DNA from: Pseudanabaena mucicola FACHB-723
GTDB taxonomy: Bacteria; Cyanobacteriota; Cyanobacteriia; Pseudanabaenales; Pseudanabaenaceae
DNA: 38,151 nucleotides
Direction: 5' to 3'
Assembly (NCBI RefSeq): GCF_014696385.1
Contig: NZ_JACJQB010000033.1
Span: 1-38,151 of the forward strand
Shown in pieces: positions 1 through 38,151 of this stretch. The notes under the pieces were generated by a model. That model searched no databases. It saw nothing but the letters and a program-made list of their open reading frames with translations, and was not told where the DNA came from. Each line of letters begins with the position of its first letter. The first letter of the stretch is position 1. The position numbers and the translations under genes are program-made.

Positions 1-5
1 CGATC

Positions 6-32
6 GAGTGGCGGCGCAAAGCGCCGCCACTC
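6..32. repeat. GC-core intergenic hairpin, copy 1
   Basis: Perfect inverted repeat with 12-bp arms (6-17 and 21-32) around an AAA loop. The core GCGGCGC-AAA-GCGCCGC recurs through the window. The right flank CTTGGGTTTT resembles the outer arm of other copies, but the matching left flank is not present here. It lies upstream of the glutaminase gene and probably belongs to the 3' side of a gene outside the window. Confidence 0.85.
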
Positions 33-135
33 GCCTCTTGGGTTTTATCCTAAGCAAAACTTACTTTGCTGTATAACCTAATTTGCTACCCATAGATTAA
101 GGTATTGGTCAGCTAATCAAGGATAGGAAACAAAA

Positions 136-972
136 ATGCGGAACACAGATCTGCAATCATGGCTGGAACTAGCAAGACAAGAAACAGGAAAAGGAAAATT
201 ACCTAGCTACATTCCCCTCCTTGCCAAAGCAAATCCACGAGCCATTGCGATCGCAATTCAGCAAGTCAATGGTGACTACCTGAGCGCTGGCGATACAGAG
301 CTAACCTTTCCGTTAATGAGTGTGGTGAAGCCATTTTTGCTGTTGTATCTGCTCGAAAAGCTGGGAGAAAAACAAGTTTTTGCCCTCGTCAATCGTCAAG
401 CCACATCCCAGCCCTTCAATTCGATTCCCGATGGTAAACCCCATAACCCGATGATCAATGCGGGTGCGATCGCCATTGCCTCATTACTTGACTCCTGCGA
501 AGCCTTGCAAAATTGGCTCAATCAGCAATCAGGCGCACAGTTAACCCTTGATTCAAAAATGCTAGCGTCAGTACGATCAATGCCTAATCGCCGCAATCTG
601 GAGATCGCAGCGCAACTCCAATCCCTAGGCATAATGACCGATCCTGAGCAAGCGCTAGCAATTTACGAGGAAATTTGTTGCTTACGCGCAAATGTTCACG
701 ATCTCGCCAAAATGGGCAACTTATTAACCCAACAGTCACCATCTATTTCCATAGTCCTTGAAATCATGACTACTTGCGGCATGTACGAAGCCTCCGCCAA
801 CTTTGCCGACATGATTGGGTTGCCCTCCAAATCCAGCATTAGCGGTGCATTGTTATCCATAGTCCCTCATCAAATTGCGATCGCGTGCTATAGCCCTGTC
901 CTAGATACAATTGGCAACTCTGTTGCGGGAGTTTTTTTACTTAAAAAGATCAAAGCATGGATAACAACTTAA
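136..972 (+). CDS. glsA: Glutaminase (serine-dependent, beta-lactamase fold)
   Basis: Probable glutaminase converting L-glutamine to glutamate and ammonia in the cytoplasm. Seen in the sequence: an S-x-x-K motif at S62-V-V-K65, the family signature NPMINAGAI near residues 104-112, and the C-terminal block CGMYEASANFADMIGLP followed by GNSVAG, all in the order expected for the GlsA family. At 278 aa it is somewhat shorter than the usual 300-310 aa, with a shortened middle and tail rather than a frameshift. The ATG at 136 follows AGGAAAC at a fair spacing. The gene stands alone and is convergent with ftsY. Family assignment is strong; physiological role (nitrogen recycling versus acid tolerance) is not visible. 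Confidence 0.9.
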   Translation: MRNTDLQSWLELARQETGKGKLPSYIPLLAKANPRAIAIAIQQVNGDYLSAGDTELTFPLMSVVKPFLLLYLLEKLGEKQVFALVNRQATSQPFNSIPDGKPHNPMINAGAIAIASLLDSCEALQNWLNQQSGAQLTLDSKMLASVRSMPNRRNLEIAAQLQSLGIMTDPEQALAIYEEICCLRANVHDLAKMGNLLTQQSPSISIVLEIMTTCGMYEASANFADMIGLPSKSSISGALLSIVPHQIAIACYSPVLDTIGNSVAGVFLLKKIKAWITT

Positions 973-1005
973 GTTATATAGATGCCTCCATTTATATTGG
1001 GAAAG

Positions 1006-1034
1006 CGATTGGCGGCACAAAGCGCCGCCAATCG
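1006..1034. repeat. GC-core hairpin, copy 2 (glsA/ftsY convergence)
   Basis: Arms CGATTGGCGGC (1006-1016) and GCCGCCAATCG (1024-1034) pair perfectly. The inner GCGC of other copies is broken here by an A at 1017. It ends one base before the ftsY stop codon and follows the glutaminase gene, so it sits at a convergent junction. No clear T-run follows on either side, so terminator function is only inferred. Confidence 0.8.
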
Positions 1035-1035
1035 T

Positions 1036-2661
1036 CTAGTTACTTAACAGGGCTTCCACAAATTCATAGCTAGAAAATGGACGCAAATCTTCGATACCTT
1101 CGCCTGCACCGATAAAGCGGATTGGCAAACCTAGTTGTTGGACGACTGCGATCGCAACACCACCCTTGGCAGTACCATCAAGCTTGGTCAAAATCACTCC
1201 TGTAATGCCAGCAGATTTAGCAAATACTTCGGCTTGTTTGAGTCCATTTTGTCCAAGGGTCGAGTCAAGAACTAATAAAGATTCAATCTTGGCATCGGCG
1301 GATTTTTTATCAACAATGCGACGGATTTTGCTAAGTTCTTCCATCAGATTTTTTTTGTTTTGTAATCGTCCTGCGGTATCAACTAGTAATAGTTCTGTAC
1401 CTCTAGCTTGGGCTGCACTGATCGCGTCAAATACTACCGCCGCAGGATCAGCATTTTGGGCAGGGTTACAGATTACCTCGACATTCGATCGCAATCCCCA
1501 ACTCTTGACCTGTTCAACGGCAGCAGCGCGGAAGGTATCGGCAGCCGCAATGAGAGTTTTGTAGCCAGACTTGACACTGAGATGCGAAAGTTTACCGATC
1601 GTGGTGGTTTTACCTGCACCATTGACACCCGTGATTAACCAAATATTGAGTTGATTCTTTTCGGGAATGAGCATTGGAATTGGCTCACCCTGATTCTTTC
1701 CACTTTGGGCATTGACATCAAGCATTTCCCGTAAAATTTGCTTGAGATAGGCGATCGCTTCTTCAGGGGGTAAAACTTCTTTACGAAGTTTGTCTTGTAA
1801 TTTAGAAATAATCTGATCGGTTGCCTTGACCCCAACATCTGCCTGTAAGAGCAATGCTTCAATATCATCAACGGAGTCGGCACTGAGGGGTCCTTGACCA
1901 ACAATTGCTTTCAGTTGATTGACCAAAGACAGTCGCGTTTTATCTAGACCTTGACGGAGACGATTTAACCATGTAATTTCTTCAACGGAAATTTCTTCGG
2001 GGCGACGACCCTGTGCGGAGAGAACTTCGGCCGACCAAATAAAATCATCATCAAACTTAATCGTGGCTTTGCGGCGAGGTGCAGGTTTGACCTCTGGCTC
2101 AGGTTCTAAGATTGCCGTTGCCTCAAGGGCAGCAATCCTTGCCATGCGATCGCTTTCGGACTGCATCCAGAATGGTACAGATGCAGATTCCTCTGCTGGA
2201 GTAACAGTTTCGAGAGGAGCATCTTCGAGGTTGCTAGAATTTGCGATCGCAGATTCAGTTAGTTCAGCATTCTCAGTAGTTTCTGATTCTGGCGCAATTA
2301 TTGCAGTTTCAGTAGCTTCTGGTTGCGTAATTTCTAATTCTGGCTGTACTTCTGGCGTTAATTCTAGGGCAGTGGCACTTATATCTACCGTTTGATCTAT
2401 ATCTATAGTTTGAAACTCAGGTTCAATACTTTCAGAATCCTCTGCTTCCTTTCTTTCAGCAACTTCTGCTTGCTGTTGCACATTGGCGTAGGCAGCTTTA
2501 GCCCAGTTTAGTAAATCTTGAGAAGCAGGGGACGCTGTGGGGATATCTTCTGTGACTGGTGCAGATTCATTACTGGCTTCTTCTGTTTTCTCTGGCTCTA
2601 CAGGCTCATTCACAGAATTCTTATCATCATCAAACTTTCGGCGGAACCAGTTAAACACCAT
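1036..2661 (-). CDS. ftsY: Signal recognition particle receptor FtsY
   Basis: SRP receptor GTPase that docks ribosome-nascent chains carrying membrane proteins at the plasma or thylakoid membrane. Visible motifs in the C-terminal NG domain: P-loop GVNGAGKTTTIGKLS (about residue 345), DTFRAAAVEQ, DTAGR, TKLDGTAKGG and the closing GAGE. The N-terminal half (about residues 15-190) is a Glu-rich acidic stretch of low complexity, as in the acidic A domain of FtsY. The N-terminus MVFNWFRRKF is aromatic and basic and could touch the membrane. The frame extends to a TTG at 2679, but the ATG at 2661 is preceded by GAGGG at a suitable distance, so I place the start there (541 aa). Confidence 0.96.
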   Translation of the reverse strand: MVFNWFRRKFDDDKNSVNEPVEPEKTEEASNESAPVTEDIPTASPASQDLLNWAKAAYANVQQQAEVAERKEAEDSESIEPEFQTIDIDQTVDISATALELTPEVQPELEITQPEATETAIIAPESETTENAELTESAIANSSNLEDAPLETVTPAEESASVPFWMQSESDRMARIAALEATAILEPEPEVKPAPRRKATIKFDDDFIWSAEVLSAQGRRPEEISVEEITWLNRLRQGLDKTRLSLVNQLKAIVGQGPLSADSVDDIEALLLQADVGVKATDQIISKLQDKLRKEVLPPEEAIAYLKQILREMLDVNAQSGKNQGEPIPMLIPEKNQLNIWLITGVNGAGKTTTIGKLSHLSVKSGYKTLIAAADTFRAAAVEQVKSWGLRSNVEVICNPAQNADPAAVVFDAISAAQARGTELLLVDTAGRLQNKKNLMEELSKIRRIVDKKSADAKIESLLVLDSTLGQNGLKQAEVFAKSAGITGVILTKLDGTAKGGVAIAVVQQLGLPIRFIGAGEGIEDLRPFSSYEFVEALLSN

Positions 2662-2792
2662 GCTAATACCCTCAAGCAATGCCTCAATCTACACACAATT
2701 CAAGATTTTGAATTTGCGCTCAGTCTACTAAGATAGTTTACGGTGTATGGGGGATGAGCAAGAAATCAGATCTAGACGGTTTTCCGAAATAT

Positions 2793-2833
2793 ATAGAAAA
2801 AGGAGGCATGTAATACATGCCTCCTTTTTCTAT
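2793..2833. terminator. Hairpin terminator between ftsY and the 117-aa gene
   Basis: 20-bp perfect arms (2793-2812 and 2814-2833) around a single central base, with A-rich and T-rich strands inside the stem (AAAAAGGAGG / CCTCCTTTTT). Read on the minus strand it lies just after the 117-aa gene and well upstream of ftsY, so it most likely ends that transcript. Confidence 0.75.
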
Positions 2834-2867
2834 GGGTACAGCCTCAAGTTTTAGGCTAGCTGCTTAT

Positions 2868-3221
2868 TTATTTCTTCTTAATGTCTTTAGCCATATTTAA
2901 GAAGATATCCATGCTGGAATCAACACGAGAATTGATCTGTCTAGGCTCAAACGTTGGTTGAGAAATCACCTCAGAGGATTGAGACATTTTTGTTTCTGAT
3001 TCAGAGCCTTCTACCTTTTCCGTAGCCGAAATTACTTCCACAATCTCAGCACCCTTAACACCTCTAATGGTAGGGAACGTTTTTTTTACGGCCTTGGGTG
3101 TCCGCATGTAATCAATATTGCCAAAGGTCTTTGCCGAGTCTTGATCGAGAAAATACGCGGATTCGTTATTTTCTGCGTCATCTTTTTTATCTTTTTTACC
3201 AAATAGTCCAAAAAGTGCCAT
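2868..3221 (-). CDS. Unrecognised small conserved-looking protein (117 aa)
   Basis: I do not recognise a named family. The N-terminus MALFGLFGKKDKKDD is hydrophobic then strongly basic and acidic. A compact central block follows, with AKTFGNIDYMRTPKAVKKTF around residues 30-49 and then GVKGAEIVEVIS. A Ser/Glu-rich linker (about 65-90) precedes a C-terminal amphipathic-looking segment SSMDIFLNMAKDIKKK. No signal peptide or membrane helix is evident, so it should be soluble or peripherally bound. It has its own hairpins on both sides and lies between psbU and ftsY on the same strand. The central block is the kind of sequence that would be conserved if the protein has a partner. It could be a cyanobacteria-restricted family, but I cannot show this. 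Confidence 0.75.
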   Translation of the reverse strand: MALFGLFGKKDKKDDAENNESAYFLDQDSAKTFGNIDYMRTPKAVKKTFPTIRGVKGAEIVEVISATEKVEGSESETKMSQSSEVISQPTFEPRQINSRVDSSMDIFLNMAKDIKKK

Positions 3222-3354
3222 GGAGTTATCCCGTTTTGTCTAAATTTTTTAGTGAATTTGTTTTTATATTGCAATATGTAACATTTTAGCAACACGCAGC
3301 ACTTTCCAGAGACTCTAATCTATCAATTTTGCGATCGCATCGCAAAAATTGAAA

Positions 3355-3402
3355 TTTCCAAAAAAAGAGGTGTCACTTATGTGACACCTCTTTTTTTGGA
3401 AA
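3355..3402. terminator. Strong symmetric terminator after psbU
   Basis: 22-bp perfect arms (3355-3376, 3381-3402) around a TTAT loop, with AAAAAAAGAGG on one side and CCTCTTTTTTT on the other. It follows psbU on the minus strand and precedes the 117-aa gene. The T-run on the minus strand supports intrinsic termination of psbU. Confidence 0.85.
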
Positions 3403-3422
3403 ACTATTAGAAATTATTGATA

Positions 3423-3806
3423 TTACAACCTGTAATTAGCGTTGTTAATGCGTTCACGCCCCATCGACTCATCAGGCTTCTTCAAGGTGAACTTGTCAGC
3501 ATTTGCTTTGATCAATTCCTTTTGAGATTCATTTAAGCCAGCAATATTTAGAACTTCATCTAGTGAATTGTAAGGAGCATTTTCAATAATGATCCGACCT
3601 AATGTAGGGTACATGCCACGGACTTGACGAAAAGTATTGATATTGGCGTTATTTAGGTCAATCTTGCTAAGGTCTTGAGTATAGAAATTAGTTTCAGGTA
3701 ATTCTTCGGCAAATGCAGCGTTACTGCCAAAAGAACCTAAAAAGCCAGTTGTCCAAATTGACGCGATCGCCACTAATAAAACAGAAAAGCGTATAAGTGC
3801 TTTCAT
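3423..3806 (-). CDS. psbU: Photosystem II 12-kDa extrinsic protein PsbU
   Basis: Lumenal extrinsic subunit of cyanobacterial photosystem II that stabilises the oxygen-evolving Mn cluster together with PsbO and PsbV. The 127-aa precursor begins with a Sec-type signal peptide (MKALIRF, then a hydrophobic stretch) with a likely AFA-EE cleavage after residue 33. The mature part has the helix-hairpin-helix-like PsbU core: KIDLNNANINTFRQVRGMYP, then YNSLDEVLNIAGLNESQKELI, and the C-terminal INNANYRL. Length and motif order match the family. It is preceded by a 300-bp divergent region shared with ndhD and followed by a strong terminator, so it is probably monocistronic. Confidence 0.96.
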   Translation of the reverse strand: MKALIRFSVLLVAIASIWTTGFLGSFGSNAAFAEELPETNFYTQDLSKIDLNNANINTFRQVRGMYPTLGRIIIENAPYNSLDEVLNIAGLNESQKELIKANADKFTLKKPDESMGRERINNANYRL

Positions 3807-4133
3807 GCCTAAAGTCTCTCTATTAAAAAAATAATTTATTCACTTTTGAGATTAGCAGAAAATTGGAAACCCAAAACCTTACAGCGCCCAAATCCAGAAT
3901 ATGTGAATAATTATCTCAATTCATTAACATATCTTTACAATTTTTCAATGAGTTAGCAAATCCATAGAATCATCTTAATAGCTTTCATAGTAACGATCCC
4001 AGCGATTATCTGCGAATTTAGAGCGCTCGACTAGGTTTAAGTAACTATAAACAACTACAGAGTCTGCAAGGGAGCGTAGGTACAATGACTGTCTAGAAAA
4101 TGGGTTAGGTAATTACAACGGTTACTTTTGAAT
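3807..4133. other. Divergent intergenic region psbU / ndhD
   Basis: About 325 bases with no credible gene. It must hold promoters for psbU (leftward) and ndhD (rightward). A TACAAT hexamer at 4081-4086 could be the -10 box of ndhD, but no good -35 stands 16-18 bases upstream. The sequence is AT-rich, with no clear riboswitch or long inverted repeat. Confidence 0.5.
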
Positions 4134-5726
4134 ATGTTAAGTCTCGAAAACTTTCCTTGGCTCACGTTTATCATCGCCTTTCCCATAGTTATGTCCCTAG
4201 TGGTTGCCTTTGTCCCAGACAAGGGTGATGGCAAGAACATTCGCTGGTTCGCGCTGGTAGTGGGACTAATCGACTTTGCGGCGATTGCCTATGCTTTTTG
4301 CAACAAATATGACTACAGCAACCCCGGACTTCAACTCGTGGAGCGATATGAATGGGTTCCGCAGCTAGGTCTAAATTGGTCTGTGGGCGTTGATGGACTC
4401 TCGATGCCTTTGGTCTTGCTGACTGGATTTATCACCACATTAGCAACCTTGGCAGCTTGGCCCGTTACGCTGAAGCCACGCTTATTTTATTTCTTGTTGC
4501 TATCAATGTACGGCGCACAAATTGCTGTTTTTGCCGTACAAGATATGCTGCTATTTTTCCTCACATGGGAATTAGAGCTAATTCCCGTCTATCTACTGCT
4601 ATCAATTTGGGGTGGATACAAGCGTCTCTATGCCGCAACAAAATTTATTCTCTACACGGCGATCGGCTCATTGTTTATCCTTGTTGCTGGTCTCGCCATG
4701 GCATTTTATGGTGATACCGTCACCTTCGATATGACGGCGCTCGCCAACAAAAACTACCCACTCACTTTTCAACTGCTCGCCTACGGTGCATTCTTGATCT
4801 CCTATGGGGTCAAGTTGCCGATCTTCCCATTGCACACATGGCTGCCTGATGCCCATGGGGAAGCGACTGCACCAGTCCACATGCTCCTTGCAGGCATTTT
4901 GTTAAAAATGGGTGGTTATGCCCTGATGCGGATGAATGCAGGGATGTTGCCCGATGCCCATGCTTACTTTGCCCCTGTATTAGTAATTCTGGGGATTGTG
5001 AATATTATTTATGCGGCGCTCACTTCCTTTGCTCAACGTAGTTTAAAACGTAAAATTGCCTATTCGTCGATCTCCCACATGGGATTTGTGCTGATTGGCT
5101 TAGCTTCGTTTACCGATCTCGGCACAAGCGGCGCGATGTTGCAAATGATTTCCCATGGACTGATCGGGGCAAGCTTATTCTTCCTTGTCGGCGCAACTTA
5201 CGATCGCACTCATACTTTAATTCTTGATGAGATGGGCGGTGTTGGTCAAAAGATGCCGAAAATCTTTGCGATGTTTACCACCTGTTCACTTGCCTCATTA
5301 GCTTTACCTGGCATGAGCGGATTTGTTGCCGAGGTAATGATTTTTGTCGGCTTTGCGACCAGTGATGCCTACAGCGGCACATTCAAAGTGATTGCCCTAT
5401 TGCTGATGGCAGTTGGGGTGATTTTGACTCCCGTCTATCTACTCTCGATGTTGCGGGAAATCTTCTATGGTGAGGAAAATAAAACTTTGACTTCCCACGA
5501 AGAGTTAGTCGATGCTGAACCTCGTGAAGTATTTATTATTGCTTGCCTGTTGATTCCGATCATCGGAATTGGTTTTTATCCCAAAGTGGTTACGCAAATC
5601 TATGATGCGACTACAACCAAGCTAGCAGGGACTTTGCGCGATGCTGTACCAGCCTTAGCTAATAAGCGTGATAACAATCGCTTGGCTAGTTTGCAGGCTC
5701 AAGCTGCTCCAAGTTTGCTGAAGTAA
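4134..5726 (+). CDS. ndhD: NDH-1 subunit 4 (NdhD1 type)
   Basis: Proton-translocating antiporter-like subunit of the photosynthetic NDH-1 complex in the thylakoid membrane, used in respiration and cyclic electron flow. The 530-aa product is hydrophobic throughout, with about 14 predicted membrane segments. It shows the NuoM/NdhD hallmarks [53 protein letters not shown] and [17 protein letters not shown]. The sequence style ([15 protein letters not shown] at the N-terminus, [21 protein letters not shown] near the C-terminus) fits NdhD1 rather than the CO2-uptake NdhD3/D4 forms; this subtype call rests on remembered similarity. The frame opens with a TTG at 4128, but the ATG two codons later is preferred. 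No ndhF or other ndh gene is in the window. Confidence 0.95.
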
Positions 5727-5751
5727 GTTCACAAACTCAAACCAAAGTCTT

Positions 5752-5802
5752 GAATAGATCACAAAAAAGCCGTGCTAAGCACGGCTTTTTTGTGATCTAT
5801 TC
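5752..5802. terminator. Bidirectional terminator ndhD / ABC lipoprotein
   Basis: 24-bp perfect arms (5752-5775, 5779-5802) with a TAA loop and the stem AAAAAAGCCGTGC / GCACGGCTTTTTT. It sits in the convergent gap between ndhD and the minus-strand lipoprotein gene, with T-runs readable on both strands. Confidence 0.9.
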
Positions 5803-5806
5803 GGAG

Positions 5807-7024
5807 CTATTGCAAAAATGTAAATCTGCCGCTGTTACCATCAGCATCCATTTTGATTTGAGCAACAAAAAATTGCTTTTGATCAATTTCGCCTTCGGGG
5901 GTGAAAGAAATTTCACCGATTGGGGTGATGTATTTACCAGTAAGCAAAGTGTTATTGAGCTGAGTCCGCAGATCTGGCAGCGCTAAGGTATTGAGTTTCG
6001 TGGTTTTGTCGAGAGTGCGAAGGGCTTCGACAAATACCTGTACGCCTGTAAACGCTTGAGCGCTAAACTGAGGTGGTTCTTTTTTATTCTGCTCTTTATA
6101 GAGTTTACGAAAATCATTGTTGATGGGATTATCTAACTCAGGGCTATAGGCTTGGGCGATAATAATGCCATCACATAGCGCTTTGCATACAGGCAAAAGA
6201 TTGGAAGTGTTTAAACCATTGCCACCAATAATTAAGCCTTTGTAACCAAGTTCACGCAATTGTTTGACGAGGTTACCACCATCCGATGATAGACCAGAGA
6301 TGATCACCAAATCAGGTTTAACGTTAATCGCATTGGTGACTTGCGATTGAAAGTCAGTATCGGTGGTTTGAAAAGTCTGGACAGTAGCAATGTCTAAACC
6401 TTTTTGCTTAACTGTTTCTTGGAAAGTGCCTGTCTCTGACTTATTAAAAGCATCATTTTGGGCATAGAAGACAGCAACTTTTTTAATCTGGGGATTAATT
6501 TTGAGGGCGGCATCGATCGCATTGGGGGCAACCACAGCCACTGGAGCCGATACCCGCGAAATATATTTACCAATTTGGGGAATCCCCTTAGCTGTATTTG
6601 AGGCGGCAATGACAGGAACACCAGCGCGTTCGGCGATTGGGTCAGCACCAAAGGCTTGTTGCGAAAGTGTGGGGCCAACGATACCAACTACTTTGTCTTG
6701 AGAAATTAGCGTATTAAAAGCATTAATTGCCCCTTGTTCATCACCTGCGGTGTCTTGGAAGACTAACCGAATTGGTGTGCCATTAATGCCACCTTGTTTG
6801 TTGAAATATTCTTCAGCAATTTTTGCACCTGCCACACCTTCTTGTCCGAGTAAAGCGACGTTACTAGTTTGGGCGAAGGCAATACCAATGGGAATGTTAG
6901 TTAAGTTGCCTGTACTAGCTGTAGGATCTCCATTGGTAGGAGCAGTGCTGCTAGTTTGACCACAGGCAACTGCCAAAAAGCACGACATCAAAGCTGCGAT
7001 CGCAAAACCAAAAAGTTTTTTCAT
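5807..7024 (-). CDS. ABC transporter substrate-binding lipoprotein (branched-chain/neutral amino acid type)
   Basis: Periplasmic-binding-protein family 6 (LivJ/NatB-like) receptor that captures amino acids or similar small solutes outside the inner membrane. The N-terminus MKKLFGFAIAALMSC is a short lipoprotein signal peptide ending in AVA-C21, so the mature protein should be lipid-anchored. Later blocks match the fold: IPIGIAFAQTSNVALLGQ, VVGIVGPTLSQQA, GVPVIAASNT and DTDFQSQVTNAINVKPDLVIISG. I chose the ATG at 7024 because it begins the lipobox signal and has AAAAGG just upstream; the frame itself extends to 7090. No permease or ATPase gene lies nearby, so its transporter partner must be elsewhere. 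Substrate is not deducible; NatB-like is a guess. Confidence 0.9.
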   Translation of the reverse strand: MKKLFGFAIAALMSCFLAVACGQTSSTAPTNGDPTASTGNLTNIPIGIAFAQTSNVALLGQEGVAGAKIAEEYFNKQGGINGTPIRLVFQDTAGDEQGAINAFNTLISQDKVVGIVGPTLSQQAFGADPIAERAGVPVIAASNTAKGIPQIGKYISRVSAPVAVVAPNAIDAALKINPQIKKVAVFYAQNDAFNKSETGTFQETVKQKGLDIATVQTFQTTDTDFQSQVTNAINVKPDLVIISGLSSDGGNLVKQLRELGYKGLIIGGNGLNTSNLLPVCKALCDGIIIAQAYSPELDNPINNDFRKLYKEQNKKEPPQFSAQAFTGVQVFVEALRTLDKTTKLNTLALPDLRTQLNNTLLTGKYITPIGEISFTPEGEIDQKQFFVAQIKMDADGNSGRFTFLQ

Positions 7025-7146
7025 AGAAGCCTTTTCATGAATATTTTTCATAAATATATAAAACTGAGGTTCTGGCAAATAGATTACCAAAATTGCGATC
7101 GCATAAAGTGATTTTGCTGATGGCGCTTTTACTGATGCTGAAACAC

Positions 7147-8085
7147 TTACATACTCTTTTGACGCAATAGCTCCACTTCTTCAGGAGTGAGAGACCAACC
7201 TAATGCCCCAGCATTTTGCCTTGCTTGATCGGCATTTTTTGCCCCTGGAATCGGAATCACATTGCCCTGACAAATTAACCAATTTAGGGAAACCTGTGCG
7301 GGTGTTTTGTCATACTTAGCAGCAATTTCTTTGAGTGCTGCAAATAGAGGTTCACGCTTTTGTAAACCCTTAGGACTAAAACGCGGATCAATTCGTCTAG
7401 CTCCCTGCAAATTTTTCACCGTTTGATCGGTATATTTACCTGTCAATAGTCCTTGAGCAAGGGGACTATAGGCAAGAATCGTTACACCCAGTTGTCGGGC
7501 TTTTGCCATCGTTCCATTCTGTTCAATTTGTCTAGTTAATAGAGAATAGGGAACTTGATTTACAGCGAGCGGAATCCCCTTTGCAGCCAAATATTCATGG
7601 GCTTCCGTCATTTGATGTGCAGAATAGTTACTTACGCCCACCGCTTGAATTCTCCCTTTTTTAACCTCATCAGCAAGAACTTCCATAAAATCTTTAGTCT
7701 TGAGCAAAAATTCAAGGGGCCAATGAATTTGATAAAGGCTAATTTGGGAAGTTTGCAGTCGCTCTAGACTCGCGGTTAAGGCTTCAGTAATAGCCTCCCG
7801 ATTCCAACGCCAAGGAACAGGAAAATACTTAGTCGCAATCTGCACAGGTTGGGAAGTTTGCCGACAAAATTTGCCAATCAAACGTTCAGATTCCCCTAAT
7901 CCGTAGATCTCAGCCGTATCGAAAAAAGTCACCCCTGCCTCAACAGAAGCCTGAAATGCACCCGCCACATCCTCTGAGCCAAAGTCTTTGCCATAAGCCC
8001 AAAATAAGGTATCTCCCCATGACCATGTACCGACACCAAGAGCAGTTACAGTAGCGCCAGAAGAGCCAAGTTGAATAGTTTGCAT
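7147..8085 (-). CDS. Aldo/keto reductase
   Basis: NADPH-dependent aldo/keto reductase of the (beta/alpha)8 barrel class, 312 aa, cytosolic. The catalytic tetrad is readable: Asp and Tyr in FFDTAEIYGLGESE, Lys in QIATKYFPVP, and His in SLYQIHWP. The cofactor side shows VNQVPYSLL, then VTILAYSPLAQGLLTGKY and the late IPIPGAKNADQARQNAGAL. Closest in style to plant and cyanobacterial pyridoxal-reductase-like or general-stress AKRs; substrate unknown. The gene lies 66 bp downstream of the GT4 glycosyltransferase on the same strand and could share its transcript. Confidence 0.9.
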   Translation of the reverse strand: MQTIQLGSSGATVTALGVGTWSWGDTLFWAYGKDFGSEDVAGAFQASVEAGVTFFDTAEIYGLGESERLIGKFCRQTSQPVQIATKYFPVPWRWNREAITEALTASLERLQTSQISLYQIHWPLEFLLKTKDFMEVLADEVKKGRIQAVGVSNYSAHQMTEAHEYLAAKGIPLAVNQVPYSLLTRQIEQNGTMAKARQLGVTILAYSPLAQGLLTGKYTDQTVKNLQGARRIDPRFSPKGLQKREPLFAALKEIAAKYDKTPAQVSLNWLICQGNVIPIPGAKNADQARQNAGALGWSLTPEEVELLRQKSM

Positions 8086-8151
8086 AGGTATTTGGTCGAA
8101 GGTTTCTCGCTGATTATAACAACTAGAAATTTATGCAAAAGCGTTTATGAC

Positions 8152-9234
8152 TTACCTTGGAAGGGAAATCAGATGATCAAACCATTTTTCTAGGCGATCG
8201 CCCCATACTTCTAGGGAATATTCTGATTCAACCTGTTGACGACAGGTTAAACGATCAATTTGATCTAATTGTAAAATTGCTTTTTTCAAGCCTGACACAT
8301 TTCCCATTTCCACTAAAAATCCTGTCTTACCATGGCGAATGATTTCCTTTAGTCCACCAGAACTATAGGAAATCACAGGCACACCACAGGCAAATGCCTC
8401 AATCGCCGCATTGCCAAAGGCTTCAACCCATCGTGGAGTCATCAATAAAGCGCTAGATTGTCCTAATTTTTGTTGGAGTTGGTCAGTAGATAGAAATCCT
8501 TGATAGTGAATCTCAGCTTTTGAGAAATCATGGTGAATCTGTTGCCAATAGTCTTGATCTTGAATTAATCCAAATACTTGCAAAGGTATTCCTGTGCTTT
8601 GGGCGGCTTCAACGGCATCTTCTAATCCCTTTTCAGGGGAAATGCGCCCGACCCATGCAAGGCTCGGCTGGGTTGGTTTCTCGACAAAGTGATACTGAGT
8701 TAGATCAATACCTTTGCCCATAATCATCAGGCGATCGCCTGCACTAAAGGTATCGGCACAGGCGCGAGTATTTACTGCGATCGCAGATGGGAAAAGTTGT
8801 GATATTTTCGTCACCATCGCATCCATTACGGGCGAGAGGGAAGACATGCTGATCCAATGGGCAACTGGTCGATGAAAAAATGGCGTGAGATAGAGCGGTA
8901 GCCAATCGTAGGCAAAGTTGAAGATTAAATCAAATTGATCTTCAACTTCTCTAGCGTAGCTCCACATATTTTCTAGTACCGAATTTTGGGGAAGTATGAC
9001 CATATCTGCACCAACTTGAGTTTGGGCAGAGGTTTGCATATTTCCCGCAATTTGAGTCAACTTCGCAACATGAGTAACCGAACCTTCAGGAGCAACAATT
9101 TCGACTTCATGACCTTTGGCAATCAGCGCTTTAGCCGCATTTTGCAAAGTCAATTCCACCCCGCCACCAATGCCTGATCCTAAGGCTCCTACGGGCGTAG
9201 ATAGAAATAGTAGTCGATAGTTTGTCTTACCCAT
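8152..9234 (-). CDS. Glycosyltransferase family 4 (GT-B fold)
   Basis: Retaining sugar transferase of the GT4 type, probably acting on a lipid or polysaccharide acceptor at the cytoplasmic face of the membrane. The N-terminal domain has a Gly-rich loop (GALGSGIGGGVELTL) and AKGHEVEIVAPEG. The C-terminal nucleotide-sugar domain has WVGRISPEKGLEDAVEAA and the E-x7-E motif in EAFGNAAIEAFACGVPVI followed by YSSGGLKEII. The frame begins at a TTG (9246); the ATG at 9234 (MGKTNYRLLFLSTPVG) is the natural start, giving 360 aa. It is followed on the same strand by the aldo/keto reductase. Donor and acceptor cannot be told from sequence. Confidence 0.9.
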   Translation of the reverse strand: MGKTNYRLLFLSTPVGALGSGIGGGVELTLQNAAKALIAKGHEVEIVAPEGSVTHVAKLTQIAGNMQTSAQTQVGADMVILPQNSVLENMWSYAREVEDQFDLIFNFAYDWLPLYLTPFFHRPVAHWISMSSLSPVMDAMVTKISQLFPSAIAVNTRACADTFSAGDRLMIMGKGIDLTQYHFVEKPTQPSLAWVGRISPEKGLEDAVEAAQSTGIPLQVFGLIQDQDYWQQIHHDFSKAEIHYQGFLSTDQLQQKLGQSSALLMTPRWVEAFGNAAIEAFACGVPVISYSSGGLKEIIRHGKTGFLVEMGNVSGLKKAILQLDQIDRLTCRQQVESEYSLEVWGDRLEKWFDHLISLPR

Positions 9235-9267
9235 AGCATCATCCAAAACGTTAAATATTTGCGATCG

Positions 9268-9300
9268 CAGAAAAGGTCGTGCCTAGCACGACCTTTTCTG
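9268..9300. terminator. Terminator after the GGR-family gene
   Basis: 15-bp perfect arms (9268-9282, 9286-9300) with a CTA loop and the stem AGAAAAGGTCGTGC / GCACGACCTTTTCT. It abuts the stop codon of the reductase gene and separates it from the glycosyltransferase gene downstream on the minus strand. Confidence 0.8.
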
Positions 9301-10431
9301 TTACTTCATTCCCATTAATCCCTTAGTCAGTCGCTTAATGGCAGCACCCGCAACATCGCGATAGCGCATATCACCACAAAAGATTCTGCCCATCCGCCGA
9401 CTGGCACTGGGACGCTTAACCCCCATTTTGTAACCAAAACTAGGAACACGATAAAAAATAGAGCCAATACGCTGCGCCCATGCCATATCTTCGCCCCATT
9501 CCTCTTGCACCTTAGCAGTATATTGCTTCAGCGCATCGGTATTGCCACCCAGAGCCTCATCAATCGCAATAGCTGACAGCATTCCTGTTAATAGGGAAGG
9601 ACGAATCCCCTCTGCGGTAAAGGGATCGACGATACAGGCAGATTCTCCTGTCAGGAGAGCATTTTGGGTATGCAGTGGTTGGTTGCCATCCCAAATCGAG
9701 ATGGGATGACCAAACTGTTTCATTGAGGTAATGTCTATCCCAAACTTTTGAGCATAGTTGGCAGTCAGTTCTTTGAGATTTTGCTTCTCACCACCTATAA
9801 ATGTACCAGCCCCAATCGAGTAGCCGTCCGCCTTGGGAAAGTTCCAGATATAACCATTCTGAACTGACCCAAAATCAAAATGAATCATCTCCAGATTGGG
9901 ATTGTCGGGATGAGGAGTTTCCACTTCCAGAGCTGCGCCCATACGCTTTTTACGTTCCTTAAACCCCAGCCATTTTGCCATAGAGCCTCTTGCTCCATCG
10001 GCAGCAACTAAATACTTTGCCTCAAAAACATCATGCTCGGTTTTGACTAACCAGCGATCGCTTTGCCATTCAATCCCCGTCACCCCAGTCTGGTCACGCA
10101 ATTCTACACCTAATTTTTGCCCTTGCTGCACTAGATAATGATCAAAAACATTACGTCGCACCATCCATACGGGATCAAGATCCGTCAGTTCTACGACTTC
10201 AGGCTCACCCATTTGCCATGTATAGCAAATCTTATGAATTTTCAAGGAAATAGCAGGCGAAAAGTCAAAATCAAACCATTGTTGCACCATCGGCGAAACA
10301 CCACCGCCACAGGGCTTATATCGAGGTAAGCTCTCTTTTTCAAGCAATAATACTGAGCGTCCACGTTTTGCCAAGTGATAGGATGCTGAGCCACCCGATG
10401 GACCTGCGCCCACAACAATACAGTCGTACAT
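9301..10431 (-). CDS. Geranylgeranyl-reductase-family flavoprotein
   Basis: FAD-dependent oxidoreductase of the geranylgeranyl reductase family, which saturates isoprenoid chains. The N-terminus MYDCIVVGAGPSGGSASYHL is the dinucleotide-binding GxGxxG motif, followed by LEKESLPRYKPCGGGVSP with the family's PCGGG. A second FAD block reads TGESACIVDPFTAEGIRPSLLTG. The frame extends 26 codons upstream, but that stretch has no domain, so the ATG at 10431 is preferred (376 aa). The sequence differs from classic ChlP, which opens with a different VVGGGPAG block, so I treat this as a paralogue. Possible substrates include phytol, tocopherol or quinone tails or polyprenyl lipids. It is divergent from argH. 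Confidence 0.88.
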   Translation of the reverse strand: MYDCIVVGAGPSGGSASYHLAKRGRSVLLLEKESLPRYKPCGGGVSPMVQQWFDFDFSPAISLKIHKICYTWQMGEPEVVELTDLDPVWMVRRNVFDHYLVQQGQKLGVELRDQTGVTGIEWQSDRWLVKTEHDVFEAKYLVAADGARGSMAKWLGFKERKKRMGAALEVETPHPDNPNLEMIHFDFGSVQNGYIWNFPKADGYSIGAGTFIGGEKQNLKELTANYAQKFGIDITSMKQFGHPISIWDGNQPLHTQNALLTGESACIVDPFTAEGIRPSLLTGMLSAIAIDEALGGNTDALKQYTAKVQEEWGEDMAWAQRIGSIFYRVPSFGYKMGVKRPSASRRMGRIFCGDMRYRDVAGAAIKRLTKGLMGMK

Positions 10432-10594
10432 AAAAGCTGTTTTTGAGGTGAAAGTACAAGAATTGCCCCTAGATTTTACAGCCAAAGGTAGAGTAAATCG
10501 CGATCGCAATTAGCGTGATGAATTCATGACAAAAAAGCCCAAACCACACGATCAAAAAGTAAACTAAACTCTCAAACAACCTAGATTTTTTTGT

Positions 10595-11986
10595 ATGAGC
10601 CAGTCAACAGCCCCTCAACCTTGGAGTCAGCGTTTCGAGACCGCGCTGCATCCTGCGATCGCCAGATTTAATGCCAGCATTAGTTTTGATATTAATTTGA
10701 TTGAATATGACATCACAGGTTCGCAGGCACATTCACGAATGCTCGCTAAAGTCGGGATCATCAGTGCCGAAGAGGGGGAAATGCTGGTCAATGGATTAGA
10801 ACAAGTCCGCCAAGAATATCGCGCTGGCAACTTTAACCCTGGGGTGGATGCCGAAGATGTCCACTTTGCGGTGGAGCGTCGTCTCACCGAGCTTATTGGC
10901 GATGTTGGCAAGAAGGTGCATACAGCGCGATCGCGCAATGACCAAGTGGCTACCGATGTACGCCTCTATCTGCGTGACCAGATCCGCAAAATCCAGACTG
11001 ATATTAGAACTTGGCAGTCAGTCTTAGTCGCCAAAGCCGAACAGCATGTGGAAACCTTCATTCCCGGCTATACCCATCTACAACGCGCCCAGCCGATTAG
11101 CCTCGCCCATCATCTCTTGGCATATTTTGAGATGGCACAACGGGACTGGACTAGACTCGATGAAATTTATCAAAGGGTAAATGTCTGCCCACTCGGCTCT
11201 GGTGCTTTGGCAGGGACACCACACCCCATTGACCGCCACTATAGTGCTGAATTGTTAGACTTCGGATCGGTTGGGCGCAATAGCCTTGATGGGGTATCCG
11301 ATCGCGATTTTGCGGTGGAGTTTCTCTGTGCAGCAAGTTTGATCATGGTGCATCTCAGCCGATTGTCTGAGGAAGTAATTTTATGGTCTTCACAGGAATT
11401 TAGTTTTGTCAAACTTAGCGATCGCATTAGCACTGGCTCTAGCATCATGCCCCAAAAGAAAAATCCCGATGTACCCGAATTGGTACGCGGTAAAACTGGG
11501 CGGGTGTTTGGGCATCTCCAAGGTTTGCTGACAATTATTAAGGGCTTGCCTCTGGCCTACAACAAAGATATGCAGGAGGACAAAGAGGGAATTTTTGATG
11601 CGGTGGTGACGGTGCGGGCTTGTTTAGAAGCGATGACAATCCTGATGGAAGAAGGAATCGAGTTTCAGCCTCAACGTTTAGCAGCAGCCGTCGCCGAAGA
11701 CTTCTCGAATGCCACCGATGTCGCTGACTACCTTGCCGCTAAGGGCGTACCTTTCCGTGAGGCATATCAACTGGTGGGCAAGTTAGTTAAAACCTGCACC
11801 AGTGAAGGCATTTTGCTCAAGGATCTCTCGGTGGAGCGCTGGAAAACTTTTCACCCTCAGTTTGAAGCAGATATCGTTGCGGCGATCGCCCCTGCTCAGG
11901 TGGTAAAGGTACGCAATAGCTATGGCGGTACTGGTTTAGAACAGGTGAGGGTGCAGGTAGAAGCAGCCAAAAAACTGATCGGCTAG
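10595..11986 (+). CDS. argH: Argininosuccinate lyase
   Basis: Last enzyme of arginine synthesis: argininosuccinate to arginine plus fumarate, cytosolic homotetramer. The 463-aa product carries the fumarase/aspartase-superfamily signature [12 protein letters not shown] (about residues 279-290), the upstream [19 protein letters not shown] and [21 protein letters not shown]. Start ATG at 10595 gives the normal length. A terminator follows at once and gloB is 100 bp further on the same strand. Confidence 0.97.
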
Positions 11987-12023
11987 GAAAAGAGGGGCAA
12001 AGCTTTGCGCTGCCCCTCTTTTC
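11987..12023. terminator. Terminator after argH
   Basis: 13-bp perfect arms GAAAAGAGGGGCA (11987-11999) and TGCCCCTCTTTTC (12011-12023), loop of 11 bases. It begins directly after the argH stop codon and ends in a T-rich arm on the plus strand. Confidence 0.85.
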
Positions 12024-12088
12024 ATTTAGTGCTGTAAACAATCGATAAACTAGAGAGAGACAAAGATGTTGAGTATCAAAAAAATTCC

Positions 12089-12865
12089 ATGAATATCCAT
12101 CGCCTAGCCGTTTTAAGTGACAACTACGTTTTTGTACTGCATGATCCCATCAAAAATATTGCAGCAGTAGTTGATCCTGCTGTGGCTGAACCAGTCTTAG
12201 CCAAGTTAGATGAATTAGGCGCAACCCTAGTTGCTATTTTTAACACCCATCATCACGGTGATCATGTGGGCGGCAACTCAGCACTCATGAAAAAATTTCC
12301 CGATGCGATCGTCTATGGCGGTGAAAAAGACCATGATCGCATTCCTCATCAAACGGTTTTCTTAAAGGGTGGCGATCAAGTAACTTTTGGCGATCGCAAT
12401 GCCAAGGTATTTTTTGTCCCCGGACATACCTATGCCCATATTGCCTATTATTTCCCTCCCGTTAATGATCAAGGTGGTGAATTATTTTGCGGAGACACCC
12501 TATTTGCAGGCGGCTGTGGCAGATTGTTTGAAGGCACTCCTGCTCAAATGCTGGCATCGCTCGATCAATTTCGTCAACTGCCCGATGATACCCGCGTCTG
12601 GTGCGCCCATGAATATACACTAGGCAATCTCAAATTTGCGATCGCAGTGGAATCTGATAATCCCGACCTGCAAGAACGTATGGTAACGGCGACGGTAATG
12701 CGCCAGAGAGGGGAGCCAACTGTACCAAGTACCATCGGCTTAGAAAAGCGCACCAATCCATTTATGCGTTGGGATGTACCTGCAATTCAACAAGCGGCGG
12801 GCATTGATATTCCCGATCGCGTATTTGCCAGAATTCGCGGACAAAAGGATAACTTTACAGGCTAA
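12089..12865 (+). CDS. gloB: Hydroxyacylglutathione hydrolase (glyoxalase II)
   Basis: Metallo-beta-lactamase-fold hydrolase that converts S-lactoylglutathione to lactate and glutathione, the second step of methylglyoxal detoxification. The binuclear metal motif THHHGDHVGG is at about residues 53-62. The second ligand set is FVPGHTYAHIAYYF and FCGDTLFAGGCGRLFEG, and the later WCAHEYTLGNLKFA supplies another His. The C-terminal NPFMRWD is typical of GloB. 258 aa is the usual length. Confidence 0.95.
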   Translation: MNIHRLAVLSDNYVFVLHDPIKNIAAVVDPAVAEPVLAKLDELGATLVAIFNTHHHGDHVGGNSALMKKFPDAIVYGGEKDHDRIPHQTVFLKGGDQVTFGDRNAKVFFVPGHTYAHIAYYFPPVNDQGGELFCGDTLFAGGCGRLFEGTPAQMLASLDQFRQLPDDTRVWCAHEYTLGNLKFAIAVESDNPDLQERMVTATVMRQRGEPTVPSTIGLEKRTNPFMRWDVPAIQQAAGIDIPDRVFARIRGQKDNFTG

Positions 12866-12880
12866 TAACTTGCCCATAGC

Positions 12881-12931
12881 AAACCAGAATGTGAGTGGCG
12901 GCGCAAAGCGCCGCCACTCACATTCTGGTTT
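12881..12931. repeat. GC-core hairpin, copy 3 (24-bp arms)
   Basis: Perfect 24-bp arms (12881-12904, 12908-12931) around AAA. Reading outward from the loop: GCGGCGC core, a variable middle, then the outer AAACCAGAA / TTCTGGTTT. It lies 16 bp after the gloB stop codon. Confidence 0.9.
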
Positions 12932-12944
12932 TTAATCTAGCTAA

Positions 12945-13031
12945 AGGGTAAATTCCCCGCCGCTCTGCGGCGTGAGTATATTCTGTCAAAAAAGAATTTA
13001 GATACCCCGTCCGCTTGCGGCGGGGTTATTC
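12945..13031. mobile_element. Double-hairpin relic resembling an IS200/IS605-type non-autonomous element
   Basis: Two related hairpins stand about 45 bp apart. The first is TTCCCCGCCGCTCTGCGGCG (stem 12958-12972). The second is TACCCCGTCCGCTTGCGGCG and continues GGGTTATTC (stem 13004-13026). Their strings align to each other as an imperfect direct repeat. Subterminal hairpins with a CCCCG...CGGGG stem and a TTATTCATTTT edge are reminiscent of the ends of IS200/IS605 elements and their short derivatives. No transposase reading frame is present between them. The mobile assignment is inference from pattern only; a simple pair of intergenic hairpins is the alternative. Confidence 0.35.
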
Positions 13032-13057
13032 ATTTTGTACTAGCTAAATTTTCTATA

Positions 13058-13088
13058 ACAAAAAAGCACCCAATGGGTGCTTTTTTGT
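13058..13088. terminator. Terminator downstream of tRNA-Gln
   Basis: 14-bp arms ACAAAAAAGCACCC (13058-13071) and GGGTGCTTTTTTGT (13075-13088) with an AAT loop. On the minus strand it follows the tRNA-Gln gene by about 15 bases and ends in a T-run. Confidence 0.85.
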
Positions 13089-13103
13089 GTTTTTTATATT
13101 TTA

Positions 13104-13175
13104 CTGGGGTGCAAGGATTCGAACCTCGGAATGGCTGGACCAAAACCAGCTGCCTTACCGCTTGGCGACACCCCA
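13104..13175 (-). tRNA. tRNA-Gln (anticodon TTG)
   Basis: Read on the minus strand this folds as a 72-nt tRNA. The acceptor stem is TGGGGTG / CACCCCA with discriminator G. The anticodon stem is GCTGG / CCAGC around the loop TTTTGGT, giving anticodon TTG for Gln. The T-arm contains GGTTCGAATCC. The 3' CCA is not encoded. It has a T-run terminator immediately downstream. Confidence 0.95.
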
Positions 13176-13286
13176 ATGTAGTGTTAGCGCGTTTTGCAAA
13201 TCTCTTTGTTTGCGCGGTACTTACTATAGCAAAGGTATATAGGGTTTTGTCAACCTGTTTTTCAAAAAAACTTTAAAACCCACCAA

Positions 13287-15845
13287 CTAATTATCTAAAA
13301 GCACAGAATCCTTAGACAGTGCTATTTGGATCTTACAGAAACCTTCAATGTGGCTACAGAAATCTTGGATATGCTGATCTGCCCAAGCCTGTCCATTTCG
13401 CAATGGAGTATCAAAACCATTGGCAAACACATGAATAATTGGCTCACTGGCATCAGGAAGCACCAGCGCCCAATCGCGATCGCTATAAAAAACCTTGACT
13501 CCATCAATCATCTCTAGCCTTTCCCGACCATAGGACTCGACCAGATGGCGCATTAGCGTACCTTTAATACTCCAAGGACAGCGCACAATTTGTTTGCGAA
13601 AATGACAACGCGGCAAATGTAAACGTACCTGCGATAGCGATCGCTGTTGCAGGGTAATCCATTCCATAATTTTGGCAATGCTAAACATGGCATCAAACCC
13701 CGGATGCAGTTGCGGGAAGATAAAGCCCATTTCTGAAGAACCACCCAGCACCACACCGTCATTATCATGACAAGCTGCCATTAATGCGGTGGGGTTAGCA
13801 CGGGTGCGGAGCACTCTACCGCCATGTTTTTCGGCAATAAGTTCGACCATGCCTGACGCAGAAACAGGCACAACCACAGTGCCGCCATGCTGTGATGACA
13901 ACACCATTTCCACCATCAAACCCGTCAGGATTTCATCACGAATTGGTTTACCTAGCTCATCGATTAAGATAAATTTTTCGCCGTTGGCATAAACCTGCAC
14001 GCCAAAATTTGCCCGCACTGCCTTGACCACATCGGTTAGTTGCGTGAGCATTTTTTCGCGATCCACTGGCGCGGGGGCAACTTCATTGAGACTGGCATTT
14101 AGCACCACCACATCGGTACTAAATTTGCCTAAAATCCTTGGTAATACTGCACCTGAGACAGCATAAACATAATCAATGACGATCTTTTTGCAATCACTAA
14201 ATCTGATCGCTTCCACATCAAGATTTTTGGCAAAGCCGCTATTGTAATAATCTAAAACACGGGTGGGATAGCTAATTTCGCCAATTTCTTCAATACGGGC
14301 ACGACGAAAATCTTCTTTAAAAAACGTCCCTTCAATTTTCTTTTCGGCGGCTTTGCCAATATTAATGCCATCAGAGTCAAGGAACTCAATCATCACACAG
14401 TCATTGCGATCGGGATGGACGCGCACATGAATACCTCCCACCACCCCAAGGCTGGGCGCAATAAATCGGGAAATCGGGATCGCCGTTGCCTCAAGGTTTT
14501 CAACATTAATCCCCACGGACATTAGTCCTGAAATTATCGATCGCGTTAACATACGACAAATCGTGCGTTGATCGCGAGACACCATCACATGGGAATTGGG
14601 ACGCAGTGTCGCCCCATAGGCTGCTCCCAGTTTGACCGCAAATTCAGGAGTAATATCCACATTGGCTAAACCTGATACCCCATTTTGTCCGAATAAATTC
14701 CGTGATGCCATTGCCCCCCAGATCAAGTTGGTGGTCAGGGTTGCCCCTGACTCCACATGTTTACTTGGCCAAATTCGCACATTTGGAAATACCCTTGCTT
14801 CTTCCCCAATTACTGAGTTAGAGCCAACCACAGCACCCTCCATCACATGGGCGCGGCGACTAATTCTGACATTACGCGAGATCGTACAAGCCCATAGATG
14901 GCACTCTTCACTAATCATGGCGCTATTGTCGATAATCGGTCGCTGAAGATCACAGTCTGCACCAATCGTGACGCGATCACCGATGACTGTGCCTGCGGAA
15001 ATTTTAGTGCGATCGCCAATTGAGCAATTACTGCCAATCAACACAGGTGGCTCAATCTGAACTGTTGGGGAAATGGCCGTATCCTTGCCAATCCATAGTC
15101 CTGTGCGGAGTTGTACATAGTCTAAATCCAGATGAACTCTGCCGCGTATCGCATCGTACTGCGCTTGGCGATAGGCATCTAAAGATCCAATATCACACCA
15201 ATAGCCATCGGCAATATAGCCATACATTGGCACATTTTTGGCTAATAACATCGGAAATAGATCGTTAGAGAAATCACTAGGCTGATTTGCTGGCAAGAAA
15301 TCTAGGACTTCTGGCTCCAAAATATAAATGCCTGTGTTGACTGTGTCTGAAAAAACTTCACTAGTCGATGGCTTTTCGAGAAATCTTCTAATGTGATCAT
15401 TTTCATCGGTGATCACCACACCAAAAGCCATGGGGTCAGTAACTCGTCGCAAAATTAAGGTTGCCTTTGATTTTTTTTCACGATGAAATTTAATGGCTTT
15501 GGTGAGGTCAAAGTCGGTAATACTATCGCCACTAATTACCACAAAGGTACTATCTAAAAGACTGGAGACATTTTTGACACAGCCCGCTGTGCCTAATGGC
15601 TGATCTTCCTCCACCACATACATCATATTTACGCCAAAGTCGGAACCATCGCCAAAATGTTCGCGGATCACATCGGGCAAGTAGTGCAGGGTGGCAATTA
15701 CTTCGCAAATGTTGTGCCGCTTTAATAAATTGAGAATATGCTCGGTAATGGGTCGATTTAGTACCGATACCATGGGTTTGGGCATATCACAGGTCAATGG
15801 GCGCAATCTTGTTCCCGAACCACCTGCCATCAATACTGCTCGCAT
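13287..15845 (-). CDS. Mannose-1-phosphate guanylyltransferase-like / phosphomannomutase-like fusion
   Basis: An 852-aa three-part protein. (1) Nucleotidyltransferase domain, about 1-235: signature MRAVLMAGGSGTRLRPLT, then PKPMVSVLNRPI and VISGDSITDFDL, typical of sugar-1-phosphate nucleotidyltransferases. (2) Left-handed beta-helix hexapeptide repeats, about 245-380. (3) A phosphomannomutase/phosphoglucomutase-like region, about 380-852. In part 3 the catalytic TASHNP loop is replaced by RVHPDRN near residue 468, the metal loop DGDGDR by YANGEK near 618, and the sugar loop GEMSGH by SSEMGF near 702, so mutase activity looks unlikely. It probably makes a GDP- or other NDP-sugar for surface polysaccharide. 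Start: the frame opens at TTG 15863, but GGAGG lies just before the ATG at 15845. It is divergent from pyrF across only 66 bp. Confidence 0.88.
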   Translation of the reverse strand: MRAVLMAGGSGTRLRPLTCDMPKPMVSVLNRPITEHILNLLKRHNICEVIATLHYLPDVIREHFGDGSDFGVNMMYVVEEDQPLGTAGCVKNVSSLLDSTFVVISGDSITDFDLTKAIKFHREKKSKATLILRRVTDPMAFGVVITDENDHIRRFLEKPSTSEVFSDTVNTGIYILEPEVLDFLPANQPSDFSNDLFPMLLAKNVPMYGYIADGYWCDIGSLDAYRQAQYDAIRGRVHLDLDYVQLRTGLWIGKDTAISPTVQIEPPVLIGSNCSIGDRTKISAGTVIGDRVTIGADCDLQRPIIDNSAMISEECHLWACTISRNVRISRRAHVMEGAVVGSNSVIGEEARVFPNVRIWPSKHVESGATLTTNLIWGAMASRNLFGQNGVSGLANVDITPEFAVKLGAAYGATLRPNSHVMVSRDQRTICRMLTRSIISGLMSVGINVENLEATAIPISRFIAPSLGVVGGIHVRVHPDRNDCVMIEFLDSDGINIGKAAEKKIEGTFFKEDFRRARIEEIGEISYPTRVLDYYNSGFAKNLDVEAIRFSDCKKIVIDYVYAVSGAVLPRILGKFSTDVVVLNASLNEVAPAPVDREKMLTQLTDVVKAVRANFGVQVYANGEKFILIDELGKPIRDEILTGLMVEMVLSSQHGGTVVVPVSASGMVELIAEKHGGRVLRTRANPTALMAACHDNDGVVLGGSSEMGFIFPQLHPGFDAMFSIAKIMEWITLQQRSLSQVRLHLPRCHFRKQIVRCPWSIKGTLMRHLVESYGRERLEMIDGVKVFYSDRDWALVLPDASEPIIHVFANGFDTPLRNGQAWADQHIQDFCSHIEGFCKIQIALSKDSVLLDN

Positions 15846-15911
15846 AGATCCTCCAAACGACAATACGTAATAGGATTAGGCTCTAGTATCGTTTAAATTC
15901 GCGATAAAACA

Positions 15912-16637
15912 ATGAAAATAAACCTTAATCCTGAAGTAACCCCTCAGTCAAAAATTATTGTGGCTTTGGATCTGCCCACAGCAGCAGAGGCGATCGCAAT
16001 ATGCGATCGCATTCCTGATGTTGAGTTCTGGAAGGTAGGGCTAGAGCTATTTATTGCCGACGGCAAGATAATTTTGCAGGAGTTGAAGGCTCGTAATAAA
16101 AAGGTTTTTTTAGATTTAAAACTCCACGATATCCCCAATACGGTTGCCTCAGCCTGTCGAGTTGCCACTAAATATGGTGCAGATTTCCTCACAATTCACG
16201 CATCGGGTGGCAAGGCGATGATGCAAGCTGCCCAAGCGGAGGTGCAGGACTCCAATACGCAATTGTTAGCCGTATCGCTGCTAACCAGTACCTCGGCAAG
16301 GGAATTAGCTTCTGATTTGCAAGTACCTTTAGAAGTTTCAGACTATGTATCCCATTTGGTCAAACTAGCGAGAGATAGTGGGCTTACAGGTATAGTTTGC
16401 TCACCCCATGAAGTGGCAAATTTGCGATCGCAAGTCAAATCAATCAATGGCGATGATTTATGCTTTGTGACTCCCGGAGTACGTCCCGCAGGTACAGCCC
16501 ATGGAGATCAAAGTCGCGTGATGACACCTAAAGATGCGATTGCCGCAGGCACAAATTATTTAGTCATCGGTAGACCGATTACGGCTGCACCTGATCCTGT
16601 CATGGCTTGGGAAAACATTTGTCAAGAATTGAGCTAA
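15912..16637 (+). CDS. pyrF: Orotidine 5'-phosphate decarboxylase
   Basis: Final step of de novo UMP synthesis: OMP to UMP plus CO2. 241 aa, TIM barrel. The catalytic D-x-K-x-x-D array is in VFLDLKLHDIPNTV (about residues 64-77). IIVALDLPTAAEA opens the fold, and FVTPGVRPAGTAHGDQSRVMTP near the C-terminus is the phosphate-binding and lid region, followed by YLVIGRPIT. A strong hairpin starts at the stop codon. Confidence 0.97.
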   Translation: MKINLNPEVTPQSKIIVALDLPTAAEAIAICDRIPDVEFWKVGLELFIADGKIILQELKARNKKVFLDLKLHDIPNTVASACRVATKYGADFLTIHASGGKAMMQAAQAEVQDSNTQLLAVSLLTSTSARELASDLQVPLEVSDYVSHLVKLARDSGLTGIVCSPHEVANLRSQVKSINGDDLCFVTPGVRPAGTAHGDQSRVMTPKDAIAAGTNYLVIGRPITAAPDPVMAWENICQELS

Positions 16638-16670
16638 GTCAAAAGAGTCGCAACGCGACTCTTTTGACTT
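16636..16670. terminator. Bidirectional terminator pyrF / DUF2237
   Basis: 16-bp perfect arms (16636-16651, 16655-16670) with an AAC loop; stem AAAAGAGTCGC / GCGACTCTTTT. It overlaps the stop codons of both convergent genes, so each message would end in its own T-rich arm. Confidence 0.88.
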
Positions 16671-17031
16671 AAAGGACATGTTGTTGTAATTCATCGAGAG
16701 ATACAACTTTTAAAGCAGCTTCATGGGTGGCGGAGAGATCTACGGGTGGCGCGACACCTGCATCGAGAGCTTCTTTCCAACGCGAGGCACAAAGACACCA
16801 GCGATCGCCTGCTTTCAAACCAGCAAAGTTATACATTGGCATCGGCGTTTGTAAGTCATTACCCTGCGCTTTGGTAAAAGCCAAAAACTCATCGGTGACT
16901 GCGGCACAGATGACATGGACACCCAAATCACGATCGCCTGTCTGACAAAATCCATCCCGATAAAACCCTGTTACTGGCGATGAACAGCAAAGCGCGAGTT
17001 TTTCGCCCAAGACATTTTTTACTTCTGCCAT
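16669..17031 (-). CDS. DUF2237 family protein
   Basis: A 120-aa protein of the DUF2237 family, recognisable from NVLGEKLALCCSSPVTGFYRDGFC, TGDRDLGVHVICAAVTDEFL, GNDLQTPMPMYNFAGLKAGDRWCLCASRW and APPVDLSATHEAAL. Function is unknown. The many conserved Cys (CC, C, C, CLC) suggest metal or thiol chemistry, but that is inference. It lies 54 bp downstream of def on the same strand, with a small hairpin between. Confidence 0.85.
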   Translation of the reverse strand: MAEVKNVLGEKLALCCSSPVTGFYRDGFCQTGDRDLGVHVICAAVTDEFLAFTKAQGNDLQTPMPMYNFAGLKAGDRWCLCASRWKEALDAGVAPPVDLSATHEAALKVVSLDELQQHVL

Positions 17032-17050
17032 AATTTACATCCTTTAAGCC

Positions 17051-17073
17051 AAAGAGTCGCCAAGCGACTCTTT
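17051..17073. terminator. Hairpin between def and the DUF2237 gene
   Basis: 10-bp arms AAAGAGTCGC (17051-17060) and GCGACTCTTT (17064-17073) with a CAA loop. The stem repeats the AAAGAGTCGC string of the pyrF terminator 400 bp away. It probably attenuates or ends def transcription on the minus strand. Confidence 0.65.
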
Positions 17074-17085
17074 TAATTCTTTTAG

Positions 17086-17667
17086 TTATTTAGCAATAAT
17101 TTTGTAATATTCCGATTCCGATACTAGATCTAAATTTGTTTCTACCCGATCCAAAAAGACCTTACCTTCCAAATGGTCATACTCATGCTGGAAAATCCTT
17201 GCAACGAAGTCAGTTAATTTTGCTATTTGCTGATTGCCTTGGCAATCGATATACGCTACTTCAACTTCACGATAGCGTGGTACCAGTCCGCGAATCATCG
17301 GCACAGATAGACAACCTTCCCACCCCTTTTCCATCTGATCGGAATGGGAAATAATTTTGGGGTTAATCATGGCTGTCGGCTCCATTGCTGGCGCATCGGG
17401 ATAGCGATCATTAGGATTAGACGCAATGATCAATAATTGTAGAGACTGCCCAATCTGGGGAGCTGCCAAACCCACACCTCGGCTTTCCTTGAGCGTAATC
17501 AACATTTGATCGATCAATTGCTGAATTTTGCGATCGCAAACATCAGTAATCGGCTGAGCGATTTCCCTTAACTGAGGGTTGCCAAGCTTGCACACGCTTA
17601 ATGTTTGGGGCTTACGAAATAAACTGATAAATTGTGACAATATTTGGTTAAGCGCTCGAAAAAGCAT
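17086..17667 (-). CDS. def: Peptide deformylase
   Basis: Metal-dependent removal of the N-formyl group from new proteins, including plastid-type D1. All three PDF motifs are present: GVGLAAPQIG (motif 1), EGCLSVP (motif 2, metal Cys) and QHEYDHLEGKVFLDR (motif 3, HExxH, about residues 158-165). At 193 aa it has a normal length with a 25-aa N-terminal extension (MLFRALNQILSQFISLFRK) that is hydrophobic and basic. It sits in a minus-strand run with a phage-like small gene upstream and a DUF2237 gene downstream. Confidence 0.95.
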   Translation of the reverse strand: MLFRALNQILSQFISLFRKPQTLSVCKLGNPQLREIAQPITDVCDRKIQQLIDQMLITLKESRGVGLAAPQIGQSLQLLIIASNPNDRYPDAPAMEPTAMINPKIISHSDQMEKGWEGCLSVPMIRGLVPRYREVEVAYIDCQGNQQIAKLTDFVARIFQHEYDHLEGKVFLDRVETNLDLVSESEYYKIIAK

Positions 17668-17714
17668 GAATTCATAACCTGAACGTATATTTTGATGATA
17701 GGCTGCAAGGACAT

Positions 17715-17942
17715 CTAGGCTTTAGGATTGGCTTCATATGCCAAAATATCAATGAGTGCATCAGCCTCAGCCACGGCTAGACGCGCTTTTTGGTACTCAT
17801 CTTCAAACTTAATATCGGCGGTAGTCAAACTCTGCATGATCATAATCGCAAAATATTCCCGTTTAGTCATGCCTTCGACCAAGCTATCGGTATCGCGGTT
17901 ATAACTAACAGGAAAGGCACTATCACTACGTCTAGTGGACAT
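17715..17942 (-). CDS. Small phage-like protein (75 aa)
   Basis: I start the gene at the ATG 17942 (MSTRRSDSAFPVSYNRD); the longer frame would run into the histidine kinase gene. The centre MTKREYFAIMIMQSLTTADI and the C-terminal AVAEADALIDILAYEANPKA resemble the pattern of short proteins common in phages and prophages, of the type M-x-KREYFA...A-x-x-ADALI-x-x-L. Function is unknown, and no other phage gene is nearby. The gene is 47 bp upstream of def on the same strand and 51 bp from the divergent kinase gene. The phage resemblance is from memory of the motif pattern, not a search. Confidence 0.7.
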   Translation of the reverse strand: MSTRRSDSAFPVSYNRDTDSLVEGMTKREYFAIMIMQSLTTADIKFEDEYQKARLAVAEADALIDILAYEANPKA

Positions 17943-17993
17943 ATATTGTTTTCCTAACAAAATATCAAGGCATATTTTAGCATCAACAAATCT

Positions 17994-20900
17994 ATGTATT
18001 CTAATCGTGGAGAAATACCGATCGAGCAAGCGATTATCCGTCAGCCTTTAACCATCACGGCTGATGCGACAGTTGCCGATGCCATTGCTCTGATGAGTGC
18101 CGAGAGACAAGCTTGCAACTTATTTTGTGATATTGATTCCGCGACAACTTTACAGTTAGACCATGCTAAAAATAGCTGCATTATTGTTACCGAAGATCAA
18201 AAATTAATTGGGATTTTGACAGAGTATGATCTCATCAAGCTCTGTGGGAACAGTACGCAATCAGTAGAGCCTAGTGAAAATACGCCACAAAACTCTATCC
18301 AAAATTTGCTGGAGACCAGCATTGTCGAGGTAATGACATACCCTGTGAGGGCATTACTGGAATGGGAATTTACAGATATCCTTGTGCCGCTTAATCGGTT
18401 TAATCGCTACAAAATTCGCCATTTACCCCTCGTTAATGATCACAACGAATTGGTAGGATTAATTACCCATGAAAGCTTGCGGCAACTCTTGCGACCTATT
18501 GATTTGTTACGCTTACGGGTTGTCAGTGAGGTCATGACGACCGATGTAGTCTATGCCAAGCCAGAGACTTCCGCCGCCCAAATTGCTCATTTGATGTCAT
18601 ACCACAATGTTAGTTCGGTGGTAATTGTGGAGCAGCAAGGACAAAAAATATTACCCGTAGGTATTTTGACGGAAGGCGATATTGTGCAGTACCTTGCGCT
18701 GGGGTTAGACCTGATGACTACCTCCGCCCAAACAGTAATGAGTTTCCTACCTACTCAGGTTCGCCCAGAGGAAACCCTATGGACAGTGAGAGAGATCATG
18801 CAAACGCAGATGGTTAACCATCTAGTGATTACTGATCAACATGGACAGATGCAGGGGGTGATCAGTCAGGGCGATCTGCTCAAAACATTGCAACCTGACG
18901 AGGTTTATCAGTTGGTTTCGATATTAGAAACCAAAATATCCCAACTAGAACAAGAAAATAGCGCACTTTTGAAAAGTCGGAACCAATTACTAGAAAGACA
19001 GGTGCAAGAATATCCGAGCGCCTTAATTAATGGTGATATGTTTCGTCAGTTTGCCGATAACAACCGTAGCGCCATTATCATTCGTGAGGTGCAAACGGGA
19101 AAAGTGCTGTATGTCAGCCCACGATACGAAGAAATATGGGGACAATCAAGTAAGGGCATATATCAAGATCCTCAAAGTTGGATGCAGTCAATTCATCCTG
19201 AAGATCGCGATCGCATTTTAGAAGCTTACAAACATACAGTTCATAGTGGATTTTTTAGCGAAGAATATCGCATTATTCGTCCTGATGGCGAAATACGATG
19301 GGTGGGGGGGCGCTGCTTTCCACTAAACAATGCTCAAGGAAAAGTCGAACAAATTGCCGCAGTTGCTGAAGACATTAGCGATCGCAAACGCCAAGATGCA
19401 TTACTAGCAGGACAAAGCCAAATATTAGAGCTACTCGCCAATGATGCAGAGCTATCGGATATTTTGACATTACTCGCCCAAATCGTTGAATCGCAAGCCA
19501 GTCATATCCATTGTTCCGTCTTGCTATTAGAAGGAAATCGACTCTTCCATCAAGCCGCACCAAGTCTGCCAGAACAATATATCCAAGCGGTCAATGGAGT
19601 TGAAATTGGGGAGGGTGTTGTCTCCTGTGGAACTGCCGCCTATCGCAAAGAAGCGGTTATTGTTACTGATATCTATAACGATCCGTTATGGCACAACTAT
19701 CGAGACATGGCAATAAGTTTAGGACTATGCGCTTGTTGGTCAAGCCCAATTTTTACAAAGTCGGGCAATCATGTTTTGGGTACTTTGGCTGTTTATTATC
19801 AAGAGATGCGCCAGCCCAACCATAGCGAAGTTGAACTCGTAAATTTTGCCGTCAATTTGGCAAGCTTGGCGATTGAGAAAAAACAAGCAGAAAATGCCCT
19901 CAGGGAAAGTGAAAGGCAACAACAAACCTTAATTAAAGCGCTGCCCGATTTGGTTATGCGAATGTCTGGCGACGGCATTTACCTAGACTTTTTTCCCCCA
20001 GATACATTTGATGTATTTGATAATGCGGAAATCATTGGTCAAAATATCTATAGCACGACTTACCCCATTAATTTAGCCAGAACGCGCATGGAATATATTC
20101 GCAAAGCTTTAGAAACAGGGGAAAGTCAAATCTATGAGCAGGAACTGACGATCAATGGACATTTCCATATCGAAGAGGTTCGCATTGCTGTCTGTGCCGA
20201 GAATGAAGTCTTAATTATTGTGCGTGATATGAGCGCACGCACCCTAGCAGAACGGGCGTTGAAACAAAGTGAACAAAAATTGAGCGCTAGTGAATCCTTG
20301 CTGAGTGCCATGTTTAACCAGTCTCCCATTGGAATGGTGATTACCGATGCGAATGGACAATTTATTCGCACTAATCCTTACTATCAACAGATGGTTGGTT
20401 ATTCTGAAAGTGAATTGGAACTGATGACCTTTAGAGATCGCACCCTAGAGGATGATCTGGCGGAAAATCTACGACTGCGCGAATTGGTGATGCAGAATGT
20501 TCATGATAGCTATCAAATAGAGAAGCGGTTGGTCAATCGCGATGGAGAAGTGATTTGGGTACGCAGCACGAGTTCTAAAATATCTGATGAAAGCATTAAA
20601 TCACCGCTTTTTGTGGGGGTAATCGAAAATATTAATGCAAGGAAACAAGCCGAGGAGTCTTTGCAAAGTCTGGTGGAGGGTACAGCGGCGCATACGGGCG
20701 CAAACTTCTTGCCAACCTTAGTAGAGTACATTGCCAAAGCGCTAGAAGTCCGTCATGTTTTTGTGACTAAAGTTGTTGGCGATACTCTCGAAATATCGAT
20801 CTCATGGAGTGATGGGCAGCTTGGCAACCCATCGATAATACCGATTCACAATACGCCATGCTCGATCACCGTCACAGAAGGTAAACTCTTTTGTCCTGCC

Positions 20901-22442
20901 AACTTATTAGAACAATTTGCAGACAATGAGATGATTAGGAACTTAGGCGCAATTTCCTATATGGGCATTGCGATCGTTAATAGTCAAGGGGAAGCAACGG
21001 GTAGCCTTTGTATTTTTGATGATAAGCCGATTACTAAATCACAAAGAGCGACTGCAATATTGCAGGTTTTTGCAGCGCGGGTTAGTGCCGAAATCGAGCG
21101 TCAAGAAGCAATCACAGCGCTCTATCAACTTAATCAAAAATTGGAATCGCGAGTAGAACAACGTACCCAAGAGCTGCTATTAGCTAATCAGCAGTTAATA
21201 TCTGTGAATACGGATTTAGCCCGTGCTACTAAACTTAAAGATGAATTTCTTGCCAATATGAGCCATGAGTTGCGGACTCCGCTCAATGCGGTGCTAGGCA
21301 TGGCAGAAGGATTGATGACTAAAGTATTTGGGGAACTAAATGAACGTCAAATGCGATCGCTATCAATTATTGAGAGTAGTGGGAAACATTTACTGGAATT
21401 AATTAATGACATTTTAGATGTTGCTAAAATCGGCTCAGGCAATCTAGAGCTAGACATCCAGCCTGTGGATGTCAAATATCTATGCCAATCTAGTCTGAGT
21501 TTCGTGAAACAAACAGCGCTAAAAAAGAACATTCAATTACAGGTCGTAATTCAACCTGAAGTTACAGCTATCAATGTCGATGAACGGCGGATGCGTCAAT
21601 CGTTAATCAATCTATTGAGCAATGCGGTTAAATTTACGCCGAACAATGGCAAGGTTGATCTGGAGGTTAAACTGGAAACTATTGACGAAAGTACCAATGA
21701 AAGTGCGATCGCACTTTCCCAAAAGCTAATCTTTGCGATTACTGATACAGGTATTGGTATTTCTCCTGAAGATCTGGACAAGTTATTTCAGCCCTTTGTC
21801 CAAATTGATAGCAGCCTCAGTCGTCAATATGCTGGCACTGGTTTGGGACTGACTTTGGTTAAAAAAATCACGGAACTCCATGGCGGCAGTATTGATGTCA
21901 GCAGTCAGGTTGGTGAGGGTAGTTGTTTCTCGATTTCTGTGCCATATATAGGAGCAGCAGAATTCAAGAAAAGTAATCTTCCATCCCCTGAACACAATAC
22001 CTCAAGTGACCATCTTAACAATGGAAATCGTGACGAGCATTCCCAAATAGATGTTAACTCATTAATTTTATTAGCCGATGATAATCCCTTTAATGTAGAA
22101 ACCTTTTCTAGTTATTTAATCAGTCAGGGATATCGCCTCATTATGGCAGCTAATGGACAGGAAGCAATTGAGCTGATATTTACCCACAAGCCTGATCTGG
22201 TAATTATGGATGTTCAAATGCCAATTATGGATGGATTAACTGCAATTAGAGAAATTCGGGCTAATCCAGATATTGCAGATATTCCTATTGTTGTGCTTAC
22301 CGCTTTGGCAATGGTTGGCGATCGTGAGAATTGTTTAGCCGTTGGCGCAGATGAATATCTCAGTAAGCCTGTACAACTATCACATCTGGGTTCAGTCATT
22401 CAAGAACAGCTCCGCCGAAGAGAGAATTGCCGCGCTAAATGA
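17994..22442 (+). CDS. Hybrid sensor histidine kinase with four CBS domains, PAS and GAF domains
   Basis: A 1482-aa soluble multisensor kinase; no membrane segment is seen. Order by residue: CBS pairs about 12-173 and 175-308 (ILTEYDLI, LITHESL, ILTEGDIV, VISQGDLL ends); coiled coil 309-345; PAS-PAC 347-470 (EYRIIRPDGEIRWV); GAF 472-635; PAS 640-757; PAS-PAC 758-890; GAF about 890-1040; coiled coil; HisKA with H1091 in MSHELRTPLNAVLG; HATPase (NLLSNAVKFTP, DTGIGIS, GTGLGLTLVKK); and a C-terminal receiver with phospho-acceptor D1406 in VIMDVQMPIMDG and K1458. CBS domains usually bind adenine nucleotides and GAF/PAS may bind small ligands or bilins, so energy-state input is plausible but inferred. 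There is no separate response regulator gene next to it. Confidence 0.95.
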   Translation: MYSNRGEIPIEQAIIRQPLTITADATVADAIALMSAERQACNLFCDIDSATTLQLDHAKNSCIIVTEDQKLIGILTEYDLIKLCGNSTQSVEPSENTPQNSIQNLLETSIVEVMTYPVRALLEWEFTDILVPLNRFNRYKIRHLPLVNDHNELVGLITHESLRQLLRPIDLLRLRVVSEVMTTDVVYAKPETSAAQIAHLMSYHNVSSVVIVEQQGQKILPVGILTEGDIVQYLALGLDLMTTSAQTVMSFLPTQVRPEETLWTVREIMQTQMVNHLVITDQHGQMQGVISQGDLLKTLQPDEVYQLVSILETKISQLEQENSALLKSRNQLLERQVQEYPSALINGDMFRQFADNNRSAIIIREVQTGKVLYVSPRYEEIWGQSSKGIYQDPQSWMQSIHPEDRDRILEAYKHTVHSGFFSEEYRIIRPDGEIRWVGGRCFPLNNAQGKVEQIAAVAEDISDRKRQDALLAGQSQILELLANDAELSDILTLLAQIVESQASHIHCSVLLLEGNRLFHQAAPSLPEQYIQAVNGVEIGEGVVSCGTAAYRKEAVIVTDIYNDPLWHNYRDMAISLGLCACWSSPIFTKSGNHVLGTLAVYYQEMRQPNHSEVELVNFAVNLASLAIEKKQAENALRESERQQQTLIKALPDLVMRMSGDGIYLDFFPPDTFDVFDNAEIIGQNIYSTTYPINLARTRMEYIRKALETGESQIYEQELTINGHFHIEEVRIAVCAENEVLIIVRDMSARTLAERALKQSEQKLSASESLLSAMFNQSPIGMVITDANGQFIRTNPYYQQMVGYSESELELMTFRDRTLEDDLAENLRLRELVMQNVHDSYQIEKRLVNRDGEVIWVRSTSSKISDESIKSPLFVGVIENINARKQAEESLQSLVEGTAAHTGANFLPTLVEYIAKALEVRHVFVTKVVGDTLEISISWSDGQLGNPSIIPIHNTPCSITVTEGKLFCPANLLEQFADNEMIRNLGAISYMGIAIVNSQGEATGSLCIFDDKPITKSQRATAILQVFAARVSAEIERQEAITALYQLNQKLESRVEQRTQELLLANQQLISVNTDLARATKLKDEFLANMSHELRTPLNAVLGMAEGLMTKVFGELNERQMRSLSIIESSGKHLLELINDILDVAKIGSGNLELDIQPVDVKYLCQSSLSFVKQTALKKNIQLQVVIQPEVTAINVDERRMRQSLINLLSNAVKFTPNNGKVDLEVKLETIDESTNESAIALSQKLIFAITDTGIGISPEDLDKLFQPFVQIDSSLSRQYAGTGLGLTLVKKITELHGGSIDVSSQVGEGSCFSISVPYIGAAEFKKSNLPSPEHNTSSDHLNNGNRDEHSQIDVNSLILLADDNPFNVETFSSYLISQGYRLIMAANGQEAIELIFTHKPDLVIMDVQMPIMDGLTAIREIRANPDIADIPIVVLTALAMVGDRENCLAVGADEYLSKPVQLSHLGSVIQEQLRRRENCRAK

Positions 22443-22465
22443 AGCAAATCGATCTTCGGATAATT

Positions 22466-22500
22466 AGCCTGTGGCGCACGCGCAGCGTGCACCACAGGCT
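22466..22500. repeat. Hairpin after the hybrid kinase (variant core)
   Basis: Outer arms AGCCTGTGG (22466-22474) and CCACAGGCT (22492-22500), inner arms GCACGC / GCGTGC around GCA, with one C/A mismatch between. It resembles the GC-core family in architecture but has a different core. Convergent junction of the kinase gene and murF; probable bidirectional terminator. Confidence 0.75.
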
Positions 22501-22511
22501 TTAGAGTTTAA

Positions 22512-23897
22512 CTATTGCCAAGCTTGACGGAAAGCTTGGGAAACCTGATCCATACCCACCGAGCGGGAAGCCTTAAACAAAATACGATCGCCACTTTCTA
22601 CCTTTTGTAAAAGTGTCTGTGTGATTTCTTCGTAAGACTGACATGCGATCGCAAATTTTAAAGAGCCATTTGCCCCTGCTAAAATTGCATCCGCTTCACC
22701 ATCGGTCAAGATAATCGCTCCTTTAATTCCTAACTTACTGATCGCCTCCCCCACTTGATAATGCAATTGATAGGACATATCCCCCAATTCTTTCATCGTC
22801 CCTAATACGGCCCAATGCCGATTGGCTGGCATATCTGCCAATTGCCGCAAAGCCGCCAGCATTCCTTCAGGAGAAGCATTATAGGTTTCATCGAGAACGG
22901 TCACATTCTGAGGCAAGTCGTATAACTCCGCTCTACCAAAGGGCAAATTCAACTTCCCCAAACCTTGTGTGGTCTTCTGCCAATCAAGGTTTAAGGCTCT
23001 GAGTACCGCAAGTCCTGCCAAAAAGTTAAGGGCATTATGCTGTCCTGGTAATGGTAAATCCCATGACATTCCTTCCACGTACAGGCGATGATCTATCAGT
23101 TCTCCATTAACATCACCAATCCCCAGCCCATAGGTGATCGTTTTTCCTTGCCACACCTTGCTTGCTGTTTCCAAAAGAAGAGAATTACTCGCATTCAGCA
23201 CTGCTGTCCCCATCGCAGGCGTTTTCGCTAACAGTTCACATTTTGCGATCGCAATCGCTTCCCGTGATCCCAATCGTCCAATATGAGCAGTCCCCACATT
23301 GGTAATAACGCTGACCGTGGGTAAAGTGATTTTGGCAAGACGCTCAATTTCACCTAAGCCGCGCATTCCCATTTCCACAACCGCAAAATCATCCTGCTCA
23401 GGATCAATGGCTAACAAGGTTTGCGCCACACCAATATCATTATTATGATTCGCCTGACTCTTATGTACCCGATGTTCAGGAGTAGTATAGCAAGCTAACA
23501 TACTTGCAATAAGCTCTTTAGTAGTGGTTTTGCCAACCGAGCCAGTAATTGCTACAACGGGGCGAGCAAATTGCGATCGCCACCAACATGCTAAGGCTTG
23601 ATAGGCAGTTAACGTATCAGCAACGGCAAGAATCGGTAATCCCAATGCAGCCTTGGAGCTAGCCCATTCATGATTGACAATTGCTGCCACAGCCCCCTGT
23701 GCGATCGCAGTTGCCACAAAGCCATGACCATCAAAATTCTCACCAGTTAAAGCAACAAATAGCTCACCAGCCTTGATTTTGCGGCTATCAGAAACAACGG
23801 CACTAATCTCTAAGTTGTTTTGCTCCTGTTCATCAATATTGGCAGTTGTTGCCGCAGTAATAGCAATTGCTTGGCTAATGGTACAAATACGAGTCAT
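22512..23897 (-). CDS. murF: UDP-N-acetylmuramoyl-tripeptide--D-alanyl-D-alanine ligase
   Basis: Cytoplasmic Mur ligase that adds D-Ala-D-Ala to the peptidoglycan precursor with ATP. The ATP-binding loop is AITGSVGKTTTKELIASML, followed by KSQANHNNDIGVAQTLLAI, EMGMRGLGEIERLAKI and VITNVGTAHIGRLGS. The C-terminal Mur domain has VLDETYNASPEGMLAAL, AVLGTMKELGD and the ending ILFKASRSVGMDQV. 461 aa is normal. It follows the 365-aa unknown gene on the same strand by 123 bp. Confidence 0.96.
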   Translation of the reverse strand: MTRICTISQAIAITAATTANIDEQEQNNLEISAVVSDSRKIKAGELFVALTGENFDGHGFVATAIAQGAVAAIVNHEWASSKAALGLPILAVADTLTAYQALACWWRSQFARPVVAITGSVGKTTTKELIASMLACYTTPEHRVHKSQANHNNDIGVAQTLLAIDPEQDDFAVVEMGMRGLGEIERLAKITLPTVSVITNVGTAHIGRLGSREAIAIAKCELLAKTPAMGTAVLNASNSLLLETASKVWQGKTITYGLGIGDVNGELIDHRLYVEGMSWDLPLPGQHNALNFLAGLAVLRALNLDWQKTTQGLGKLNLPFGRAELYDLPQNVTVLDETYNASPEGMLAALRQLADMPANRHWAVLGTMKELGDMSYQLHYQVGEAISKLGIKGAIILTDGEADAILAGANGSLKFAIACQSYEEITQTLLQKVESGDRILFKASRSVGMDQVSQAFRQAWQ

Positions 23898-24020
23898 GCT
23901 TAATTTTTCTGTGCTTAGCTGTTTCGTGCTTAAGATCGCATCCTGAAACTTGGCAAAAATCTCTGCGAAATAGATCGTTTCACCAAGTTTATAGACTTAG
24001 CATATTAAGCCTTACTATTA

Positions 24021-25118
24021 TCAGGCTTCAGGCAACACATCATCACTAAACATTTCATTCAAAGTCGTAATGTAAGGCATAAATTCCATTACATATCGCT
24101 CATGTAAATGGTTAGACATTTCCTGAGAAAGTAATCTTAAAAGAGTCCGAACCAGCTCCCAACTAACCTTTAAGGGCGGATATAGCATTACGCAAAGAGG
24201 GAAGAGTTCTTGCTGAATCGAATTAACATTTCGCTCTAATACACACAAGCACAAATAAACCTGAAACATCTCAATATCACGAAGACTGGAAATCCGAATT
24301 TGGGGAGAACTCAAAACGCCACTATGACATTGATAGTCAGAATACATAATCAAAGTCTTTTGAGAAACTTGTCTTGCAATTTCACTAGTCAAAGATAACA
24401 ATTGCCGCACAGATTCCAGAGCAATATCGTCATAATCAAGATTTCCTGCCGCATCGTAACATCTTTGCAATGGCATATAGAGATGATCATCAATCACCTT
24501 GAAGTAGGAGTTGACCATCAGTTTTTCTACAGGTGGTAATGCATCCAGCAAAATTTGTCCACTGTAGTGGAATTGCATACTCACAAAGCCGATCGCTCGC
24601 GGATCAACCGATGTATATTTTGTGCGAATTTGACCAACACTTTGAGCAATTGCTACTGATAGCTGTCCCACTGTCGGCAATTGGGTATAGCTTGAGAGAG
24701 TGACGTTCTGCCCATTCTCAACTATGTCTAGTGTGATCAGCCGATTCTCCGCATTATTGGTGTAAACCTCTAGGGTCTTCTCTAACAAGAATCGAGAATC
24801 CATTGCAATTTGCCAAGGATCAATTAAATCCGCAGAAATGCCATGGGCTTGCAACTGCCCCATCAGCAAATTTTCTGTTTTTGCCCATGCTTGAGCGCTA
24901 GAGAAGCGTAAAGCCTGCAATAAATTCGCTGCGGTTTCTTTTCGTCTTTCGGGGGCGAGAATTTCTGCTAAATTGTTCGACTGAGCCTGTGGGGAAGGTT
25001 CTGAATGCAAGTTTTGGATATACTTCTTTGCCCAAATATTCGCTAGACTAGGAACAGAAGAATCGGCAATACCAATAATATCTTCTGCCAAATTATCGGC
25101 AAGAGTATATCTAGTCAT
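24021..25118 (-). CDS. Unrecognised protein (365 aa)
   Basis: No family recognised. The protein is soluble by inspection, without signal peptide or membrane helices. N-terminal third: MTRYTLADNLAEDIIGIADSS followed by a Ser/Gln/Pro-rich linker (about residues 37-50). The middle has APERRKETAANLLQALRFSS and LITLDIVENGQNVTLSSYTQ. The C-terminal half is mainly helical with Leu-rich stretches: SVRQLLSLTSEIARQVSQKT, MFQVYLCLCVLERNVNSIQ, LFPLCVMLYPPLKVSWELVR and YVMEFMPYITTLNEMF. Base composition and HIP1 use match the neighbours, so recent transfer is not indicated. Likely a lineage-level conserved cyanobacterial protein; no function can be stated. Confidence 0.75.
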   Translation of the reverse strand: MTRYTLADNLAEDIIGIADSSVPSLANIWAKKYIQNLHSEPSPQAQSNNLAEILAPERRKETAANLLQALRFSSAQAWAKTENLLMGQLQAHGISADLIDPWQIAMDSRFLLEKTLEVYTNNAENRLITLDIVENGQNVTLSSYTQLPTVGQLSVAIAQSVGQIRTKYTSVDPRAIGFVSMQFHYSGQILLDALPPVEKLMVNSYFKVIDDHLYMPLQRCYDAAGNLDYDDIALESVRQLLSLTSEIARQVSQKTLIMYSDYQCHSGVLSSPQIRISSLRDIEMFQVYLCLCVLERNVNSIQQELFPLCVMLYPPLKVSWELVRTLLRLLSQEMSNHLHERYVMEFMPYITTLNEMFSDDVLPEA

Positions 25119-25250
25119 TTGAACCCCAAGAATAAAAGTTGTTTTTAAATTAACGACATTATATTTTGCTTCTATGACTTTGTTAAGGGATGGTTAAAAA
25201 TACTTATCCATTAGCGTAAGTAGTTCGGCATAAATAGCCTTAAACCCAGA

Positions 25251-25285
25251 AGAGTGAGTTGCCCGCTTCGCGGGCGACTCACTCT
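25251..25285. repeat. Intergenic hairpin, GCCCGC-core variant
   Basis: Arms AGAGTGAGTTGCCCGC (25251-25266) and GCGGGCGACTCACTCT (25270-25285) with loop TTC; one T-G wobble at 25260/25276. Its flanks AAACCCAGA and TCTTGGTTTT match the outer arms seen in other copies, with a small misalignment. It lies in the divergent space between the 365-aa gene and the MOSC gene, so termination is less obvious here. Confidence 0.8.
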
Positions 25286-25392
25286 CTGATTCTTGGTTTT
25301 AGTGGTTTTAGTTACTTATTAGATCAAACCCCAAACAGCATGATTTCAGGATGCTTGAGGCGATTTATGCAAATTCCCCAATAATTCTAACT

Positions 25393-26199
25393 ATGGCAAG
25401 ACTTGGCAAAATTCTCGTTTTCCCGATTAAGTCCCTCGATCCGATCGCCTTGAATCAAGTCCAGATTTCTGAGGGTGGCGCATTAAAATGCGATCGCGAA
25501 TTTGCCCTATTTGATCAATCTGGTAACTACATCAATGCCAAGCGCTATCCCCAAATACATCTCATCAGAGCCAGTTATGATTTAGACGAGCGTTTAGTTA
25601 ATCTGCAAATTCCCGATCATCCAACTCATAAAAGTTATAAAAAAGTATCAACTTTCCATTTAGATCAAGAGCAAGATTTGCTCGCCGATTGGTTTAGTCA
25701 ATTTTTTGGACAACCCGTAGAAATTCGCCAAAATGCTGGCAGTGGATTCCCTGACGATCCTGATGCATGGGGAGCAACCATCATTTCTGAAGCTACCCTA
25801 ATTACTGTACAAAGCTGGTATATCCATGCTCCAATCGAGTTAAATCAAATTCGCGATCGCTTCCGTACCAATTTAGAAATTATCGATACCGAACCTTTCT
25901 GGGAAGATCATCTATTCGCCAAGGCAGGAGAAACCGTTCCCTTTCGCATTGGTGATGTGCAGTTTCTAGGCACTAATCCCTGTCAGCGTTGCCCCGTCCC
26001 TACACGCGACCCTCTTACTGGCAAAATTTATCCCGATTTTACTAAAATTTTTGCAAAACAAAGACAAGCAACCTTACCACAGCAAGTTGAAAAGTCACGA
26101 TTCAATCACTTCTATCGTCTTGCACTGAATACACGCATTCCCATTACAGAAGCAGGTAAATTTCTCAAAATGGGCGATGCGGTTCTCTCTCCCACGTAG
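25393..26199 (+). CDS. MOSC-domain protein (molybdenum cofactor-binding family)
   Basis: 268-aa protein with an N-terminal MOSC beta-barrel domain (ARLGKILVFPIKSLDPIALNQ, then CDREFALFDQSGNYINAKRYP) followed by the catalytic-type MOSC domain with the conserved Cys in LGTNPCQRCPVPTRDPLTG. Members bind sulphurated molybdenum cofactor, as in the C-terminal domain of Moco sulphurase and in mARC/YiiM-type reductases. I start at the ATG 25393 because MARLGKILVFPIKSL is the family N-terminus; the frame opens at 25351. It ends 18 bp from the convergent moaB gene, consistent with a shared Moco theme. Confidence 0.88.
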   Translation: MARLGKILVFPIKSLDPIALNQVQISEGGALKCDREFALFDQSGNYINAKRYPQIHLIRASYDLDERLVNLQIPDHPTHKSYKKVSTFHLDQEQDLLADWFSQFFGQPVEIRQNAGSGFPDDPDAWGATIISEATLITVQSWYIHAPIELNQIRDRFRTNLEIIDTEPFWEDHLFAKAGETVPFRIGDVQFLGTNPCQRCPVPTRDPLTGKIYPDFTKIFAKQRQATLPQQVEKSRFNHFYRLALNTRIPITEAGKFLKMGDAVLSPT

Positions 26200-26217
26200 C
26201 GGGAGAGTAAGGACTAG

Positions 26218-26733
26218 CTAATGCAGACCCTTGAGTTGGCGTACCAGATGAATAATCTCTGGCAAAATCAGTTGCTCGATCGCTAATTTGACGGCATTAC
26301 TAGAACCCGGTAGCGAAAAAACTAACTTACCTCGATAAATTCCTGCCTCCGATCGCGAAGCAATGGCCCGTGAGCCAACCTCTTGCCAACTCAAATACCG
26401 AAACATTTCGCCAAACCCTGGCAGAGTCTTTTCCAGCAAAGTTGCGATCGCATCATAGGTTGTATCCCTAGGGGCAATCCCTGTCCCCCCATTAAGAATG
26501 ATCGCATCTAAGTCATGAACTTCCGCTAATTTTGCCATCTGCTCAAGAATTTGATCGGGTTCATCTTTGACTATTGCGTAATAGTCAATCAGATGACCAG
26601 CATTGAGCATCGATTGCTTAATAAAGTTGCCACTTTTATCATTTTCAGTTGTACGAGTATCACTAACCGTAATCACCGCACAATGAACTCGATAGGAAGG
26701 TGGATCAGGACAGGGATTTTGAGAGGGTTTCAT
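26218..26733 (-). CDS. moaB: Molybdenum cofactor biosynthesis protein MoaB
   Basis: MoaB/MogA-family protein acting in molybdopterin adenylylation. Signatures: HCAVITVSDTRTTENDKSG, then AIILNGGTGIAPRDTTYDA, the acidic PGFGEMFRYLSWQEVGSRAI, and SRSEAGIYRGKLVFSLPGSSNAV near the C-terminus. 171 aa is the typical MoaB length. The gene lies 16 bp downstream of psb28 on the same strand, so both are probably co-transcribed despite unrelated roles, and it is convergent with the MOSC gene. Confidence 0.93.
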   Translation of the reverse strand: MKPSQNPCPDPPSYRVHCAVITVSDTRTTENDKSGNFIKQSMLNAGHLIDYYAIVKDEPDQILEQMAKLAEVHDLDAIILNGGTGIAPRDTTYDAIATLLEKTLPGFGEMFRYLSWQEVGSRAIASRSEAGIYRGKLVFSLPGSSNAVKLAIEQLILPEIIHLVRQLKGLH

Positions 26734-26749
26734 GGTCTGCCTTATTGAT

Positions 26750-27091
26750 TTATGCCTTGTTGAGACTCATACCATTAGATTCCGCATAGCGATTCATAAA
26801 TCTCAGAAAGCGTTGCCATTCCCGATCGCCACTAATCTTATGAATTGCTTCAATCCCTGCGGATTTACCATTGATAAATTTGGCGTTCACATTGCGAGTC
26901 ACCATTTCACCTTCTTCATCAATCATATACATACCTAAAATTTCATTAGTGCCAGCATCTGCACCAGTCATACATTTAGGAGCGTCGAAGATAAACACAG
27001 CAACACTGGTATCTCCGTCCTTAGATCGGGTGATCTTTACGTCTGTGGCTTCTTCGTCAATGCCGCGTGTCAACTGTATTTTTGCTGTCAT
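26750..27091 (-). CDS. psb28: Photosystem II assembly protein Psb28
   Basis: Thylakoid-associated factor bound to photosystem II assembly intermediates near the CP47/D1-D2 module. Family blocks are clear: [50 protein letters not shown] and [18 protein letters not shown] at the C-terminus. At 113 aa it has a normal length and no signal peptide. It could be the Psb28-1 or a paralogous form; the IDEEGE and EWxRFxRFM blocks favour Psb28-1. Start ATG at 27091. moaB follows after 16 bp. Confidence 0.93.
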
Positions 27092-27241
27092 TTTTGCAAA
27101 CCTTGATTTAAAACTTTAATTTAAAAACTTAGATCGAACTTTATTAATAAAAGTGTATCTGTATCAACATAACCCAAAATCACCATCTTATGAGAGTAAA
27201 TGGATGACCTTTAGTCTCGATTAGGTCAACCTCACTTGCAC

Positions 27242-28114
27242 CTAATCAAAGACAACTGTGCGTAGCCCTAAATCAGAGTTCGCCGATTGTCCGTAAATCA
27301 AAACACGATTTTGTAAATGCTGACGCACCGCCCTCGCAAGGACAATCCGTTCTAAATCTTTGCCTTTACGAATCAGGTCAGTCACCGAATCACGATGCGA
27401 AACCCGAATTACATCTTGTTCAATAATTGGTCCTTCGTCTAGTTCATCGGTGACATAATGGGCAGTTGCCCCAATGATCTTGACACCACGTTTATAGGCG
27501 CGATGGTAAGGATTTGCTCCCGCAAAAGCGGGTAGAAATGAATGGTGAATATTAATCACCTGTGGAAACTGTGCTAGAAATTCAGGGCTTAACACCTGCA
27601 TATATTTTGCCAGCACCACCAGATCGATTTTGTATTGCTTGAGTAAGGCAAGTTGCTGCTTTTCCTGCGCCAATTTATTGTCAGGTGCGATCGCAATATG
27701 ATGATAATTAATCCCAAAGTTGTGGGCGACCTTTTCTAAATCAGGATGATTGCTAATCACCACAGGAATCACCGCCGAAAGCTCATGGGATCTTTGCCGC
27801 AAGATCAAGTCATAGAGGCAATGATCCTGCTTAGAAACAAAAATAGCAATCCGCCTCACGTAATCAGAAAAATGAATACTCCACCTTGCCTGAATTTCCA
27901 TCGCCAATTTGGCAAAGGTTGGCTCAATCTCTGGACGCGCCAAATCGAATGTATCAAGTTCCCACTCAACCCGCATCAAAAATAATCCTGCCGTGCTATC
28001 AGCATGTTGATCGGCATGGAGAATATTCCCACCGTGGGAAAATACCCAGTCAGAAATTTTCGCCACTAGACCTTTTTGGTCGGGACAAGAAACAAGTAAA
28101 GTCGCTGTAGTCAT
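27242..28114 (-). CDS. purU: Formyltetrahydrofolate deformylase
   Basis: Hydrolyses 10-formyl-THF to formate and THF, balancing one-carbon pools. N-terminal ACT domain: TATLLVSCPDQKGLVAKISDWVF and GGNILHADQHAD. C-terminal formyltransferase fold: LVVLAKYMQVLSPEFL, INIHHSFLPAFAGANPYHRAY KRGVKIIGATAHYVTDELDEGPII and the active-site Asp/His set. An ATG at 28138 is also in frame, but the family usually begins MTTATLL, so 28114 is preferred (290 aa). An imperfect inverted repeat GATTAGGT / ACCTAATC (27219-27247) overlaps the stop codon without a T-run. Confidence 0.95.
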   Translation of the reverse strand: MTTATLLVSCPDQKGLVAKISDWVFSHGGNILHADQHADSTAGLFLMRVEWELDTFDLARPEIEPTFAKLAMEIQARWSIHFSDYVRRIAIFVSKQDHCLYDLILRQRSHELSAVIPVVISNHPDLEKVAHNFGINYHHIAIAPDNKLAQEKQQLALLKQYKIDLVVLAKYMQVLSPEFLAQFPQVINIHHSFLPAFAGANPYHRAYKRGVKIIGATAHYVTDELDEGPIIEQDVIRVSHRDSVTDLIRKGKDLERIVLARAVRQHLQNRVLIYGQSANSDLGLRTVVFD

Positions 28115-28160
28115 AGAGTTTTTCGTACTTTGCCGCATTGTGCGCTGAAGTAATATGCAA

Positions 28161-28195
28161 TGACTAAAAAGGTCGTTCTGCGAACTTTTTAGTCA
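28161..28195. terminator. Terminator overlapping the stop of the ATL gene
   Basis: Arms TGACTAAAAAGGTCG (28161-28175) and CGAACTTTTTAGTCA (28181-28195), one mismatch, loop TTCTG. On the minus strand the TAA stop codon of the alkyltransferase-like gene (28189-28191) lies within the first arm, and a T-run is on the second arm. It separates that gene from purU. Confidence 0.75.
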
Positions 28196-28533
28196 ACAGG
28201 TTGAGATTTATGTGGTTGCCACAAATATTTTCGCAGATTGATCTTACCTGCATCATTAAAGCTAATTCCTTCATTTTCCAACAGGTCACGCTGCAAATAG
28301 TCTGTGCCAAAGCGTAGGGGGGAAAGGGAGATTTCGCCTTTAGCATTAACCACACGCTGCCAAGGAATATCTAAATTTTGCATGTCAACCCGATAGAGTG
28401 CATAACCCACCAGTCTTGCCTTACCTGCTAAATTGGATAACTCCGCAATTTGTCCATAGGTCGCAACTCGTCCCAATGGGATCTGTCGCACCACATCATA
28501 AATGCGATCATAGGTTGTTGGATTGGTACTCAT
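28189..28533 (-). CDS. Alkyltransferase-like protein (ATL, MGMT family without acceptor Cys)
   Basis: 114-aa protein with the DNA-binding domain of O6-alkylguanine-DNA alkyltransferases: YDRIYDVVRQIPLGRVATYGQIAEL, then ARLVGYALYR with the Arg-finger position, then IPWQRVVNAKGEISL. The acceptor position of the usual PCHR motif holds Trp58 (PWQR), the hallmark of ATL proteins, which bind O6-alkylguanine lesions and pass them to nucleotide excision repair instead of repairing them. Both the loss of the Cys and the shortness (no N-terminal MGMT domain) support this. It is upstream of purU on the same strand, separated by a terminator. Confidence 0.9.
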   Translation of the reverse strand: MSTNPTTYDRIYDVVRQIPLGRVATYGQIAELSNLAGKARLVGYALYRVDMQNLDIPWQRVVNAKGEISLSPLRFGTDYLQRDLLENEGISFNDAGKINLRKYLWQPHKSQPVD

Positions 28534-28586
28534 GGCAATTAAGTATAGCTATAGCCAGTTATGTTAGGACAAAATCAAAAATGAGC

Positions 28587-28609
28587 GTTGCGGCGCTTCG
28601 CGCCGCAAC
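28587..28609. repeat. GC-core hairpin, copy 4 with tagged left flank
   Basis: Arms GTTGCGGCGC (28587-28596) and GCGCCGCAAC (28600-28609) with loop TTC. The left flank from 28542, AGTATAGCTATAGCC then GTTAGGACAAAATC, resembles the flank of the copy at 32339. An identical 12-mer AGTATAGCTATA recurs at 28633-28644, bracketing this hairpin. Confidence 0.85.
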
Positions 28610-28755
28610 ATGTAATCCTTCAATGGGAAGGGAGTATAGCTATAAAATTTATATTCTTTATAGATTTGGTGACTGTCGTCACTTCCATTTCCGTAAAACT
28701 TTAGCTACTATGGTAAATGTCAAAACATTAAGACATTTGCACTGGAGATACTTCA

Positions 28756-29067
28756 ATGCTAGCGGCGGAATGCATCGATTCCAGAGCTACAGTAAATACA
28801 GAAGAGAAACGGCGAACGACAACCCGCATAGCTATGCGGGTACCGAGAAGCTGTTACGGAGAACCCATCATCTCTCGTCTCTCTTGTGAACATGGTCTAA
28901 CCGTGAATATCATTGCCGCCCTTCTAGGCGAAAGCCGAGATGAGGATGGCTGGTTCACTTTAGAGCTAACTGGAACAACTCAACAAATTCAAACTGGAAT
29001 TATTTATTTAGAAGAGTTAGATTTAGAAATCTGGGATAAAACGGCAGTCGAAGAGGAAAGCTGGTAA
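28756..29067 (+). CDS. Stand-alone NIL-domain protein
   Basis: 103-aa protein consisting mostly of a NIL domain, the ACT-like ligand-binding domain found at the C-terminus of the MetN methionine-importer ATPase. Visible: TTRIAMRVPRSCYGEPIISRL, VNIIAALLGESRDEDGWFTLEL and QIQTGIIYLEELDLEIW. There is no ATPase or ferredoxin part. It may act as a small regulator or partner sensing an amino acid, but this is inferred. GGAG lies 9 nt before the ATG, and an inverted repeat (AAATGTC 28715-28721 / GACATTT 28732-28738) stands just upstream in the leader. It is convergent with the peroxiredoxin gene. Confidence 0.82.
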   Translation: MLAAECIDSRATVNTEEKRRTTTRIAMRVPRSCYGEPIISRLSCEHGLTVNIIAALLGESRDEDGWFTLELTGTTQQIQTGIIYLEELDLEIWDKTAVEEESW

Positions 29068-29080
29068 GAATAGTTTTTAA

Positions 29081-29125
29081 AACCCAAAAGGGGTGCGGCG
29101 CTAAGCGCCGCACCCCTTTTGGGTT
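29081..29125. repeat. GC-core hairpin, copy 5 (21-bp arms), convergent terminator
   Basis: Perfect 21-bp arms (29081-29101, 29105-29125) around TAA: outer AACCCAAAA / TTTTGGGTT, middle GGGGT / ACCCC, core GCGGCGC / GCGCCGC. It lies between the convergent NIL and peroxiredoxin genes and is likely to end both transcripts. Confidence 0.9.
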
Positions 29126-29139
29126 AATGCCTATGGCGA

Positions 29140-29781
29140 TTATTTGTTGGGCTGAGGAGTCAAACGCAAGTAAGGTTTAACAGGATTAAATCCTTTAGGG
29201 AACTTGGTCTTGGCTTCTTCATTAGAAACTGAAGGCACAATTACACAATCATCGCCATCTTTCCAGTTAGCAGGGGTAGCGACGCTGTAGTTATCAGTCA
29301 ACTGCAAAGAGTCAATAACACGCAGGATTTCGTCAAAGTTACGACCTGTGCTAGCAGGATAGGTCAAGCTCAGACGGAGCTTTTTGTTGTTGTCGATGAT
29401 AAACACCGATCGCACGGTCAAGGTATTACCTGTTGCCGAGTTAGGGTGAATCATGTCATAGAGTTCCGAAACTTTTTTGTCCTCGTCAGCAAGAATCGGA
29501 TAGTTGAGGGTAGCATTTTGAGTTTCTTCAATATCGCTAACCCAGCCCTTGTGAGATTCAACGCCATCGACGCTCAAGGCAATCGCCTTAATGTTGCGCT
29601 TGTCAAATTCTGGCTTGAGCTTAGCCACAGTGCCTAGCTCGGTGGTGCAAACAGGAGTGAAATCCTTGGGGTGAGAGAATAAAATTGCCCATTGATCACC
29701 GATCCACTCATGAAAGTTAATTACGCCTTCGGTAGAGTCTTGAGTAAAATCGGGTACGGTATCGCCTAAACGCAGTGTCAT
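29140..29781 (-). CDS. 1-Cys peroxiredoxin (Prx6 type)
   Basis: Thiol peroxidase reducing H2O2 and alkyl peroxides in the cytosol. The peroxidatic Cys is C45 in HPKDFTPVCTTELG. The long C-terminal arm characteristic of the 1-Cys group is present, with PANWKDGDDCVIVPSVSNEEAKTKFPKGF, and there is no VCP resolving-Cys motif. 213 aa is standard for cyanobacterial 1-Cys Prx. It is preceded by a 300-bp AT-rich region and followed by a convergent hairpin. Confidence 0.94.
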   Translation of the reverse strand: MTLRLGDTVPDFTQDSTEGVINFHEWIGDQWAILFSHPKDFTPVCTTELGTVAKLKPEFDKRNIKAIALSVDGVESHKGWVSDIEETQNATLNYPILADEDKKVSELYDMIHPNSATGNTLTVRSVFIIDNNKKLRLSLTYPASTGRNFDEILRVIDSLQLTDNYSVATPANWKDGDDCVIVPSVSNEEAKTKFPKGFNPVKPYLRLTPQPNK

Positions 29782-30085
29782 AGTTTTTAGTCTAGTGTTT
29801 TAGTTCGGTCTTCTTTGTTACAAATCTAAGATACAAGATCATTGGAAAAACAACTAGCCCCATAGGGCGGTATTCCCATAGCTTTACTGTAGATTATGAC
29901 ACTATCCTCTGAAAGTTGAGTAAAAGTTAACTAGAGTTAATGATTATGCGATTATCGATAATCTGCGTAGTTAATATTGCGATCGCAATATTCCAAACAA
30001 TTGACATTATGCAAATTTTACCCCACACTTAATAACTGCCAGTTAGATGCGTCAGAGCAGATAGCTCGACAGATAACCAACCAAT
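29782..30085. other. Gene-free region between prx and tRNA-Leu
   Basis: About 300 AT-rich bases holding the leftward promoter of the peroxiredoxin gene and the rightward promoter of tRNA-Leu. I see one HIP1 octamer, near 29981, but no convincing -35/-10 pair, riboswitch or open reading frame. Confidence 0.5.
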
Positions 30086-30167
30086 GCGGAACTGGCGGAA
30101 TTGGTAGACGCGCATGTTTCAGGTACATGTGTTGAAAGACTTGGGGGTTCAAGTCCCCCGTTCCGCA
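30086..30167 (+). tRNA. tRNA-Leu (anticodon CAG)
   Basis: Class II tRNA of 82 nt. The acceptor stem is GCGGAAC / GTTCCGC with discriminator A. The D-arm contains GGTAGACGC. The anticodon stem is CATGT / ACATG around TTCAGGT, giving anticodon CAG for Leu. A long variable arm (TTGAAAGACTT region) precedes the T-arm GGGGGTTCAAGTCCCCC. The 3' CCA is not encoded. Terminator follows directly. Confidence 0.95.
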
Positions 30168-30210
30168 TAAACAACAAAAAAGCTCGCAGTGCGAGCTTTT
30201 TTGTTGTTTA
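30168..30210. terminator. Bidirectional terminator tRNA-Leu / ftsH
   Basis: 20-bp perfect arms (30168-30187, 30191-30210) with loop AGT; stem AAAAAAGCTCGC / GCGAGCTTTTTT. It starts at the base after tRNA-Leu and ends 15 bases from the ftsH stop codon. Confidence 0.9.
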
Positions 30211-30224
30211 GAATAGCAATTAAC

Positions 30225-32096
30225 TTACAGTGCAGCAGCCAATTTTAATTCATTGGTTTCCAAAATCTGTTGTAGCTCTTCAGCATCAACAGTTTCACGC
30301 TCAACAAGATCGTGGGCAATCTTATCAAGAATATGGCGATTGTCAATTAACAGTTGCTTGGCACGACGGTAAGCATCAGCTACTAAAATACCAACTTCTT
30401 CATCAATAGTAGCTGCGGTTTCTTCGGAGAAATCACGCTCAGCGGCAATATCACGACCTAAGAACATATTGCCATTAGAACGACCGAGAGCAACTGGACC
30501 AAGCTTCTCGCTCATGCCAAAACGCATCACCATTTGACGCGCAATCGAGGCAACCTGTTGTAGGTCACTGGATGCACCTGTGGTAACTTCCTCATCACCA
30601 AAGACGATTTCTTCAGCAATGCGACCACCAAGGGCAACAGCCATTTGGTTTTGCAAATAGGCACGGCTCTGCATTCTTTCTTCAGTAGGCAAGAACCATG
30701 TTAGGCCGCCAGCACGACCACGGGGAATGATGGTTACTTTTTGAATTGCGTCATAGTCAGGCATCAAAGCGCCGACTAGAGCATGACCAGCTTCATGGTA
30801 AGCAACTAATTCTTTGCGCTTTTCGCTCATGACGCGATCTTTCTTCTCAGGTCCAACCAAGACACGATCAACCGCATCATTGATTTCATCCATCGAGATT
30901 TCGGTCAAGTTGCGACGAGCCGCAAGAATTGCAGCTTCGTTCAACAGGTTAGAAAGATCAGCGCCTGTAAATCCGGGGGTACGACGGGCAATCTTTTCGA
31001 GATCAACATCCTTAGATAGAGTCTTACCGCGTGCATGGACTCCAAGAATTTCGAGACGACCCGCAAAGTCAGGACGATCAACTACCACTTGACGATCGAA
31101 ACGACCGGGACGTAGTAGTGCGGCATCGAGAACATCAGGACGGTTAGTTGCTGCCACAATGATGATGCCTGTGTTGCCTTCAAAGCCATCCATTTCAGTA
31201 AGTAACTGGTTGAGGGTTTGTTCACGCTCATCATTACCACCACCGAGACCAGCTCCGCGTTGACGACCAACTGCATCAATTTCATCGATAAATACGATAC
31301 ATGGTGCGTTTGCTTTAGCTTGCTCGAACAGGTCACGCACACGGGATGCGCCCACACCAACGAACATTTCTACGAATTCAGAACCAGAAATACTGAAGAA
31401 AGGTACGCCAGCTTCACCAGCAACAGCACGGGCTAGTAGGGTTTTACCTGTTCCGGGGGGGCCAACTAGCAGTACGCCTTTAGGAATTTTTGCGCCGACA
31501 GCGGTAAAGCGATCAGGATTTTTGAGGAAGTCTACAACTTCGGTCAGTTCAAACTTGGCTTGCTCAATACCAGCAACATCGGTGAAGGTGACTTGGGTTT
31601 GAGGCTCCATCTGCACACGGGCGCGGGACTTACCAAAGTTCATGGCTTGGTTGCCAGGACCAGATTGGGCGCGACGGAGTAGAAAGAACAAGCCAACTAA
31701 AAGGAGGATTGGCAAAATCAGACTACTTAAGGTTTGAATCAATGCGCCATCGGTGCGGCGAGGAGCGACATCTAGTTCAACATTGTTGTCTCTGAGGGTT
31801 TTGATGAAGTCAGGGTCGTTAGGCAAATTGACACGCACTTTTTTCTTGCCTTCTGGTCCACCGGGGATGGTAGCTTCTGCAAAAGTGCGATCGGGGCTAA
31901 GGGTAATCCGAGAAACACCTGCGGGAGTTTTTCTTACCTCTTCGAGTAATTTGCTGTAGCGCCATTCGCTTTGAGCGGCGGGCTGACTATCGAGCAGAGT
32001 TGTCCCTAAGGTAATGACAACGATGCCAAGCAGTGCATATAGACCAAAGTTTTTCCACTTTTTATTATTATTGTCGTTTTTATTATTGCTTTTCAC
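30225..32096 (-). CDS. ftsH: ATP-dependent zinc metalloprotease FtsH (FtsH3-like)
   Basis: Thylakoid or plasma-membrane AAA protease; FtsH2/FtsH3 complexes degrade damaged D1 during photosystem II repair, and FtsH1/FtsH3 complexes act elsewhere. Two N-terminal membrane helices ([15 protein letters not shown] and [18 protein letters not shown]) flank a lumenal loop. AAA domain: [30 protein letters not shown], second region of homology [20 protein letters not shown]. Zn site: [17 protein letters not shown] (about residue 430). The N-terminal [14 protein letters not shown] is FtsH3-like by memory. Start: no ATG exists; the frame opens at TTG 32141, but GTG 32096 has GGAG eight bases upstream and gives the usual 623 aa, so I prefer it. 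Confidence 0.95.
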
Positions 32097-32141
32097 TACT
32101 ACTGCTCCATCAATAGAGATGTTCTTAGACGATTTTGCCAA

Positions 32142-32338
32142 GAACGAATGATTTAATTAACTAATCTTAACGCAAGCAGTCTAGGATCTATCGTAACGAC
32201 CTCAGAATCCGTCTTTGGATCGATAATGCTGGTGCTGGTTTAGCGGTGAGCATTAGCTAACGGCAAACTCTGTAAACTGACGCATACAGCTTGCATCTAT
32301 ATGTATAGATGTATAGCTTAGCCGTTAGGACAAATCCA
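32142..32338. other. Upstream region of ftsH with small repeats
   Basis: No gene seen. Contains CATCTAT-ATGT-ATAGATG (32294-32311) and a distant 8-bp pair CTAACGGC (32257-32264) / GCCGTTAG (32321-32328). The tail TATAGCTTAGCC...GTTAGGACAAAT is the flank tag shared with the hairpin near 28587. The ftsH promoter must lie here on the minus strand. Confidence 0.5.
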
Positions 32339-32389
32339 AAACCCAAAATAGAGTTGCGGCGCGAAGCGCCGCAACTCTATTTTGGGTTT
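32339..32389. repeat. GC-core hairpin, copy 6 (24-bp arms)
   Basis: Perfect 24-bp arms (32339-32362, 32366-32389) with loop GAA: outer AAACCCAAAA / TTTTGGGTTT, middle TAGAGTT / AACTCTA, core GCGGCGC / GCGCCGC. It is between the divergent side of ftsH and tRNA-Gly, downstream of tRNA-Gly on the minus strand. Confidence 0.9.
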
Positions 32390-32466
32390 GTGTCTTGACT
32401 TGCTTGACTATAGGTATACACGTACAACACAGACATTTGTAAAGGAAAATAAGATTGAAGTATTTA

Positions 32467-32537
32467 AGCGAATGGCGGGAATCGAACCCGCAACATCTGC
32501 TTGGAAGGCAGAGGTTTTACCACTAAACTACATTCGC
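32467..32537 (-). tRNA. tRNA-Gly (anticodon TCC)
   Basis: 71-nt tRNA on the minus strand. Acceptor stem GCGAATG / CATTCGC with discriminator T; anticodon stem TCTGC / GCAGA around CTTCCAA, anticodon TCC for Gly; T-arm GCGGGTTCGATTCCCGC. The 3' CCA is not encoded. Confidence 0.95.
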
Positions 32538-32623
32538 GAGTGCATAGTTATCTCATGCAGTTAACAATGATAGCAGCGATCGCAATTTTGTCAAAACTTT
32601 TTTCAAAAATCCTCGCTAGCTAT

Positions 32624-33385
32624 TTAAAACTCGCAATAGCCTTGATCCATTTCGATGCGATCTAAGACTTTCAGTCCACGGGGATCTCCAAGTTTCCTCA
32701 AGGCATTTCTCGCGTCGGTCTGTACACTTAGGTCATCATCATCAAGGGCATTGATCAAGGCATCTACAGCATCATGATAGATTTCGTCATCAAAATCAGA
32801 CTCACGACTCATTTTTACAATCAATTTACCCAGTGACCATGCACAGTTGCCACGAACCGCAGACATGGTGTCATCGGTTAAAGCAGTAGTCAAAATCTCG
32901 ATCGCTTGGATATCGCCTAACTGTCCCAAGGCACTGGCTGCCCACAGACGTACAGCCGTAATGTCATATTTCAGTGCCGAGATGAGTGGTTGCAAACCTA
33001 ATGTGGCACGGCATGTGCCTAAAGCCCAAACGATTCCTTTGCGGACATAGCCGTTCCAGTCTTGGTTAAGTTGGGCAATTAGAGGTTGGATCGCCAGATC
33101 GCTTTTATTTCTACCAAGCGCATAGGCGGCACTGACACGCACTAGAGGGCATTCATCCTGTAGAAGTTCAATTAGTCTGGGAATCGCTCTTTGATCTTCC
33201 AATTCACAAAAAGCTCTCGCTGCTTGCATTCTCTCTAAAATAATGTCTGAGTTGAGCAGTGCCAACATCTCGTCAGGATCGGGAAGAGGCATTTCCTCTT
33301 CGGGTGGCAAGTCCAAGGGACTGAGGGGGGAGGCTTCGATGTCTAAAATATTTAAGTCGTCATTGCGTGTCATGGCGATTGTCAT
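32624..33385 (-). CDS. HEAT-repeat (PBS-lyase-like repeat) protein
   Basis: 253-aa solenoid protein. After an acidic, Pro-rich leader (SPLSPLDLPPEEEMPLPDPD) about five or six HEAT-like repeats follow: ERMQAARAFCELEDQRAIPRL, VRVSAAYALGRNKSDLAIQPL, VRKGIVWALGTCRATLGLQPL, VRLWAASALGQLGDIQAIEIL, VRGNCAWSLGKLIVKM and VQTDARNALRKLGDPRGLKVL. These resemble the repeats of CpcE/NblB-type proteins but lack any specific lyase signature, so a protein-binding scaffold is the safest call. An alternative start is the ATG four codons later. It stands alone between tRNA-Gly and the APH-fold kinase. Confidence 0.85.
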   Translation of the reverse strand: MTIAMTRNDDLNILDIEASPLSPLDLPPEEEMPLPDPDEMLALLNSDIILERMQAARAFCELEDQRAIPRLIELLQDECPLVRVSAAYALGRNKSDLAIQPLIAQLNQDWNGYVRKGIVWALGTCRATLGLQPLISALKYDITAVRLWAASALGQLGDIQAIEILTTALTDDTMSAVRGNCAWSLGKLIVKMSRESDFDDEIYHDAVDALINALDDDDLSVQTDARNALRKLGDPRGLKVLDRIEMDQGYCEF

Positions 33386-33514
33386 GGCAAAAGATTGAGC
33401 AGAACGGGCTGCCCCACGGTGTAGTTGATATCTTACAGTATTGGAGACAAAAAATTAGAGGGAGCTGTTTTGCCGCTCTTGCTAATTGCTGACAACGCGG
33501 AACAATCTATATTT

Positions 33515-34537
33515 TTAGAATGGCTTCCAGTCGGGCGATCTCAACATCTTGAAATGTTCGAGGCGATAGTGAAAGTAGCTATGATCAAGTTTGCTGTGAT
33601 TATGGACAATCGCAGATTTAACACTAATCGCCCATGACCAAATCTGGGCAACTTGCATTAAGGGTTGCATACATGTCAGTTCTATAACTTCAAGGGGTTG
33701 CACTGCTTGATACCCCTGCAAAAAAGCTTTACGAACACTAGGACTGATGCCTGCTTGCAAAGTCACCTGCAAAAATTTGGCAATGTCAAACGAGCGCCAA
33801 CCATAACCGCATTGGTCAAAGTCAAACAGGGTGATCTCATTATTTTCGGTGAAATGGACATTGCCACTATGAGGGTCGCCCCAACAAACGCTCCAAATCG
33901 GCGCTTCTTGAGGTAAATGACAAATTTGTTCTTTGATATTTGCGATCGCATCGTTCATATACAATCTTGCGGATGTAGTTAAAAACGGTGCTAGATCTCG
34001 CAAAGAGTCATCTAATAAATAGTCAATTGTTAAGTGAGTGCGGTGGGCATGACATTGAAATTTTTGAGATACCCTATGCAAATTTGCCAGTGTTTCCCCT
34101 AATTTTTGCGCCTGTAATCGATTTAGATCACCGACAGCAACTTGCCCTGCGGCATAGGTAAATAAACAAGCATAGCGCTTGCCCTCAAGGGCAGGGATCT
34201 CGATCGCTAATTTGCCGTCATGGGTACTGAGGGGATAGGCAACAGGAATATGATTTTGATGTAAAAACTCTAATAATTCGAGTTCAAATTCAATTTCAGA
34301 CTGCGATCGCCAATGGGTATGGGAAACTCGCAATACATAGTGGTTATCTCCTGATTCCACTAGATAAATGTCGCTGAGTCCCCGCATCCAAAAGACACAA
34401 TTGGTAACTTTACCGATCGCATAATGGCACAGCACACGATCAACTAATGCCTGCGGTGCAAGGGTGGAATAGGTAACGGGAAAGAGATGGTCAGGCATAT
34501 GGGAGACATGCTTTAGAGACCGATCCGCGACGGGCAT
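33515..34537 (-). CDS. Aminoglycoside/choline-kinase-fold phosphotransferase
   Basis: 340-aa member of the APH (choline kinase-like) superfamily. Nucleotide-lobe signals: SDIYLVESGDNHYVLRVSHTHW, where Arg in LRVSH takes the usual Lys/Arg position. Catalytic loop VCWGDPHSGNVHFTENNEI matches the HGDxHxxN consensus with His replaced by Trp. The metal Asp is in ITLFDFDQCGYGWRSFDIAKF. These proteins phosphorylate small alcohols or amino sugars; the substrate is unknown and an antibiotic role is not implied. A second possible start is Met14 (34498, MPDHLFPVTYS), which looks like the conserved N-terminus. Confidence 0.85.
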   Translation of the reverse strand: MPVADRSLKHVSHMPDHLFPVTYSTLAPQALVDRVLCHYAIGKVTNCVFWMRGLSDIYLVESGDNHYVLRVSHTHWRSQSEIEFELELLEFLHQNHIPVAYPLSTHDGKLAIEIPALEGKRYACLFTYAAGQVAVGDLNRLQAQKLGETLANLHRVSQKFQCHAHRTHLTIDYLLDDSLRDLAPFLTTSARLYMNDAIANIKEQICHLPQEAPIWSVCWGDPHSGNVHFTENNEITLFDFDQCGYGWRSFDIAKFLQVTLQAGISPSVRKAFLQGYQAVQPLEVIELTCMQPLMQVAQIWSWAISVKSAIVHNHSKLDHSYFHYRLEHFKMLRSPDWKPF

Positions 34538-34684
34538 AGAGATCGATAAGTTGGTGAATTTTGGATGTTATCCACATATACCGTAGAGTCAAAATCAAAA
34601 TTGTTTGTCAAAAACCAAACAACATTTTTTGCCTGATTGCCAACCTTTTTATCTAGGTTTTATTTTCAGGTATCCTTGAATACT

Positions 34685-35395
34685 ATGCAAAACTCTTCAA
34701 CTTCCCAACCCCAAAGTCCCCCTAGTGAACTCATTGTCAACGTTAGCAATGAGAATGTATCGCGACGAGCGCGTGTGCGTGAACATGTTAACCCACTAGC
34801 AAAAAAATATAGTGTGGCGGTTGCACCACCAATATGGACAGATGTCTATGCAGATTTTTCACAACCCCTTAGCCTTGATATTGGCTCGGCGCGGGGACGC
34901 TATATTTTGCAGATGGCACAGCTCAAGCCCGATTGGAATTTTTTGGGATTGGAAATTAGAGAGCCGTTAGTCGATCGCTGTAATGAAGTGCGCGACGAAT
35001 TGAATTTAAAGAACTTGCATTACATCTTTTGCAATGCCAATGTATCGCTAGCGGGACTGTTAACCAAAAGCTCATTGAGGGAAGTAACGATTCAATTTCC
35101 CGATCCTTGGTTTAAACGTCGGCAACAGAAACGTCGTGCTGTCCAACCTGAGTTAGTCGCCACTTTAGCAGACTTGCTTGTGCCTAATGCCGATGTGTTT
35201 TTGCAGTCTGATGTGTTGGAAGTAGCCGAAGATATGCGCCAACATTTTGATGCTAATGAAAATTTTGTTAATCTGGCAGGAGCAGGGAATTTTGCTGACG
35301 ATACAATTTTTCCTGAGCATATTCCCACTGAACGCGAAAGCTCAGTAATCTCTCAAGGTTTGCCTGTATACCGCGCCTACTTTAAACGCAAGTAA
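34685..35395 (+). CDS. trmB: tRNA (guanine-N7-)-methyltransferase
   Basis: SAM-dependent enzyme making m7G46 in tRNA. Motif I LSLDIGSARGRYILQMAQ, then WNFLGLEIREPLVDRC, NLKNLHYIFCNAN and the TrmB signature VTIQFPDPWFKRRQQKRR, followed by AVQPELVATLADLL. The frame extends to a TTG at 34637; the ATG 34685 (MQNSSTSQPQSPPSEL) gives a typical 236-aa protein with a short disordered N-terminus. The P450 gene begins 20 bp downstream on the same strand. Confidence 0.95.
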   Translation: MQNSSTSQPQSPPSELIVNVSNENVSRRARVREHVNPLAKKYSVAVAPPIWTDVYADFSQPLSLDIGSARGRYILQMAQLKPDWNFLGLEIREPLVDRCNEVRDELNLKNLHYIFCNANVSLAGLLTKSSLREVTIQFPDPWFKRRQQKRRAVQPELVATLADLLVPNADVFLQSDVLEVAEDMRQHFDANENFVNLAGAGNFADDTIFPEHIPTERESSVISQGLPVYRAYFKRK

Positions 35396-35415
35396 ACGTC
35401 AGTAAACATAAATAA

Positions 35416-36738
35416 ATGACTAACTATCGGCAGACCAATTTACCCCCTGGAGAGCTTGGATTGCCAATTTTGGGGCAAACACTCAATTTTTTGTTTGATC
35501 GTCAATTTGCCGCCAAGCAATATGCCAAGTATGGGGCAATCTCCAAAACAAGTTTGCTGGGGCGACCAACCATATTCATGATTGGCTCTGAAGCGGCGGA
35601 GTTTGTCTTGTCTAGCCATATGGACTGTTTCTCATGGGAAGCAGGATGGCCAGATAATTTCAAAATTTTGCTGGGTAAATCACTATTTCTACAGGACGGA
35701 GAAGAACATCGTCGTAATCGGCGGTTAATGATGCCGGCCTTCCATGGACAGGCTCTCGCAGGCTATTTCTCGACCATGGAGGAAATTACACAGCGATATC
35801 TTGATAAATGGACACAGCAGGGTGAATTTACTTGGTTCTATGAGTTCAAGAAGTTTACCTTTGAGGTGGCAAGCCAGCTTTTGTTAGGGACAGATGCAGG
35901 TGAAGAAGTGGAGCGGTTAAGCAAATTATTTGCAACTTTAAGCAATGGATTATTTGCGATCGCACCCTTTGATTTGCCTTTTACAACATTGGGCAAGGCG
36001 ACGCGAGCAAGAGATCAACTGTTGCAACACATCACTAAGGTTGTGAAGGAGCGTCAGCAAAATCCGACCCATGATGTGCTGAGTATGTTGATACAGGCTG
36101 AAGATGAAGATGGTGGCAAATTTAGCCTAGAGGAACTAAAGGCACAGGCGATGCTGATGCTATTTGCGGGGCATGAAACCACCACTTCAATGTTGACTTG
36201 GTTTTGCTTAGAGCTAGCTCGTCATCCTCAGGTTTTAGAACGGGCGAGACAAGAACAAATGGCACTTGCCCAAACAGGGACATTAAATCTTGAGCAAATT
36301 GGCAAGATGCCCTACTTAGATCAAATTTTTCAAGAAATTGAGCGCTTACGTCCGCCAGTGGGTGGCGGCTTCCGTGGTGTTGTTAAACCCTTTGAGTTTA
36401 ATGGCTACCATGTGCCTGAGGGTTGGCTAGTTCTCTATTCGATCATGATTACCCACAAGCAGTCAGATATCTATCCCAACCCTGACCAGTTCGATCCCGA
36501 TCGCTTTAGCCCTGAACGTCAAGAACATAAGCAAAAACCCTTTAGTCTGATCGGATTTGGTGGCGGCGCGAGAATCTGTGTTGGTATTGCTTTTGCCAAA
36601 CTAGAAATGAAAATCATAGCTGCGAATTTGTTACGCAATTATCAATGGGAGATTTTGCGATCGCAAAATCTCGAACCATTTCCGATTCCCACTCTCCGCC
36701 CCAAGGATGGATTGAGAGTCAAGTTTCAAAAACTCTAA
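35416..36738 (+). CDS. Cytochrome P450 (CYP120-like)
   Basis: Heme-thiolate monooxygenase, 440 aa, without a membrane anchor as usual for bacterial P450s. N-terminal LPPGELGLPILGQTLNFL, I-helix MLFAGHETTTSML (about 250-257), ExxR helix EIERLRP (about 307-313) and the heme loop FGGGARICVGIAFAKLEMK with Cys388. The overall pattern resembles the cyanobacterial CYP120/CYP26 group, which hydroxylates retinoids, so retinoid or apocarotenoid oxidation is a plausible role; this is inference. It is 20 bp after trmB and probably co-transcribed, and ends at a strong hairpin. No ferredoxin or reductase gene is adjacent. Confidence 0.93.
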   Translation: MTNYRQTNLPPGELGLPILGQTLNFLFDRQFAAKQYAKYGAISKTSLLGRPTIFMIGSEAAEFVLSSHMDCFSWEAGWPDNFKILLGKSLFLQDGEEHRRNRRLMMPAFHGQALAGYFSTMEEITQRYLDKWTQQGEFTWFYEFKKFTFEVASQLLLGTDAGEEVERLSKLFATLSNGLFAIAPFDLPFTTLGKATRARDQLLQHITKVVKERQQNPTHDVLSMLIQAEDEDGGKFSLEELKAQAMLMLFAGHETTTSMLTWFCLELARHPQVLERARQEQMALAQTGTLNLEQIGKMPYLDQIFQEIERLRPPVGGGFRGVVKPFEFNGYHVPEGWLVLYSIMITHKQSDIYPNPDQFDPDRFSPERQEHKQKPFSLIGFGGGARICVGIAFAKLEMKIIAANLLRNYQWEILRSQNLEPFPIPTLRPKDGLRVKFQKL

Positions 36739-36769
36739 GTGATGGCGGCGCAGAGCGCCGCCATCACTT
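36737..36769. repeat. GC-core hairpin, copy 7 (15-bp arms), P450 / ribD junction
   Basis: Perfect arms AAGTGATGGCGGCGC (36737-36751) and GCGCCGCCATCACTT (36755-36769) around AGA. It overlaps the last two bases of the P450 stop codon and ends two bases from the ribD stop, so it sits exactly at a convergent junction. Confidence 0.9.
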
Positions 36770-36771
36770 GG

Positions 36772-37887
36772 TTACAGATAACCAGTAATTAAAAAGTCTG
36801 CGCCGATCTGTTGAAATTGCGATCGCGATAAATTTATGGCATCAGTCATTAACTCCAAACCAAGATCATCAATGGGACTAGGTGCAGCAAAACCACCAAT
36901 TAACTTGGGTGCAATAAAAGCATAGATTTTCTGAACCATGTTGGCTTTGATCGCGGCTGCCCCTAATCTGCCACCACATTCCCATAAAACTGTATTGCAA
37001 CCTCGTTTGCCTAATTCTTGCATGACTATTTCAGGAGAGATATCAGCTAGCTCTAGCACCTCAATATTGCGATCGCGTAGCTTCTGCTTTAAAGGCAAAT
37101 TAACATCAGGCAAAGTAATTACCAAGGTCTTTTCGACATCATTCACTTTCCATAAATTCGCTTGGTCGGGCAAATTACAACTACGGGTAACGACCACCCT
37201 CAAAGGGCAATGCTCACTCAATCCATGGGTATTTAAATTAGGGTTATCGAGACGGACTGTATTTCCGCCCGTAATGATCGCATCACAGCCAACTCTGAGG
37301 TCATGGACAACTTTTCGCGCTTCAGGTTGAGTAATCCAATAGCTATGTCCTGAAGTTGTGGCAATTTTGCCATCAAGAGTCATTGCATATTTGAAAATGC
37401 CAAAGGGCAAACCAGTCTTAACGCGATGGAAGAATGCTTCATTTAATTCGAGACATTGCTGTTCTAAGATGCCAGTCGTTACATTAATCCCTGCTGCCCG
37501 AAGGCGATCGCAGCCAGTCCCAGCTACTTGTGGATTCGCATCGATGACACCCACCACCACATTACCGATCCCCGCCGCAATAATCGCCTCAGAACATGGT
37601 GGTGTGCGTCCATGATGATTACATGGCTCTAGACTTATATATATAGTTGCCTCATCTAAATTTTCATCCGTTTGCAAAGCCTCACGGATTGCAAATACCT
37701 CCGCATGGGGTTCACCAGCCTTAGGATGGAAACCCTGACCTAACAATTGACCATTTTTAACAATTACACTGCCCACCATGGGGTTGGGTGCGGTTTTCCC
37801 CCTTGCACGCTTCGCCAACTCAAGACATTGCTGCATCCAACGTTCATGGTGCATTGAGTCAGAAAGCGGGTGCGGATATCCAGACAT
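36772..37887 (-). CDS. ribD: Riboflavin biosynthesis deaminase/reductase RibD
   Basis: Bifunctional enzyme of riboflavin synthesis: deamination then reduction of the pyrimidine intermediate. Deaminase domain: MQQCLELAKRARGKTAPNPMVGSVIV, Zn His in GEPHAEVFAIREA and Zn Cys pair in EPCNHHGRTPPC. Reductase domain: PFGIFKYAMTLDGKIATTSG HSYWIT, GCDAIITGGNTVRLDNPNLN and LWECGGRLGAAAI. The frame opens at TTG 37896; the ATG 37887 (MSGYPHPLSD) is taken as start, 371 aa, with a further in-frame Met 11 codons on. It is divergent from psbA. Confidence 0.95.
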   Translation of the reverse strand: MSGYPHPLSDSMHHERWMQQCLELAKRARGKTAPNPMVGSVIVKNGQLLGQGFHPKAGEPHAEVFAIREALQTDENLDEATIYISLEPCNHHGRTPPCSEAIIAAGIGNVVVGVIDANPQVAGTGCDRLRAAGINVTTGILEQQCLELNEAFFHRVKTGLPFGIFKYAMTLDGKIATTSGHSYWITQPEARKVVHDLRVGCDAIITGGNTVRLDNPNLNTHGLSEHCPLRVVVTRSCNLPDQANLWKVNDVEKTLVITLPDVNLPLKQKLRDRNIEVLELADISPEIVMQELGKRGCNTVLWECGGRLGAAAIKANMVQKIYAFIAPKLIGGFAAPSPIDDLGLELMTDAINLSRSQFQQIGADFLITGYL

Positions 37888-37924
37888 ACAGATCAACCTA
37901 AGGATAGATTAGTGTTACAAACGC

Positions 37925-37954
37925 TTTACAAAAATATATATGTAAAGTTATATT
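37925..37954 (+). promoter_or_regulatory. Candidate psbA promoter
   Basis: TTTACA (37925-37930) and TATATT (37949-37954) are 18 bases apart and match a sigma-70-type -35/-10 pair. They overlap an inverted repeat CTTTACA (37924-37930) / TGTAAAG (37941-37947). A start near 37962 would give a 5' leader of about 50 nt. Assignment is by pattern only. Confidence 0.45.
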
Positions 37955-38011
37955 AATCACATAGCGAAAGCTAAATACATAAATCATAAACCTCAACGCA
38001 ATCATAAACCC

Positions 38012-38151
38012 ATGACCACAGCAGTACAGAGACGCGAAAGCGCATCTATCTGGGATCAATTTTGCAATTGGATCACCAGCACCAACAACCGCCTCTATGT
38101 AGGTTGGTTCGGCGTAATCATGATCCCTTGCTTACTCGCAGCGACCATTTG
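38012..38151 (+). CDS. psbA: Photosystem II D1 protein (5' end only, cut by window)
   Basis: First 46 codons of the photosystem II reaction-centre D1 protein. [20 protein letters not shown] is the D1 N-terminus, followed by [19 protein letters not shown], which leads into the first membrane helix. The reading frame is open at the window edge, so this is truncation by the window. No Shine-Dalgarno motif is obvious before the ATG. Which D1 isoform this is cannot be told from this stretch. It is divergent from ribD across about 125 bp. Confidence 0.95.

Follow-up and report, generated by a model that had tools for sequence, protein, structure and literature searches.

The gene at positions 13287 to 15845 of the window, i.e., of the whole 38,151-nt stretch of Pseudanabaena mucicola FACHB-723 analysed here, codes for a sugar nucleotidyltransferase fused to a phosphohexomutase-like half in which every catalytic loop is replaced. 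The tight conservation of this apparently dead half across several bacterial phyla makes a role in regulating the working half, or in holding it together, probable, and on balance we regard the product as a probable active NDP-sugar pyrophosphorylase with a fused pseudo-phosphohexomutase that regulates or assembles it.

Domain architecture and catalytic loops

The source genome comprises 3.96 Mb in 94 contigs, and the closest relatives of the fusion protein, sharing 90–93% identity, are mostly named Pseudanabaena. A TTG codon at 15863 is an alternative start of the gene, which would add 6 aa. The features referred to in the text, with the evidence for each in parentheses, are:

13287..15845, minus strand: whole gene, 852 aa, ATG at 15845 (ORF and full-length relatives)
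15153..15839, minus strand: sugar nucleotidyltransferase domain PF00483, aa 3-231 (Pfam E 8.5e-57)
15792..15824, minus strand: nucleotide-binding motif GGSGTRLRPLT, aa 8-18 (direct reading)
14793..15098, minus strand: left-handed beta-helix PF25084, aa 250-351, as in GDP-mannose pyrophosphorylases (E 3.7e-17)
14304..14699, minus strand: mutase domain I PF02878, aa 383-514 (E 1.1e-26)
13950..14246, minus strand: mutase domain II PF02879, aa 534-632 (E 2e-08)
13623..13922, minus strand: mutase domain III PF02880, aa 642-741 (E 1.2e-07)
13401..13622, minus strand: mutase domain IV, about aa 742-815 (no Pfam hit; AlphaFold model against whole mutases)
14403..14423, minus strand: former phosphoserine loop RVHPDRN, aa 475-481, Ser replaced by H477 (alignment to 1wqa)
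13974..13991, minus strand: former metal loop YANGEK, aa 619-624 (alignment to 1wqa)
13722..13739, minus strand: former sugar loop SSEMGF, aa 703-708 (alignment to 1wqa)
13440..13457, minus strand: former phosphate loop PDASEP, aa 797-802 (alignment to 1wqa)

The NTP_transferase, beta-helix and PGM_PMM I, II and III domains all exceed their Pfam cut-offs; mutase domain I scored 98.2 bits in a scan of the own genome. An AlphaFold model, computed from a 55-sequence alignment (the window protein plus 54 loci), shows two well-folded halves (mean pLDDT 87.7, pTM 0.66). Residues 1-376 of the model superimpose on human GMPPB (7d72_E; Z 42.1, rmsd 2.0 Å, 348 aligned), and residues 383-836 have their best match in the phosphoglucomutase of T. 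kodakarensis (9du5_C; Z 45.7, rmsd 2.3 Å, 441 residues) and also match Pyrococcus 1wqa_A (Z 45.0, rmsd 2.6 Å, 445 aligned). Since the latter stretch aligns with whole four-domain mutases, domain IV, which was missed by Pfam, is present in the model, and the phosphohexomutase fold of the C-terminal half is predicted to be complete. The archaeal PMM/PGM and GlmM proteins (1wqa, 9du5, TIGR03990) are closest to the mutase half in fold and sequence, with a TIGR03990 score of the window protein of 243 bits versus a cut-off of 439. Both halves were spanned by one best stretch in none of the 60 PDB sequence matches listed.

Unlike the window protein, 1wqa has its catalytic loops, and its residue-level alignment to the window protein (E 5e-58) served as loop reference. 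TASHNP of 1wqa corresponds to RVHPDR, with H477 in the column of the catalytic serine, DGDADR corresponds to YANGEK, GEENGG to GSSEMG, and RASGTEP to LPDASEP. The lysine of the NGxK motif (NGIK), which follows the serine loop, is also gone, its position being occupied by E487. None of the patterns [ST]ASHN, ASHNP, DGD[AG]DR, GExSGH and RxSGTEP occurs in the six frames of positions 13001-16100; therefore, both a frameshift and a displaced loop are ruled out. That the mutase half would be unable to act as a phosphohexomutase is thus strongly supported by its sequence. The loop letters given in the first-pass annotation are correct according to the alignment, as are its assignment of the C-terminal half to the phosphohexomutase fold, which agrees with Pfam domains I-III and with the model over four domains, and its statement that GGSGTRLRPLT is retained in the nucleotidyltransferase part. 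An intact serine loop elsewhere, a possibility it had raised, was not found in the six frames searched. Its description of the phosphate loop as "eroded" is wrong, however; the loops have been replaced, and selection maintains them.

Conservation of the mutase half and loss of its catalytic residues

Purifying selection on the mutase half is as strong as on the active half. Among 19 genes of the Pseudanabaena group, the mutase half had a median dN/dS of 0.029, against 0.028 in the nucleotidyltransferase and 0.023 in the helix, ratios which are rough due to a dS of about 1.5, near saturation; pooled pN/pS of the same genes was 0.061 for the four loops and 0.070 for the mutase half. Together with the presence of the mutase half in roughly two thirds of the Cyanobacteriia genomes sampled, these values support the earlier suggestion that it is retained for a purpose. 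In 20 cyanobacterial representatives, the loops showed an entropy of 0.43 bits versus 0.80 bits for the mutase half, with 4% of random placements being as low, but the difference was not significant among 20 representatives from outside the cyanobacteria (P 0.13), nor when both sets were joined (P 0.14). The sequences thus suggest, moderately in cyanobacteria and weakly elsewhere, that the pocket was rebuilt.

The main rival reading, to which we give a minor though appreciable chance, is a pure structural scaffold, in which the mutase fold holds an oligomer or docks partner enzymes and the cleft binds nothing. It agrees with the finding that outside the cyanobacteria the loop columns are conserved no better than the rest of the half, with the intact fold of the AlphaFold model, and with PDB entries 7olh, 7ojs and 9g69, in which the same fold, that of the mutase GlmM, engages in protein contacts with the cyclase CdaA. 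However, the cleft-loop positions H473, P478, E623, D718, P797 and D798 are invariant or nearly so in the 55 sequences, and stay charged and specific family-wide, which speaks against an empty cleft.

The loop state was compared in 155 sequences, corresponding to 133 non-redundant fusions at 95% identity (33 cyanobacterial, two from Sericytochromatia, and 98 others) from Cyanobacteria, Chloroflexi, Bacillota, Actinomycetota and Spirochaetes, the last with three loci only. Of the 70 first loci, L074 and L075 (fragment, broken frame) did not enter the first alignment, and the partial or very divergent L068, L071 and L073 were left out of the counts. The 90 further loci are the 30 best per search and thus biased to close relatives; L104, in which the start pattern was not found, was removed from these.

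The middle metal aspartate (DxDxD), the histidine of TASHNP and the phosphate-loop arginine (RxSGT) are each found in 0/133 fusions; P797 is conserved in all of them, and 132 have an acidic residue, Asp or Glu, at position 798. Two sequences have the sugar-loop glutamate (GE), and 31 more have gaps there. The serine column holds Ser in 2/33 cyanobacterial sequences, in neither of the two from Sericytochromatia, and in 81/98 others, and the first metal aspartate occurs in 0/33 cyanobacterial sequences and 89/98 others (Sericytochromatia not included). Among these 98, the column of the third metal aspartate holds Glu in 90 sequences and Asp in five, and the NGxK lysine is retained in 23. Counting the catalytic residues S, D, D, D and R, no fusion has more than three: one sequence (L134) has three, 77 have two, 22 have one, and 33 have none. 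Of the 42 sequences from cyanobacteria, 36 have H at position 477, and S, Y and D occur there in two each; E487, E623, S703, P797, D798 and P802 are present throughout. Decay specific to the window protein is ruled out, as the first and middle aspartates, the serine-loop histidine, the NGxK lysine and the phosphate-loop arginine are gone from all 42, and the serine from 40 of them. Whether the loops are uniformly lost, as the first-pass annotation had asked, thus has a divided answer: this is true of the middle aspartate, the serine-loop histidine and the phosphate-loop arginine throughout the family, but is too simple for the serine and the first aspartate, whose loss is mainly cyanobacterial.

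In trees of the mutase half, built from every second sequence (n = 68) the only outgroups being 1wqa and GlmM of the own genome, the cyanobacteria grouped with a support of 1.0, cyanobacteria plus Sericytochromatia with 0.992, and the whole family with 0.863. The two Sericytochromatia sequences, which derive from one MAG, retain the first aspartate and have lost the serine. Since the serine column is still Ser in most fusions outside the cyanobacteria, the loss was stepwise, not uniform; in the simplest history, the phosphate loop, the serine-loop histidine and the middle aspartate would have gone before the spread of the family, and the serine and first aspartate later, towards the cyanobacteria. 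The loop replacement is both old and under selection.

The serine, the first aspartate and the glutamate in place of the third aspartate, which prevail outside cyanobacteria and Sericytochromatia, could be taken to indicate that the mutase half has another chemistry, e.g., that of a phosphatase or of a mutase with another mechanism, at least outside the cyanobacteria. We consider this unlikely: the three residues missing from all 133 fusions argue against it, as do the phosphate loop, turned acidic by a proline followed by Asp or Glu in 132 of them, and the near or complete absence of serine and first aspartate from the cyanobacterial proteins.

The survey covered 386 genomes sampled from the phylum, 186 of them from the window's class. 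In 124 of the latter, the match spans 679 aa or more (in G143 and G308 the frame ends early, and in G334 the match starts from aa 68); three (G147, G251, G296) have a split or shortened match, and 59 have only weaker matches (E about 1e-59 to 1e-67). These 59 are exactly all members of two family labels (57 + 2), with genomes of 1.6–3.7 Mb. Outside the class, 13 of 200 genomes had a near full-length match, plus one with a partial match. In the Chloroflexi (the phylum of locus L050), 61 of 121 genomes, counted by eye, have such a near full-length match, and many full-length matches were found in both the Bacillota (199 genomes) and the Actinomycetota (198 genomes) sampled. One Bacillota genome (G389) contains two distinct full-length fusions, C6 and C155, the second being 35% identical to the first, which means that paralogs exist.

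In locus L173 (genome G251, cyanobacterial, on a contig of 5.5 Mb), an in-frame deletion of about aa 415-679 has taken mutase domains I and II for the most part, along with a portion of domain III, the nucleotidyltransferase and the C-terminus being kept. The Synechocystis orthologue of the fusion is, as we assume, probably sll1496. In the parts of PMC10068330 available, a frameshift is reported for this gene, annotated as mannose-1-phosphate guanyltransferase, in Synechocystis substrain PCC-M. The L173 deletion, the early ends in G143 and G308, and the frameshift indicate that loss of the protein, or of its mutase half, can happen. Such occasional losses would fit an ancestral bifunctional fusion that persists by chance as a neutral relic. 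However, this explanation is very improbable in view of the low dN/dS of the mutase half (rough, as dS is near saturation), the fact that those 59 genomes of the class that lack a long match belong to two family labels only, and the absence of the same residues in every phylum sampled, which implies a very long persistence.

The nucleotidyltransferase half and its genomic context

The motifs GxGxRLxPLT, the PKP lysine, the GD aspartate, the EKP lysine and the DxG aspartate are all present, as expected of a sugar-1-phosphate nucleotidyltransferase with beta-helix. G11, R13, K23 and D107 are found in 132 of the 133 fusions, with one alignment gap at each position, and K158 and D218 in all. Judging from these motifs, the N-terminal part is probably an active NDP-sugar pyrophosphorylase. 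The curated cut-off of NF052502 (mannose-1-phosphate guanylyltransferase) was not reached (255 versus 440 bits), which concerns the cut-off of one model and does not prove that the specificity is a different one. Sugar or nucleotide specificity was not indicated by any NCBIfam model listed, all scores staying below the respective cut-offs. The protein tlr0611 (8x7s), which we take to be CugP, is annotated as UTP--glucose-1-phosphate uridylyltransferase and shares 34% identity with the nucleotidyltransferase half, but lacks a mutase half. Since the own genome contains a close tlr0611 homologue as a separate gene (L077, 590 bits), UDP-glucose is probably made by a separate enzyme.

Mutase activity would be available from other genes, as the own genome encodes four more mutases whose loops are intact or nearly so. 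In two loci of Actinomycetota, the gene directly downstream of the fusion carries intact mutase motifs: TASHNP, DGDADR and RPSGTEP in locus L054, and TASHNP in locus L072, where it is cut by the locus end. The neighbors in the window, pyrF and genes for a deformylase, ArgH, a GT4 glycosyltransferase and glyoxalase II, do not indicate a pathway, and those in Chloroflexi (Lgt) and Spirochaetes (a peptidase) give no functional lead. The window also encodes, at 17994-22442 on the plus strand, a 1482-aa hybrid histidine kinase with CBS, PAS, GAF, HisKA, HATPase and receiver domains.

In the Bacillota, members of one glycosyltransferase cluster are located directly upstream of the fusion in all six loci with enough flank (L056, L057, L058, L062, L064, L068); the distance from the end of the glycosyltransferase gene to the matched start of the fusion is within about 4 nt in five loci and 98 nt in the sixth. 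This arrangement suggests that the Bacillota fusion supplies the donor to the adjoining glycosyltransferase. The representative of the upstream cluster (L056) is a GT4 protein with a starch-synthase-domain hit, and the representatives of nearby clusters, each found in four loci, are a GH57 protein with branching-enzyme C-terminus, a DUF4912 protein, and a weak GH57 match; only representatives were scanned. These neighbors point, as a lead, to alpha-glucan rather than mannan synthesis in the Bacillota loci.

Proposed function and relation to described systems

In the reading that we favor, a regulated or assembled pyrophosphorylase, the nucleotidyltransferase with its beta-helix would make an NDP-sugar, and the dead half would bind a sugar phosphate, a sugar nucleotide or a partner protein in or near the former active-site cleft. 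Binding would tune or assemble the nucleotidyltransferase, as GMPPA does with GMPPB, and separate genes would supply the mutase activity. According to the portions available of PMC11228364, the non-catalytic homologue GMPPA regulates the live pyrophosphorylase GMPPB. The likeness consists in the nucleotidyltransferase-beta-helix fold and in the proposed control of a live enzyme by a dead homologue, and the mutase half, too, is a conserved homologue without catalytic residues; however, GMPPA is a dead nucleotidyltransferase on a separate chain, whereas in the window protein a dead mutase would act within the same chain. The earlier proposal of an allosteric or scaffold module is supported in part, in that mutase catalysis is lost and the half is kept under selection; the purpose would be regulation or assembly. 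More tentatively, and with somewhat less than even confidence, the fusions of at least five phyla may form a pseudo-phosphohexomutase family in which the active site has become a sensor (of sugar phosphates, sugar nucleotides or glucose-1,6-bisphosphate) controlling NDP-sugar synthesis by the same chain.

Like the window fusion, SCO1388 of S. coelicolor combines nucleotidyltransferase and mutase in one chain. The Actinomycetota fusions L178 and L179, from genomes of 9.2 and 9.9 Mb, to which it is presumably orthologous judging by architecture and genome size, likewise lack the catalytic loops, the serine being kept in one and the first aspartate in both. In the sections available of Howlett et al. 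2018 (PMC5982138), SCO1388 is described as apparently bifunctional on the basis of domain content; its disruption caused no GMP-loss phenotype and left phage sensitivity as before, combining the disruption with a mutation in either of two GMP genes gave strains that behaved like the single GMP mutants, and the authors conclude that SCO1388 contributes little GMP activity. These genetic data argue against a main GMP role for its nucleotidyltransferase half, and do not support a GDP-mannose role. In the excerpts of a screen (PMC6585502), SCO1388 appears among mannosylation genes, insertions decreased actinorhodin, and elsewhere it is called a 'downmodulator', so its loss may have some phenotype. 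That the fusion is a working bifunctional nucleotidyltransferase/phosphomannomutase, as suggested by the description of the SCO1388 architecture, can practically be dismissed, every catalytic loop being replaced and the six frames being devoid of any intact motif.

The alpha-phosphohexomutase subfamily cd05805 (MPG1_transferase) presumably represents the nucleotidyltransferase-mutase fusions. It is ranked by Neumann et al. 2022, in the parts available, with subfamilies having distinct known reactions (PMC9426568). It is thus treated as catalytic, whereas the fusion family described here lacks the catalytic residues. In the open-access literature, to which our search was confined (subscription papers and preprints were not covered), no description of the loss of mutase catalysis in the fusion family was found. 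The architecture itself is known, described as bifunctional; new is the pseudoenzyme module within it.

As both SCO1388 and the subfamily cd05805, which we take to be the fusion family, are described as working enzymes, metabolic reconstructions may credit organisms with an impossible phosphomannomutase step. If the sensor proposal is true, the family would be an exception to the statement, contained in the available parts of Neumann et al. 2022, that phosphoryl transfer is catalysed by every known superfamily member (PMC9426568). With its loss of catalysis traceable step by step from phylum to phylum, the fusion family is a natural example of how an enzyme fold can become a fused module without catalysis.
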